NCBI GenBank assembly: GCA_012270065.1
Contig: JAAXJB010000115.1
Span: 102,524 to 159,342 of the forward strand
Direction: 5' to 3'
DNA: 56,819 bases
Source: Rubripirellula sp.
GTDB lineage: Bacteria > Planctomycetota > Planctomycetia > Pirellulales > Pirellulaceae
In this document: piece after piece, positions 1 to 56,819 of the stretch
Position numbering within the stretch: the stretch's first letter is position 1
How the letters are laid out: every line of letters begins with the position of its first letter
The notes under the pieces: generated by a model
Seen by the model: only the letters and a program-made list of their open reading frames with translations
Databases searched by the model: none
What the model was told of the DNA's origin: nothing
Made by a program: the position numbers and the translations under genes

Positions 1-343
1 AAACTATAAAAAACTGTCTTGTTCGATCAGTGCCAGATCGCAAGGCTGACCGAGTGGCAGAGAATCCAGGGGTTTTCAGAATCAGGCGTTACATCGAAGG
101 ATAAAGACCAGATGCAATCCCCGCTGTATGGATTGAGCACGGCAGGGTTCCATCACAGAGATGAAAGATACGTTGCAGACTTCTGCGAACACAGAATTAT
201 TGGTGCTGAGGAGACGGAGTCGAGCTGAATTGCGATGCTAAGGCATGCATATCGGAATGAGCAACCAATCAGCCTGTTCAATACACATGCAGGAAGCGAA
301 AAGCGAATCCATAACACATTCTTATTTGTCAAAGTAGATTGAT
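1..343. other. intergenic, no gene seen
   Basis: No reading frame here looks like a real protein: the short open frames on both strands have no recognisable domain, signal peptide or convincing ribosome binding site. The stretch probably holds the tail of the upstream intergenic region and the promoter of the small gene starting at 344. Confidence 0.5.
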
Positions 344-556
344 ATGAACAAACCATGGCTTGACGGGCCGGGACCAAAAGATCGTGCAATCGCACGCATG
401 TGGCAAGGCGGCCCGCTATTTCTCATCGGAGCGCTAAGCACTGCCTTTACCTATTTCAACTTGGGATTTATCTGGTCTTGGACCGTTATCTCAGGAGTAC
501 TCGGTTTGTTCTGGTTCCTGGCAGGATTAATCACTTATCTGACTGGCGTTGAGTGA
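344..556 (+). CDS. small two-pass membrane protein, unknown function
   Basis: A 70-residue protein not assigned to a known family. The first ~20 residues are polar and charged (WLDGPGPKDRAIARMW). Two hydrophobic segments follow at about residues 21-40 (GGPLFLIGALSTAFTYF) and 43-66, with a short turn between, so a small inner-membrane hairpin protein is likely. The ATG at 344 is the only sensible start; there is no strong Shine-Dalgarno sequence. It sits alone, about 270 bases upstream of the sulfatase at 829 on the same strand. The amino-acid composition is natural for a membrane protein, which is the main reason to believe it. Confidence 0.7.
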   Translation: MNKPWLDGPGPKDRAIARMWQGGPLFLIGALSTAFTYFNLGFIWSWTVISGVLGLFWFLAGLITYLTGVE

Positions 557-828
557 TTCAAGTCACGACAAGTCTCTGCTATCCCCTCTGTCAGAACTGT
601 AGCTTCATTGCACTCTTCTCTTGCCACCGATAAACGCTTCACAAAACTTTTGCGAACGGACGGATTGGAAAACGCCAGCAGATGTTTTATCTGGGCATCG
701 CTCGCATAATCACGATTCAGATGCCGTGTCTTGATTAAGATACAATCTGCAGAGCCCTCTGACCGGTGGCGTACCACAGCACATGCACCAGTCGTTGGCA
801 ACAATCATCGTTATCCCGGGAAATAGAC

Positions 829-2319
829 ATGACGTTTCGGCACTACCCATTGCCTTCAATTCTGACGACCGTAATTGTGTGCGGCATTATGTCATTCCTT
901 GCTATGGGGTCAGGTATCCCAACAGCCTGGGCTGAAGCTTCCAAGGGGACGCGTAAACCAAACTTCATCATCATCTTCACCGATGATCAGGGCTATCAGG
1001 ACCTCGGTTGTTTTGGTTCGCCGTCAATTCGAACCCCCAACATTGATCGAATGGCCAACGAGGGTATCCGCTTCACGCATTTCTATGCACAAACAGTATG
1101 TGGTCCTTCCCGTGCGGCGTTGATGACAGGTTGTTATCCGCTCAGGGTCGCGAAAAAAGCGAATAACCAGAAAGAAATTCATCCCTCATTGCATACCCAA
1201 GAAATCACCATCGCTGAGATTCTAAAGGATCGCGGTTACAAGACTGCCTGTTATGGGAAGTGGGACCTCGCCGGACATCGACAGAAGGGATACGACAGGA
1301 ATCTCCTGCCAACAAAACAAGGATTCGATTATTTTTTTGGCACACCAACCAGTAACGACTCAGTGACCAACCTCCTGCGGAATGAAACGCTCATTGAACC
1401 AAAAAGCGACATGTCAATGTTGACAAAACGTTATACCGATGAAGCGTTGGAGTTCATCCGCAGAAACAGAGACAACGAATTCTTCATTTATCTTGCCCAT
1501 ACCATGCCTCATTTGAGGCTAGCTGCTTCTGAGGATTTCAATGGCAAGTCTCGACGCGGTCTTTATGGTGATGTGATTGAAGAGATTGATTTCAATGTAG
1601 GCAGGATTCTGAAGACCGTACGGGAACTCGGGCTCGAAAGAGATACTTACATCATCTTTACCAGCGACAATGGACCGTGGTATCTAGACCGGCACCCTGC
1701 GCTGAGTAAGCAAAAAGACCAGGGCGGGTCTCATGGAGGTGATTCAGCACCACTGCGTGGACATAAAACATCCACATGGGAGGGTGGATTGCGGGTTCCG
1801 TGTGTCATGTGGGCGCCGGGGCGGATTCCGGAAGGATTGGTTAGCCCTCAACTCACAACAACCATGGATATTCTGCCAACGCTAGCGCATCTTGCAGGAG
1901 GAAACATACCGCGGGACCGCATCATTGACGGCAAGAACATATCCGACCTGATGCACGGCAAGACAGACGCAAAGAGCGAGACTGATGCATTCTATTACTA
2001 TGGTCATACGCAATTGATGGCTGTTCGCTCGGACAAGTGGAAGCTGCATCTGCCTCGCAGCATAAATACGATGGAACGCTGGAACGTCTTTCATCGTGAA
2101 TCCGATATTGTCGATTTTTCCAAACCGCATCTCTACAATTTGGAAGAGGATCCTGGTGAACAAAACAATTTGGCGGAAACTCACCCTGAGACCGTCAAGG
2201 AATTGATCATCCTTGCTGATCGTGCTCGAAATGATATTGGCGATTACAACCGAATTGGGCAGAACGCCCGGTTCTTTGATCCCCAGCCTCGCAGAACTGA
2301 TATCAAGGATGAATGGTGA
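829..2319 (+). CDS. secreted sulfatase (formylglycine-dependent, Cys type)
   Basis: Alkaline-phosphatase-superfamily sulfatase of 496 residues, expected to hydrolyse sulfate esters outside the cytoplasm. Residues 1-35 form a signal peptide ending near AWA. The metal-binding Asp pair is at 52-53 (FTDDQGY). The maturation motif is VCGPSRAALMTG, with Cys91 as the residue converted to formylglycine and Arg95 conserved. A second metal site is at about 279 (FTSDNGP). The C-terminus carries the family's YNLEEDPGEQNNLA segment. The frame is open from 766, but 829 is preferred because the signal peptide begins there; upstream residues look random. The nearest downstream gene is the desaturase-like protein at 2832, and a GAAA-loop hairpin lies 87 bases past the stop. 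The exact substrate cannot be read from sequence. Confidence 0.95.
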   Translation: MTFRHYPLPSILTTVIVCGIMSFLAMGSGIPTAWAEASKGTRKPNFIIIFTDDQGYQDLGCFGSPSIRTPNIDRMANEGIRFTHFYAQTVCGPSRAALMTGCYPLRVAKKANNQKEIHPSLHTQEITIAEILKDRGYKTACYGKWDLAGHRQKGYDRNLLPTKQGFDYFFGTPTSNDSVTNLLRNETLIEPKSDMSMLTKRYTDEALEFIRRNRDNEFFIYLAHTMPHLRLAASEDFNGKSRRGLYGDVIEEIDFNVGRILKTVRELGLERDTYIIFTSDNGPWYLDRHPALSKQKDQGGSHGGDSAPLRGHKTSTWEGGLRVPCVMWAPGRIPEGLVSPQLTTTMDILPTLAHLAGGNIPRDRIIDGKNISDLMHGKTDAKSETDAFYYYGHTQLMAVRSDKWKLHLPRSINTMERWNVFHRESDIVDFSKPHLYNLEEDPGEQNNLAETHPETVKELIILADRARNDIGDYNRIGQNARFFDPQPRRTDIKDEW

Positions 2320-2405
2320 CAGGTCAGGATGTAGAAATCGTTCCATTCGACTTGTTTTTTTGGTTTCGAATCAGTTCACCCTTAGGCGTCAAGAATGATT
2401 CTTCA

Positions 2406-2425
2406 CATGTTACGAAAGTAACATG
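2406..2425. repeat. 8-bp inverted repeat with GAAA loop downstream of sulfatase
   Basis: CATGTTAC-GAAA-GTAACATG forms a perfect 8-bp stem closed by a GNRA tetraloop, 87 bases after the sulfatase stop. No U-tract follows, so it is not a canonical intrinsic terminator; it could protect the mRNA 3' end. The rest of 2320-2831 (about 510 bases) shows no gene that I would defend. Confidence 0.5.
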
Positions 2426-2831
2426 GGCTGATGACAGTCGATGGCTGAAATCAAATCAGTGTCAATGAAGAAATGCAGAAGCCATCCAGAAACTGCTTTT
2501 GAGCTTTTGGGCCGCATCTCGCTACGAGATTGATCGATGGCTGTAAATGCTGTGTATTGCTCCTGGATTTCGAATTCCATCGGCACGCGGGAAGTTCGTT
2601 CTATTATCGGAAAACGGAGCCGCAATGAATTGTGGTGAGTGTGCTTCCACTGTTAGGTTGCTAGATCCGACGTCAATCACTGCATATAGAGGACGATCGC
2701 ACCGATCCTGCGCGGGCTTCAGGACTGGGGTACAGTTGTTCCCGTGCAGCATGCGTTCAGTGCTTTTTTGCCATGGTGTTTGTCGTCACAACAGTAATGT
2801 TGTCTTATCCCCTCAAATTACATGACTGCAC

Positions 2832-3614
2832 ATGCACGTGGAAAACAATCATCGAAACGCTGTGGCCGCGGATCCGGATGTGAACAAGCCTCCAGTTAAA
2901 AAAGGACTTACATTCTGGCTGTTCATACCCAGTGTTTTGTTGGTGATTTGGCTTTTTGTGGAATTTGAGTCAGGTGCGATTTCATGGTGGGAGAACTGGC
3001 TATTGGCAAGTCCACTTTACTACTTCCTGATCATTCTCAGCCACGACGCGGTTCATTCGACGGCGCATAAGAATCGATTCGCAAACAACCTGGTGGGTTG
3101 GCTCGGGACCGCAATTTTTGCGATCCCATTTCCTTTGGTGAGGCGTGCACATCTGAGCCACCACGCAAGAGAAGGCGAGGCTGACGACATAGAACAATTC
3201 GCTTACAAACGTGGACCAACTCTACCAGTTCGAATATTGTTCGGTAATCTGATGTACTACAGATTTTTGTCGAGGTGTTCGAGCAGGTTGTGGGGACTGG
3301 CGATTGTAACCGTCGTTGCTTTCATTTTTCTGTTTGGCTTTTTTCCCCGTGAATCGCTGCTGGGGTGGTTCCTACCCATGCAAACGGGTACGTGTTACAT
3401 CATGTTCACGACGATTTGGATCCCCCACGGGCCCAGATCAAGATGGTGGATGGATAACTTTCCTGTCGTCACCGGTTTCCACGAAGACCATCACGCCAAA
3501 CCTAATTATCCGTTCCACCAGTTAACACGAAAGGCAGTTCGACACTATGCACGCCACCCTCACCGTAGGGTTTTAGCCGCGGGTAGGGAATTACCGGCTG
3601 CCGTGACGCGATGA
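2832..3614 (+). CDS. fatty acid desaturase / carotene hydroxylase-like integral membrane protein
   Basis: A 260-residue integral membrane di-iron protein of the fatty-acid desaturase superfamily. Three His boxes are visible: HDAVHSTAH at about 71-79, HLSHH at about 107-111 and HEDHH at about 217-221. Hydrophobic segments lie around 25-43, 55-70, 90-105, 155-175 and 185-205, as expected for this fold. It is shorter than acyl-lipid desaturases (about 300-380 residues), and its size and box spacing are closer to beta-carotene hydroxylase/ketolase relatives (CrtR/CrtW-like), so a carotenoid or lipid substrate are both possible. The N-terminal ~22 residues are polar. The last ~25 residues are Arg-rich and unusual. 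No carotenoid genes are nearby. The ATG at 2832 is the first in frame. Confidence 0.8.
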   Translation: MHVENNHRNAVAADPDVNKPPVKKGLTFWLFIPSVLLVIWLFVEFESGAISWWENWLLASPLYYFLIILSHDAVHSTAHKNRFANNLVGWLGTAIFAIPFPLVRRAHLSHHAREGEADDIEQFAYKRGPTLPVRILFGNLMYYRFLSRCSSRLWGLAIVTVVAFIFLFGFFPRESLLGWFLPMQTGTCYIMFTTIWIPHGPRSRWWMDNFPVVTGFHEDHHAKPNYPFHQLTRKAVRHYARHPHRRVLAAGRELPAAVTR

Positions 3615-3651
3615 CACGGTGTTGGCATTCCACCGCGTGGTTACCAAAAGT

Positions 3652-3674
3652 GCCAAGTCATGCTTGGTTTTCTT
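3652..3674 (+). terminator. weak candidate terminator after desaturase-like gene
   Basis: CCAAG-TCATG-CTTGG is a 5-bp hairpin, extendable by one G-U pair, followed immediately by TTTTCTT, 38 bases after the stop at 3614. The stem is short, so this is only a possible intrinsic terminator. Confidence 0.35.
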
Positions 3675-4256
3675 CCTGGTAGTAGAGTGGCTGGAGTTAT
3701 GCAAGTGGCTACATATTTCGTGATCACTCAGTGAATTCTTTTGAAGTTTTAGTGGGTTTTAAGGGATAGCAAGAAATACTTTCAGAGCAAGAAAAGGATC
3801 AGGACCCGAAAATAGTAGATTCTTGCTACTGGCTGGTTAAGGTCGACGCCATAGCACAGCCGTTTACATCATGTGATGTACCGCAACAATCGTAAAAAAT
3901 GCAATTGATTCGAACATTATCTTGGACGGTACGTTGAAGAGTCCGTCAAATTACGCGCATTTGGCCTCATTCATGACTAGTAACCTGCGTAATGACGTGA
4001 GTTGTATGCAAAAATCTGGCAACGGCCGTGGACTTCTGCCTACCACCAGACGGCAGGTGACATTGGCAATACTTTTATGCATACTGTTAAACTCATTACA
4101 ATCTTAGGTTGGCAGGAACGCATTTCCCCTGTAGCTGAGCGGTGTGTATGGAAATCGATTTGAGATTGTCGGGGGCTTCTCGCGTCGCTGCGGCAAAAAC
4201 GGTTTTTTGAGGTGGGGAAAGGTCGCTGCAGATGCAGTGACGGAGTATCGGAGGGC
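3675..4256. other. intergenic, nothing recognised
   Basis: About 580 bases without a supportable gene. Short open frames exist on both strands, but none has a domain, signal peptide or ribosome binding site that would support it. The promoter for the gene at 4257 should lie at the right-hand end. Confidence 0.5.
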
Positions 4257-4571
4257 ATGATGGCCATTGATATGTATAAACGTGAATACATTCCTCTCGA
4301 TCCACCTGCTAAGACACGGTCAGGTTTACAGAGAGGGGATCGTGTCATCGTGGCCCGCTTGCCGTCCGTGCAGGAACTCAATCATTGGAAGGATGCATGG
4401 TTGCCTCACATGGACAGGTCGGTTGGGAGCATTGGAACAGTGTCATATGTTTCTGGCCCCACTTCTGTGTGCATTGAATTCGATGACCTTACGAAACTGA
4501 ACGGATTCAACTACCCGGACGCTTGTGTCACCAAGATGGGGACCAGCATGGTTGAGCAATCCAAACGATGA
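4257..4571 (+). CDS. small soluble protein, unknown, SH3-like barrel pattern
   Basis: A 104-residue protein starting MMAIDMYKREY, with GGAG-type ribosome binding sequence just upstream (cggagtatcggagggc). The open frame runs back to 4212 but those residues look random. The core, GDRVIVARLPS at about 30-40 and GSIGTVSYVSGPTSVCIEFDD at about 57-77, has the Gly-Val strand alternation of small SH3/KOW-like barrels that bind nucleic acid or protein. I do not recognise the family, and this fold assignment is inference from strand pattern only. There is no signal peptide or membrane segment, so it should be cytoplasmic. It is isolated from its neighbours by about 440 bases or more on each side. Confidence 0.7.
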   Translation: MMAIDMYKREYIPLDPPAKTRSGLQRGDRVIVARLPSVQELNHWKDAWLPHMDRSVGSIGTVSYVSGPTSVCIEFDDLTKLNGFNYPDACVTKMGTSMVEQSKR

Positions 4572-5010
4572 TTCTTCGCCAAGTTTGAGGCTCGGTTAGG
4601 ATCAAGGTTGCATTCAGTACCAACGCGCAGCAGATGATAGAACTTAATGCGTTTCACCTGCGGTTGTACGCATCCGTTCCGTTCGCAACGTTTGCTTTTG
4701 TAAACCTGCTGAACACTTGATTGGTTGAACATCAGGGTTTACTGCTGGTGGCTGCGTTTTGGAAGTATAACGCGATGATGCTATTTCCAGCCGCTGAAGG
4801 CGGGGGAACATCTTCTGCCCAGCAACCGTGGCGAATTTCATTGTGTATAATTTGCGGCTCCGGTCCCCGCTCACAGCATCCAAGGGCCCGACCTAAGCTG
4901 ACGACTTTTGATTCTCATGTTGGGTTGACTCCGGTTTTAAGCTGGTCAATTTTCCCATTGTTCGAGTTGTCTGAATATTTCTCCCTCCGAAATCCTCGTT
5001 TGAGTGACCC
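4572..5010. other. intergenic, nothing recognised
   Basis: About 440 bases lie between the small SH3-like protein and the acetylesterase gene. Open frames on the minus strand here overlap each other and have no recognisable features. It probably contains the promoter of the gene at 5011. Confidence 0.5.
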
Positions 5011-6468
5011 ATGAAGAAACATCGATTAAATGTGCTATCAGTCCTGCTTGTTCTGCTAACCGGCGTCATATCCAAGGCCGACGTAACATTGCCGTCAATT
5101 GTGGGTGATGGAATGGTTCTGCAGCAGCAGATGCCAGCACCCATTTGGGGATGGGCGAATCCGGGAGAGAAGGTCACGGTTGCGTTTGAAAAGCAGAAGA
5201 AGTCCGTCGTAGCAGACAACAATGGAAAATGGCGCGTAACACTTGAACCATTGGCCGCGAATTCAAATGGCCAGACGCTCACTGTTTCTGGTGACAACAA
5301 AATCAGCGTGTCAGACGTGCTAGTTGGAGAAGTATGGATCTGTTCCGGGCAATCAAACATGGAATGGAGTGTTGCGAACTCGATGAACCCGAAGGAAGAG
5401 ATTAGCAACGCTAAATTCCCGTTGATACGTCTCTTCAATGTTCCTGGCCATACTACCGCTGACAAACCGCAAGATAAGTGTCCTGGAAGTTGGGCCGCAT
5501 GCTCACCGGATTCCGTGAAAGGATTTTCTGCCGTCGGCTATTATTTTGGGCGTCGTTTGTTTCAGGAACTTGATGTGCCAGTCGGTCTCGTGGGATCAAA
5601 CTGGGGAGGAACGCGGATTGAGCCGTGGGTGAGTCTGGACGGATTTCGTTCTGTTCCTGAATTGCAAAACCTCGCAAATCAGGTCGAAACGCTCTGGAAA
5701 GATGGCGGTAAAGTCAACAATCGAACGCCTTCGGCCATCTACAACGCGATGGTTCATCCGCTGGTCCCATACGCGATGCGCGGCGGGATCTGGTATCAAG
5801 GAGAGTCAAATGGGAACGAAGGAATCAGCTACCACCACAAGAAGACAGCTCTGATCAATGGTTGGCGGAAGCTATTTAATCCGGACTTGGCTTTTTATTG
5901 GGTGCAGCTGGCAGACTTCCGCGAATCAAACAACAAACCGGAAGGTGGTGACGGCTGGGCAAAACTTCGTGACGCCCAGCGGACAAGTCTGGCAATCGAC
6001 AACACAGGGATGGCGGTGATTCATGATATTGGCAACGCCAAGGACATCCATCCGCGGAATAAACAGGATGTTGGCTGGCGTTTGGCGCAATGGGCGTTGC
6101 ATCAGAACTATGGCCGCGAAGATTTGGTGCCAGCCGGCCCGCTTTACAAATCTTTAAAAGTAGATGGAAACAAAATCCGACTTAGCTTTGATCACGTCGG
6201 ATCCGGGTTGATGATTGGAAAAAAAGAGGGACTCGCACCAACGACGGAAGACAAAGATAGCCCGCTCGGAAGGTTCGCGATTGCTGGATCTGACAAGGTT
6301 TGGCATTGGGCCGATGCAGTCATCGATGGAAAAACGGTCGTTGTGAGCTCAAAGGATGTAGAGAATCCGGTTGCTGTGCGATACGGATATACCATGAACC
6401 CGCGTGGCGCGAACCTCTACAACCAGGAGGGAATCCCGGCGTCGCCTTTCCGAACCGATGAATGGTAG
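5011..6468 (+). CDS. sialate O-acetylesterase family protein (SGNH-type carbohydrate esterase)
   Basis: A 485-residue secreted carbohydrate esterase that should remove O-acetyl groups from sialic acid or other decorated sugars. Residues 1-23 are a signal peptide. An N-terminal beta-sandwich covers roughly 24-105. The catalytic serine motif is GQSNME at 113-118 (Ser115). The conserved WYQGESNG block is at about 260-267, and the Asp-x-His region DIHPRNKQDVGWRLA at about 345-359 supplies the remaining catalytic residues. Length and block order match the family. The start ATG follows only a weak Shine-Dalgarno (gagtgaccc). It fits functionally with the upstream sulfatase as a glycan side-group remover, though more than 2.5 kb and two unrelated genes separate them. 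Confidence 0.93.
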   Translation: MKKHRLNVLSVLLVLLTGVISKADVTLPSIVGDGMVLQQQMPAPIWGWANPGEKVTVAFEKQKKSVVADNNGKWRVTLEPLAANSNGQTLTVSGDNKISVSDVLVGEVWICSGQSNMEWSVANSMNPKEEISNAKFPLIRLFNVPGHTTADKPQDKCPGSWAACSPDSVKGFSAVGYYFGRRLFQELDVPVGLVGSNWGGTRIEPWVSLDGFRSVPELQNLANQVETLWKDGGKVNNRTPSAIYNAMVHPLVPYAMRGGIWYQGESNGNEGISYHHKKTALINGWRKLFNPDLAFYWVQLADFRESNNKPEGGDGWAKLRDAQRTSLAIDNTGMAVIHDIGNAKDIHPRNKQDVGWRLAQWALHQNYGREDLVPAGPLYKSLKVDGNKIRLSFDHVGSGLMIGKKEGLAPTTEDKDSPLGRFAIAGSDKVWHWADAVIDGKTVVVSSKDVENPVAVRYGYTMNPRGANLYNQEGIPASPFRTDEW

Positions 6469-6627
6469 TTTTTTCCAGGTCGCCTCATTGTGATGCGACG
6501 AATTGGAAGAACTAATATTTGAATGCGAATGTTTTTAGGACGGTTGCGTGCAGGATGTCCCGCACGCAATCGTTTGAAACCAGGGCACTTTGCCGTTGAG
6601 GTAGAAAAACCAGGTTCAAAAGTGAGC

Positions 6628-6945
6628 TCAAGGAATCTCGTGCCCAGGTGACACCGGGCCAGCGGCCTGTCCCGGCTGCATCAGTTGGTTGGCTGCCAGT
6701 CCAAGTCCTGCGGTGATGAGCAGGAGACAAAATCCCAGGGATGCCAAACAGCCACATCCCTCAATGCAGCACGCCCCGGTTTCCAAAGCCGTTCCGGCCG
6801 CACTTCCGGTTTTGCGTTTGCCAGCATTTGAGTCATTTTCTTTCGTCGGCAGATCGTCGTGAAACGAATCAGGTTTTCGCTTTTTGTGACGGGAAAACAC
6901 ATGCACCTCTTCTTCAAATGCTGACAACTGGAACGTTGATTTCAT
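6628..6945 (-). CDS. small Cys-rich single-pass membrane protein, unknown
   Basis: A 105-residue protein beginning MKSTFQLSAFEEEVHVF. Residues 1-55 are charged and probably cytoplasmic or disordered (HKKRKPDSFHDDLPTKEND). A Cys-rich hydrophobic stretch follows at about 65-90 (CCIEGCGCLASLGFCLLL), forming one membrane segment, and a short Gly/Pro-rich tail ends the protein. The frame is open further upstream to 7182 but that part looks random, so 6945 is chosen. The family is not recognised. The clustered Cys residues next to the membrane could be lipidated or bind metal, but this is speculation. The next gene on this strand (7124-7699) is 178 bases upstream. Confidence 0.6.
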   Translation of the reverse strand: MKSTFQLSAFEEEVHVFSRHKKRKPDSFHDDLPTKENDSNAGKRKTGSAAGTALETGACCIEGCGCLASLGFCLLLITAGLGLAANQLMQPGQAAGPVSPGHEIP

Positions 6946-7123
6946 CCGAATGATACAAATGGCATGAGGACCAAAAAAGCCCGGTGTGATTGAAGCACAT
7001 GCAGCGACAGAAATGAAAGCACTGTGCGGTTGCACCAAACACGCTAGAGAGTTGGTGGAGTTAGGTTTTAGCAAAACCAGCGTCGCACGCATTGGCGGGG
7101 GGCAGCGGGATTGCAGGCAACCG

Positions 7124-7699
7124 TCAGTCACCGTTTTGTACGCGTTTCCACTGTGCTTTTGGCAGGGGACCGCGCGGGCCAATGATCAAGTCACCTTGCA
7201 GTCTGTAATGCTCGCCTAGTCGAACACCCCGGGATTGCACAAGACAAACGATGCGAAGGTCCTCCGAGACCGCATAGAGTCCTGTGGCTCTTCTCCCGTT
7301 GAAATCGCAGGAATAGGTGCCATCACGTCCCTCAATATTGAAGTGCAGTACGTGTCCCGTGCCGTCGGTTGCCTCCCAGACTCCGCTTAATTGTCCGGGG
7401 CTTCGTTCGCCGAAGGTCCAGTTTCGTTCCTGTTTAAATGATTTCAACCGGGATTCCAAATCGCTTTTAGTTATCGCTTGCTCTTCACTCGTTTCATGCC
7501 GGGGCTCGGTTTGTGCTTCGGAAAGTACAGGAGTCCCCCCGTCTGCGTCGGACGCGGTGTCCTGTGCTGCGGATGTTTCTAGCTCGGACATATCCGACGA
7601 TTGCCGTTGGAGCGATCTTGAGCTGAGTTCATCGGGTTTCTGGCATCCAATGACTGAAATCAGAAAGCAAAGAAATCCGAGGCGACAAAATGGCGTCAT
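7124..7699 (-). CDS. lipoprotein of unknown function
   Basis: A 191-residue protein with an N-terminal lipoprotein signal: MTPFCRLGFLCFLISVIGC, with a lipobox ending at Cys19. A long Ser/Glu/Thr-rich disordered linker follows at about 20-85. The C-terminal ~100 residues form a compact domain with the strand-like pattern LSGVWEATDGTGHVLHFNIEG and TYSCDFNGRRATGLYAV, suggesting a small beta-barrel that may bind a ligand. I do not recognise the family. It is expected at the periplasmic or outer face of the membrane and is the first gene of a minus-strand pair with the Cys-rich membrane protein. Confidence 0.8.
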   Translation of the reverse strand: MTPFCRLGFLCFLISVIGCQKPDELSSRSLQRQSSDMSELETSAAQDTASDADGGTPVLSEAQTEPRHETSEEQAITKSDLESRLKSFKQERNWTFGERSPGQLSGVWEATDGTGHVLHFNIEGRDGTYSCDFNGRRATGLYAVSEDLRIVCLVQSRGVRLGEHYRLQGDLIIGPRGPLPKAQWKRVQNGD

Positions 7700-8108
7700 G
7701 ATGGTTCTGCTTTCATGATCGTAAGAGGAAATTTGATCCTGGCGCTCCGAACAGCCGGATGAGATCGCGTAACCAATTTACAGCGAGATGGAAATATGGA
7801 AGCGACCGGACTGCCAGCGTGATTTGGTACTAACTGACGTCCTTCATCACGCTTGGATACACAGGGGGACACGAAGAACTGTGCAGGGTCTTAGGAGGCG
7901 GAAACCATTTTCTGAAGAAAAGACGGATCTGTCGAGTTTGGAATCGTGGATGGCAGCATTTTCCTCAGCACACTGATTTCCTCAGCAAAATGAGGGTTCG
8001 AGGCCGGGTTCGAGACCAAATAGATAACACCGCGAAAGCGTTTTGCAGGTTTTGAACCATGTTTCAAGCGTGCCCCGCGCGAATGGCCACGCGTCACCGC
8101 AGTGTCTC
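7700..8108. other. intergenic, nothing recognised
   Basis: About 400 bases between two minus-strand genes. A handful of short open frames overlap one another here, none with a ribosome binding site or domain. It should contain the lipoprotein promoter near its left end. Confidence 0.45.
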
Positions 8109-8318
8109 TCAAAAACCAGTACTTTCCACTTCGTCATCACTGATGACGGCCGCGTCCGTCGACGTTGCTATTTTGATCGCCTCCTTGATAGACCGCGACA
8201 TCCACTGGTCTTCCTGTCCCTCGGGGACCCGCCCCGCAGCGATGTATGCCGAGTAAATCTGGATAGCGCCCGCAGCGACGACGGATTCACTCTTTTGCAA
8301 TTTAATATGTTTCGCCAT
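8109..8318 (-). CDS. small conserved-looking cytoplasmic protein, unknown
   Basis: A 69-residue soluble protein with helical composition (KSESVVAAGAIQIYSAYIAAG and WMSRSIKEAIKIATSTDAAV). A good Shine-Dalgarno sequence (gggag, six bases before the ATG) supports the start. It has no signal peptide and an acidic C-terminus (SDDEVES). I do not recognise a named family; the regular amphipathic pattern and natural composition argue that it is real. It is monocistronic, with over 400 bases on either side. Confidence 0.72.
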   Translation of the reverse strand: MAKHIKLQKSESVVAAGAIQIYSAYIAAGRVPEGQEDQWMSRSIKEAIKIATSTDAAVISDDEVESTGF

Positions 8319-8770
8319 TTCCGACTCCCGGTGTGATTCTGCCGTTTTGTACTGCGTGTATTTTAGTCAGCCATTTCCGAAATGGCATTTGCCAACCCAA
8401 ACCACAACTGATCTTTGCTCGGATCGCTGGGCTTCAGCCTTTTGGTCTACGCGAAGCAGCACTTGGCAGAGTGTACCAGAATGTAGAAGCGTGTCACACA
8501 CTCTTAATTGAACGCCGATTTACGGGGCTAAGCGGTTTGTCAGTATTAGTTGAACCACCGGTAATGGATGGACAGATTCCCTGCATCATAATTTTGTAGA
8601 TTCGATGGGTTGTTCAATACGCTGATGCTTTGGTGCTGTTCTCAGCAGAAGTAGCTGCTGTTTGCCAGTTAATTGAAAAAATCACGCTTGGTTAATCAAT
8701 GGGAGCGATCTTCCCGTTATATTGGCGGGATCAACCGAATGAATACCATTCATCAAAAGCTTCTATCAGG
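8319..8770. other. intergenic between divergent genes, nothing recognised
   Basis: About 450 bases separate a minus-strand small gene and the plus-strand oxidoreductase, so promoters for both should lie here. An 88-codon plus-strand open frame at 8333 has no start signal or domain and is not annotated. Confidence 0.45.
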
Positions 8771-10126
8771 ATGGACACCATGCAAAACGTACAAAAAAGA
8801 ACGAATCGCCGCGATGCCCTGAAGGCTGCAGCGGTCGCCACCGGTGCAGTCGCAGCCACTCCCTACTTCAGTTGGTCTGAAAAAGCGTTTGCCAACCAGG
8901 ACAAAAATGATCGGCCGAACATCGGGTGCATTGGTGTCGGAAGTATGGGGTCTGGAGACGCTCGCGGCCACGCGAACTTCGGCAACATTGTCGCTGTCTG
9001 TGATGTGGACGAACGACATGCTTTGCGTGCCAAGAATGACAAGAGGATTGGTGCAGGGAAGGCCGATGCATACGGCGACTACAGAAAAGTGCTGGACCGA
9101 AAAGACATCGACACGGTCAGCATTGTTACGCCGGACCATTGGCACATCAAAATCGCAGTGGAAGCACTGGAAGCGGGGAAGCATGTTTTTGTACAAAAGC
9201 CGCTGACGCTTACTCTGGAGGAAAACCAACTGATTCGGCGTGCGTGCGAAAAACATCCCGAGTTGGCGTTTCTCGTCGGAACCCAACAACGTAGTGACCG
9301 CAATAAATTCATGCGTGCCGTGAACATGGTCCAAAAAGGCCTCCTTGGTAAAATCAAACACGTGACAGTGGGTATCAATGGTTCACCAACCGGCGGTCCG
9401 TTTCCTGTTGCAGATGTACCGAAAGAGCTGGATTGGGAAATGTGGCAGGGGCAGGCTCCTGCAAAAGATTTCAGGGAGAAACGGTGCCATTACCAGTTCC
9501 GCTGGTGGTACGAGTACTCAGGAGGCAAATTCACCGACTGGGGGGCCCATCACGTCGACATCGCGATGTGGGCGTTAGATAAAAACGGTGCCAAGCAGGG
9601 ACCGACATCCATTGATGGAACGAATTGTGAGCACCCGGTTAAATTCGAGAATGGCAATCCAACTGTGGAGGATAGCTACAACACGTCCCACAAGTTCTCA
9701 GTGATTCATACGTTTGATGATGGGATCACCATGGATGTTACCAGTCATGGCGATAACGGCATCACATTCGAGGGCGAGAAAGGGCGTATTTTCGTCAACC
9801 GTGGAAAAATCACCGGTACTCCGATTGAAGAGAATTGGGACAAGGATGCGTACACCAATGACGATGTCAGCAAGCTATACAAAGGGAAACCTCACGAAGG
9901 TCATAAGAACAACTTCTATCGCTGTATCCGCGAAGGTGGCCTGACTGTATCCGACCCGTTCAGTCACATTCAGGCAATGTCAGTCTGCCATTTGAGCGCT
10001 ATCGCGGCGCGTCTCAACCGTAAGTTGACTTGGGATCCCGCGAAGGAAATGATCATTGGTGATGACCAGGCAGCTGCGATGCAGGCCCGGAAGCGCCGCT
10101 CGGGATACGAGATCCTTGAGGTCTAA
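8771..10126 (+). CDS. Tat-exported Gfo/Idh/MocA family NAD(P)-dependent oxidoreductase
   Basis: A 451-residue sugar or inositol dehydrogenase-like protein. The N-terminus is a twin-arginine signal (NRRDALKAAAVATGAVAAT, RR at 13-14), so it is folded in the cytoplasm with its cofactor and exported. The Rossmann dinucleotide motif is GVGSMG at 55-60, followed by the acidic ribose-binding end VCDVDE. The usual EKP motif of the family reads QKP at 142-144, a variant in which the Glu is replaced. The C-terminal alpha/beta domain contains WGAHHVDIAMWAL, providing His and Asp near the active site. The start at 8771 sits just after atcagg; the frame is open to 8699 but those residues are not signal-like. 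A 14-bp perfect hairpin follows the stop. Confidence 0.93.
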   Translation: MDTMQNVQKRTNRRDALKAAAVATGAVAATPYFSWSEKAFANQDKNDRPNIGCIGVGSMGSGDARGHANFGNIVAVCDVDERHALRAKNDKRIGAGKADAYGDYRKVLDRKDIDTVSIVTPDHWHIKIAVEALEAGKHVFVQKPLTLTLEENQLIRRACEKHPELAFLVGTQQRSDRNKFMRAVNMVQKGLLGKIKHVTVGINGSPTGGPFPVADVPKELDWEMWQGQAPAKDFREKRCHYQFRWWYEYSGGKFTDWGAHHVDIAMWALDKNGAKQGPTSIDGTNCEHPVKFENGNPTVEDSYNTSHKFSVIHTFDDGITMDVTSHGDNGITFEGEKGRIFVNRGKITGTPIEENWDKDAYTNDDVSKLYKGKPHEGHKNNFYRCIREGGLTVSDPFSHIQAMSVCHLSAIAARLNRKLTWDPAKEMIIGDDQAAAMQARKRRSGYEILEV

Positions 10127-10145
10127 GAAGTAAACGGCAAGGTAT

Positions 10146-10183
10146 CCCATCACTTTGGTTTCAAATGGGACCAAAGTGATGGG
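10146..10183. repeat. 14-bp perfect inverted repeat after oxidoreductase gene
   Basis: CCCATCACTTTGGT (10146-10159) and its exact complement (10170-10183) flank a 10-base loop, 20 bases after the stop at 10126. An A-run rather than a T-run follows on the plus strand, so it is not a textbook intrinsic terminator. It may act as a factor-dependent terminator or as a 3' stabiliser, possibly for both this gene and the minus-strand gene ending at 10337. Confidence 0.6.
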
Positions 10184-10336
10184 CAAAAAAATGCATCAGA
10201 CATAAAGCAGCTGCCCAAGCTTTCAAATGAGCGCTTATGCAGTCGCGTTAATCTTGTAGATTGCGGTGGTGTGGCATCATCATGACATGATGTCGATCAT
10301 GTCTGCATGCCCCGGTGTTCTGAGTGCAATCCTCAA

Positions 10337-10660
10337 TTACACCTTCTCATCATTCGCATGACCAGTGGATCGCAGGACGCTGGTGAAAAAGAGGATGGGG
10401 CCCAGGACGATCATTGCGATGGAACATGCGCCGACAAAGTAAATCCGTTTAAATACGCGATCAGCGAGTTCACCTGGCTTCACATTAGCCGAAGATGCAT
10501 CGAAAAATTCTGGACCAATGATTTTCGTAAGAGTGGCATCTTCGGGAGACGGTGTCGCAGCGGTGGCCAAACTGTTGAGTTCGGAGTATGCCATCACTGC
10601 GAAAATGAGCAGGGCCACGCCGAGAAAGTCCATCAACAGTCCGAGGATTTTCAATATCAT
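10337..10660 (-). CDS. small two-pass membrane protein, unknown
   Basis: A 107-residue protein with two clear membrane segments: about 3-24 (LKILGLLMDFLGVALLIFAV) and about 75-95 (YFVGACSIAMIVLGPILFF). Between them lies a ~45-residue extracytoplasmic loop (TPSPEDATLTKIIGPEFF). The C-terminus is charged. The family is not recognised. It converges with the oxidoreductase gene; the hairpin at 10146-10183 lies between their 3' ends. The start ATG follows ggagaaaagccatg, an acceptable Shine-Dalgarno arrangement. Confidence 0.8.
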   Translation of the reverse strand: MILKILGLLMDFLGVALLIFAVMAYSELNSLATAATPSPEDATLTKIIGPEFFDASSANVKPGELADRVFKRIYFVGACSIAMIVLGPILFFTSVLRSTGHANDEKV

Positions 10661-11158
10661 GGCTTTTCTCCGTTTAAATTCAGGATAGAGTTCGTTCAGA
10701 TGTGCTTGGTGCCGTTGTTATGGCCAGCAAATAGAGATCCCGCTCGCTCATCGACTGCTGGAGTCTAACCACCAGCACAATCAGCGGATACCTACGTGTT
10801 CACATGAAAAACCACTGTTAAACATCGGGTTTAAAACATTCAATACTGATGAAGTTTGCCGTGGTCGTTGCAATCCTCTGGTGAATGTGGCTGAAATTGA
10901 GCCACAGTGAGGCGCGCGTTCCCCGAAACTAGTGACGGAATCATACCGGAGCAACGTTTTCGTTGGGGTGGCTTGCAGGAAGACGTAAAATTGGCGATTT
11001 GCGGTAGGTTTTCACGGAGAATTCAATGCATTTCTTCGTTGGTTGTGAACCGCCTGACTGGCAGCATCCACTCGGTTTAAAATGTTTTTCCAGGAGACAT
11101 CCGACACGGTGCGTACTTCGTTCTGTGATTTTAACCTGATTTCTGCCATGGAGCCGAG
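10661..11158. other. intergenic between divergent genes, nothing recognised
   Basis: About 500 bases between the minus-strand membrane protein and the plus-strand propeller protein. No gene seen. It must hold promoters in both directions, and GGAG lies five bases before the ATG at 11159. Confidence 0.45.
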
Positions 11159-14100
11159 ATGCGTTTGTTTTCTCTATTCTTTCCAATTCGCCCACAGATC
11201 TACGCATCGACGGTGAAGATTATTGGCGTTCTTCTGGTCGGTGCATATCGTGCAGACTGGCCTGAGCACCGCGGAAACCTGCAGCGCACCGGATTTGTAG
11301 CTCAACCGTTAAATGTCTCGCATTGGGAACCTTTGTGGCGTTTCGATGAGCTCACCGCACCGAAACCGGCTTGGCCAGAAGCCGCCCGAAACAGCCTTTG
11401 GCAAAAACTCGATGATATCAAGGCCCGCGTCACAGACGACCAGGCAGACGTTGCACTTATCGTTTCTGATAACGGTGGAAATGACCACGTCTTGCTCACA
11501 TCATCAGCAAATGATTGCCTGATCTCAGTGAATCCGTTCACCGGCGTGAAACAGTGGGTACATTTCGCCAACGCTCCGATCCGTTACGCACCGTCCGTTG
11601 CTAACGGGGTCGCGTATCTTGGGGCCGATGATGGTCTGGTACGTGCGGTTGATGTATCCAATGGACGGACCCTATGGCAAACACGCATTGGCCCTGACAT
11701 GCCTTGGGTCATCGGCAACAGTCGTATGGTGAGTTCGCACCCGATCAGAACGTCAGTCCTGTTTCGGGATGGTTATGTCTACGCAACAGCTGGGCTGTTT
11801 CCGAGTCAGGGTGTCTATGCAGTTTGTCTTGATTCAAAAACCGGTCAGGTCGTCTGGCGGCGTCAAATCAAACAGTCTCCGCAGGGCTATCTACTCGCTG
11901 ATGACGATAATCTGCATGTTCCTACCGGTCGCGGGGAACCGTTTGTATTGAAGCAATCGGATGGCAGATTCATTGCCAAGGTTGCTTCGCCGGGGGGAAG
12001 CTTCTGCATTCTGACACCGCAAGCAGTTTTTTCCGGACCAGGTAACACAGGTTCGATTGAAGGGAAGGCAGATGAACCAAACGCAAAAATGCTTTCATTT
12101 CCCGGGAAGACCTTCGCTTACGGCGATGGAAACGTCTGGAGTGCCGATGGGGAAACACTGGTGTGCCATCGACTGTTTGCAGCCGAAAAAGGTGAACCAG
12201 AGAAAGTCTGGTCAATCAGTTGCAGGCTTGCCTCTGCCTTGAGCGTTTCGGGGGTTGGTAACGATAAGATCTTGTTCGTCAGTGGTGGTCGACAAATCAA
12301 CTACTATTCTGCAACGACGGGGGCACTCCGAGGAACTCTTCAGCTTCCGTCTTCCGCAGGAGAAGTCAAATACCTTGCCGTCAGTCCTGTTGAGGGTGGT
12401 AAATCTGCGATTCTTGTGGGAACAACTCTTCAGGGCGAAGTATTCGCGTGGCGAGATAGTTCTGAGCTGTCCAGCCGAAATTGGCCGGAACCAAAATCAG
12501 TCACAGAAACAGACGTGCCAGATGTTTTGAAGAGCGTTGATCGACTTCATACGGTGTTGAAAGAAAAGCTGAGATCACCACGAGGTTGGGCTTTAGTGAT
12601 TTCGGACGACGATGGCGCATTGGTGAAATCTGTTTTGTCCGGATCAGACCTGCGGATCATGTCCGTGGTAGATGATGCTGCGACCGCAGCGAAATTACGA
12701 TCAAGGTTCATGAACGAGGGTCTTTATGGTCACCGGGTTACTGTTTGGAACCAGAAAGCGAGCGACCGCCTGCCGTTTTCCAAAGGAGTCTTCAATGCAG
12801 TGATTGCTTCGTCTGAAACCTCCTATTCAACAGAACGGCTGCTGGAAATGGCAACCCCCGGCGCAGGTTTTGTATGGCGGGTCGGTAGCAGTAACCCTGT
12901 GGCAGCAAGTGACAATGCGGGCGTGGGAGTCTGGCGGCATCAATATGCCAACCCCGCGAACACTTCGGCTACTACAGACAGTGTCGTTGGTAATGCTGGC
13001 GGTTTCAGGCTGTTGTGGTTTGGTGGGGTTGGTCCTAGCCGTATGCCGGATCGACATCTGCGTGGGCCAGCACCCTTGGCAGCAGGCAATGCCTTTGTTG
13101 TCCAAGGCGATGGATGCCTCATTGGAATCGACCCCGCCAACGGGACTGAACGCTGGCATTTGGACTTGCCACCATCATCCATGCGTTATGTCATACCTTA
13201 TGACGCTGGCTACGCTTGCCTGAGTGAAACCGGCAGTGACTTGCTGGTTGCAGCCGGAAAGGAATTGTGGAGTATCGATCCGTACACAGGTCGCATCATT
13301 CGTCGGACGGATGCGGATCAAGTCAATCATGTTTGGGGTTATGTCGCGGAGTCAAAGGGTGCTGTGTTTGCTACGCTCATGAAAGCTTCCGCAGCTCGAA
13401 CGGCAACCGACAAGGAAACACGCTACTCATACGTGGAGCTGGATTACAAATCCAAAAGACCACTGGTGACGAGCCGGGAATTACGAAAACTAACTATATC
13501 TGGTTCAGAAACCTGGTCTTACCAGCCAGATGGGGTCATCGTTAATGGCAGCATTGCGATAGACGAAAATCGTGTCGTTTTTCTTGAAGCAAGATCGCCT
13601 GCCTGCGTGATGCACGAAACGGATCGCATTGGCCTGTCAGAAATCATGAAGGATGGTCACCTCGTTTGTCTCTCATCCGAATCTGGGAAAAAACTCTGGG
13701 ACGTTTCACTGGACTGGCAACGTGCAGAAAATATCTTTTTTGCACAGATGGCCGGTGACACAGTCATTCTGACCACATCTGCGAGTCATGATGAGAAAGC
13801 CACCTATCTCATACGCACCATCGATGCAAACACCGGCGAATTGTTTTGGGAAGCGGAACATCAGCACATCAAGAAGGGCTTGTACCACGGGGAACAGGTT
13901 CATCATCCTGTAACACTTCAAACTGTTGCTGGGCGCAGGATCCTTGTTGCAGAACCGTTTCTTTATGATCTGGAAACTGGCGAGAGAACCGGGCCCCACG
14001 GAAAATCAGCCGAGTGGTCGCTGAAGCGTCCGGGACACAGTTGTGGAACCTTATCGGGCGCGGGAAGCTGTCTCTTCTTTCGAGCCGGGAACCCGACGGT

Positions 14101-14941
14101 GCTGAATCTGGAGTCTGGACGGTTCACAGCCCTTGCGCCAACAAGAACGGGTTGCTGGATCAATATGATTCCTGCGGGCGGGCGGTTATTGATACCAGAG
14201 GGTAGCGCGAGTTGTGTATGCAACTATTCATTGCAGACGTCCATGGCATTTGTACCAGTTTCTGAAGACTTGCAAGATACCGAAGTTCCATTTTTACCAG
14301 ATGTTTATCCCGCTGTTGCCGCCCCACAGGCAACGCCTTTGTATCAGTGGGTTTTTGATTCGGACTCGATAAACGGGCAGACAATTGTGCCCACAAAAGG
14401 CGATGTCAAACTGCAAACTTTTAAAGAAGTTCAGATTGATTCCAACGGTATAAAGCTTGATGGCACTCAATGGATGTCGAATGTGCTCGCTTATCCAAGG
14501 CTACCGGATATGCCCGAAACAATAAGCCTCGAAACCCACGTTGTTATTGAATCAGCTCCCGAGTGGGCAGGAATTGTGGGAGCCGTACAAGACAACGGCA
14601 GTTACGAACGTGGGTGCATGCTCGGTATTCACAACGGAAAACTATTCTTTTCACTTGCTGGATCTCAGACTGGAAAGCTTACCTATTTGCATGCCCCAAC
14701 ACCTTTTGAAACAGATCAGATGCTGCATGTTAAGGGGACGTACGATGGGCGCATGATGAAGCTATATGTCAACGGGAAACTGGTTGCCCAAAGCTCGGAG
14801 CAACGCGGGGGGCTCTACATCGACAAGAACAGCTGGCTTACCGTTGGTGCATACAAAGACAAGGACGAGTTTTACCGCTTCCGGGGACAGATAAAATCGG
14901 TAACGATACACGAGGGTGTTAAAAACGTGTCACCGGACTAG
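11159..14941 (+). CDS. secreted PQQ-type beta-propeller protein with embedded methyltransferase-like segment and C-terminal LamG domain
   Basis: A 1260-residue exported protein. Residues 1-31 are a signal peptide. Propeller blades with the usual Gly-x-x-x-W signature run from about 70 to 450 (for example LDSKTGQVVWRRQI). Residues ~473-575 break the pattern and read like a degenerate class I methyltransferase fold: a first strand (GWALVISDDDG), a second strand ending in acid (DLRIMSVVDD), and a late strand after PFSKGVFNAVIASS. Propeller blades resume from ~590 with WFGGVGPSRMPDRHLRGPAPL. Residues ~1062-1255 form a LamG/concanavalin-type jelly roll ending with IKSVTIHEG. The catalytic or binding role is unknown; glycan or surface binding is plausible from LamG. 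GGAG precedes the ATG by five bases. Confidence 0.9.
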   Translation: MRLFSLFFPIRPQIYASTVKIIGVLLVGAYRADWPEHRGNLQRTGFVAQPLNVSHWEPLWRFDELTAPKPAWPEAARNSLWQKLDDIKARVTDDQADVALIVSDNGGNDHVLLTSSANDCLISVNPFTGVKQWVHFANAPIRYAPSVANGVAYLGADDGLVRAVDVSNGRTLWQTRIGPDMPWVIGNSRMVSSHPIRTSVLFRDGYVYATAGLFPSQGVYAVCLDSKTGQVVWRRQIKQSPQGYLLADDDNLHVPTGRGEPFVLKQSDGRFIAKVASPGGSFCILTPQAVFSGPGNTGSIEGKADEPNAKMLSFPGKTFAYGDGNVWSADGETLVCHRLFAAEKGEPEKVWSISCRLASALSVSGVGNDKILFVSGGRQINYYSATTGALRGTLQLPSSAGEVKYLAVSPVEGGKSAILVGTTLQGEVFAWRDSSELSSRNWPEPKSVTETDVPDVLKSVDRLHTVLKEKLRSPRGWALVISDDDGALVKSVLSGSDLRIMSVVDDAATAAKLRSRFMNEGLYGHRVTVWNQKASDRLPFSKGVFNAVIASSETSYSTERLLEMATPGAGFVWRVGSSNPVAASDNAGVGVWRHQYANPANTSATTDSVVGNAGGFRLLWFGGVGPSRMPDRHLRGPAPLAAGNAFVVQGDGCLIGIDPANGTERWHLDLPPSSMRYVIPYDAGYACLSETGSDLLVAAGKELWSIDPYTGRIIRRTDADQVNHVWGYVAESKGAVFATLMKASAARTATDKETRYSYVELDYKSKRPLVTSRELRKLTISGSETWSYQPDGVIVNGSIAIDENRVVFLEARSPACVMHETDRIGLSEIMKDGHLVCLSSESGKKLWDVSLDWQRAENIFFAQMAGDTVILTTSASHDEKATYLIRTIDANTGELFWEAEHQHIKKGLYHGEQVHHPVTLQTVAGRRILVAEPFLYDLETGERTGPHGKSAEWSLKRPGHSCGTLSGAGSCLFFRAGNPTVLNLESGRFTALAPTRTGCWINMIPAGGRLLIPEGSASCVCNYSLQTSMAFVPVSEDLQDTEVPFLPDVYPAVAAPQATPLYQWVFDSDSINGQTIVPTKGDVKLQTFKEVQIDSNGIKLDGTQWMSNVLAYPRLPDMPETISLETHVVIESAPEWAGIVGAVQDNGSYERGCMLGIHNGKLFFSLAGSQTGKLTYLHAPTPFETDQMLHVKGTYDGRMMKLYVNGKLVAQSSEQRGGLYIDKNSWLTVGAYKDKDEFYRFRGQIKSVTIHEGVKNVSPD

Positions 14942-15267
14942 GTCGCTTTGTAGGTGGTATGATCACAAGACGTTCATCCTTATTGGGAGAACAGACTGTC
15001 TGTTCAAGCCGATATTGATCAACCATCAATGATTCGTCATTGACGATGCGATCGTCCTGTTTGAGATGAAACCGTTGTAATTGATGCGTAACGCGTGACC
15101 GGGAGGCGTTTGGTTTGGCGTGCCGTAGTACTCAACTCTCATATTCAATATAGTGAACAGAACACCAACGATATCGGCTGGCAATTATCTGGTTCATGTC
15201 AGCTGACGAGTCGCGACGATTAACATGCTTCGTCCAATTCTGTCGACAAATTCAACTGAGAAATAAG
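14942..15267. other. intergenic with a 17-bp palindrome
   Basis: About 325 bases without a gene. It contains GAACAGAC-T-GTCTGTTC at 14989-15005, a perfect palindrome with one central base, 48 bases past the propeller-protein stop and about 260 bases before the next start. It could be an operator or a small RNA hairpin. Confidence 0.45.
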
Positions 15268-15645
15268 ATGACCAAAGTAGCTTTCCTTTTCGGTGCATTA
15301 TTGATTACCAACGGCCTGGTTGGATTTTTCCTTAGTGAAACAACAAGCGTGACTGCTCTCATTCCTGCGATCTTTGGTGGTATCATCTTCCTATGCGGTT
15401 TGGTATCGGCGGTAAAAGAAAGCTTGGCAAAGCACTTCATGCACGTGTCTGCTGCGATTGGTTTGCTTGGAGCGTTAGCTGCTGGTGGTCGTCTTGCATC
15501 TACGTTGGGAGCGGACGATCCGAATCGATTTGTACAGGCGAACCTGGGAGCGATGGCTCTGCTATGCACGGGCTATGTTGTCGCCTGCTTTCAGTCGTTT
15601 CGCGCTGCTGGAAAAGCGAGACGCGAGGCTGCTGGGAAAGAGTGA
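15268..15645 (+). CDS. small four-pass membrane protein, unknown
   Basis: A 125-residue hydrophobic protein. Four membrane segments are visible at about 4-22 (VAFLFGALLITNGLVGFFL), 28-48 (VTALIPAIFGGIIFLCGLV), 58-76 and 92-110, and a basic C-terminus (AGKARREAAGKE) should face the cytoplasm. The start is placed at the ATG preceded by gagaaataag; the frame is open to 15196, but those 24 residues are polar and not membrane-like. The family is not recognised. It lies between two large secreted-protein genes on the same strand, with 324 bases to the next. Confidence 0.78.
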   Translation: MTKVAFLFGALLITNGLVGFFLSETTSVTALIPAIFGGIIFLCGLVSAVKESLAKHFMHVSAAIGLLGALAAGGRLASTLGADDPNRFVQANLGAMALLCTGYVVACFQSFRAAGKARREAAGKE

Positions 15646-15969
15646 ATTCGATATTGACTATCAGAACCAGGCGTTCAGTGGGAAACCACATTCTAGCATT
15701 GATGATGGGCGCAACGACTTGCCGACAAACCGATCAGATATTACTGATCCAACATTGAAACGCCTCAAAAACCGACTTGGTTTGGAGAGAAAATCGCCTG
15801 TCAATGGATGGGGGTGTTAAGCTGTATCCTGAGAGCAACGATTGTTCCGGGACAAAATAGCAGACCGATTGAATCTCTGTGCATCTGCGGTGGCATCATG
15901 GTAACGCCTCTGGGTTGACTCAAGGGACAAGGTCACTTTGATAATGCATCGACGATACCAAGACAGCGT
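15646..15969. other. intergenic, nothing recognised
   Basis: About 320 bases between the four-pass membrane protein and the ASPIC/UnbV lipoprotein. Overlapping open frames here look like read-through of the preceding gene in other frames and have no supporting features. Confidence 0.4.
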
Positions 15970-18900
15970 ATGGCAGTCATGAGCAACTTTGGAATTCTTC
16001 AACGGGATCTATGGGCAACCATTTTGGTTGGATGCTTCTCAGGGTTGCTTTTGTTCACGGGTTGCGACGCAACCACGGAATCGGAGCAGGTTGATCATCA
16101 AGCAGTTCGATCCGAAACGCGATTGGACAGCATTGGCGACGATTCGACACAACCATCGCATGGTCCCGGTCAAACGGCGTCATCGTCCGCGATGAAAACC
16201 CAACTGCTCAACGATGCACACCAACTGTCGGTCAATGGAAATCCTGCCGAAGCCGTCAAGATCCTGACCGAACTGCTTCTGAAGGACGAGTCAGATGTCG
16301 AGGTGATATTTCATCTGGCAAATGCAACGGCGGCAACCGGAAAACTGTCTGACGCTGTATTGATTCTTGACAATGTCCCTCAAGAGCATCCGCAGGCCGG
16401 TTTACCTGCGTTAGGTCAATCTGCGGCATGGTGTGTTGAATTGGAAAGATATAGCGAAGCTGAAAAACGCTATCGAACTCTTCTCTCGTTCGTACCCGAT
16501 GCTGCTCCTGCTCTGCGGCAACTCGCTCATCTATTAAATCGGCAAGGCCGACGTCATGAAGCCGCGGATTTGATCAGGCGTTTGTGTCTTCAGGGAAATG
16601 TGCGACAGGACGAATTGCATGCGTTGATGTCGCTCAGCAACGCCATGCACGACGAAATACCGCAGGACCCGGGGCTGCCCCGCAACGACAGAGGATACTG
16701 GCCAATTGGTAATTCTGGGGTTGCCCGTAAGAAATTTGAAGAACAAAAATACGCGGAAGTTGTCGAGTTGTTGCGACCTGTTGTGACCGATGCGACCGTT
16801 CAGCCCGCGGTATTTTCCTTTTTTGGTAGAGCAGCAGCAGAGGCCCAGGATCAGCATTCATTTCGATGGTGGTTGAACCGGACAACGCCGGAATTGGAGC
16901 AGTTCTCTGAATATTGGGCGGCGTTGGGCACCGATCTCGTGATGCAAGGCAGATTTGAAGAGGCGATCAGAGCCTTGGCAGAAGCCGTGAGTCGAGATCC
17001 CACTGACATGAGATCGCTCAGCAGGCTCAGGCAATCGCTACTCGCACTCGGTGATTTTGACTCGGCTCAACAATTTGCTGACCGTTGGACCCAGGTCCGA
17101 GACTGTTTGAATGACAACAATGCCGTCGCCAGTGAAAACCCTCCCAATCCTGATGCGCTTGAAAAACTGATTGATCGATTACAGGCCCTTGGTCGTCCAC
17201 TTGAAGCGATTCTTTGGCAGGCGATCCAACAGCATTATCGCCAGGCTAGCCCCGCGGAGAAGAACAGACTAAATGCTGCGCGACAGAATCTGGTGTCAAA
17301 CGGAACAGCATTTCCAGAGCGGATCAACAACGTTTGTGGCTTGAATTACCGCGATTATCCTCTGCCAAAGATGGAACGGACATCGGTGCCAGAGATCGCA
17401 ACTGGTGAGAACACTTCTCGCTCCAGCGGAATCAATGGCGCTTTCAGGAATGTCGCGCCGGAAATACAGCTGAAGCATTCATTTTCGGTGGCAAGTCAAC
17501 CTCAACGTTATGGATATGCAATTCATCAGATGTTAGGGGGCGGGGTTGCGGTTCTTGACGTGAACAAGGATGGTCAGCCCGATTTATTTTTCGCACAGGG
17601 CAAATGTGACGCACCAGACTTCAAAAACGGGCATTCAAATCAGCTCTTCCTGCAGAGTGAATCATTTTGTGTTGACACCACATTCGCTGCTGGTCTGCGC
17701 TCGTCTGGTTACACGATGGCAGTTTCTGCAGGCGACTGGAATCAGGATGGCTTTTCGGACTTGGTTGTCCGGAGTGTGCTCAGCGATGATCTTTATTTGA
17801 ATCAGGGCGACGGGACATTCCGCCGGGTTCAGATTGCGAATAATCGATCATCAAATCACGTACCCGCCTCGGTTGCGATAGCCGATGTTACCGGCGATCA
17901 GCTGCCCGATATGTTCTTGGCTAATTACATCGATGATCCGCGGCGTTACCTGACGCCACCGACGGATGAATCAGGACGCCCTCTTCAGCCGATCTTGCCG
18001 AGCAAGTTCAACCCTGCCAAAAACATGCTCGCTCAGGGAGATGGAAATGGCGGCTTTGATCTCATTGAATTCAGCCAGGATCAACGGGAGGCCGCGACTT
18101 CGCTTGGGGTGGTGATCACTGATTTTGATGGCGTCGCGGGTAATGAGATATTTGTTGGCAACGACATGAAGCCCAACCAGCTTTGGAAATTCGGTGAGAC
18201 GTCCGGATGGCAGGACATTGCAGCCATTAAAGGATGTGCTTTCAGTTTTACCGGCGCGTCCACGGCTTCGATGGGCATTGCTGCGGGGGACCTGACAAAC
18301 AATGGAGCACTTGATCTCCACATAACGAATTACCAGAACGAATGTGCAAGTCTCTTTTTAAGTAACCAGGAAATGTTTACAGATCGACACCTTGGTTTTA
18401 AGATCGCTGAAGAAAGCGCTCGTGTACTGGGCTTTGGGAGTCAGACTATTGATTATGACAATGATGGCTTCCGGGATCTTGTCGTGACCAACGGACATAT
18501 TGACGATGCGATCGAGAACACAGGTGGGTTTAAGCAACCAGCTCAATTGTTCATTAACGCGGGCAATGAGTTCAGATTGGGATCGATCACGGATGCTTCC
18601 GGTTACTGGGAATCTGGGCATCTGGGGCGTGCATTGGCGACACTTGATTATGATTCAAATGGGCTGCTCGATTTCGTGGTGACACATATCGAGGAACCAA
18701 CGGCCTTGCTGCTCAACAAAACAGAAACAGGCAATCATTGGATGCAATTGCAGTTGACCGGTACGGATTCCGAGCGAGACGCGATTGGGGCTCGCATCGA
18801 TATCACGATAGGAAACCAGAAATACACAGACTGGGTAAAAGCTGGCGACGGATATTTCTGCAGCAATGAGAAGATTGCCTGCTTCGGTCTCGGCCCAGCA

Positions 18901-19035
18901 ACACGGATCGACTCAATTGAAATCACCTGGCCAACTGGAAGCAGACAGGTCTTTGAAAATGTTGACGTCGACCAGAGATTGTTGGTTGTTGAGGGTGCGA
19001 CTGATGTATTCACGCTCCAACCAAATTCCGGCTGA
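15970..19035 (+). CDS. TPR / FG-GAP (VCBS) / ASPIC-UnbV lipoprotein (CRTAC1-like)
   Basis: A 1021-residue exported protein. A lipoprotein-type signal (GLLLFTGC, Cys near residue 35) anchors it to a membrane. TPR repeats span roughly 80-420 (for example GNPAEAVKILTELLLKDE and YSEAEKRYRTLLSF). An FG-GAP/VCBS seven-bladed propeller with Ca-binding-type loops (DVNKDGQPDLFF, DWNQDGFSDL, DYDNDGFRDL) spans about 490-890. The C-terminal ASPIC/UnbV domain is at about 920-1000 (GDGYFCSNEKIACFGLG and IDSIEITWPTG). The architecture is typical of planctomycetes and resembles CRTAC1; biochemical function is not established. A second in-frame ATG at 15979 is a possible start. It converges with the zinc-ribbon gene, with a 22-bp palindrome between. 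Confidence 0.93.
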   Translation: MAVMSNFGILQRDLWATILVGCFSGLLLFTGCDATTESEQVDHQAVRSETRLDSIGDDSTQPSHGPGQTASSSAMKTQLLNDAHQLSVNGNPAEAVKILTELLLKDESDVEVIFHLANATAATGKLSDAVLILDNVPQEHPQAGLPALGQSAAWCVELERYSEAEKRYRTLLSFVPDAAPALRQLAHLLNRQGRRHEAADLIRRLCLQGNVRQDELHALMSLSNAMHDEIPQDPGLPRNDRGYWPIGNSGVARKKFEEQKYAEVVELLRPVVTDATVQPAVFSFFGRAAAEAQDQHSFRWWLNRTTPELEQFSEYWAALGTDLVMQGRFEEAIRALAEAVSRDPTDMRSLSRLRQSLLALGDFDSAQQFADRWTQVRDCLNDNNAVASENPPNPDALEKLIDRLQALGRPLEAILWQAIQQHYRQASPAEKNRLNAARQNLVSNGTAFPERINNVCGLNYRDYPLPKMERTSVPEIATGENTSRSSGINGAFRNVAPEIQLKHSFSVASQPQRYGYAIHQMLGGGVAVLDVNKDGQPDLFFAQGKCDAPDFKNGHSNQLFLQSESFCVDTTFAAGLRSSGYTMAVSAGDWNQDGFSDLVVRSVLSDDLYLNQGDGTFRRVQIANNRSSNHVPASVAIADVTGDQLPDMFLANYIDDPRRYLTPPTDESGRPLQPILPSKFNPAKNMLAQGDGNGGFDLIEFSQDQREAATSLGVVITDFDGVAGNEIFVGNDMKPNQLWKFGETSGWQDIAAIKGCAFSFTGASTASMGIAAGDLTNNGALDLHITNYQNECASLFLSNQEMFTDRHLGFKIAEESARVLGFGSQTIDYDNDGFRDLVVTNGHIDDAIENTGGFKQPAQLFINAGNEFRLGSITDASGYWESGHLGRALATLDYDSNGLLDFVVTHIEEPTALLLNKTETGNHWMQLQLTGTDSERDAIGARIDITIGNQKYTDWVKAGDGYFCSNEKIACFGLGPATRIDSIEITWPTGSRQVFENVDVDQRLLVVEGATDVFTLQPNSG

Positions 19036-19064
19036 GGCCTGCTTGGAGTGAACCGCAGGGTGAT

Positions 19065-19086
19065 TGCAAATGTGATCACATTTGCA
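19065..19086. repeat. 22-bp perfect palindrome between convergent genes
   Basis: TGCAAATGTGA followed directly by its complement TCACATTTGCA, located between two convergent stop codons (19035 and 19102). As RNA it would form a hairpin usable in both directions, although no U-tract follows. As DNA it resembles a dyad operator. Its position favours a bidirectional 3'-end role. Confidence 0.5.
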
Positions 19087-19101
19087 TCCCCCGTGCTGGA
19101 A

Positions 19102-19524
19102 TCAGCCAAAGGCCACGCCCAGGATCAAGGCAAGCAGCAAACCTCCCCACAGGAGTGTGAATAGTCCACCGCAGCCGATTCCGATCCATGCGTGCACGCT
19201 ACCCTTGATAACCGGGTTCTGTTTTCGATCCCGCAGGCCAAGGACGCCTAAGATGAAAGCAGCTATGCCGATGGGCAAACCGATCATGGGTAGCCCGCTG
19301 CCGATTCCCAGATAGTAGGCAATCAACGCTTTCGGGTTCTTGTACGGAATGACTCCGCCCGTCGCATCCCCCTGATTTGGATTGTTCGCAGGCTGTTTCG
19401 CAAAATTCGCCTGGGGCACCTGGGTCGGGCTGCTAAAAGGGTTGCTTGCGTTCAATTGTGCCTGACAATATGGACACACGGCAGTCCCGTCGGGGACGGC
19501 TTTCTGACAGGATTGACAAATCAT
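19102..19524 (-). CDS. zinc-ribbon membrane protein with DUF4190-like domain
   Basis: A 140-residue protein. The N-terminal zinc ribbon is CQSC at 3-6 and CPYC at 17-20 (two CxxC pairs, residues ~3-22). A Pro/Asn/Gln-rich linker spans about 23-60. The membrane region at about 66-138 has two hydrophobic hairpins: IAYYLGIGSGLPMIGLPIGIAAFILGVLGL, then a charged turn RDRKQN, then HAWIGIGCGGLFTLLWGGLLLALILG. This order is characteristic of DUF4190-type proteins, whose function is unknown. The gene has almost no Shine-Dalgarno sequence and starts only six bases after a possible small upstream gene, so translational coupling is possible. Confidence 0.85.
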   Translation of the reverse strand: MICQSCQKAVPDGTAVCPYCQAQLNASNPFSSPTQVPQANFAKQPANNPNQGDATGGVIPYKNPKALIAYYLGIGSGLPMIGLPIGIAAFILGVLGLRDRKQNPVIKGSVHAWIGIGCGGLFTLLWGGLLLALILGVAFG

Positions 19525-19530
19525 TTTGGG

Positions 19531-19746
19531 TCATAACTTGATGGGCGAAATCACTTTGTTTTCGAAAGTGATGGTGGTTAAAAAAGCTCCCCCGCGTGGG
19601 ACCTTGACGATGATTCTGTTCAGCAGGTTTGAAGAAACTGTTTTTGATCCATCATGGCCGACCGGCGTAGTTATCGCCTGTTCATGCATTGGTAAAACAA
19701 ATGGCATCTGGGACCGAAGCCGCTTTTCTCCTTTGCTGCGTGGCAT
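19531..19746 (-). CDS. possible small protein upstream of zinc-ribbon gene
   Basis: A 71-residue open frame starting MPRSKGEKRLRSQ, preceded by GGGAAGA eight bases upstream of the ATG. The C-terminal half has a beta-strand pattern (NRIIVKVPRGGAFLTTITF). It ends six bases before the zinc-ribbon gene, the spacing expected of a translationally coupled pair. There is no recognised domain, so this may be chance; the frame continues upstream to an ATG at 19779. Confidence 0.35.
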   Translation of the reverse strand: MPRSKGEKRLRSQMPFVLPMHEQAITTPVGHDGSKTVSSNLLNRIIVKVPRGGAFLTTITFENKVISPIKL

Positions 19747-19911
19747 CGTAGCATCTTCCCAACAGCGTGCAAAACACATTTGTACATTTCAGGTTATTTA
19801 TCAACAGATCCTGCGTTCATGATCGGTCAAGATGACAAGTACATCATTGAATAAGAGAATCGGCAGGGCGAGTTCCTTGGATGTTGACAAAGAATAGGCT
19901 GGTTTGCCAAT

Positions 19912-20703
19912 TCATTGGGCGGTTGATACGCGCACTACTCTGAACCCAAATTGGGTTCCCTTGGTCCCAGGTCTTGCTTTCTGGGAAACACCTGTGTGGC
20001 ATAGTGCGCTTGCGGAATCCCAACTTCCACCCAGGCAGATGGTACCCACTACCTGATTTAAACCGTGACCAGCCGGGTCATCCAGCGTTTTAGCGGGAGC
20101 ACTTTCGGTCACATTACACCATTCCCATACGTTCCCATACATGTCGTGAATGCCCCATGGATTTGCTGGTTTCAGTCCAACATCGTGAGTTTGTGCATCA
20201 GCGTTGTCAACGATCCACGCATGGACGCCGAGATCGGAGGCATGATGGTCGAACTGATCTTCTACTTGTTCGCCAGCACGTACAACGTATGCCCATTCAT
20301 CTTCCGTGGGCAATCGGTAGGCAACACCTTGGGCCTTTTCTTCTGGCAGGTTGCTCAATTTCCGACAGAAATCCTCGACCTGTTCCCAACTCATGTTTTC
20401 AACAGGCCTTTTCTCGCCCTTGAAACCACTGGGATTCGAACCCATGACAGCCTCGAACTGCGCTTGTGTGACTTCATGGACCCCAAATTCAAGAGGTCCA
20501 TCCACTTGTATTCGTTCCGTTACGCCGGTGCGGTTGATGAGGAAAGCCCCCTTTGGAACCGCAATGAACTGCATGCCGATTGAGTTTGAAATCACTGAGT
20601 GCGTTGCCGCTGCTGTTTCATTTTCAGTTTCCGTTTCGCTTTTCGTTCCGCAACCGGCAACTGAAAGGCAAAATACAGTCAAAAAAACATTCATGGATCG
20701 CAT
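19912..20703 (-). CDS. lipoprotein with formylglycine-generating-enzyme (SUMF1) fold, no active-site Cys pair
   Basis: A 263-residue protein of the FGE-sulfatase superfamily. A lipoprotein signal ends at Cys18 (FLTVFCLSVAGC). The domain at about 45-262 shows the family landmarks: GVHEVTQAQFEAVMG, PVENMSWEQVEDFCRKLS, YRLPTEDEWAYVVRAG, WGIHDMYGNVWEW and the final GTQFGFRVVR. True formylglycine-generating enzymes have two active-site Cys residues spaced five apart after GGS; here the segment reads LGGSWDSASALCHTG with a single Cys, so it is unlikely to be the sulfatase maturase. Relatives without the pair bind sugars or act in other modifications. A strong Shine-Dalgarno (tgaggag) precedes the ATG at 20703; the frame continues to 20784. 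Confidence 0.88.
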   Translation of the reverse strand: MRSMNVFLTVFCLSVAGCGTKSETETENETAAATHSVISNSIGMQFIAVPKGAFLINRTGVTERIQVDGPLEFGVHEVTQAQFEAVMGSNPSGFKGEKRPVENMSWEQVEDFCRKLSNLPEEKAQGVAYRLPTEDEWAYVVRAGEQVEDQFDHHASDLGVHAWIVDNADAQTHDVGLKPANPWGIHDMYGNVWEWCNVTESAPAKTLDDPAGHGLNQVVGTICLGGSWDSASALCHTGVSQKARPGTKGTQFGFRVVRVSTAQ

Positions 20704-20914
20704 GGCAAATCTCCTCAGGCACACTGGCATCAAAGCAACGGGAATGGAAGGAAGCGGGAACTGTGTGTAGATAACACACGTCAATCAGGCATCTCCTTCA
20801 TTTTTGAAGCGGGATTCATAGGGAAATCCTGCGCTCCTTTTGGAAGTTTTTTCCGCGTTTCAGAAGCAATCGCGGATACTTTTCGGATTGCATGCTGATA
20901 ATTCGACGCCAAAT

Positions 20915-21742
20915 CTAAATATTGATGTTTCGTGACTCTGGATTTTCATCCTCTGTTCGGTCAAATCTGCGAATTTCATTGATGTCGTTGCTGAGCGCTT
21001 TTTGGAACAGTGTGATATCAGCACTGTGAATCAGCATATTGGCACCCATGTTGAGGAAACGGCGTTGCTGGTCATTGTCACCCCAAAAATGGATGCCCGC
21101 TCCTACGTTGGCCTTTCGCGCTTTCGAAAAAATCTCTTCACAAGCAGACAGAAATGTTTTGTGTTCGTAATTTTCTGGGACACCCAAACTACAAGAAAGA
21201 TCATGGGGGCCAATCAGAACGCTGTCGAGATCAGGCACCGACAGAATCTCGTCCAGGTTCGCCATTGCTGGTGTGCTCTCTACATTGACGATCAATAACT
21301 TTTCCCTTCCCGATGCTTTCAGGTACGCATTGAGTTGGGGTTCGAGCGCCTGGCCTTCAAGATGCGATTTCAGACGTGCTCCTTTCAATGGGCGTTTCTT
21401 CACCGCTCCCCGCAGTTGTTGAACCTGGCTCGCGGTTTCAACATAAGGAGCAATGATCCCGTCAGCGCCGCCATCCAACGCCATCGTTGCCGCAAACGGG
21501 TCAACTGAGGGGATGCGAACCAACGGTGGAACGCCCAAGGCCGAATATGTCCGGCACATCCAGCTGAGTTCACTTCGATCAAGTGGAATATGTTCCGTGT
21601 CAATGAAAACGAAATCAAGATCCGAGTAACCAATTACCTCCGGCCATTTCGGAGACGTTGAAACAATCAAAGTTCCCAGAATGAGTGATCCCTGTTTCAA
21701 TCGGTCCCGGAGTTCCAATGCTGTAGGGCGTGGTCTATTCAT
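20915..21742 (-). CDS. HpcH/HpaI aldolase family protein
   Basis: A 275-residue class II pyruvate aldolase-like enzyme, cytoplasmic, expected to cleave or form 2-keto-3-deoxy- or 4-hydroxy-2-oxo acids using a divalent metal. Family signatures are FVFIDTEH at about 45-51 (metal- and substrate-binding region), PPLVRIPSVDPFAATMALDGGADGIIAPYVET at about 72-103 with the conserved Arg76 and Glu102, and VLIGPHDLSCSLGVP near 190. The start at 21742 (MNRPRPTALELRDRL) matches the family N-terminus. The ATG four codons earlier (21754) is also possible. No pathway partners are adjacent; the FGE-fold lipoprotein gene downstream appears unrelated. Confidence 0.92.
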   Translation of the reverse strand: MNRPRPTALELRDRLKQGSLILGTLIVSTSPKWPEVIGYSDLDFVFIDTEHIPLDRSELSWMCRTYSALGVPPLVRIPSVDPFAATMALDGGADGIIAPYVETASQVQQLRGAVKKRPLKGARLKSHLEGQALEPQLNAYLKASGREKLLIVNVESTPAMANLDEILSVPDLDSVLIGPHDLSCSLGVPENYEHKTFLSACEEIFSKARKANVGAGIHFWGDNDQQRRFLNMGANMLIHSADITLFQKALSNDINEIRRFDRTEDENPESRNINI

Positions 21743-22347
21743 GAATTTTCCCATTGAATGAAATTGAATCAATACGTTCGGCAGGTCTGGTGGTGCGTCT
21801 GTACGCACGGGTCAGGAAACAAACATAAGACGACCAAGTTCACTAACAATCTGCAATCAGACGCAATCGCACAGTGCAGAGAGCTGATCATCGATTGCTG
21901 AGGACAATGATGGTTGCAGGAATGGAACAGTAACAGCGATGCACGAACATTTCATAAACATCTCATCGGCTGTGTGAAATGAAAACACGGAAGCAGATTT
22001 GTTGCAAATAGGGCTGACTTTAACGTAAACATTACCCGAATGGTGTTTCTGATACATCGTTGATCAGGAATGCCGTTCTGCTCCTCAGCCGGAATCCACC
22101 TTTCTGTTGTTCCTGTCGGTCGGTCACACTAGCGGGAAATTGCGAACACGCCTGTGTCACAAGCACCTGATTTCGCTTTTTTAACTTAAAAAGGGCAGTA
22201 TTGAGGGGCAAAGTACTTGTCATTGGTTGGCGTACCCACAACAGTGTCGTGTTATTGTTAGTGTTTGCACTTCTGCGGGAAGTGACGAACTAGCCCATCA
22301 CTTACGTCTCGCCTGCGCAACAGGCTACATGAAACAAGGTACTGACC
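21743..22347. other. intergenic between divergent genes, nothing recognised
   Basis: About 600 bases. The open frames on both strands overlap and lack domains. Promoters for the aldolase (leftward) and the fasciclin protein (rightward) should lie here. No known riboswitch structure was recognised by eye. Confidence 0.45.
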
Positions 22348-22893
22348 ATGAGAAAAACAATTGCTGCCTTCGCTGCTTGCACCATGATGCTCGGAATTTC
22401 TGTAACCAATGCATTTGCTGGATGCGGCACTTGCGACAAAACGATCGTAGAAAATGCTGCGGCCAACAAGGATTTTGCCACGCTTGTTGCGGCGGTTAAG
22501 GCTGCTGCACTTGTCGAAACGCTCTCTGGCGACGGGCCATTCACGGTATTCGCACCCACCGAAGCTGCGTTCGCAAAATTACCAGAAGGGACCGTTGCCG
22601 ATCTCATCAAGCCTGAGAACAAAGAAAAACTCACGCAAATTCTCAAATACCATGTGGTTCCCGGGAAAGTAATGGCAAAGGATGTTGTCAAGCTTGATGG
22701 CAAGCGTGCCAAAACTGCTGCTGGCAAACCAGTAGGTGTGAAGGTAAAGGACGGAAACGTAAGAATCGGACGAGCCAAGGTTGTGAAAGCCGATATCGCT
22801 TGCAAGAACGGTGTGATTCATGTCATTGACACAGTTCTGATACCAAGGCAGAAGAACGCAAAGCCTTCCCCAGCTGGCATTCAAACTAAGTAG
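22348..22893 (+). CDS. secreted fasciclin (FAS1) domain protein
   Basis: A 181-residue exported adhesion-type protein. Residues 1-24 are a signal peptide ending NAFA. Two Cys residues follow in GCGTCDKT at 25-32. A single FAS1 domain spans about 33-168, with the two conserved blocks visible: [17 protein letters not shown] (H1) and [13 protein letters not shown] (H2), plus the YH motif in [10 protein letters not shown] short basic tail closes the protein. The family mediates cell-surface or matrix adhesion. The gene is monocistronic with its own intrinsic terminator at 22923-22957. Confidence 0.95.
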
Positions 22894-22922
22894 CGACAGC
22901 TCACATCATGACATAACAAAAG

Positions 22923-22957
22923 CACCGTGCACTGAAAAAGTGCTCGGTGTTTTTTTT
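22923..22957 (+). terminator. intrinsic terminator of fasciclin gene
   Basis: CACCG-T-GCACT, loop GAAAA, AGTGC-T-CGGTG: an 11-position stem with one T-T mismatch, followed by eight T residues, 30 bases after the stop codon. This is a textbook Rho-independent terminator. Confidence 0.9.
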
Positions 22958-23021
22958 GAGAAAAAGACAAGTTCCAATTACTGTCAGCGGCAATTTGTAG
23001 CCCCCTGCTATCGTGAGTCGA

Positions 23022-23411
23022 CTATTTCAACGCAAGGCTCACCAACAAACAGCTTCCATCAGCTATTACGGTAATGCCTGCAGCTTTTGCAGCATGGATA
23101 GCCGATTCGTCCTCTGCACCAGGCTGCATCCAAATGATGCGTATTCCGGCGTTGATTGCATCAGCAACGATGAGTCGCGTGGCAGCTGGTGGCGTGACGA
23201 CAGACAGTGCTTCGATTTTGACGGGTAACTTGTGGATCGATGCGTACGATTGTTGGCCATCAATCACGGGAACATTTGGATTGATGGCATAGGCGTCAAA
23301 ACCACCATCGATCAAGGCTTTGAACACCTTGTAACCGTATTTGTGTTTCTGGGAAGAAGCTCCGGCGACGGCAAATGTTCTCGCCTCAAGGAATTTCGCA
23401 GCTTCGGTCAT
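23022..23411 (-). CDS. CoA-binding domain protein (YccU-like)
   Basis: A 129-residue cytoplasmic Rossmann-fold protein of the CoA-binding family. The start MTEAAKFLEARTFAVAGASS matches the family N-terminus, with the nucleotide-binding loop AVAGASSQKHKYG near 14-26. The conserved AYAINPNVPVIDG is at about 41-53, then SIHKLP, VVTPPAATRLIVADAINAGIRIIWMQPGAE, and a C-terminal GITVIADGSCLL. All elements of the single-domain family are present. The open frame extends to 23498 but these residues are not conserved-looking. Its physiological role is not well defined. It converges with the fasciclin gene. Confidence 0.92.
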   Translation of the reverse strand: MTEAAKFLEARTFAVAGASSQKHKYGYKVFKALIDGGFDAYAINPNVPVIDGQQSYASIHKLPVKIEALSVVTPPAATRLIVADAINAGIRIIWMQPGAEDESAIHAAKAAGITVIADGSCLLVSLALK

Positions 23412-23763
23412 GGCGATTAGCTTGGCAAAGGGGACAGTTGATGCGTCTCTGATTTGAAACGTCAATGACAATTTGAGTAAATCTCTGGTTTCTGCCAATA
23501 CCCAAGTAAAGAGTCTCCCCCAATATGTAGAACTAGCGGATGCTTCAGACGCTATGGAGGTGCAATCCTGTTGGCCGCCCTAAAACCCACGACAGCAAAA
23601 TCCTGACCAACAACGACAAATCGTCATTGATTGCCGGAGTATATTACTTGCTGAGTTGAGAACAATCCTCATTCACGAGATTCAGTCAATGAGTGCAAAA
23701 ACATCAAATCTCTGTCTAGCATCGATTGAAACCTGCAGCGTTGGAACATTGCTTGCCAAGGAC

Positions 23764-25185
23764 ATGCATCTTTTCAGATGCAGGAACGGGACGAAAACAG
23801 TTGCCCTTTCGACAATTCACTTGCTTGTCGCGCTTTCGATAATCTTCTCCCTCAGCATGACAACCCAGACGAGCGTGGCAGCAACTGCCCCTTACCAACT
23901 TGCATGTTTTACAGCGGATGTCACCATCCCGTTGAACCATCGTTGCATGGGGGTCCTGCCCACGAAGTCACGGCAGGTTGTCGACCCTCTTTACGCTCAC
24001 GGTTTTGTGTTACTGGGCCTCGACCTGCCGATCGTTTTATGCGCGGTTGATTGGTGCGAGATTCGAAACGGTGCCTACGACCAATGGCGTGACGCGTTAG
24101 CGAAGGCCGCTGAAACAAAACGCGAGCGTGTGTTGGTCTGCAGTTTGCATCAGCATGATGCACCTGTAACGGACGAAGTGGCTGAAAAACTTCTGTCAGA
24201 TGTCGGCTTGGGTGGAGAACTTTACGACACCGTCTTCCATGATCATACGATTGACAAGGTCGTGCAGGCAATTCGGGAAAGTCTCAAGGAACCACAGACC
24301 GTCAGTCACATCGGTCTGGGGCAGGCCATTGTGAAGGACATTGCATCGAATCGACGTGTAATCGATTCTGCTGGAACAGTACGCTACAACCGGGGCAGTC
24401 GCAGTGCTTCAGATCCATTTCATCGGAAGGCACCTGAAGGCGAAATTGACCCTTATCTGAAAACGATATCCTTTTGGAACAGGGACAGGCCTGTCCTTGC
24501 GATTCACTGTTACGCAACACATCCGATGAGTTCCTATGGTCGTGGCCTGGTCAGTTCTGATTTTGTTGGCCTGGCACGTGCGAGGCGACAACGGGACGAT
24601 CCTCGCGTTCGGCAAATTTATCTAAGCGGATGTAGCGGTGATGTCACTGCCGGGAAATACAACGATGGATCAGTGAAACACCGCGAACAATTGATCAATC
24701 GGCTTTATCACGCGATGGTCGAGGCATGGGATTCCACTGACCGTTTTCCGATCACCACTGTCAGTTTCAGAAATGCAAAACTGGAGCTTCCGTTCCATCC
24801 GGGTAGCCATTTGACGGAAGCGGCGTTAAGAACGTCTTTGAACGACAATGGCAAAAGCAACGAAGAGAGAATTCTTGCAGCCATGGGTCTGGCAAGTCGT
24901 CTGCGTACCGCACATGACCAACCAATTGATTTTCCCTGCATTGACTTCGGGAAAGCACAGATGGTGCTGTTTCCCGGCGAAACGTTTGTAGCCTATCAGT
25001 TGTTGGCGCAGAAAATGCGTCCAGATTCATTTGTCATGTCCATCGGATATGGTGAATGTTGGCCGGGCTATATCCCGAGCGATTCAAACTTTGATGAACA
25101 TTTCGAAGACAAATGGTTGTGGGTGGGTCCAGGCAGCGAACAGCGAATCAGAAGAGCACTGGAAACCGCGCTTTCTCCCCCATGA
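23764..25185 (+). CDS. secreted neutral/alkaline ceramidase-like protein
   Basis: A 473-residue exported protein resembling the N-terminal catalytic domain of neutral/alkaline non-lysosomal ceramidases. In bacteria such proteins may act on N-acyl lipids or quite different amides. The start chosen gives a signal peptide (VALSTIHLLVALSIIFSLSM) ending before TAPYQLACFTADVTIP, the usual beginning of the domain. LVCSLHQHDAP contains the expected zinc-binding His cluster, and HCYATHPMSSYG and IYLSGCSGDVT are further family blocks. The C-terminus is short: no immunoglobulin-like domain of the full ceramidases is present. In-frame starts at 23656 (TTG) and 23689 (ATG) exist; they only lengthen the N-region. 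Confidence 0.85.
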   Translation: MHLFRCRNGTKTVALSTIHLLVALSIIFSLSMTTQTSVAATAPYQLACFTADVTIPLNHRCMGVLPTKSRQVVDPLYAHGFVLLGLDLPIVLCAVDWCEIRNGAYDQWRDALAKAAETKRERVLVCSLHQHDAPVTDEVAEKLLSDVGLGGELYDTVFHDHTIDKVVQAIRESLKEPQTVSHIGLGQAIVKDIASNRRVIDSAGTVRYNRGSRSASDPFHRKAPEGEIDPYLKTISFWNRDRPVLAIHCYATHPMSSYGRGLVSSDFVGLARARRQRDDPRVRQIYLSGCSGDVTAGKYNDGSVKHREQLINRLYHAMVEAWDSTDRFPITTVSFRNAKLELPFHPGSHLTEAALRTSLNDNGKSNEERILAAMGLASRLRTAHDQPIDFPCIDFGKAQMVLFPGETFVAYQLLAQKMRPDSFVMSIGYGECWPGYIPSDSNFDEHFEDKWLWVGPGSEQRIRRALETALSPP

Positions 25186-25222
25186 CGGCAAATCGGCGGT
25201 CAGCGTTTTCGGCAGTGTTCAT

Positions 25223-26995
25223 TCAATTCTGGTCATAAGGTGGCGCTGGTCGGATCGACATCCAAACCGGTTTTTTTGCGGGCAAGGGAATTCTGATCCT
25301 GACATTGCCAACCGCAGACCCTCCAGGTAGTTTTGATTGTGTGGCTGGAAAAAACGCTGTATTTCTAAGAGATACACTTATCCTCTCGGCTGGTGGCCCT
25401 GTAGTGACATCAGGTAGGAACCACACTTGCTCGTTTGGAATTCCATCATACGTCCATCGGTTCGATAGACCCATCGGGTATTTCAGCTGTGTCACATCGG
25501 GTACATCAGTCCGTAGTATCAATTGCCGATAACCAGCAGTTGTTTTGAGCGGCTTTCCAAAGGGAAGACGGTTGACTCGCACCTTGCGCCAGGGCAGTTG
25601 ACTTGCACTGTTCCCACGATTCCGATGAACATTTTCATCAACTGACAATTGGTCAGTCGCTACCGATTCGGTGTCAACCTGATCCGCATCGGAGGATGAA
25701 GTGGCAGTCGGTAGCACGTCGATTGTACGCCAGAAAAAGCGTGAGTTGAAATGAGTCTGTAGTTCAATTGCTCGCAACGGTATGCTCTCATCTCCAATGC
25801 GGGGAAGAAAACCAACTCGATTGGGTTCTTCAGGATCAAAAAACACTTCAACCTCAACGCTCGCCTCTGATGCATGACCGTTGAAATTGGCAAAGACACG
25901 CAACAAGGAATCTTCAGTTTCCAATGTTTCCGGTAGAAACTTTGATTTTGCAGTCCAGACTTTGTTGGATTTTTCACCCTCAACAGGTGATTTCAAAGCA
26001 ATGTGAGCGTTATTCATTTGTGGTGATGTTGGCAAGCGGTTCACACCATTTTGAACTTCATCTTTCCCATTTCCGGAGATTGGAACGACAGAAATAGCGA
26101 AACGGGACTTCTCATCCCAGTATTCGTCACCAAGTACGGCGTAGCGCGAGGGTCGTATGTCAATCAGCCCGGGGTAACCCAACTCTTCCATTTCACTGAT
26201 CCTCAGACCTTGCCGGAGACCTACCACGATCCCTCTGGATCGGTTCCGCTTCAGGATGAAACGCCTGGGTGCCGTTTCCTGTTTCGCAGCGGGCGAAATC
26301 CAACAGGCAAAACCTCTGCTACCGTACTCAGGTGGCAATGTAAAAGATCCGAACTGCCGTAGTGGATGCGAGCGGTTGAACCGCTGCTTTGTCAAAACCA
26401 CGGTTTCGTCAACTGAAAAACTTTTCGACTCCTTGATTCCGAGTGTGGAACCGCTGCTGACACTCCCTCTCAACCGGCCCGGTGGATGGTGTTGTTCAAG
26501 CACGGTTTCTCCGTCTAGCAAAACCGATCCGTGCACTCCAGACGCGTCTGTTGTGGACTTGACGTGAATGAGATGTTTTCCTGCCGACAGCGGGACTGCA
26601 TCGTACTGATCAGGCTGATTGTTCGATTCAATTCCCTCGCTGGCAAAGCGAAGCTCAAGGTCGGATCGCTCAGGCACGTACACTTTCCATGTGAGCAGCC
26701 CGCGCCAGACAGTAGGCATGGCGCGAATTGTCAACTTTGATGTGTCATCAACTCTAAGCTGGAGAGTTGCTTTCTCCATGACCGCGATTTCTGTCTGTAG
26801 GTCCGGGATTTCGCGCATCGCCATCGTGGCCGGTATCCATGATGCAACAGCCGCGGTAGCCAACATGAGCTCTAGCAATCCGAACCGCAAACGCCGATGG
26901 ATCTTTACCGCACTCCGTTTCTGATGACCATTGGAGGCGTCCTTCGCGTTCACGTCATTTACATCACTCAATCTACTTACCCCCGGACGGTTCAC
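25223..26995 (-). CDS. membrane-anchored protein of unknown function (partner of upstream gene)
   Basis: A 590-residue protein, not recognised. Residues 1-30 are charged (NDVNAKDASNGHQKRS). A basic stretch followed by one hydrophobic segment comes at about 31-60 (RFGLLELMLATAAVASWIPA), resembling either a prepilin-type N-terminus without the usual Gly at -1, or the RFSLRTLL-type anchor common in planctomycete proteins. A short coiled-coil-like stretch (LQTEIAVMEKATLQL) follows. The remainder is extracytoplasmic, with repeated beta-rich motifs (LTWKVYVPERSDLELRFAS). Its start overlaps the stop of the upstream gene by four bases (ATGA), so the two are translationally coupled. Confidence 0.8.
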   Translation of the reverse strand: MNRPGVSRLSDVNDVNAKDASNGHQKRSAVKIHRRLRFGLLELMLATAAVASWIPATMAMREIPDLQTEIAVMEKATLQLRVDDTSKLTIRAMPTVWRGLLTWKVYVPERSDLELRFASEGIESNNQPDQYDAVPLSAGKHLIHVKSTTDASGVHGSVLLDGETVLEQHHPPGRLRGSVSSGSTLGIKESKSFSVDETVVLTKQRFNRSHPLRQFGSFTLPPEYGSRGFACWISPAAKQETAPRRFILKRNRSRGIVVGLRQGLRISEMEELGYPGLIDIRPSRYAVLGDEYWDEKSRFAISVVPISGNGKDEVQNGVNRLPTSPQMNNAHIALKSPVEGEKSNKVWTAKSKFLPETLETEDSLLRVFANFNGHASEASVEVEVFFDPEEPNRVGFLPRIGDESIPLRAIELQTHFNSRFFWRTIDVLPTATSSSDADQVDTESVATDQLSVDENVHRNRGNSASQLPWRKVRVNRLPFGKPLKTTAGYRQLILRTDVPDVTQLKYPMGLSNRWTYDGIPNEQVWFLPDVTTGPPAERISVSLRNTAFFPATQSKLPGGSAVGNVRIRIPLPAKKPVWMSIRPAPPYDQN

Positions 26996-27717
26996 TGATT
27001 TTCAACCTTCATCGATTTTGATATTCCCATGGCCCAGTCGACGAATTCGCTTTCCTGTTCTTTATTAAACATGTAGACGACAAATCCGTTATGAAGGTTT
27101 TCGTCTTTGTCTGGTTTGTCAACATTAGCCACGCTCCCGTCGTGAATCCGCAACAGACAGACGGCGTCGCCTGAGTTGTACGCGCGCGACACGGCATAAT
27201 CAGCTGCCATTTCAACGGTCGCATTCTCAAGATCCTGAATCGGGAATTCGGGAGGAATTGAGAAAGAACACGATCCAGTATCCTCCGTGACACTTGCCTT
27301 CCAAGATCCAGCGTCCTTAACGAAAGACACCAATAACGTTCTTTCCTCGCGTTCCGCGCACGGAAAGGAATACATGGTATTTGAACTCCCGATTCCCCCT
27401 GGACTATCGCTCCTAATTAGTCCGATAGAACTGGCGAAACAAGCGTCATAAGCTTTGGGAAGAGACAACCGGAAACGCCAGCAAATGATCTCCTCCATCC
27501 CATCACTGATCAATTCATCTGGCAGTTCGGCGCGAACGACATGAATTTGCTTGTCAGTTGTGTCGCTAGCGTCCGTTAGTAGTCCGACCTTTTCACGCAG
27601 TACCTGGTGTTGCCTGCGGATCTCGGCTAATTCGCGTTTTGATTTCACAGTGAAGAAAACGCCGGTGATTATGATCGCCAGTAAAGTCAGTCGAAAAAAC
27701 AAACGCGTTGTTAACAT
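26992..27717 (-). CDS. membrane-anchored protein of unknown function (first of coupled pair)
   Basis: A 241-residue protein. The ATG at 27717 has GGGGA five bases upstream; the frame is open to 27948 but those residues look random. One membrane segment lies at about 3-25 (TRLFFRLTLLAIIITGVFF). A coiled-coil-like stretch (ELAEIRRQHQVLREKVGLL) is followed by an extracytoplasmic domain beginning VVRAELPDELISDGMEEII. The order anchor, coil, then strands with W-R-L/W-K-V motifs parallels the downstream partner, suggesting the two are distant paralogues or bind each other. Function unknown. Confidence 0.78.
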   Translation of the reverse strand: MLTTRLFFRLTLLAIIITGVFFTVKSKRELAEIRRQHQVLREKVGLLTDASDTTDKQIHVVRAELPDELISDGMEEIICWRFRLSLPKAYDACFASSIGLIRSDSPGGIGSSNTMYSFPCAEREERTLLVSFVKDAGSWKASVTEDTGSCSFSIPPEFPIQDLENATVEMAADYAVSRAYNSGDAVCLLRIHDGSVANVDKPDKDENLHNGFVVYMFNKEQESEFVDWAMGISKSMKVENQ

Positions 27718-28266
27718 CGCTATCCCCGTTGCGACACCTTGACTTAGCATTCGATCGCATTCAATGCATCCGCATTGTATGCGATGCAGGGAGCGGTGCA
27801 AATTCATGCCATTCTTCTGAGCCAGAGATCGTACCCATGCGGTCGGCTTGAGCTGATGACTGGGTGAACGATGCCCCGACAATATTTCGCACTCCTCTAT
27901 TGGCGCTTGGGAACACAAATGAATGTTCCCGAATGTCCGGGATAGCACGGTATTACATTGGAAGGTTTAATTGGCGTAAGGCCTGATCCGCCGTGCGGAA
28001 AGGTATATTTCTTGAACCCATCGAAGACATTGAGTAGCGGTTGGCTGAGATCACGAAGGTCGGAATGCGTGTAACTTACGAATGCCATATAATCACATCC
28101 GACTCGGTTTTGAGTTGCGTGCGAACCGACTGCACAAAATTCAACTTGAAATGATGGACACTTCCCGAATTCCGTTGGCGAAGTCAGACTCATGAAGGTT
28201 TTACAAGAGAAATCGTCAAAATTGCTGATGATCCAAATTTCCTGAACACTTGGCGAATGTATTACC
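27718..28266. other. intergenic between divergent genes, nothing recognised
   Basis: About 550 bases separate the coupled minus-strand pair from the nuclease pair. Open frames from both sides run into the region, but none has independent support. Promoters in both directions are expected. Confidence 0.4.
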
Positions 28267-29523
28267 ATGTTCAAGTTCATCCATGCCGCAGACATTCATC
28301 TCGATAGTCCACTGGTTGGTTTATCGCAACATGAAGAAGCACCAGCCGAGGCTATCCGTGTCGCGACGCGGACAGCCCTGACCCGTCTGATTGATTATGC
28401 CATTTCAGAACAGGTGGCTTTTCTGGTCATCGCAGGTGACCTGTATGATGGTGATTGGAAAGACTTCGGGACTGGCATTTCATTCAATCACGAAATGCGG
28501 AAACTGGAATCTGCAAATATCCCTGTTTACCTGATTTACGGAAACCATGATGCTGAGTCACGTGTCACCAAGAGTCTGACACTGCCATCGAACGTGCATG
28601 TGTTTCCAACGAAAAATCCGGCAACTTTTCAACACCCGACACTGCCGGTCAGTTTGCATGGACAGGGGTTCGCAACTCCTGCGGTGACTGAAAACCTGGC
28701 TAGCAATTATCCCGAGCCAGTCGGGGAGCATTACAACATTGGGCTGTTGCATACAAATCTGGGTGACGCAGACGGGCATGGAAATTATGCACCAAGCAAT
28801 CTCAATCAATTGGTTGGCCACGGTTACCACTATTGGGCATTAGGGCATATTCATCAACGCAAAATCCACCACTCTAACCCTCATGTTGTGTATTCGGGCA
28901 ATACACAAGGACGGCATATCAACGAAACCGGTGGCAAGGGCTGCTATCTGGTCACAATTAACGACGAACTTGAAACCGAGAACTGCCATTTCCAGGAGCT
29001 TGACAGTGTCCGTTGGGACAACGTTGAGATTGACTGTAGCGGGTTGACCGATGAGCACCAGGTATTGACTACTGTACGCGACCGGATCAGCAAGGCTCTG
29101 AATGATGTTGATGGCAGACTTCTCGCTATTCGCCTTACTCTGACTGGGCATACGACCTTGCATGAGTCGCTGCACGCGGAACACACTCGCTTGACGGCCG
29201 AAGCCCGAAATATAGCAATAGAAATTGATCACGAATCAATATGGCTGGAGGGTGTACGTCTCAAAACACAGAGCCTGCTGGATCCTAATGAACTTGCAAA
29301 ACAGGACGATTTGACTGCGTTCGTTCTGGATGCCCTTGAAGCATTCGACCCGAGTGACCTCCCCATGCCGGTTGCCAATTTGCAGAAAAAGTTACCCGCA
29401 GATGCAATCAAAGCATTGGCTGGTGCCCTGAAACCCGGAACCGATCAAGAACGAAAAGAGATCGCTGAAGATGTTACAGCTATCGTTCTGCAAGCAATTG
29501 CTACATCCGACTCGGCAAGCTAG
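28267..29523 (+). CDS. yhaO: YhaO-like DNA repair exonuclease (SbcD-type metallophosphoesterase)
   Basis: A 418-residue cytoplasmic nuclease subunit with calcineurin-like fold. All metal-binding motifs are intact: AADIHLDSP at 7-15 (Asp9, His11), AGDLYDG at 56-62 (Asp58), YGNHD at 91-95, HTN near 160, and LGHIHQRK near 195-202. The C-terminal 200 residues form the capping and ATPase-binding part. It should cut DNA ends as a complex with the ATPase encoded 37 bases downstream, in the manner of Mre11/SbcD with Rad50/SbcC. The start follows no obvious Shine-Dalgarno sequence, but the N-terminus MFKFIHAADIHL is exactly that expected for the family. Confidence 0.95.
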   Translation: MFKFIHAADIHLDSPLVGLSQHEEAPAEAIRVATRTALTRLIDYAISEQVAFLVIAGDLYDGDWKDFGTGISFNHEMRKLESANIPVYLIYGNHDAESRVTKSLTLPSNVHVFPTKNPATFQHPTLPVSLHGQGFATPAVTENLASNYPEPVGEHYNIGLLHTNLGDADGHGNYAPSNLNQLVGHGYHYWALGHIHQRKIHHSNPHVVYSGNTQGRHINETGGKGCYLVTINDELETENCHFQELDSVRWDNVEIDCSGLTDEHQVLTTVRDRISKALNDVDGRLLAIRLTLTGHTTLHESLHAEHTRLTAEARNIAIEIDHESIWLEGVRLKTQSLLDPNELAKQDDLTAFVLDALEAFDPSDLPMPVANLQKKLPADAIKALAGALKPGTDQERKEIAEDVTAIVLQAIATSDSAS

Positions 29524-29560
29524 GTCCTGGACGATCCAATCCCACTAACTCTTCTGTCAC

Positions 29561-32500
29561 ATGCGTTTTGATACACTCAATCTGTTAGCTTTTGGGCCAT
29601 TCACTTCCTGCAAGCTCAGTTTCCAGAAATCACGACACGACCTTCATGTCATTCACGGGCCGAATGAAGCTGGGAAAAGCTCACTGCTGAGAGCAATCCA
29701 CCATCTTCTATACGGATTTCCGTCCTCAACGCCGGATGATTTTATCCACGAATATCGGAAACTCCGGATTGGGGCGACGGTAAGTGATGGAGACAACACA
29801 CTCACGTTTCTACGGAAGAAGGGGAACCGTGGTACGCTTCTTGACGCAGATGAAAACTCAATTGACGAAGGAAAACTACGCGCTTTCTGTGGCTCTGTAG
29901 GTTCCGAGTTTTTTTTGAACATGTTCGGTTTGAACACGGATGCGTTGCGGGCAGGGGCATCAAAGCTGCTTTCTGGGGAGGGTGAGCTTGGCGTTCTGCT
30001 CTTTTCTGCTAGCGCAGGCGGATCACCAATCGACTCGGCGATCAGCAAACTTCAGGCTGAATCTGACAAGCTGTTCGTTGGGAATGGACGTAAGGCGAAT
30101 TCCCTTGTTACTTCCATGAACCGAATGAAAGATCATGACAAACAACTGCGTGCAAACTCTATTTCAACTGCTGAGTGGAAGAAACATAGAGATGAACTTG
30201 AATCAGCCGAACAGGAGTTCACCAAGCGTAACCATGCGCTGACGGCACATCGACTGCGTGAAAATCGGGTGAATAACATTCTGCAGGCGATTCCAGTCAT
30301 CAAAACCAGAAATGAGCTGAAATCTGATCTGGACGGGATCCAATTACCGGACCTTCCCTCTGACTTTCGTGAACGCGTTACAAACGCACTGAAGAATCGG
30401 TCCGAGGCAAATAGTCTGATCGCGGAGGACAAGTCATCTCTTCAAAGCAAACGCGAACGTCTCGAGTCGATTGCTCCATTTGAACACATCGTTGATGATG
30501 CTCCGGAAATCGATTCGTTGCACCGAAACATCAATCAGCATGTTGGTGACCTGAAACGGTTGAAGTCACTTAAGAATGATATCGAGCGCCATACCGATGA
30601 ACAGCATAGCCAGTTGGTTGCGCTGAATGTTGCGGGTGTCGAGGAGCTTGAAAAACTACCATCTGTGAGCCGCAAGGAACTCGAAGCGTTGCTTTTGCTT
30701 GACAAAGAGCTCAGCAAACATGAATTGGAAGTAACCCAGAATCAAAAGGAACTGGACTCTGTCAGTAAAAAACTGAACAAGCAAAAAGCGAAGCTCAAGG
30801 AATTGGGCGAACATACATTGACAGCGACGTTTGCGGACTTGAATCGACGCGTCAAGGAACACAATCAGAATCTCAAGGTCGCTATCGGCTGGAAGGAAAA
30901 CTGCCTGAACAATCAAACAACGCTAACAAGGCTGGCTAAAGAACTAGGCGTTTCAGAACTCGAACCCTCCCAAATCCGCTCACTGAAGGTTCCCAGCAAG
31001 CTTGTCGTTGAGGAACTCCATGAATCGCAATCGCGGCTCTTGGAGGAACGGAAATCCGTCAATCGTGACCTCGACGAATTTTTATCGTCCGAGTTGGATT
31101 TGAAAAGTGGCATCGCCGCGTTGACCAAGGATGTATCAATTTTTACCACGGAGAATTTGAAAGAAGCACGTGCAAGCCGTGATGCACAGTGGAGCGATCT
31201 GGAAATCAAGTTGAGACATCGATCCGGCGTGAACGAGGGTGAACCCGAGAGTTTCCGGGAAAAAATCGATGAAACGGATCGCATCTCCGATAATTTGCGT
31301 AATCACGCCAAAACGCTCGGCGAATTGAGCAGTCTGGAAAACCAACTCCACACCAATCGTGAAAAACAGGCACATAGCCGCAACAAAATCAAACGCGTCG
31401 ACGCAGAAATATCAAAACATGAAAAACAATGGAACAAAGTGGCTTCCTTCCATCCATTTTGTGACTTCACAGCTACGGAACTTTTGGCGTGGCTAACGAT
31501 CTGGGGGGACTGGTTGAATCTTGATGAAGAAAATACGCGAATTGAGCAGAAACTTTCAATCCATGAAGACACGGAGAGAGAACTTACCAAGGATCTGGAA
31601 GCATGTTTTCCGGGGGAAAGTTCCAAGTACACAACCCTGGCCGAATTGCTCAACATGAGAGTGATTGATGTTGAGTCAAAAAACGGCCAGCGGGAGATGA
31701 TCCGGGTTGAGATCGAAAGTCTTGAAGTGAGTAAAGTAACGTGCAGTGACACGCTGGCACAAAGCCAAAAACTGCTCGCGACTAAAATAGAAGAATGGGG
31801 ACAATCGACAGCAAATCTGCTTCTTCCCCCCACTGCCAGCAGAGCACGGATCCTCAAGCTTGTGGAAGATCGAAGTAGCGCGAACCAAACGCAGCGGGAG
31901 ATCATGAACTGCAAATCTGAGCTTGAGGAAGTACGACATCGTGTGGAAATGTACGAAACCAAAATTCGTGGGTTGAGAATCAAACACCTGCCCGACTCTC
32001 CGGAGTTCGATCCGCTCAATCCAGAGATCGCCGAGGAAAGACTCGCAAACGAATTGGCCGATGCCAAGACAAGGCAGACGGAAGCAGGAAGCCTTCGCAA
32101 GGACGTTGATCAACTTGAAGATAAGGTTCAGGCAAAACAGCATGCGCTTGCAGAAACGAACAGCGAATTGCAGCAATTATCAGAAGAGGCGAAGCTGACG
32201 GACTCCAAAGAACTTCCAGACGCTATCACCCAATTTGAAAAACGGAACAATCTGCAAGAACAACTCGAGTTGACGAACAAAACCCTGACGAACCTTGCCG
32301 GTTCACTCAGTTTGAATGAGTTGATCAATGAAGCGAACGGAGAAGACAGCGATGCGTTGAAGGTGGAACAGGATGGCCTGACGAAAGAGGGATCGCATCT
32401 TGAAGCACAACGTGATGCGGCCCGTGATGCTTTGAACAAGGCAAAAAGCAGGCAGGACGAACTTAGTAAAGTCAAAGACGACGCAGCATTGGAAAAACAG

Positions 32501-33046
32501 TATTATGCAAACGCGCATGCCCAGGTCGTTACTGAATCCGAACGGTTCATAAGGTTACAGCATGCGATCACCTTTTTGAAAAAGCAAGTCGAGGAATTCC
32601 GCAAGAAAACACAAGGTCCGATGATAGAAAAAACGTCGGAGTTCTTCAAAACACTTACCGGTGGAGCCTTCGTTCGTGTCTCGGCGCAACACGATGATAA
32701 TGATCCTCAAATAGTCAATCTGGTAGCAATCCGCGCGCCCGCCGATCCATCGTCTGAACAAGGTGCTGTTCTTGCTACTCACGAGTTGTCAGAAGGAACC
32801 CGGGATCAGCTATATCTGGCACTTCGAATGGCGGCAATTGATCTTCATCTGGACCATCATGCACCGATGCCTCTGATCCTCGACGATGTTCTCATGACAT
32901 TTGATGAGAAGCGGTCCAATGCATTTTTTGAGCTCGTCAAAAAAATGTCGGAAAAGACACAGGTGATTGTATTCACACATCACAGCCACATTGCAACGAT
33001 GGCTGGTCAATATGTGCCAGACGCTAATATCCTGAGTATGAGTTAG
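29561..33046 (+). CDS. yhaN: YhaN-like ATPase (SbcC/Rad50-type, coiled coil)
   Basis: A 1161-residue ABC-type ATPase, partner of the upstream YhaO-like nuclease. Walker A is GPNEAGKSS at 33-41. Long heptad-rich coiled coils cover about 180-1000. The signature region ATHELSEGTRDQLYLALRMA is near 1070-1090 and Walker B LILDDVLMTFDE near 1105-1116, followed by the His-loop FTHHSH. Unlike SbcC/Rad50 there is no CxxC zinc hook in the middle of the coil (the Cys residues are scattered singly), consistent with YhaN-type proteins. Together the pair should process broken DNA ends. The gene lies 37 bases after yhaO, so the two probably form an operon. Confidence 0.95.
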   Translation: MRFDTLNLLAFGPFTSCKLSFQKSRHDLHVIHGPNEAGKSSLLRAIHHLLYGFPSSTPDDFIHEYRKLRIGATVSDGDNTLTFLRKKGNRGTLLDADENSIDEGKLRAFCGSVGSEFFLNMFGLNTDALRAGASKLLSGEGELGVLLFSASAGGSPIDSAISKLQAESDKLFVGNGRKANSLVTSMNRMKDHDKQLRANSISTAEWKKHRDELESAEQEFTKRNHALTAHRLRENRVNNILQAIPVIKTRNELKSDLDGIQLPDLPSDFRERVTNALKNRSEANSLIAEDKSSLQSKRERLESIAPFEHIVDDAPEIDSLHRNINQHVGDLKRLKSLKNDIERHTDEQHSQLVALNVAGVEELEKLPSVSRKELEALLLLDKELSKHELEVTQNQKELDSVSKKLNKQKAKLKELGEHTLTATFADLNRRVKEHNQNLKVAIGWKENCLNNQTTLTRLAKELGVSELEPSQIRSLKVPSKLVVEELHESQSRLLEERKSVNRDLDEFLSSELDLKSGIAALTKDVSIFTTENLKEARASRDAQWSDLEIKLRHRSGVNEGEPESFREKIDETDRISDNLRNHAKTLGELSSLENQLHTNREKQAHSRNKIKRVDAEISKHEKQWNKVASFHPFCDFTATELLAWLTIWGDWLNLDEENTRIEQKLSIHEDTERELTKDLEACFPGESSKYTTLAELLNMRVIDVESKNGQREMIRVEIESLEVSKVTCSDTLAQSQKLLATKIEEWGQSTANLLLPPTASRARILKLVEDRSSANQTQREIMNCKSELEEVRHRVEMYETKIRGLRIKHLPDSPEFDPLNPEIAEERLANELADAKTRQTEAGSLRKDVDQLEDKVQAKQHALAETNSELQQLSEEAKLTDSKELPDAITQFEKRNNLQEQLELTNKTLTNLAGSLSLNELINEANGEDSDALKVEQDGLTKEGSHLEAQRDAARDALNKAKSRQDELSKVKDDAALEKQYYANAHAQVVTESERFIRLQHAITFLKKQVEEFRKKTQGPMIEKTSEFFKTLTGGAFVRVSAQHDDNDPQIVNLVAIRAPADPSSEQGAVLATHELSEGTRDQLYLALRMAAIDLHLDHHAPMPLILDDVLMTFDEKRSNAFFELVKKMSEKTQVIVFTHHSHIATMAGQYVPDANILSMS

Positions 33047-33188
33047 CAGTGGTATCTTCAAGCGTGGCCAGCCCGCGAGTTGCATCTGCTTGCTGAGTTC
33101 AAACAGGAGGATGTTCGCGTTTTCCCTCCCGGATATTTGCGTGTGTCGTGCATGACCAGGGATGGATCATGATCATTCAGAACTCACT

Positions 33189-34064
33189 CTAAATATCGGA
33201 GTGGCCTTTTAGGCGTTGTATGATGCACCGCAATCCCCATCCGGAGTTCCCTCGACACGCGAGTGCAGTGACTGGCAACAGCACTAGATAAAATAAAAAC
33301 GATGGTGGTTCAGGCACTGCCAACGAACCCCCGCCGGACGTGAATGGTGCAACGTCCGCGAACGCATCGCCAAATCGCAATTCATCAACGGCGGCAGCTG
33401 TATTGGTGTGATACACCGCTATTTTCGGTACTTTGTCGAATTCTTTGACTGATCCCGAGTACAGGACAGAGGGATCGGAGATTTGAGGCGCTACGGACAA
33501 AACAGGATTCATCCACACATCAAGGTCTGTGAATTTATCGTTTGCCTGATTGTAAATGGCTCTGCCAACAAAATACACGCTTTGACCTTGCGTGATGTTG
33601 CCACCCGAACCGAGAAGGGCTTTGTCTGCATCGTAAACACCCCATTGAGCACTTGTGACATCTTTTGCACCTTGGCCAATGTATACGGACTGATTCAAAC
33701 CCACGGAAACTGTGTGGCTACCGCCAATTCCGTTGACCAGAAAACTGAACCAGAACGTATCGGCGAGCTCTGTCTGCAAATCGCGCACTGCTTCAATCTG
33801 TGCAGACCCACCGCTCATGCGTGTAGAGGCATTACCGGAAACCTGAAGTGAATCTCCAAGGGAGTCAGTGAACTGCAGTCCTTGGTTTGTTGTAGCCATC
33901 GGGTCAGATCCCCATGCCTGCTTCCAACCGAAACCACCATTTCCTGGCTGCGCCCCCGGTGCATAGGAAAATGACTCGTGAACAATGAGCCCAGCGGATA
34001 CCTCGCTCACACACAGGAATGAAAGAAAGATGACTGGAAGCAATCGTATATGCACGTAATCCAT
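33189..34064 (-). CDS. PEP-CTERM sorted surface protein
   Basis: A 291-residue secreted protein. A signal peptide spans about 1-24 (LLPVIFLSFLCVSEVSA). A beta-rich domain follows that starts LIVHESFSYAPGAQPGNGGFGW, a lectin/LamG-like opening common in planctomycete PEP-CTERM proteins. The C-terminus has VPEPPSFLFYLVLLPV, a hydrophobic stretch and then a basic tail, matching the PEP-CTERM exosortase signal. It would be processed by exosortase and displayed or released with extracellular polysaccharide. No exosortase gene is in this window. The ATG at 34064 is preferred over the upstream TTG at 34103. Function of the mature domain unknown. Confidence 0.85.
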   Translation of the reverse strand: MDYVHIRLLPVIFLSFLCVSEVSAGLIVHESFSYAPGAQPGNGGFGWKQAWGSDPMATTNQGLQFTDSLGDSLQVSGNASTRMSGGSAQIEAVRDLQTELADTFWFSFLVNGIGGSHTVSVGLNQSVYIGQGAKDVTSAQWGVYDADKALLGSGGNITQGQSVYFVGRAIYNQANDKFTDLDVWMNPVLSVAPQISDPSVLYSGSVKEFDKVPKIAVYHTNTAAAVDELRFGDAFADVAPFTSGGGSLAVPEPPSFLFYLVLLPVTALACRGNSGWGLRCIIQRLKGHSDI

Positions 34065-34302
34065 TCCCTGCGTTCTGCCGAAAGAAGATTTCCACGCAAG
34101 CAAACGTTGCGGGGCTCAATTCGCAGTGAGCATAGTCAGAAACGCCTGAGCGTAAATGCGCGCTACGCTAAATAATGCTCGCTTTCTTCAAAACAGCAGA
34201 GGACCCGCTATTCTGGCGTGTTTGAACCCACCACAAGGGCGTGCACACGGGCGAGTTCCGTATCGAGTCGCCACCGTAGGCCTGCGTCTCCATGATCAGA
34301 CA

Positions 34303-34695
34303 TCAGGCATGTGATTCGGCTGCAGAGGGCTCTCGATGGGTCGCTACCAATGCTTTGGGAATCGAGAAAATGACCGCTACGAGTCCTCCCCAAAATGCGC
34401 CATAGAGGCCACCACGAACTGCCCACTCGACTGAACCTGGCTGAACAAGCTCAGCAGTAGCCAACGCTCCGTACGCTGCGAGCATGCCTGCAGCAACAGC
34501 AGCGCCATAAGAACAACGAAGTTCACCGAAAGACCGAAGTAGAACACCAGTCACGCCCGCAACCACGCCAGACAACAGAATTCCGTTTAGACCACGCACC
34601 ACCGTCCAATTTGCCATGCCCAGAACAAGCATCACAAGCAATCCGGCGAACGCACAGCAAACCGTCAAACTAATGATTTCGAGTTTCGACTTCAT
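34303..34695 (-). CDS. four-pass membrane protein, unknown
   Basis: A 130-residue hydrophobic protein with segments at about 7-27 (ISLTVCCAFAGLLVMLVLG), 33-52 (RGLNGILLSGVVAGVTGVLL), 63-82 and 94-114 (GGLYGAFWGGLVAVIFS). Gly-rich second and fourth segments suggest tight packing. The C-terminus is soluble (ATHREPSAAESHA). The family is not recognised. It lies between the PEP-CTERM gene and a small plus-strand gene, transcribed alone. Confidence 0.75.
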   Translation of the reverse strand: MKSKLEIISLTVCCAFAGLLVMLVLGMANWTVVRGLNGILLSGVVAGVTGVLLRSFGELRCSYGAAVAAGMLAAYGALATAELVQPGSVEWAVRGGLYGAFWGGLVAVIFSIPKALVATHREPSAAESHA

Positions 34696-35041
34696 GATTG
34701 TTTCCTAATTCGCTGGCTTTCGATTACGTCCATCTACACAAAGTGCCTGACGCATTGAAAAGTTTCGTGAGAATCAAGGATTTTTTAGTACCTGAAAAAG
34801 GAAAACCAGACGTTTTCCGCAAAACATCTGGACCATTACCGATGCACCAAGCCGGCTCGGCTATTGGAAAAGCGATAACGTCGGTATCTCGAGTTCATTC
34901 TTAGGCGGAAAGCAGCTGGGGCTTGCTTCTTAAACTAGCAAAACAGTCACGCTCCTCGACACACTGAAATCGATATTTCGCTGAAATACTTGACGACGTG
35001 AAATACTCCCATGGTTTATCTGCGTCGCTTAGGAGTGTGAA
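34696..35041. other. intergenic, nothing recognised
   Basis: About 345 bases between divergent genes. A 68-codon plus-strand frame at 34698 has no start signal and no domain. A good Shine-Dalgarno (taggag, six bases before the ATG at 35042) ends the region. Confidence 0.45.
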
Positions 35042-35209
35042 ATGTTCGGTTTCGGAAATCGTGAAGAAAAGTTGAAAGAACGTTACTCTCAGTTGATGCA
35101 GGAGGTATACGAGCTCTCTACCGTCAACCGCAAGAAAAGTGATCTGAAACGTGCTGAAGCGGAAAAGATCAGCGATGAGTTGGAGAAATTGCGAATCAAA
35201 AACGCGTAA
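35042..35209 (+). CDS. DUF6435 / Lacal_2735-family small protein
   Basis: A 55-residue protein beginning MFGFGNREEKLKERYSQLMQ and ending DELEKLRIKNA. The pattern MFG-basic stretch, KLxxxYxxLMxEVYxLSTVNRKxSDxxxAEAExI matches the small Lacal_2735/DUF6435 family as I remember it. It is an all-helical, highly charged cytoplasmic protein of unknown function. A strong Shine-Dalgarno sequence (taggag) sits six bases before the ATG. The M48-like membrane protein gene starts 46 bases downstream, so they may share a transcript. Confidence 0.85.
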   Translation: MFGFGNREEKLKERYSQLMQEVYELSTVNRKKSDLKRAEAEKISDELEKLRIKNA

Positions 35210-35255
35210 CAACCAAAGACGAATTCGCGCGACCGGCACACTCGGGAGTGGTACC

Positions 35256-36419
35256 ATGACGAATGCTCGCAAGCGACTGTTGTTAGGGATGTTCGGGGTA
35301 GGCTCAGTCGTATTAGCAAGTCTGCTGTTGAACGCATTTCGCGTACCTGCACACTGGCTACCGCTGAGCGAAACATGGAGCCAGGAAGATTACAGCTACC
35401 TGTCGTTGGTTATAGCGATTCTGGCCATGACGTTGCTGCCCCTCGATTTTCTCGGTGGTTATGTTCTTCCGAACAGGGCAAGGCGAGAGACGATCGCCTT
35501 CCGCTCCTTCTTGCTCGGGTGGTTACGAGGCGTGGCTGTCCAAAGTTTCTGCTTTTTCATTTCTGGTGTGTTGATATTGGGCTTTGGCCGGAGCATGGGT
35601 CTACCAGGAGCACTGGTTTGCGTGGCGGGCCTCGCAATGTTTCTGGTTGCGTTTCAGTTGCCCTTGAGTCGTTTAACTGGCTCGCTTGGGAAGAAGGTAG
35701 AACTGGACCTGCCCGATCAACAGAAAATCTCGCACGCAATGCGGCAGGCGAAAGCATGGGGTTTGAAGTCGCGGCCTCTGGTTTATCTCAGACACCGTGA
35801 TGCTGGTTTTACGGGCGGAATCGTTGGACTGCCGGGGCGAGAAAAAATCGTCTTGCCCGAACAGGCAATCAGCCGGTTATCTGCTGATGAACTCACCTTC
35901 ACCATTGCAAGAAGGCTGGAGGCAATCCATGACGGCAGTCGAAATCGCGGCGTCGCATGCGCTTTTGTTTGGGTGCTGCTAGGGTTCTCGTTATCAGCGA
36001 TCTTACCCGGTGCCGGTGTGACGAGCGTTGCAGCATTGGTAACGACGTGCCTCGGATTCACATCATGGACTTTTCTGGGGTTACTCATTCTGCCTTCTCT
36101 GTCGCGGCAGGCGTCGTATGCAATCGATGGACGCGTGATGAGCCACGGTGCGGCTCGGGAATCATTTGAAAAGTCAGTCAGGATGCTTGATCAAATGCAA
36201 GATGATGAGCCTGAGCGCACACGCCTGATTGAAACCGTTTTCCATCCGGTACCAAGCGTGAAACGACGCATCACGCAATCTGGATCTTCTTTCCCGATTG
36301 CATGGCACGCCGCACGAATGACTTTGTTTCTGTCATGGGCGTGCATGGGAACACTGGTCCGTTCAGTTCACTGTAACGTGGGACGGCCGGAGTTGTGGGT
36401 AATGTTACCCACAGACTGA
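35256..36419 (+). CDS. M48-like membrane protein lacking the HExxH zinc motif
   Basis: A 387-residue integral membrane protein. The ATG at 35256 has gggag seven bases upstream; the frame is open to 35151 but overlaps the DUF6435 gene. Membrane segments lie at about 8-27, 50-70, 93-110, 117-135, 234-255 and 262-285. The region IVLPEQAISRLSADELTFTIARRLEAIHDGSRNRG (about 198-232) aligns with the M48 peptidase pattern ...LSxxELxxVLAHELAHIxxxD; the HExxH positions read RRLEA, so the zinc ligands are gone. The later Glu/Asp-rich ExxADxxA-like site reads ASYAIDGRVMSHGA. It is therefore probably an inactive paralogue or a regulator. Function unknown. Confidence 0.75.
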   Translation: MTNARKRLLLGMFGVGSVVLASLLLNAFRVPAHWLPLSETWSQEDYSYLSLVIAILAMTLLPLDFLGGYVLPNRARRETIAFRSFLLGWLRGVAVQSFCFFISGVLILGFGRSMGLPGALVCVAGLAMFLVAFQLPLSRLTGSLGKKVELDLPDQQKISHAMRQAKAWGLKSRPLVYLRHRDAGFTGGIVGLPGREKIVLPEQAISRLSADELTFTIARRLEAIHDGSRNRGVACAFVWVLLGFSLSAILPGAGVTSVAALVTTCLGFTSWTFLGLLILPSLSRQASYAIDGRVMSHGAARESFEKSVRMLDQMQDDEPERTRLIETVFHPVPSVKRRITQSGSSFPIAWHAARMTLFLSWACMGTLVRSVHCNVGRPELWVMLPTD

Positions 36420-36513
36420 CGCTGCCTGGCAAATCGACAATGTACATCCCAGCAGGCGTGCCAATTTTCGCTACGGGCGATTATTTGCTGCAGATTCGTT
36501 GGCAGGTCAGTGA

Positions 36514-37476
36514 CTATTTATTTTTCTTGATTTCCACGCTCTCATTCGGAGCGGATTTCTGGTTGTCCTTGAAAAATTTGAATATCCCGTCGAAGTGTTG
36601 CCACGCTACGAACACGTGGCCGCCATTTTTCACCTCGATATATTCGTGTTTCATCCCCAACTCCCTCATTTTTTCGACCCACTGTCTGGTACGGACGACG
36701 GAAACCAGACGGTCTTTGTCACCTTGGACGACGTACATGGGGACGTTTTTGGCTGATTCAAGTCTGTCACGATCTCCATAGGCAGCTGGCGCAACGACGG
36801 CGATTGCCGACCAAAGTTCGGGGTATTTCGTTGCCAGATGCATTGAACCACCACCACCCATGGAATGACCAAAAAGATAGATGCGATTGGCGTCGATCTT
36901 GAAATTTTTTCGTGTCAACTTCAACACTTCCAAAACATCCTGCTCACTCAGTTCGCCAAGGTTCGATGGGTCAGAACGGCGTCCGCCTCCGGTTCCACGA
37001 CTGCCGTACCAGCCGCGGGAGTTGTAACCCATGGGAGCGACCAGAATGTAGCCTTCGGTATCCGCGTATTTGGTAAATCGTGGATACGCCAGGATCTGAC
37101 CAGGACTCCCGTTCAGACCATGAAGGGCAACAACTAATGGATAGGTTCTGTTTTTGTCAAAGTTCTTGGGTAAATACAGACCGTAAAAAAGCTTTTTCTC
37201 AGCAGGTGTGAAATAATAGGTGGGAAAGCAGATTCGGCCGACCTTAAATGTATCGGTTCCATTGACACCCGTTGTCGTGGCCTCTTGGTCCTTGTCGGAT
37301 TCTTTCGCTTCTGCGGAACTTGCTTGTTCTGCCTTCGGCCCGTTGTCGGCTGAAATTCCTCCCGGCTGATCAGCTGACTTTCGTTGACAATATGCGTATT
37401 CAATGAATACACAGTCCAGTCCACCTATCAATGCAACAATCGCAACAAGAAGCTGCTTGTGAAACAGGTGAGACAT
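36514..37476 (-). CDS. secreted alpha/beta hydrolase (esterase/peptidase type)
   Basis: A 320-residue exported hydrolase. An N-terminal hydrophobic segment (about 8-27) serves as signal peptide, followed by a disordered Gln/Ser/Ala/Asp-rich linker (~31-75). The catalytic domain has oxyanion hole LHGLNG near 118-123, nucleophile GHSMGGG (Ser205), acid in QGDKDRLVS (Asp253/255) and catalytic His287 in NGGHVFV. It belongs to the polyhydroxybutyrate depolymerase/feruloyl-esterase-like prolyl-oligopeptidase superfamily. The natural substrate is not readable. It converges with the M48-like protein, 94 bases apart. Confidence 0.9.
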   Translation of the reverse strand: MSHLFHKQLLVAIVALIGGLDCVFIEYAYCQRKSADQPGGISADNGPKAEQASSAEAKESDKDQEATTTGVNGTDTFKVGRICFPTYYFTPAEKKLFYGLYLPKNFDKNRTYPLVVALHGLNGSPGQILAYPRFTKYADTEGYILVAPMGYNSRGWYGSRGTGGGRRSDPSNLGELSEQDVLEVLKLTRKNFKIDANRIYLFGHSMGGGGSMHLATKYPELWSAIAVVAPAAYGDRDRLESAKNVPMYVVQGDKDRLVSVVRTRQWVEKMRELGMKHEYIEVKNGGHVFVAWQHFDGIFKFFKDNQKSAPNESVEIKKNK

Positions 37477-37932
37477 TGAGGTATTTCCTTGAATAATGCT
37501 TGATTAGTGGTTGCCGATGCAAGCGTTCACGCTCGTAGACATGGCCAAGTAATAACAGATGCCAACCCGGCACATGCCATGCACCTCCGGTTTTGAAAGA
37601 CGAAAACCAGCATGTAAAAAACATGGCTTCTGTGTGAACCACGTCCCCGCTCATGTTACCGTATCAAATAATACCACGCTGCCAATCAACAATACAAAGG
37701 AAAACTAGCAGCGCTACCTGCTCGGCCCCATGATCCCGTTGAGTTTAGAAACATTGTCATGTGACGAAGTGCTTTCGAAGGCCCCCCAGGGATTACCCAG
37801 TGGTGGTTGTCACGTTAAGACGTGGTTTTTCAGATCTGGCGATGGCAGCTCCCGCTGAGAGAGTACATTCGTAAGGCGCTTTTTGTCTTGGATGCTGTTG
37901 GAGACGTGATCGCAACGAGTTAGAATGAGGGG
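37477..37932. other. intergenic between divergent genes, nothing recognised
   Basis: About 455 bases holding promoters for the secreted hydrolase (leftward) and the DUF1552 gene (rightward). A 127-codon minus-strand frame overlaps the DUF1552 start and has no supporting features. GAGGGG immediately precedes the ATG at 37933. Confidence 0.4.
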
Positions 37933-39213
37933 ATGAGTAATAAAAAGACATTGCGACGCCGCCAGTTCGTATTGAAATCCGTAGCCGGAAGCCTGTTTCT
38001 TCCGTCGTTGGCCTCAATATCACTTGGACAAGATAGCGTCCAAGCTGGTCACGGTAGTCCGTCCCCACAAGCTCAACGTTTCGTCGCCGTAGGCAATTTG
38101 CTGGGGTTCCAGCAAAAACATTTTTTTCCGACTTCCGTTGGTAAAGATTACGAGCAAACGAAGCTTCTGGCGCCACTGGAAGCCATCAGAGAGAAGTACA
38201 CCGTTTACCGTGGTTTGGATCATGGTTTGCGTGGTGGGCATTTTGCCGTCCACACTTTTCTATCTGGTGTTCTTCACCACGAATCAAAAAACAGGGTCGA
38301 TGGTAATGTCACTCTGGACCAGTATTTGGCAGATGCGATTGGCGGCAACACCAGGTTTGCATCCCTGACAGTTGGGTCTGAGGGAGGGATTCATGGCGGT
38401 TGCCAAATGTCATGGACGCGTTCCGGTGTACGAGTCCCACCCATCACTGCTCCCGAGGAACTGTTTGACAAGCTTTTTCTCGATGATACGCAGTCAACTA
38501 AAACAAAGAAGAAGCGGGAAACGAAGCTGCACGCATCGATTCTTGATGCAGTGCTTGAGCAAGCGACTGATCTTTCAAGAAGGGTCAATACCGAAGACCG
38601 GCAAAAACTCGATGAGTACTTCAGCTCAGTTCGTGATGTTGAAAAGAAAATCAAAACCCGTCAGCAATGGAGTGATCAGCCAAAACCAAAGGCTCCTTTC
38701 GCCAAACCAGTCAATACAAACACAGTCGACGATTTGCCAATGTTGTATGAGTTGATTGCATTGGCACTGCAGACTGATTCGACGCGAATCGCGACTTTGG
38801 AAATCGGGGGCAGCTTCCTGCCACAGAATCTCGGAATTGACAAGTCATACCACAGTATGTCGCATCACGGAAATGACGAGAGTGTGGTGGCAAACCTGGT
38901 CAAACTTGAAACGTACCAACTGGAACAGTTTTCCAAATTTCTAAGCCGGCTTGCAGCGATGAAGACCGACAACGGTTCGCTATTGGACACAACCGCGGTG
39001 CTCTTTGGTAGCGGAATGGGTAATGGCAGTTCACACACCAACACTGACTTACCGATCATTCTGGCTGGCGGCGGTTATGAGTCCGGTGAATTCAGGAAAG
39101 CAGAATCAAGCGGACTCAACAAGGTTCCGCTCTGTAATCTCTTCCTTAACATCGCACAGTCAATTGGTGTCAACACTGAAGCATTCGGCAATAGCACCGG
39201 ATCCTATTGTTGA
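37933..39213 (+). CDS. DUF1552 domain protein, Tat-exported
   Basis: A 426-residue protein with a twin-arginine-type signal (LRRRQFVLKSVAGSLFLPSLA). The body is the DUF1552 family found widely in planctomycetes alongside DUF1592 cytochrome-like proteins: HGLRGGHFAVHTFLSGVLH near 98-116, ASLTVGSEGGIHGG near 145-158, DSTRIATLEIGGSFLPQNLG near 278-297 and SMSHHG near 307. The family resembles an alkaline-phosphatase-superfamily fold (DUF1501-like), but its reaction is unknown. The stop overlaps the alternative TTG start of the next gene, and that gene's ATG lies only two bases later, so the genes are coupled. It should be periplasmic. Confidence 0.93.
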   Translation: MSNKKTLRRRQFVLKSVAGSLFLPSLASISLGQDSVQAGHGSPSPQAQRFVAVGNLLGFQQKHFFPTSVGKDYEQTKLLAPLEAIREKYTVYRGLDHGLRGGHFAVHTFLSGVLHHESKNRVDGNVTLDQYLADAIGGNTRFASLTVGSEGGIHGGCQMSWTRSGVRVPPITAPEELFDKLFLDDTQSTKTKKKRETKLHASILDAVLEQATDLSRRVNTEDRQKLDEYFSSVRDVEKKIKTRQQWSDQPKPKAPFAKPVNTNTVDDLPMLYELIALALQTDSTRIATLEIGGSFLPQNLGIDKSYHSMSHHGNDESVVANLVKLETYQLEQFSKFLSRLAAMKTDNGSLLDTTAVLFGSGMGNGSSHTNTDLPIILAGGGYESGEFRKAESSGLNKVPLCNLFLNIAQSIGVNTEAFGNSTGSYC

Positions 39214-39215
39214 GA

Positions 39216-41750
39216 ATGAAAACCATGTCTCGTGCCGCAGCGAAACGAATGAGACAAATCCCGGTTGCGATCATTTTAATCGCATTCCTGTTTATTGCCG
39301 GGTTCGTCATTCCGAATGCCGGTTTATCAGCACCACCTGAGCTCCAGTCCGATCATGTGTCCAAAACGATCAAGCATTACTGTGGGGACTGCCACGGCAA
39401 TGGTCCCAGCGAAGGAGAGCGAAACTTTGATTCCTTTTCTTTGCCAATCAGGACGGTTGCTCAACTCATTACGGCCGACGAGATCATCGATCAGTTGACA
39501 TTGAAACTGATGCCGCCTCCGGAAGCTGAACAGCCCGATACAAATTCACGGATTGAGTTGCTGCAGAGTCTCCGCAATGCCATCAAATCTGCACGCGACT
39601 CGTTTGATTCAACCGGTGGGCGTACCGTGATTCGTCGCCTGTCGAATCGCGAGTATGAGAAGACGATTGCTACACTTTTCGATCGTAGGGTCGACACTCT
39701 TGGCCTCACAGCAAACTTTCCCAAGGATCAAACCGAGCACAGTATAGACACGATTGGAAATTCTCTGGTGACATCAGGCTTTTTGCTGGATGAATATTTC
39801 CATGCAGCCTCACGTCTGGTTGATTTACGACTAGGCAAAGAAGCGATGGATCCAGTTGAGTGGCATTTCCAAGGAAACTTCAAGCAATATGAAGAACTCA
39901 CGGGATCCCACAAAAGTGTGTTCAACAATCGATTCCTCTGTCTGTATGAACAACCAAATACAGATACAAGGCAAGGTGGCTATGGACACATCGAAGAGTT
40001 TCTGCAGGGCGTACCGGTGTCAGGGTTGTACAACATTGAAATCAAAGCACAGGCAATGCATCGGGATACTCATTATGACCCGAAGATCTTCAAAATCGAT
40101 TTTTCGGAGCCGTTTCAAATTGGCGTTGTCCCAGGTGATGTTACCAAGGGACACATTCATTATCCGCAATCGGTTGAACCAGTGCTGGCAACCGCCATCG
40201 TTCCTGACAATGCACCTGAGTTGATCCCGTTTACCGTTTGGCTCGAAAAAGGTCAAACACCGCGTTTCATTTTCCCAAATGGCCCTTACGAGTCGCGTGC
40301 GTCGGTCATTGAGACGAACAGGCGTTACAAGTCGGAATTCAAGAATCCCAAGGAGGGCGTGAGTCGCGCCACCTTGCTCAGAGAGGGCGCTTTGCCCCAT
40401 ATACGTATCAGCGAGATAACCATTCGTGGGCCTCTTGCCGAAGAGGGAGGAAGCAGAGAGGAAGTGGCAGTTTTCGGGAATTCCGGTTTTCAGGCTCACC
40501 TGGCCAGTCAGCAACTCCTTGGTTTTGCAAAGAAGGCATTCCGCCGTCCCTTGACGGATGCAGACAAATCGCAAATCACATCTTTCTATGCGGCTAGACT
40601 TGAAAGCGGAATGAACGAAAAGGACGCTGCGCTGGCAACAGTAAAGATGATTCTGTGCTCGCCATCCTTTCTTTATCTGAGTGAAATTACAGAGGAAGAT
40701 GACGCCACGCTGAAATCCCACGACCTGGCTGCAAGGCTTGCTTACGCAATCTGGGCCTGTCCACCGGATGAAAGACTCACGGAACTGGCATCACAGGATG
40801 AACTAAGAACCAGAGAAATTCTAAAATCCGAAATTGAGCGGATGCTTCAAGACAGCAAGTCAGAGGCTTTCGTTAGCGGTTTTCTTGACAGTTGGCTTAA
40901 CCTCAGAGAAATTGGCAACCAACCACCGCCGCGCAAATCTGCTGTCAGTTTCTATGCTGAGAACCTGCCGTTTTCAATGAAACGAGAAACTCAGCTGTTT
41001 TTTCAGGATCTACTTGAACAGAACGGCTCAATCCTCAACCTAATTGACGCGAATTACACCTTCATTGATAAGAAGCTAGCCAAACACTACCAACTCCCGA
41101 TACACGACACGATGCGACTTCAAGACGGTTTCCGAAGGGTTACCCTTGAAAACACGCACCGTCGCGGCGGTTTGTTAGGTATGGCAAGTGTTTTAACAGT
41201 GAGTGCCAATGGGGTAGACACCTCACCTGTCACTCGGGGAGCGTGGATTCTCGAACATCTTCTTGGGACCCCGTCACCTCCACCGCCCGATGAAGTGCCA
41301 GCAATCGAAAGCGACGTTTCGCAAGCGAAATCCATACGGGAAAAACTTGCGATTCATCGTGAAGATCAGGCTTGTAATGTTTGCCATCGAAATATCGACC
41401 CACTCGGCTTCCCTCTCGAGAATTTTGATCCGGTCGGGAGATGGAGACAGAAGTATCCCGCACAAAAAAAAGGCCAGCAACGGTTGGCGATTGATCCCAC
41501 GGGTGAGTTGTCCACCGGCGAGAAGTACGAAAACTTTGCAGAGTTCAAGCTTGCGCTGAAGCAATCACGCGCTGACGACCTGACTCACAGCCTTGTGGAG
41601 TCCTTGCTTGCCTACAGCAGTGGTAGATCCATGGAACGCCTGGATCAGTATGAGATCAATGATATCGTTGAACGTGTGAAAGCGGACGGCTATGGCTTGC
41701 GAACCGCTGTTTTCGAGGTTCTCACAAGCGAAATCTTCCGATCACGTTGA
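39216..41750 (+). CDS. DUF1592 domain protein with heme-binding motifs (DUF1587/1592/1595/1588/1585)
   Basis: An 844-residue exported protein. A hydrophobic signal anchor is at about 14-35. A cytochrome-c-like N-terminus has CGDCH at 56-60. DUF1587 is at about 125-190 (RRLSNREYEKTIATLF), DUF1595 and DUF1592 follow in the middle (LLGFAKKAFRRPLTDADKSQ to DLAARLAYAIWACPPDERL), DUF1588 is at about 645-735 with the DNA-free GGLLGMASVLTVSANGVDTSPV signature and CNVCH near 720, and DUF1585 sits at the C-terminus (SLLAYSSGRSMERLD). All expected parts are present. Physiology is unknown; the two CxxCH motifs suggest electron transfer. The ATG is two bases after the DUF1552 stop. Confidence 0.95.
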   Translation: MKTMSRAAAKRMRQIPVAIILIAFLFIAGFVIPNAGLSAPPELQSDHVSKTIKHYCGDCHGNGPSEGERNFDSFSLPIRTVAQLITADEIIDQLTLKLMPPPEAEQPDTNSRIELLQSLRNAIKSARDSFDSTGGRTVIRRLSNREYEKTIATLFDRRVDTLGLTANFPKDQTEHSIDTIGNSLVTSGFLLDEYFHAASRLVDLRLGKEAMDPVEWHFQGNFKQYEELTGSHKSVFNNRFLCLYEQPNTDTRQGGYGHIEEFLQGVPVSGLYNIEIKAQAMHRDTHYDPKIFKIDFSEPFQIGVVPGDVTKGHIHYPQSVEPVLATAIVPDNAPELIPFTVWLEKGQTPRFIFPNGPYESRASVIETNRRYKSEFKNPKEGVSRATLLREGALPHIRISEITIRGPLAEEGGSREEVAVFGNSGFQAHLASQQLLGFAKKAFRRPLTDADKSQITSFYAARLESGMNEKDAALATVKMILCSPSFLYLSEITEEDDATLKSHDLAARLAYAIWACPPDERLTELASQDELRTREILKSEIERMLQDSKSEAFVSGFLDSWLNLREIGNQPPPRKSAVSFYAENLPFSMKRETQLFFQDLLEQNGSILNLIDANYTFIDKKLAKHYQLPIHDTMRLQDGFRRVTLENTHRRGGLLGMASVLTVSANGVDTSPVTRGAWILEHLLGTPSPPPPDEVPAIESDVSQAKSIREKLAIHREDQACNVCHRNIDPLGFPLENFDPVGRWRQKYPAQKKGQQRLAIDPTGELSTGEKYENFAEFKLALKQSRADDLTHSLVESLLAYSSGRSMERLDQYEINDIVERVKADGYGLRTAVFEVLTSEIFRSR

Positions 41751-41896
41751 ACAAGCTGAATCACACCAATCGCGTGCCCAGTGACGTAACGATGGTGATC
41801 AAGTGCAAGTCAATCAGTGCACTGTGTGCACATGCCTCCAACTATTCGAGCTCCATCCAGTTAGTCGGAATCCTACCAGTACCGAGCGACGGTGAT

Positions 41897-42934
41897 ATGA
41901 GAAGACATAAATGCCGAGTTGTGCGAATCCGCATGCTCGTCGCAATCTTGGTTTCAGCTTTTTCCTATTCAGCATTGAATTCGTGTCCAGCAGAAGATCT
42001 CGAAAGCAGAGTTGCTGTCAGCGCCAAGACGACACCCCAAAGGGTGAAAGTTGCAGCGGTGCAGATTTCGGGTTACGACAAAACCGACTTGCCAAGGGAT
42101 GACTATCAACCGGCCGAAGAACTGGTCCGGTACATCAAGCGTGCAGGATCAGAAGGTGCACAGTTAATCGTATTTCCCGAATATATACTTGGGCATATCA
42201 CGGTTCCTGGAGCGCAGACGCGTATCATTTCCCAAGCTGCAAAAGAGAATGGAGTCCACGTCATCGTGGGATGTTGGGAAGATGAGAAACTTGGCAGCTA
42301 TCACAACACGATCATGATTTTTGGACCAGACGGTGCAATTCTTGGAAAATATCGCAAGACACACGCGGCTGTAGATACGTTTGAGGGATCACCGCCCTAT
42401 GCAAAGCCACCGCAGAACAAAACCCGTCGATGGTTCCTCGAAAATGACCCCGAGTGGAAAATGACAAAGGGCGACGGATTTCCAGTTTTTGATCTTGGGT
42501 TTGCCAAAGTCGGGATCATGACATGTTATGACGGATGGTTTCCAGAAACGCCACGGATACTGTCTTTGCAAGGCGCCGAATTGATCGTATGGGTAAATGG
42601 ACGGCGTGGAAGAGTGGAGGACTTCATTTGTAAAAGCATCATGTTCCAGAGCCATGTTGCCATGATCACAACCAACCAGGCGTATGGTAGTGGTACGCTC
42701 ATTGCAGATAACCACCACCAGTTTCTTGAAGTCGCGAAAGACAGGACCGAGTGCTACATTTCGGCCACCATTGATTTACACAAAGTAAGAAATCGACGCG
42801 CCCGCAGCCGGAATTTTCAGCAGCGTCGGCCAGAGATTTACGCGCCTCTTACATCAAGGCGGTTGCTCGATTCATCGTCATTGCCTCCCAAAGCCAATCT
42901 TCCGTCATTCGCTGCCACCCATGTCAAACCATGA
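41897..42934 (+). CDS. exported carbon-nitrogen hydrolase (nitrilase superfamily)
   Basis: A 345-residue amidohydrolase. The catalytic triad is complete: Glu95 in VFPEY, Lys154 in KYRKTH and Cys210 in MTCYDGWFPE. An N-terminal hydrophobic stretch (MLVAILVSAFSYSALNSC) at about 13-30 suggests export, unusual for this superfamily. The frame is open from 41747 by a TTG overlapping the DUF1592 stop; the ATG at 41897 was chosen for the signal peptide, with 41933 as an alternative. The enzyme should hydrolyse an amide or nitrile to acid and ammonia; the substrate is not known. It follows DUF1592 directly and may belong to that operon. Confidence 0.88.
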   Translation: MRRHKCRVVRIRMLVAILVSAFSYSALNSCPAEDLESRVAVSAKTTPQRVKVAAVQISGYDKTDLPRDDYQPAEELVRYIKRAGSEGAQLIVFPEYILGHITVPGAQTRIISQAAKENGVHVIVGCWEDEKLGSYHNTIMIFGPDGAILGKYRKTHAAVDTFEGSPPYAKPPQNKTRRWFLENDPEWKMTKGDGFPVFDLGFAKVGIMTCYDGWFPETPRILSLQGAELIVWVNGRRGRVEDFICKSIMFQSHVAMITTNQAYGSGTLIADNHHQFLEVAKDRTECYISATIDLHKVRNRRARSRNFQQRRPEIYAPLTSRRLLDSSSLPPKANLPSFAATHVKP

Positions 42935-43145
42935 AACACTATGTTCCAGCAATCAACCAGCCCATGGGAATTTGCTGAATCAGCGTTTTCGTTATCTGAG
43001 CGTGCCATCAGGTTGATCGAGCATCATGACGTTGTGGCCCTGCCGGCATTCCAAGGCGACGCGAAACGGGGATCAGGCAGACGTCTATTGTTTTTCGGTC
43101 GTATGTACAGCCGGCCATCAACGACGCCAGATGCGCGATCTTGCA

Positions 43146-44249
43146 TCAGGGTACAACTGAAATGCGTTCAATTGCGTAGAGTCCAAAGGTGGCGAGCCAG
43201 TGATCGCCCTCGTAATGACCACTGTTGATGTATCGCAGCCCCTCTGCAAGATGAAGCTTCGCCGACCGATCCAGCTTGGAGCGAATAGCGTGCTCTTTCG
43301 GTAACGCTGTTGCTACTGCCTTCAAACACCATGCCCGGTTCAGATTGAGTCCTGCGAGGTGGACGATTTTTGGATCAGTTACATCGCTGACCACGACCGG
43401 TTCGATAGTACCGTCACTAATTTGTTCTGAAATCGTTGGGAGAAATGTCGCAAACCAACGCACGAAATCTGGCTGAGGCATGACCCGTCGCATCAAATCG
43501 GCTTCATTCCAGCAGGACGAGAAAAAATCGTGCCCCGAAGGTTCATACTCCACAGGAAAGGATCGGTCATCCGCGTAGAAATCAATCGCACGCTGTCGTA
43601 CAAGTGTTTCCAGATCCCCGTCTCCAACTGCTTCTGCGTAATCAAGGATCTGTCCAAGCGCAAAAGATGTATCAGTATGTTGACCGATTCTGATGGGGTA
43701 AGTCAGGCGTGGAAGATAATCTTTGATTCTATCCGTCAATACTGATTCTAGAGGCCGTATGTTTTCGCGCCATTGCTTGCCTTGTGGATCGTTCCATGCG
43801 TCCAGTTCGGTTGCCAATCTCAACAACCATGCCCAACCATACATTCGCTCGAAAGTTTTTTGCTCTTCACGTGCAAAGAAGTCAGCTTCTTTGCGGAGAT
43901 TATCCGCTGTCAAATGAACTCCCAATTCCTTGCGAATCCTCGGCGCTATTTCGAGGTCGGGATAACTTTTGAGTAAACGGACCAGAACCCAATGACCATG
44001 AACACTGCTGTGCCAGTCAAAACACCCGTAAAACGCCGGAAAATGATGCCGCGGCCGGGCAATCTGGTTTTCATCCGAATAAACCAATGACAGCTTTGTT
44101 GGGAACTCGGTATTGATTCCTTTGAGAACTAACTGCGCCCACTCATTTGCAATTTTGGGCTGCAGTCGGTAGTCACCTTGCCCAAGAACAACTTGAGGCG
44201 GCAATGCGAAAGCGAAAATCACTGCAAGGACCAGAATCTGACGCATCAT
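43146..44249 (-). CDS. DUF2891 domain secreted protein
   Basis: A 367-residue exported protein. A signal peptide spans 1-23 (VLAVIFAFALPPQVVLG). The DUF2891 body begins FYGCFDWHSSVHGHW at 73-87, the clearest signature of the family, and continues with ARPRHHFPAF, FERMYGWAWLLRLATEL near 134-150, TDTSFALGQILDYA near 192-205 and ending with the GLRYINSGHYEGDHWLATFGLYAI segment. The fold is an alpha/alpha toroid similar to glycoside hydrolases, so a carbohydrate role is plausible but not shown. It converges with the nitrilase-like gene. AGG lies about nine bases before the ATG. Confidence 0.92.
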   Translation of the reverse strand: MMRQILVLAVIFAFALPPQVVLGQGDYRLQPKIANEWAQLVLKGINTEFPTKLSLVYSDENQIARPRHHFPAFYGCFDWHSSVHGHWVLVRLLKSYPDLEIAPRIRKELGVHLTADNLRKEADFFAREEQKTFERMYGWAWLLRLATELDAWNDPQGKQWRENIRPLESVLTDRIKDYLPRLTYPIRIGQHTDTSFALGQILDYAEAVGDGDLETLVRQRAIDFYADDRSFPVEYEPSGHDFFSSCWNEADLMRRVMPQPDFVRWFATFLPTISEQISDGTIEPVVVSDVTDPKIVHLAGLNLNRAWCLKAVATALPKEHAIRSKLDRSAKLHLAEGLRYINSGHYEGDHWLATFGLYAIERISVVP

Positions 44250-44420
44250 TCATGAGCCTTTCTAAGATCATGCGTTTAAAAAGGAAGTAGCCGAATGAGT
44301 CAAAGAACAGACATTCAATGATCTTTCTGTTTTCGAAAGTTCGCTGGCAGAACGAACATAACAAACATTTAGCTCATCTGGTTGCACACGATATTGCACG
44401 TGCAAACTGCTGAAAGCGTA

Positions 44421-45713
44421 TCATTTGATCGCCCAAAGAGCATCGAATGTCCGCAGGTAAATCACACCATCGGCGATCACAGGCGAGGCGGATGTCGTTT
44501 CACCAACGTCGTTTTGAGCGACAATCTCGAACTCCCGACCTGCTTTGACAACTGTCACTTTGCCGTCACGGGCTGTAAGATACAAATGGCCATCCGCAAA
44601 TACTGGTGAAGCACGGTGACGGTGACTGTGAGTCCGTTCCATATAAACCTGTTCGCCTGAATCACGGTCAAGCACAAGTAACATGCCATTTTCTCGGCAG
44701 AGATAAACCAGGTCGTCATGAATCACTGGCGATGGTACGTCGGGCGTATTGTCTTCACGCACCCACAAAACCGCTTTGCTATCGGTTAAATCGCCAGTTT
44801 TACCTGCATCAATTGCGAAGACAGGGCCATTTTTAGCCGTTGGGCATACGACAATGCCTTCGGCAGCAGCGGGAGAAGCGACGAACCGCAAGGTTGGATG
44901 ATAACTCTGCCCCTGTGGGTTCAGGCCCCCCAGACGCCAGCGTTCCTTTCCGTTTTCAACCGAATAAGCAACGGTATAGTCGGCACCGTGCGTTATCAGA
45001 TAACACTCCTTGCCAAAGTTGTAGAGCACAGGTGAGGCGTAGGAATGTTCGTTCTCGTTGGATGCTCCGGTGACACGCTCGGTTGCCCAGAGTGGTTCTC
45101 CTGTGTCGGCCTTGATGGCCACCACGACTGCTTCTTGAGTCTCTGCTTTGCCATCGCCATGAATCAACTGCACAAACAGGCGATTATCATGCAAGACTGG
45201 TGTCGCCGACATTCCAAATGCGATTTTGAACTTGCCATATCTTTCCTGCAAATCCGCTTCCCAAATCGGATCTCCGGCCACCGTAAAGCAGGCTAGTTTC
45301 CCAGTTCCGATAAATGCCCATACATGATTGCCATCGGTGATAGGCGAGGGCGATGCGGAATTTCCTTCATCTCCACGTGCCTTCTGGTTGCCCCTTCCGA
45401 TGGTACGACGCCATTTTTCCTTGCCATCGGTTCCGTAACATAGAAGAATCAGTTCTTCACCCGCCGTGCTCGTAAGAAATATCCGGTTTCCCCACACAAC
45501 CGGTGTTGCCCCCGCGGGCCCCGGCAAAGGGGTTCGCCACTTCACATTCTTTTCCTGGGACCATTCGATTGGCAGATTGGTTTCACCTGAAATTCCATTT
45601 TGGGTTGGCCCACGCCATGAACCCCAGTTTTCTGCAAATGCTGGAGCCAGAATGAATAGACCTGAAAGTACCAATGGGATGAATCGAATCAGAGTCATGG
45701 AACGGTTTCTCAT
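44421..45713 (-). CDS. secreted PQQ-like beta-propeller protein
   Basis: A 430-residue exported protein. Residues 1-27 form a signal peptide ending AFA. The propeller starts with the typical WGSWRGPTQNGISGETNLPIEW and the conserved repeats show AxPVVWGNRIFLTS, WAFIGTGKLACFTVAGDPIWEADL, LWATERVTGASNENEHSYASPV, ending with the ASPVIADGVIYLRTFDALWAI blade. Seven to eight blades fit the length. Such proteins may bind sugars or act as scaffold subunits; no PQQ-dehydrogenase catalytic residues stand out. The start ATG at 45713 was chosen; 45698 is the next possibility. It is downstream of the arylsulfatase on the same strand. Confidence 0.9.
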   Translation of the reverse strand: MRNRSMTLIRFIPLVLSGLFILAPAFAENWGSWRGPTQNGISGETNLPIEWSQEKNVKWRTPLPGPAGATPVVWGNRIFLTSTAGEELILLCYGTDGKEKWRRTIGRGNQKARGDEGNSASPSPITDGNHVWAFIGTGKLACFTVAGDPIWEADLQERYGKFKIAFGMSATPVLHDNRLFVQLIHGDGKAETQEAVVVAIKADTGEPLWATERVTGASNENEHSYASPVLYNFGKECYLITHGADYTVAYSVENGKERWRLGGLNPQGQSYHPTLRFVASPAAAEGIVVCPTAKNGPVFAIDAGKTGDLTDSKAVLWVREDNTPDVPSPVIHDDLVYLCRENGMLLVLDRDSGEQVYMERTHSHRHRASPVFADGHLYLTARDGKVTVVKAGREFEIVAQNDVGETTSASPVIADGVIYLRTFDALWAIK

Positions 45714-45916
45714 TAATGAATGCAAAGTTACGGTATGTCTTGCTTGCAACTGTTTTGTGCGAAGTTGTGTACTTTTTCCGCCGGCTGCAGCATCATAGTC
45801 CAATCTGGGCACAAACTGTATCTGAAGGTTCAGTATCTAAAGCTTCAATGGAAAGGTGTAGGGGCTTCACAGATTTGCAATGCATCTAGCCAGCAATCGT
45901 GCAATGGGATGTAGAC

Positions 45917-45943
45917 CTCAGTAGCGAAGCAGTTGCTACTGAG
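45917..45943. repeat. 9-bp inverted repeat between sulfatase and propeller gene
   Basis: CTCAGTAGC and GCTACTGAG flank a nine-base loop in the 276-base gap between the arylsulfatase stop and the propeller start. The plus strand continues TTTATC. Possibly a 3'-end stabiliser or attenuator on the sulfatase transcript; no U-tract follows on the minus strand. Confidence 0.4.
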
Positions 45944-45989
45944 TTTATCGTGTTCCATCGGCACATGCATGAAGTCCGTGGTTAGGCGG

Positions 45990-47399
45990 TTATCGCTTTC
46001 TTTTTCCAGTGAACGACCACAGTGGCGAAGGGGTATAGGCTTCCCGCATGTAGCCATCCAGACGCTTCACAACGTCCGGATGGTCCTCGGCAACGTTGTT
46101 CGTTTCACCAAGATCCGAAGCCAGGTCATAGAGTTCAAGCGTAGAGTCGGGATCCTTCCCAACGTTATTCCGCACTCCTTTCCATTCTTTCCATCGCACT
46201 GCCTGTTTTCCACCCCGCTCATAAAATGCCCAATACAGGTATTCATGTTTTTTCTGCGAATCAGTTTTCCCTAACAAAGCTGGCAAATAGCTGATGCCAT
46301 CCACTTCAGCAGGCGTCTGAACGCCAGCAATTTCAAGGCACGTTGGCAACACATCCCACATGGCGACGGGTATATCGCACTGCGTGCCAGGCTGAATCTT
46401 GCCTGGCCAGCGAGCAACGAATGGAACCCGTATGCCCCCCTCGTACAGATCGCGTTTGTGCCCCCGAAGCGCGCCATTGGAATCGAAAAATTCGGGGTCG
46501 TGCCCACCTTCTTTGTGCGGTCCGTTGTCACTGGTAAACGAAACGATGGTGTTTTCGTCAATTCCCAATTCCTGAAGTAGATCAAGCAACTGCCCTACAT
46601 GACGGTCCATCCTTGTCATCATCCCCGCAAACGCAGCGATAGGATTTGTGACCAATGGTCCTTTGTATTTCCCGATTTTCGAATCGAACTGCGGCCATTT
46701 CTCGCGCCATGGCTGGTGGTCCTCTTCGGGTACATGCATCGCCGCATGCGGAATCGTGAACGGAACATATGCAAAAAAAGGTTGCTTCCGGTTTTCTCTT
46801 ACGAATGCCAGCAACTTCTCCTGGATCAAATCTGCTGAGTATGTTTTCCCATCGAGGTTCACCTTTTCATCGTTGTGCCACAGGTGCGTTGGGTAAAAGG
46901 TGTGGGCCTGTCGTTGGCAGTTGTAGCCAAAAAACTCATCAAAGTGTGAAGTCGGATCACTTTCGGAACCCGGGGCACCAAGACCCCATTTCCCAAACAT
47001 ACCAGTTGTATACCCAGCATCTTTCAATCTTCTTGGTAAAGTCACAATGTCCGCTGGCATCGGCGCCTGACCCTCGGGATTCACCTCCCGATTACCGCGA
47101 ACAAAGGCATGGCCGGTATGCATCCCAGTCAGCAGCACACACCGAGTCGGTGCACAAACAGTTGAGCCTGCATAATAGTCAGTGAAGGTTATGCCTTCTG
47201 CTGCGAGTCGATCAATATTAGGCGTTTCGAAATGCGTCTGACCAAAGCAGGATAAATCTCCATAACCCAAGTCATCTGCCATGATGTAAATGATGTTCGG
47301 TGCACGATCTGCTGCCACAACGGGCGCTGTTGCAAGACACACCAGAAGCAAACAAAGCAAGTTGACCGGGCCTTTGGCCATGGTGGGTTCCATCATCAT
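45990..47399 (-). CDS. secreted arylsulfatase (formylglycine-dependent)
   Basis: A 469-residue exported sulfatase. A signal peptide ends near residue 29 (TAPVVAA). The metal site is ADDLGYGDL at 41-49, the maturation motif is VCAPTRCVLLTG with Cys82 and Arg86, and the second metal site is SFTSDNGPH. The C-terminal LYDLASDLGETNNVAEDH is also typical. It is similar in order to arylsulfatase A-type enzymes of planctomycetes. Several in-frame ATGs exist (47456, 47435, 47399, 47381), so the precise start is uncertain by up to 25 residues. It is expected to be extracytoplasmic and to desulfate a polysaccharide, perhaps jointly with the tandem sulfatase encoded just upstream. Confidence 0.93.
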   Translation of the reverse strand: MMMEPTMAKGPVNLLCLLLVCLATAPVVAADRAPNIIYIMADDLGYGDLSCFGQTHFETPNIDRLAAEGITFTDYYAGSTVCAPTRCVLLTGMHTGHAFVRGNREVNPEGQAPMPADIVTLPRRLKDAGYTTGMFGKWGLGAPGSESDPTSHFDEFFGYNCQRQAHTFYPTHLWHNDEKVNLDGKTYSADLIQEKLLAFVRENRKQPFFAYVPFTIPHAAMHVPEEDHQPWREKWPQFDSKIGKYKGPLVTNPIAAFAGMMTRMDRHVGQLLDLLQELGIDENTIVSFTSDNGPHKEGGHDPEFFDSNGALRGHKRDLYEGGIRVPFVARWPGKIQPGTQCDIPVAMWDVLPTCLEIAGVQTPAEVDGISYLPALLGKTDSQKKHEYLYWAFYERGGKQAVRWKEWKGVRNNVGKDPDSTLELYDLASDLGETNNVAEDHPDVVKRLDGYMREAYTPSPLWSFTGKRKR

Positions 47400-47472
47400 T
47401 TGAGAATTGTTTCCTGTTGTGGTTTCCAAGTTCATAAGTTTAGCGTTTTCTATCAATTTCCACCGATAGCCA

Positions 47473-50400
47473 TCATTTGCCCGAATTCAAATGTGGTTCA
47501 ATATCTGCCGGGATCGTACGTACCGGTTTTTGAACGGAAGGGATCGATTGCGCCGATGCCTTTTCCTGCAACCGCAAAAGCGCTGACCTCAGCTCTTGCA
47601 TTCTCGAATCAACATGCGGTAGACCGGCAAGATTTCTGGTTTCCTCAGGATCGTTTACGAGATTGTAAAGTTCTTCTCCATCAGGCCAGCGGGCATAACG
47701 CCACCGCTGATTGCGTATTGCCACTCCAAGCGACTTGCCCCTTGTCACGACACTGTAAGCGTATTTTTTCTTCCCCATTCTTTCCGGGTGTCCGAGGAGT
47801 GGCCGAAGCGAAACTCCCTGAAGTGCTGCTGGAACTTCCAGTCCGCCAATGTCAGCCAGAGTGGGAAATAGATCGACCAGTTCAACCATTGCATCGGAGT
47901 GTCCACCACTTTTCGTCAGTCCGGGAGACCTGATGATGAATGGAACCTTTGCACCAATGTCAAACAAAGTTACTTTGCCCCACAGAAAATGCTCGCCAAG
48001 ATGATAACCGTGATCTGACGTCAATACGACGGTTGTGTCGTCCCAGTGACCGGTTTCTTTCAGTGTCTCAAGAATGAGGCCGATCTGAGCATCGATGAAA
48101 CTTATGCATGCATGGTAAGCCTGCATGTATTGCCGGCGTTTCGAATCATTTTCGACCCCCAGCTGGAAGCCAAACGCTTCGTAACGTCGGGACTGCGCTG
48201 ACGGTGGCAGGGATTCCCATAGACGTGGCCGGTCAGCGCGGTACTGCAACGCTGCCAGAGGATACATGTCGAAGTATTTTTCCGGCGCTAGAAACGGAAC
48301 ATGTGGTTTTTGTATACCGCAGGCAATGAAAAACGGTTTGTCACCGTGGGCACGATCACGCAGCCATTTGGAGACAGCCCTTGCGTTTTTTCCATCCTTG
48401 TGTTGTTCGTCGCTCAAGCCGCTGCGGCCATAGCCCGGTGGCGTCTGTGCATTCAGTGACGCAGCAACCTGTTTTTGAATGGACTTCCACTCTCTTCGGT
48501 TTTTTCCAGAATCTACCGGACCGTTTTCTGATTCGAAAGCAAGGCGGGCTTTTCTGACCACCGGCAACTCATCATTTTCAAAACGTTCGCACAGGTCCCA
48601 GGCCTCGTCACCGGGTTCATGGCGTGGCGAGTGGAAAACTTTTCCGACACTACCCGTCCAGTAACCGTTCTGTCGGAAAAACGAAGGCATCGTCAATGTG
48701 TTGGGACGTACTTCACGTATATCCGCCTGATTGTCCAATACGCCGGTGGATTCCGGATAAAGGCCACTGAGAAAAGACGCTCGAGAAGGACCACAAACAG
48801 GATATTGGCAGAATGCCCTCTGAAAGGTCATGCCCTGAGACGCGAGCAGGTCCATGGCGGGTGTGTGAATATTTTCATAGCCACTGGGTTTCACATGGGT
48901 GTTCAAATCATCACAAACGATCAGCAGAATATTCTTCGCTCGCTTCCCTTTTGGCTTTTTCACCGGTGCCAATTTGTTTTTGCTGTTGTCGTCTTTTGTA
49001 TTCCCATTCGCCGGCACCTCCGTGTAGGGCAAATGCTTGGGAGGTGGGACGTAGTTTCCCTTTCCTCGTTCCCAGCGAAAAGTATCGCCATCGATCAGCA
49101 GATCCTTTCGTGCGTTAAGTTTATCTTCCGGTGGTGCAAAAGCACTCGGTGCGGAACTTCGCAAGCTTTTGATGAGTCCGGCATACTGCTGGTTGTCAGC
49201 GAGGTTTTCCCATTCATGAGGATCAGAGTTCAGATCGTAGAGTTCTTCGCCGTCTTGCCCGTAACGGATGTACCGCCAGTCACGATTGATGATTGCGTAC
49301 TCGGACGGATTCATGTGGGGAAGAAACACGTTTCGATCCTCAGCACTGGCTGGATCAGCCAAGGTCGAGGCCAGGGACGTTCCTTCAAGTTGCTGCTTCG
49401 GTTTTTGAAGGTCACACATTTCGACGAACGTTGGATACATGTCAATCAAACTGACAGACACATCGGACTTCCTGTTTTTCTCGATCCCAGGGCCAGCCCA
49501 AATGAACGGGACGTTGGATGTACGTTCCCAAAGCGTGTGCTTGCCCCAGTCTCCCTTCTCGCCGTGGTGATACCCGTGGTCGCTCCACAGCACCACAATT
49601 GTGTTATCTGCGTAGGGGCTGGCTTCAAGAGCATCCAGCACTCGCCCCATCATGGCATCGGCATAACTGATGCAAGCGAGGTAGCCGTGAATTGCATCAT
49701 CAACTGCATTTAGTGATTCAAGCTTCTGATGGATCCGCGACCGCGCCGTTTTCATTTTACGGATTTTGTCGGGCAGGTCATCGAGGTCTCCCTCCTTGTA
49801 GGGCGGCAACTCAATCTCATCAACGTCGTACAAGTCAAAATACTTCTGGGGACAGTAATTCGGGAAATGGGGTGCGTAGATACCAACACCAAGAAAAAAA
49901 GGTTGATCGTGCTTTCTCTGTAGTTGTTCCACTGCCCAATTGACGCGTTTGGTGTCCGCCATTTGCTCTTCCTGGTCATTGGGAAGTGCTCCCCACTCCA
50001 GAAACAAGCCACCGGTGATCTGTTCTCCCTGGTTGTAAATGCTATTCGGGAATGGTTTTGGAAAAGGTGTCCCTTCAGACCATGAATCAAGCGCCCAACC
50101 GTTCTGCCGCTGTGTCTTGCTGCGCAGGAAAAATTCATCCCAACCGCGTTTGTCAACAGCACCGACGGGATGGTGAAAAAGCTTTCCTGCACCGAGTGTC
50201 CGATAGCCAGCCTTCGAAAAACTGACTTGCAGCGGCTCAATGTCGGGACGGTTGGCAAAATAATTCGCCGTCCGGTAGCATCCGGTTGTTGACGCGTATT
50301 GCCCTGTGAAGATAGCTGCTCTGCTTGGCGCGCAAAAAACCCCAGCAGTGTGAGCGTTTGAAAAACAAACACCACGAGCTGCCAGTCGGTCCAGGTTGGG

Positions 50401-50553
50401 CGTATGCGCGCGAGGGGTTGTTTCCAAACATCCGACCCAATCATTCATGTCATCTACGGCGAGGAACAGAACATTGGGCCGTTTTGCCGAAGCTTCCGCT
50501 GACAAAACGATCAACGAGAGAATACTCACCGTCAACAAAAATAGTCTCGACAT
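47473..50553 (-). CDS. tandem two-domain sulfatase (fused iduronate-2-sulfatase-like)
   Basis: A 1026-residue exported protein containing two complete sulfatase domains. A signal peptide spans 1-23. Domain 1 (~25-480): metal site AVDDMND at 32-38, maturation motif [12 protein letters not shown] with Cys74, then [16 protein letters not shown] near 323-338. A linker (~490-535) is rich in Lys, Pro and Asn. Domain 2 (~538-1000): metal site VCDDLN at 546-551, maturation motif [12 protein letters not shown] with Cys587, and [16 protein letters not shown]. Both halves look catalytically intact and resemble iduronate-2-sulfatases. The two halves have different sequence, so they are not a recent duplication. 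The gene starts [17 protein letters not shown] and lies just upstream of the arylsulfatase, with only a short gap. Confidence 0.93.
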
Positions 50554-50972
50554 GACTTATCCATTTGAATGGTTGCTCAAAACTGGCAATCCAAAATGTT
50601 TCTCCTTGATTGCGAGCAGGTCCCCCAATTCTAATCGGTCATGCAGTTTCCGGAATCCCGACGGGGCAGCATTGAATCTCCAGCATGATCATCGCTCGTT
50701 TCTCACGGCGTTTCTGTGCCTGCTATCCTTATTGCCGAGAAATTTATGTGTTTGAAGCTGGCAGGTGACCAACGAACATCTCGAAAAATCATCCGACGCA
50801 CGTGCCAGGCACCAACTTTTTTCCCGGAAATCAAAAATTACGACTCATTTTCGTGACCAGTTTCCACCCGGAAGCAACCTGACACAATTGAACACGCCGC
50901 ATCACACATCAGCAGCGTTCACCACTCGCATGCGTGACTCCACTCATGAACTCGAAACAGAGGAAGATAAAT
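50554..50972. other. intergenic between divergent genes, nothing recognised
   Basis: About 420 bases between the tandem sulfatase and the small lipoprotein gene. Open frames here have no domain. Its right end carries an excellent Shine-Dalgarno (gaggaag, seven bases before the ATG at 50973). Confidence 0.5.
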
Positions 50973-51314
50973 ATGCACCCTGGAAGAACCTGTATGTTGC
51001 CATGTTTGGCTTTGATGGCCGCGATGCTGTTTACAACCAGCGGCTGCAACATTTCACTCGAGCAGGATCCGGCAACGACTGTCAATCTCGTCATCACCGG
51101 AATCGAGAGCGAGGACGCACGAGCAGAACTAAAGGAAACATTGACGCGAATGACAGACGGATCGGGGCATATGATGAGCAGCAAAACCGTGGGAGACAAA
51201 ATGACTGTGAGTTTGTCCCCGGTCACTGACGTGCAATCCTTCATCGACGCAGTAAGCTTCGGGACAGTCACGGAAGTGGATGGCCGCAACATCACGATTG
51301 AGTGCAAGCCTTAG
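50973..51314 (+). CDS. small lipoprotein with HMA-like (ferredoxin) fold but no CxxC
   Basis: A 113-residue protein. The start at 50973 is set by gaggaag seven bases upstream; a GTG at 50934 and an ATG at 50946 are also in frame. The lipoprotein signal is MLPCLALMAAMLFTTSGC, Cys25 being lipidated. The mature part TTVNLVITGIESEDARAELKETLTRM... followed by KMTVSLSPVTDVQSFIDAV and GTVTEVDGRNITIEC has the beta-alpha-beta-beta-alpha-beta order of heavy-metal-associated domains, but no CxxC metal site is present; this fold is inferred from pattern. It faces the HMA selenoprotein-like gene, so the two genes converge with a terminator between them. Confidence 0.78.
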   Translation: MHPGRTCMLPCLALMAAMLFTTSGCNISLEQDPATTVNLVITGIESEDARAELKETLTRMTDGSGHMMSSKTVGDKMTVSLSPVTDVQSFIDAVSFGTVTEVDGRNITIECKP

Positions 51315-51540
51315 CCGCATGAAACCGGCAAATCGAATTTCACTTTCTAAGTGCTTTTGCTTTCAATGCCGATGTCGAATGGCTAGAAGTGCTGCGATTC
51401 AGTTATCCATGCTACCGGGCTTCGGCAATACGGGCTTCGGCAATCAGGAAATGAAATTGCTTTGGGCGCACAACTCCATCTCGCTCTAGCGGCTTGAGTA
51501 TCACCTTGATTGGGGTCATCTAACGTGGAGCGGCGGCTAC

Positions 51541-51577
51541 AAAAAAACACCGCCCGACGGCATGACCGTGGGCGGTG
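51541..51577 (-). terminator. intrinsic terminator for the HMA lipoprotein gene
   Basis: Read on the minus strand, CACCGCCC pairs with GGGCGGTG as a perfect 8-bp GC-rich stem (51548-51555 with 51570-51577), with a further inner ACGG/CCGT pairing, and a run of seven T follows directly. It lies 37 bases beyond the TAG at 51615-51617, not beyond the TGA at 51798, which supports the longer reading of that gene. Confidence 0.9.
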
Positions 51578-51614
51578 GATGAATCATTGCTCCAGCTGTC
51601 AAATGCTAGCTTAG

Positions 51615-51977
51615 CTACTGGATCGTGTAGCCAGCCAAATGACTGTTCGTTTCGGCTTGCTCCTTCAACACCGCTTTGTAATCGACGCTGGGGTCGCTGA
51701 GTTCAAAAGTGCATTTTCTGGTTGGAACGTCCGTTTGGATGTTCTCAATGCCGGGAATTTGGGTCAGAGCGCCTCGGACCGAGGCGGCACAGCTGCCTCA
51801 GTGCATGTTCGGGACTTTGAGACTGACGTAAGTAGCGGCGATCTGATCGCCACCGGGTGCCTCAGCCGATGCTGGGGCATCGCTACTGGGCGTGGGTGTA
51901 GCAACAGGCGTCGACGCCCCATTGCACCCGATCAGCCCCAGTACGACGAGCTGAACGAGTACTGCATACTTTTTCAT
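51615..51977 (-). CDS. putative selenoprotein: HMA-domain lipoprotein with UxxC in place of CxxC
   Basis: A 120-residue lipoprotein read through an in-frame TGA. The lipobox VLGLIGC comes at the start (Cys18), then a Pro/Ser/Thr-rich linker (STPVATPTPSSDAPASAEAP). The HMA domain begins ATYVSLKVPNMH, followed by TGA (51798-51800, residue 60) and GSCAASVRGALTQIPGIENI, then TFELSDPSVDYKAVLKEQ, ending GYTIQ and TAG. The family motif is M-x-C-x-x-C, so TGA occupies the first metal-binding Cys, giving M-H-U-G-S-C. Downstream of TGA the frame is open for 60 codons and completes the domain. A SECIS-like hairpin lies at 51770-51786 and a terminator follows the TAG. It should be a periplasmic metal- or redox-active protein. 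The alternative is a TGC-to-TGA nonsense mutation. The frame is also open upstream to 52046. Confidence 0.78.
51770..51786 (-). promoter_or_regulatory. candidate bacterial SECIS element
   Basis: On the minus strand, after the TGA at 51798-51800, eleven bases (GGCAGCUGUGC) lead into CGCCUC-GGUCC-GAGGCG, a perfect 6-bp stem with loop GGUCC. In E. coli fdhF the SelB-binding hairpin also starts eleven bases after UGA and its loop contains GGUC. No bulged U is seen in the stem. The hairpin lies inside the coding region, as bacterial SECIS elements do. Confidence 0.65.
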
Positions 51978-52579
51978 GAGCTGTGCTCCGATTGAGTGTA
52001 TGTGTCCAATAATCACCATTTGAATCGCCATTTCGAATAGCGACAAGTGTAAAACGCACCTTGAGGACGTTTTTGGGCGTCCCGGCTCAGGCTGAAACGG
52101 GAAAACGGCGGATATTCACAAGAACCGCGATAAACGTGCATACTTCACAGTCACCAGCCAACGAAACGTTCTGAATCATCGGTCATCCGCACTCAGACGC
52201 CCCTGCGACTCCGGCTCTGATTTTTCATGTTTCGGGCGACAAAGAACTGCAAAACCGTCACAGATCGAATCCACGCCGCTTTTGGCGACCCGCAACAACG
52301 CTTATGTCTGGTATCATGACATTGGTCGCATTCACGGGCAACCGTGACGCCATCGGCTTCGATGCAGATCACCCTCGTGGTTATGAAAGGCATCACCCTC
52401 CGCCGTTGAAGTCAGCGACTACAATTTAAAGTCAAAAAGGACACGGTTCGAATCTCTGATTCAGTGTCCTGACATCCCTTCGATAGCCGTTGTGTCGCAT
52501 TCCAGAGCACTGTGAAATCATCCCAACGCCCTGTGAAGTCTGACGCTTGGTCTTCCCCACACGCATGATAGAAACACGC
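51978..52579. other. intergenic between divergent genes, nothing recognised
   Basis: About 600 bases between the HMA lipoprotein gene and the PVC-type heme protein. Open frames on the minus strand here overlap each other and the start of the heme protein and have no features. Both promoters should be in this stretch. Confidence 0.5.
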
Positions 52580-55500
52580 ATGAATCTCGACATGTCCCCC
52601 CATGTGAATCGACCTTTTGGATTGCTGATCGTGCTCGTCACGACGCTGTTTGCCGTTGCACCGAGTTCCCAGGCGGAAACGCCGTTTGCTTTCGAAGCCA
52701 ATGATGTTGTTGCCATCTACGGCAACGGGTTGGCAGACCGAATGCAACATGACCCATGGGTCGAGGCTAATCTCCAAGCCTTGCTTGCGGGTAAGCAGGT
52801 TAGCTTTCGAAACATGAGTTTTGCGGGCGACATGGTCAACAAGCGACCAAGAAACAAGGGCTTTACGAACGACGAAGATTATTTGCAACACGTTGGCCCA
52901 TCCGTTGTGTTTGTCTTTTACGGATACAACGAATCCTTCGCGGGAGCCGAAGGAGCGGCAGCCTATGAAGGCGAGCTCGTCAAGTTGGTCGAGCGGTACA
53001 CTCAGATCCGGAAAGACAAGAATGAGAAGATACGTTTTGTCTTATTCAGTCCTATCGCCTACGAAAACAAAGGGGATCGACATCTGCCAGATGGCATTGA
53101 GTTGAATGCCAATCTTGAGGTTTACACCGACGCGACGCGCCGAGCTGCAGAAAAAACCGGACAGACCTTCGTCGATCTTTTCCATCCGACCCTTGATCTG
53201 TACCGGAGCAGCAGTGAGCGATACACGTTGAATGGGATTCACCTCAACGGACTCGGTTACAGCAAATTGGCAGAAATCATATCGAATTCCCTGCTTGGCA
53301 AGAGCGAAACTGCAGACGCAGAACTGTATAAGGCGGTCGAAGACAAAAATTGGCATTGGCACAACCGATACCACGCCACAGACGGAAACGATATCTGGGG
53401 TGGACGTTCCGGTTTGACGTTTGTCAATGGTCAAAGCAATGCGGATGTTTTGAAGCATGAACTAGTCATGCTGGACGTCATGACCGCCAATCGCGACAAA
53501 GCAATTTGGGCAGCCGCGAAGGATGAGCCATACACCATTGATGACAGCAACGTACCCCCACCGGTCAAGGTCATTTCAAACGTTGGCGGTGGCAGCAAGA
53601 GTTCCAGCGCCGCAAAAGAGGGCAGTGTCGATTACCTGACACCGGAGGAATCCCTCGCAAAAATCAATATCCCAGAAGGGTACGAACTCAATGTTTTTGC
53701 TTCCGAAGAGCAATTCCCCGACCTGGCCAACCCTGTGCAGCTACAGGTTGATGCCAAGGGGAGGCTGTGGGCCGCGAGTTGGAACACTTATCCCAAGTGG
53801 GAACCCGGCAAAGAGATGAACGATAGCCTGATGATCTTTGAAGATACTGATCGAGATGGCGTAGCTGACAAGAGAAAAATCTTTGCCCACGTCCACAACC
53901 CACTCGGGTTTGAATTCTGGGGCGGCGGTGTGATTGTTACGTCGGGACCCGATCTTCTGTTTCTCAAAGATACCGATGGAGATGACAAGGCAGACGTGCG
54001 ATTCCCGCTTCTACAAGGACTGGGAACCGCTGATACCCACCATGCAGCCAACAATCTGATCATGGGGCCAGACGGAGGAATTTACTGGCAAAGTGGTATT
54101 TTCCTGGTTCATAACCATGAAACACCATGGAAACAGAATCTCAATATCGGTGCCTCGGGTATGTACCGATTCAATCCACGGACCTTTGCCATCACTCCCC
54201 ATGCTGGTAACAGCCCCAACCCACACGGAACCAGTTTTGATTATTGGGGGTACTGCTACGCCAATGACGGTACCGGGGGACGTTCCTATCAGGTACGTCC
54301 TGAGGGTAACGGATTCAAAATGCACACCTTACTGACCAAGGAATTCCGCCCGGTTGCCGCAAATGAAATTCTGTCATCCCAACACTTCCCCGAGGAACTT
54401 CAGGATGATTTCCTGATTTGCAATACGATTGGTTTCCTTGGAGTAAAGCAATACAGTCTGGATCGTGGTGGAAACATGCCGGAACCAGAAGTGAAGGCCG
54501 ATGTTCCCAAGTCAAATGTCGCCATCACGAATAATGGCGGGCTGATCACTGTGAAACATCCTGCTTTTGCGAACAGGAAGATCACCAGTTTCAAGCTGAG
54601 CGTGAAAGGTCAGCAGGAAATGAATATCTCCGAGGTCGAGGTGATCAGTGGCAATAACAACATCGCCAAAACGGCCAATCTTGCGCAGTCCAGCGAGTAC
54701 AACGGTGGCACTTACCCGGTAACACTTCTTGTCGATGGAAATAAGGGCAACTTTGCTCACACATCACGCCAGAAAAATCCGTGGATGAAGGGCGACTTTC
54801 CAGAACCTGTACAGATTTCGGAATTCCGCGTATTCAACCGCAAAGGTTTCGAACAACGATTCAATAACGGAAAGATCGAGTTCTTTGATGGCAACAACCT
54901 TGTTGCGGCTGTTGACATCAAAATCCAGGGGGGTAACTCGGGAGGCAGTGAAAACCGGAAACTGGGCGAGGTCTGGGGTACACCTGGCATCGAACTGCTG
55001 AACAGCGATGACCGCAATTTCCGTCCAACGGATGCGATCATCGGAGAAGACGGAGCGCTGTATGTTGCCGACTGGCATAATGCAATCATCGGTCACATGC
55101 AGCACAATATCCGAGACCCGAATCGTGATCACGTTCATGGACGGATTTTCCGCCTTACCGTAAAAGATCGTCCCCTTCAGAAACCAGTCAAAATCGCTGG
55201 CCAACCTATCGCAGCTCTGTTGGAAAACCTGAAGCATCCCACCGATGGAGTTCGTCATCGCACCCGGGTTGAGCTGAGTGGTCGTGATTCGGATGCGGTC
55301 ATTGCTGCTGCCCAGAAATGGAGTCGCGATTTTGACCCAGATAACGAAGTGGAAGCACATCACCTTCTGGAAGCCCTCTGGCTGCATCAACAGCACGGTG
55401 TGATCAACGAGGAGTTACTCAATACGCTCATTTCATCCAAGGTGCCCCATGCGGCTAACGCTGCCAAAACTGTCAAACACCTCTGGTACAACGTGGAATC

Positions 55501-56536
55501 TGGTGCCAGCGGCTTTGCAGCACCAGCCGAGATCGAGTTGGTGAAATTCGATACCCCCAAGCATCTGAAAGGCAAAGACCGAGATGCGTACCAGCTCGGA
55601 TCGACCATCTATCAACGGGAATCCCACTGTTCGACGTGTCACCTTTCCCACGGCAAGGGCAATGCAAACGTTTATCCATCGCTGCTCAACAGCCCGTGGG
55701 TCAACGGCAATGAGGAACGTCTGATCAAACTTGCTCTGCATGGACTGCATGGAAAAATCCGCGTCAACGGAAAAACGTACGACCCAGCACGGGGTGTACC
55801 ACCAATGACTGCCTTCCGCGACTTGCTCAACGATGAGGAGCTGGCAGCGGTGCTGACATTTGTACGCAATAGCTGGGGTAATCAGGCCAGTCCCATCGCA
55901 CCTGCGTCGGTCGCCAGTGTAAGAGCGGCCACAAAAGGCCGGTCAACTGTCTGGTCCCCCGAGGAACTCGTTCAGCAACATCCGTTGGAAGTCGAGTTGA
56001 TGGCAGAAATCGACCGGCAACCAGAAGTTGAGTTTTCAAACGAGGAACTCGAGAAAGAACTGATGGCACAGACAACCACGGAAATTGCAAAGGAAGCCAT
56101 CGCAAGCGGGAACGCTTTGCGAGGTAAAAAGCTTTTCTACGAGTCAGCCGCAGCATGCTATGCCTGTCATGATCCACCGGGCCGTGTCGCCCGTCTGGGA
56201 CCAGATTTGACCCGGCTCAAAACACGCCTTACCGACGAACAACTCGTCGACTCAATCCTTCGCCCTGCGGAATTGATAGAAAAAGATTACGCGCAGGTAA
56301 GTGTTTTGACGGTCAGTGGGCAAATCTTTACGGGAATCAGGGTTTCGGAAGATGATGACCAGCTTGTGCTGCGAAATCTTGCCAACCCGAAACCGATCGT
56401 CATTGATCAGGATGACATTGAACAGGTCAAAGATTCAAAGACGTCGTTAATGCCCGCCAACCTGGTTCGACAACTGAAGAATCGGCAGGAATTCAATGAC
56501 CTGATGAAGTACGTCATTGAAGTGCGACGCCGTTAG
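52580..56536 (+). CDS. PVC-type CxxCH heme-binding protein with SGNH-like, propeller, discoidin-like and cytochrome c domains
   Basis: A 1318-residue exported protein. A signal peptide spans ~1-32 ([18 protein letters not shown]). An SGNH-like domain is at about 36-235, but the catalytic Ser block reads YGNGLADRM and the DxxH block NGIHLN, so hydrolase activity is probably lost. The PVC-type propeller runs from about 355 to 840 ([31 protein letters not shown]). A discoidin-like insertion is near 665-790 ([25 protein letters not shown]). Two heme motifs follow: CSTCH near 1017 and CYACH near 1193, the latter ending with the [10 protein letters not shown] block. The start was set at 52580 ([10 protein letters not shown]); 52565 and 52592 are also possible. 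It may link carbohydrate binding to electron transfer. Confidence 0.9.
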
Positions 56537-56819
56537 CGTCGTAACAGGTAATCCGAACGCCACGCGACAGCGTGGCGTTTCGCGTTACCGGGATCTGTCA
56601 TGGTGCAATCCCCATCTTGCGGATGCATTATCTCTGCGTGCCAGTTGCGACTGCATTGGTGCTGCCATGATCCCGCTGGACGATGTCCTGTCGATGAGGG
56701 GGTGAAACTGCCTCCCGATAACCAGAGCTGATCAGATCCCGGCCCAAAAACGCTCGCGTCCTTTGACGCCGTGGGCTGCTACGGATTCGTCTCTGCTGAT
56801 AGCGAACCCAGTGGAATCA
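56537..56819. other. downstream region with a 10-bp hairpin
   Basis: After the heme protein, AACGCCACGC-GACA-GCGTGGCGTT (56556-56579) makes a perfect 10-bp stem 20 bases past the stop, followed by TCGCG rather than a T-run. It looks like a dispersed palindromic repeat or a weak terminator. No gene is seen to the window end. Confidence 0.5.

Follow-up and report, generated by a model that had tools for sequence, protein, structure and literature searches.

Small metal-binding proteins with an HMA domain, such as MerP and CopZ, bind metal with two thiolates, and a Met two residues before the first ligand is typical of HMA metal loops. Among the listed selenoprotein families, the E1-E2 ATPase is a large membrane ATPase with a UxxC motif that we take to lie in its HMA domain. 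Table 1 of a 2026 inventory of selenoproteins lists this family together with two other related rows, MerT (PF02411) and the UxxU protein NF041115 (PMC13188914). The same table has no row named as a stand-alone UxxC HMA protein and none named 'Mercuric transport protein MerP' (PMC13188914). A selenoprotein entry of the latter name, with 2 sequences, is given in the 2008 GOS survey (PMC2398784); this Sec-containing MerP is likened to the proteins described here by name alone. Planctomycete selenoproteins are listed in S9 Table of PMC4807772. A family of Sec-containing HMA proteins (Sec-HMA) was not found in our literature searches, such supplementary lists being outside their scope. The analysis presented here shows that Sec-HMA is a widespread planctomycete family, not found in the known selenoprotein lists examined.

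The window, a stretch of 56,819 nucleotides from a Rubripirellula genome, harbours on its minus strand a selenoprotein gene encoding a 120-residue HMA lipoprotein (51615..51977, ATG to TAG) with a single internal TGA. All features of this gene given below are on the minus strand. A Shine-Dalgarno-like GGAG (51986..51989) is located 8 nt 5' of the ATG. The protein starts with a lipoprotein signal peptide, MKKYAVLVQLVVLGLIG-C18 (first 18 residues, 51924..51977), ending in LIGC, which we take to be a lipobox with Cys18 as the lipidated residue. This lipobox supports the lipid anchor that the first-pass annotation had proposed, and the protein would thus be extracytoplasmic and lipid-anchored. The TGA is codon 60 (51798..51800), read as selenocysteine and first ligand of M-x-U-x-x-C in the metal-loop motif M-H-[TGA]-G-S-C; Cys63 (51789..51791) is the second ligand of U-x-x-C. 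A third Cys, Cys89 (51711..51713), is found at U+29, in strand 3 of the structural model. The HMA domain covers residues 53-105 (51663..51821), and 60 sense codons separate the TGA from the TAG. Behind the TAG lies an intrinsic terminator-like hairpin with a run of seven T (51541..51575, fold z -5.3), although a terminator consensus scan, which gave 1 terminator-like site against 1.0 expected from shuffles, is unconvincing on its own. Re-reading of the sequence agreed with the first-pass annotation on the minus-strand frame and its coordinates, the MH-TGA-GSC motif, the 60 open codons and the TAG stop. Its expectation that standard gene calling would truncate the product also held, as mechanical ORF calling ends at the TGA, before the functional domain, and yields 59 residues.

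The same in-frame TGA was found in many relatives. When the window protein was searched against 100 family genomes, a match with E <= 0.001 was obtained in 47, and the best 14 matches all carried the TGA. The main count comes from a profile search of 241 family genomes (E <= 1e-12; the first pass scores at most 24 candidates per genome), which yielded 75 close homologues in 54 genomes. An in-frame TGA is present in 70 of these 75 copies, 69 with one TGA and 1, decayed, with a TGA and a TAG, its position in the identical alignment column having been read directly for the fetched members only. The TGA form occurs in 50 of the 241 genomes. All five stop-free copies (in G029, G053, G097 and G496, and the second copy of G095) have Cys at the TGA position, while close relatives of the window gene have TGA and not an intact Cys. 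Hence an in-frame TGA stands where homologues have Cys or Sec, as in a selenoprotein. Weaker TGA-bearing matches in G016, G033, G066 and G068 fall below the threshold of the main count. A search across the phylum (392 genomes, some family members again included) gave matches with E <= 1e-8 in 47 genomes and added one strong TGA homologue (G411); the other matches are weak (best 6e-14) and mostly stop-free, with 6 carrying TGA. A DNA pattern scan of genome contigs returned 53 loci, of which 49 show the same HMA frame around the TGA, one of them (L129) cut by the end of the locus. The remaining four (L119, L121, L128, L132) have no HMA frame around the TGA and were discarded as chance pattern matches. 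Planctomycete names are attached to 45 of the 49 loci, among them the genera Rhodopirellula, Rubripirellula, Blastopirellula, Mariniblastus, Fuerstiella and Gemmata, and 4 are labelled only 'bacterium'; as some genomes contribute more than one locus, the figure of 49 does not count species. The scan pattern itself requires P, M, TGA, GG, C, S or A, V and R, and therefore conservation of these letters was counted only on an alignment collected by similarity (A1, 26 rows). Invariant in all 26 rows are P, M, U/C, the second C (U in two rows), V and L. With a TGA in 70 of the 75 copies, its occurrence within the HMA frame goes far beyond chance. The one decayed Sec-HMA copy among them, with the second ligand gone and a TAG in frame, is L193:730-1152 (-) in G076:C275.

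Bacterial SECIS elements have been described as having a stem of 4-16 bp, a loop of 3-9 nt with a G in the first two loop positions, a distance of 16-37 nt from the UGA and an MFE <= -7.5 kcal/mol (PMC13188914). A SECIS-like hairpin in the window gene, CGCCUCG-GUC-CGAGGCG (51770..51786), starts 11 nt after the TGA and satisfies all of these constraints, with 7 bp, a 3-nt loop (GUC) starting with G and beginning 18 nt after the UGA, and -10.6 kcal/mol. It occupies columns 15-31 after the TGA, with up to 7 bp and loop GUC. Covariation was analyzed in two alignments, with shuffles that preserve composition but not relatedness. In A2 (20 of 27 loci, omitting 3 Cys forms, 2 hairpins of other register and 2 double-TGA loci), 96.4% of 140 cells are paired (0/500 shuffles as high), both-side changes occur at 4 pairs (1/500 as high) and covariation is 0.273 against 0.097 in shuffles (0/500 as high). 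In A3 (48 of 55 distinct sequences, the 7 of other register omitted), the paired cells amount to 93.2% of 336, both-side changes are found at 5 of 7 pairs and covariation is 0.369 against 0.117, none of these three values being reached in 500 shuffles; all slid registers score below the actual one. The pattern scan fixes columns 20, 22, 23, 25 and 26 and allows G or T in column 19, leaving columns 15-18, 21, 24 and 27-31 free. Twenty of the 48 A3 sequences do not form the top pair and have a 5-nt loop, mostly CGUGC. In seven sequences belonging to other subgroups (L035, L065, L117, L120 and three L039 repeats) the hairpin lies 4-5 nt further downstream (for example CAGUGC-GGUCU-GCACUG) and falls into another codon register of that protein. 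The three Cys homologues examined lack the hairpin, keeping 2, 1 and 1 of the 7 pairs. The unconstrained minimum for the 51 nt from the UGA is a different structure (z -0.46, no better than shuffles); only when pairing of the first 15 nt is prevented does the minimum contain the hairpin, in a 6-bp form. As the free fold is a competing structure, single-sequence folding is not evidence here; the covariation is. In the cell, the ribosome may keep the first 15 nt after the UGA open, which would allow the hairpin to form.

The host genome (6.99 Mb, 99.5% complete) harbours all components needed for decoding Sec. A tRNA-Sec was found with 70.8 bits (gathering score 47), and SelB (297.9 bits), SelA (515.6 bits) and SelD (257.2 bits) are over their NCBIfam cut-offs of 242.25, 267.9 and 125, respectively. 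The three protein genes form one selB-selA-selD cluster with overlapping reading frames, identified with NCBIfam profiles (L049:5176-10756, minus strand, G000:C73). In this host, SelD follows a pyridine nucleotide-disulfide oxidoreductase domain as part of one fusion protein, and its frame contains no internal TGA. TGA is an ordinary stop in this genome, ending 11 of 16 ORFs checked, including selA, selB and selD, and it is also the terminal stop in 12 of 47 homologues of the HMA lipoprotein gene itself. Among the 241 family genomes, SelB is present in 114 (E <= 1e-60; 113 over cut-off), namely in 46 of the 50 TGA-form genomes versus 68 of the 191 others (Fisher p 2e-13, relatedness ignored). 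The four TGA-form genomes without SelB are G024, G095, G557 and G587. All but G557 have SelA and tRNA-Sec, and their SelB is therefore probably hidden in gaps of the assemblies, despite the 98% completeness given for G587. In G557 (80% complete) no SelB, SelA or tRNA-Sec was found at the thresholds used. In the Cys-only genomes G053 and G097, which have no SelB, tRNA-Sec was likewise not found at E 1e-9; each contains a SelA-family match, under cut-off in G053 and over cut-off in G097. Two other Cys-only genomes, G029 (L031) and G496 (L184), have SelB, SelA and tRNA-Sec. They are natural cases of Sec/Cys interchange in hosts that decode Sec, so that Sec is not indispensable at this site.

The frame behind the TGA is under purifying selection. 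Over the 60 codons behind the TGA, dN of the window gene versus L102, L107, L122 and L139 is 0.147, 0.137, 0.165 and 0.153, and dS is 1.046, 0.755, 1.149 and 1.602, giving dN/dS values of 0.10-0.18, with dS values > 1 being rough. Neither of the two findings that the first-pass annotation had named as refuting its proposal was obtained: tRNA-Sec, SelA, SelB and SelD are encoded in the genome, and close relatives carry the TGA, with these low ratios behind it. Compared to L112, L137 and L126, dN is 0.359, 0.354 and 0.380, and dS is 1.735, 1.973 and 0.886 (dN/dS about 0.21, 0.18 and 0.43); versus L100, dS is saturated. A phylogenetic tree of 48 rows, built from few columns and leaving many forks open, places the window gene with L107, L102, L019 and L018 (bootstrap 90-94%, SH-aLRT low at deeper forks). 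Of the three Cys forms, L031 branches next to a cluster of 23 Sec rows (96/83), and the remaining two are placed elsewhere. This scattering suggests that Sec and Cys have interchanged within the family.

The selenoprotein proposed in the first-pass annotation is thus backed by the tRNA-Sec, by SelA, SelB and SelD, by the TGA in 70 of 75 copies and by the covarying hairpin. Decoding of UGA codon 60 as Sec via SelB and the hairpin is strongly supported by these sequence data. At this codon, SelB with Sec-tRNA-Sec would bind the downstream hairpin and Sec would be inserted, after which translation would continue for 60 codons to the TAG, yielding a complete beta-alpha-beta-beta-alpha-beta HMA domain.

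With C written for U, the domain matches PF00403 with 49.1 bits (cut-off 24.8), confirming the full HMA domain of the first-pass annotation. In the AlphaFold model (mean pLDDT 95), strands and helices follow one another as in HMA proteins, and the predicted fold is, with high confidence, MerP/CopZ-like. The classical M-x-C-x-x-C with two Cys ligands is not present, as Sec replaces the first Cys. The first five solved fold neighbours of the model are MerP, PacS (4a48), a rice HMA protein, a second PacS-type chain and ZntA, with ATP7A and CopZ lower in the list; the best match is 1osd, oxidised MerP. Profile comparison similarly gave copper ATPases, MerP and CopZ as solved relatives. None of the five family members scanned passed an NCBIfam cut-off. 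MerP (TIGR02052), like the window protein an extracytoplasmic single HMA domain, gave the best NCBIfam score, but its 34.8 bits remain far below the equivalog cut-off of 92.55. The window protein furthermore differs from MerP in having Sec for the first Cys and in being a lipoprotein, MerP being soluble, and no mer operon was seen by eye beside its gene. NF041115, the UxxU metal-binding (seleno)protein, also has Sec at the motif and partly aligns with the HMA domain, but the window protein scores 24.9 bits against a cut-off of 95 and has UxxC, not UxxU. With NF045683, a MerT/CopZ fusion-like heavy metal transport selenoprotein, it shares the CopZ-like part; the alignment is confined to the C-terminal portion of the model and scores 21.4 bits against a cut-off of 375. 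The UxxC motif is shared with the E1-E2 ATPase selenoprotein listed in the 2026 inventory (PMC13188914), but the window protein is a stand-alone lipoprotein.

From these data the window protein is probably an extracytoplasmic, lipid-anchored HMA selenoprotein whose selenolate/thiolate site is likely to bind soft metals. By analogy in fold and motif, M-x-U-x-x-C, in most relatives together with the third Cys at U+29, would be displayed outside the cytoplasm. Its selenolate/thiolate pair, which takes the place of the two thiolates of MerP and CopZ, would bind a soft metal such as Cu(I), Hg(II) or Ag(I) and trap, buffer or relay it. Because Sec is present as the deprotonated selenolate at neutral pH, and because little is needed to reduce a selenenylsulfide, it would keep the site metal-binding in an oxidising compartment.

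The main rival explanation, with perhaps a quarter of the probability, is a redox selenoprotein in which U-x-x-C, with or without the third Cys, would close into a selenenylsulfide and serve outside the cytoplasm in thiol/disulfide exchange or in scavenging peroxide, rather than in binding metal. UxxC is frequent in the selenoprotein table of the 2026 inventory, where UxxC and CxxU are termed redox-related (PMC13188914). The third Cys at U+29, present in 38 of 50 Sec-HMA domains in a pattern scan (at U+22 instead in L103 and L115), and the oxidised state of the best fold match 1osd would also fit such a role. However, the fold is that of HMA and not thioredoxin-like, the Met two residues before U, typical of HMA metal loops, is invariant in the 26 similarity-gathered rows, and the four tandem copies of one relative (see below) would suit a binding protein more than a redox enzyme. 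The gene neighbours do not decide between the two readings. ORFs of 49 neighbourhoods, including those of the Cys locus L057 and the UxxxU locus L066, were clustered and, apart from frames antisense to the gene itself (9 loci), no partner gene recurs in more than 7 of the 49. Sulfatases are found in 7 and an amine-oxidase-family flavoprotein in 6, without a fixed arrangement; the remaining clusters represent lineage-specific genes. The flavoprotein oxidase would favour the redox reading. Its gene is found no more than a few kb away from the Sec-HMA gene in L103, L115, L125, L127, L133 and L138, in two lineages and in varying orientation, and PF01593 was matched in the two scanned (L103, L138). 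By-eye inspection of the neighbours recognised no mer or cop genes near Sec-HMA genes. Given that UxxC is common among redox motifs too, and that the neighbours are indecisive, the redox reading stands as a rival.

Two neighbours in the window itself deserve mention. A small Cys-anchored lipoprotein without a Pfam match over cut-off is encoded convergently with the selenoprotein gene (50946-51314, plus strand). Relatives occur in 5 other genomes of 100 searched and, among loci with short flanks, only in L107 is one located beside a Sec gene; given these few relatives it was dropped as a candidate partner. On the minus strand, an ORF of 1026 residues (47473-50553) contains, as judged by eye, two sulfatase-like halves in one frame, and a homologue is found near the Sec gene in L107 and L102.

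The Sec-HMA domain occurs in several architectures. In L040, L044 and L187-L192 a YceI-like secreted domain is fused to it; both Pfam cut-offs are passed in L040, L044 and L187-L191, and in L192 YceI passes with HMA just under its cut-off (22.9 of 24.8). The N-terminal regions of L035 and L108 show sub-threshold Spy/LTXXQ matches, and no Spy-like match was found in that of L186. L041 (G016) and L042 (G068) encode HMA lipoproteins with two in-frame TGA codons in a motif M-H-U-x-F-S-U (UxxxU), with hairpin-forming sequence downstream of these codons; L041 passed no NCBIfam cut-off. A lipoprotein of 450 residues (L047:2534-3883, plus strand, G076:C92) has four tandem HMA domains, recognised as four HMA stretches by Pfam, with a TGA at the first ligand of each (U86, U225, U309, U389) and a hairpin behind each TGA (-7.7 to -10.8 kcal/mol in the stretch folded). 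Prokaryotic selenoproteins with 2-3 Sec are a small subset according to the 2026 inventory, and the four-Sec lipoprotein exceeds this number (PMC13188914). Its four predicted Sec residues could also be read as a store or carrier of Sec outside the cytoplasm, like selenoprotein P in animals. Such a role, most plausible for this four-Sec relative, is very improbable, since nearly all sequences read have one Sec, at the metal-ligand position of a conserved domain, and Cys forms exist.

Two explanations that deny Sec altogether are rejected. A truncated 59-residue lipoprotein or pseudogene, with the TGA as a true stop and a relic frame behind it, would agree with mechanical ORF calling, which stops there, and with the truly decayed copy in G076:C275, but is virtually excluded by the TGA in 70 of 75 copies, the purifying selection behind it, the covarying hairpin and the complete Sec machinery. 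Reading of the TGA as another amino acid, by a code change or near-cognate suppression, for which no supporting point was found, is equally negligible in view of the Cys in all 5 TGA-less homologues, the ordinary use of TGA as stop (11 of 16 host ORFs, 12 of 47 homologues) and the presence of tRNA-Sec with SelA, SelB and SelD.

The soft-metal-binding HMA selenoprotein is therefore the preferred reading of the window gene. Since ORF calling truncates such genes before the domain, the annotations of the 50 carrier genomes among the 241 may well lack it. Sec-HMA offers a clear example of selenium in the place of a metal ligand and not in a thioredoxin-fold redox site, and a 73-residue domain with natural Cys counterparts makes the role of Sec as metal ligand in a trafficking domain testable. 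More tentatively, and with somewhat less than even probability, it can be speculated that the lipid-anchored and secreted members of the family constitute a planctomycete extracytoplasmic selenolate metal-binding system, diversified by fusion (to YceI, perhaps to Spy-like domains) and by tandem duplication to four Sec per chain. Such a system would be a selenium-based counterpart of periplasmic MerP or metallothionein, trapping soft metals outside the cytoplasm, where Cys sites would become oxidised.
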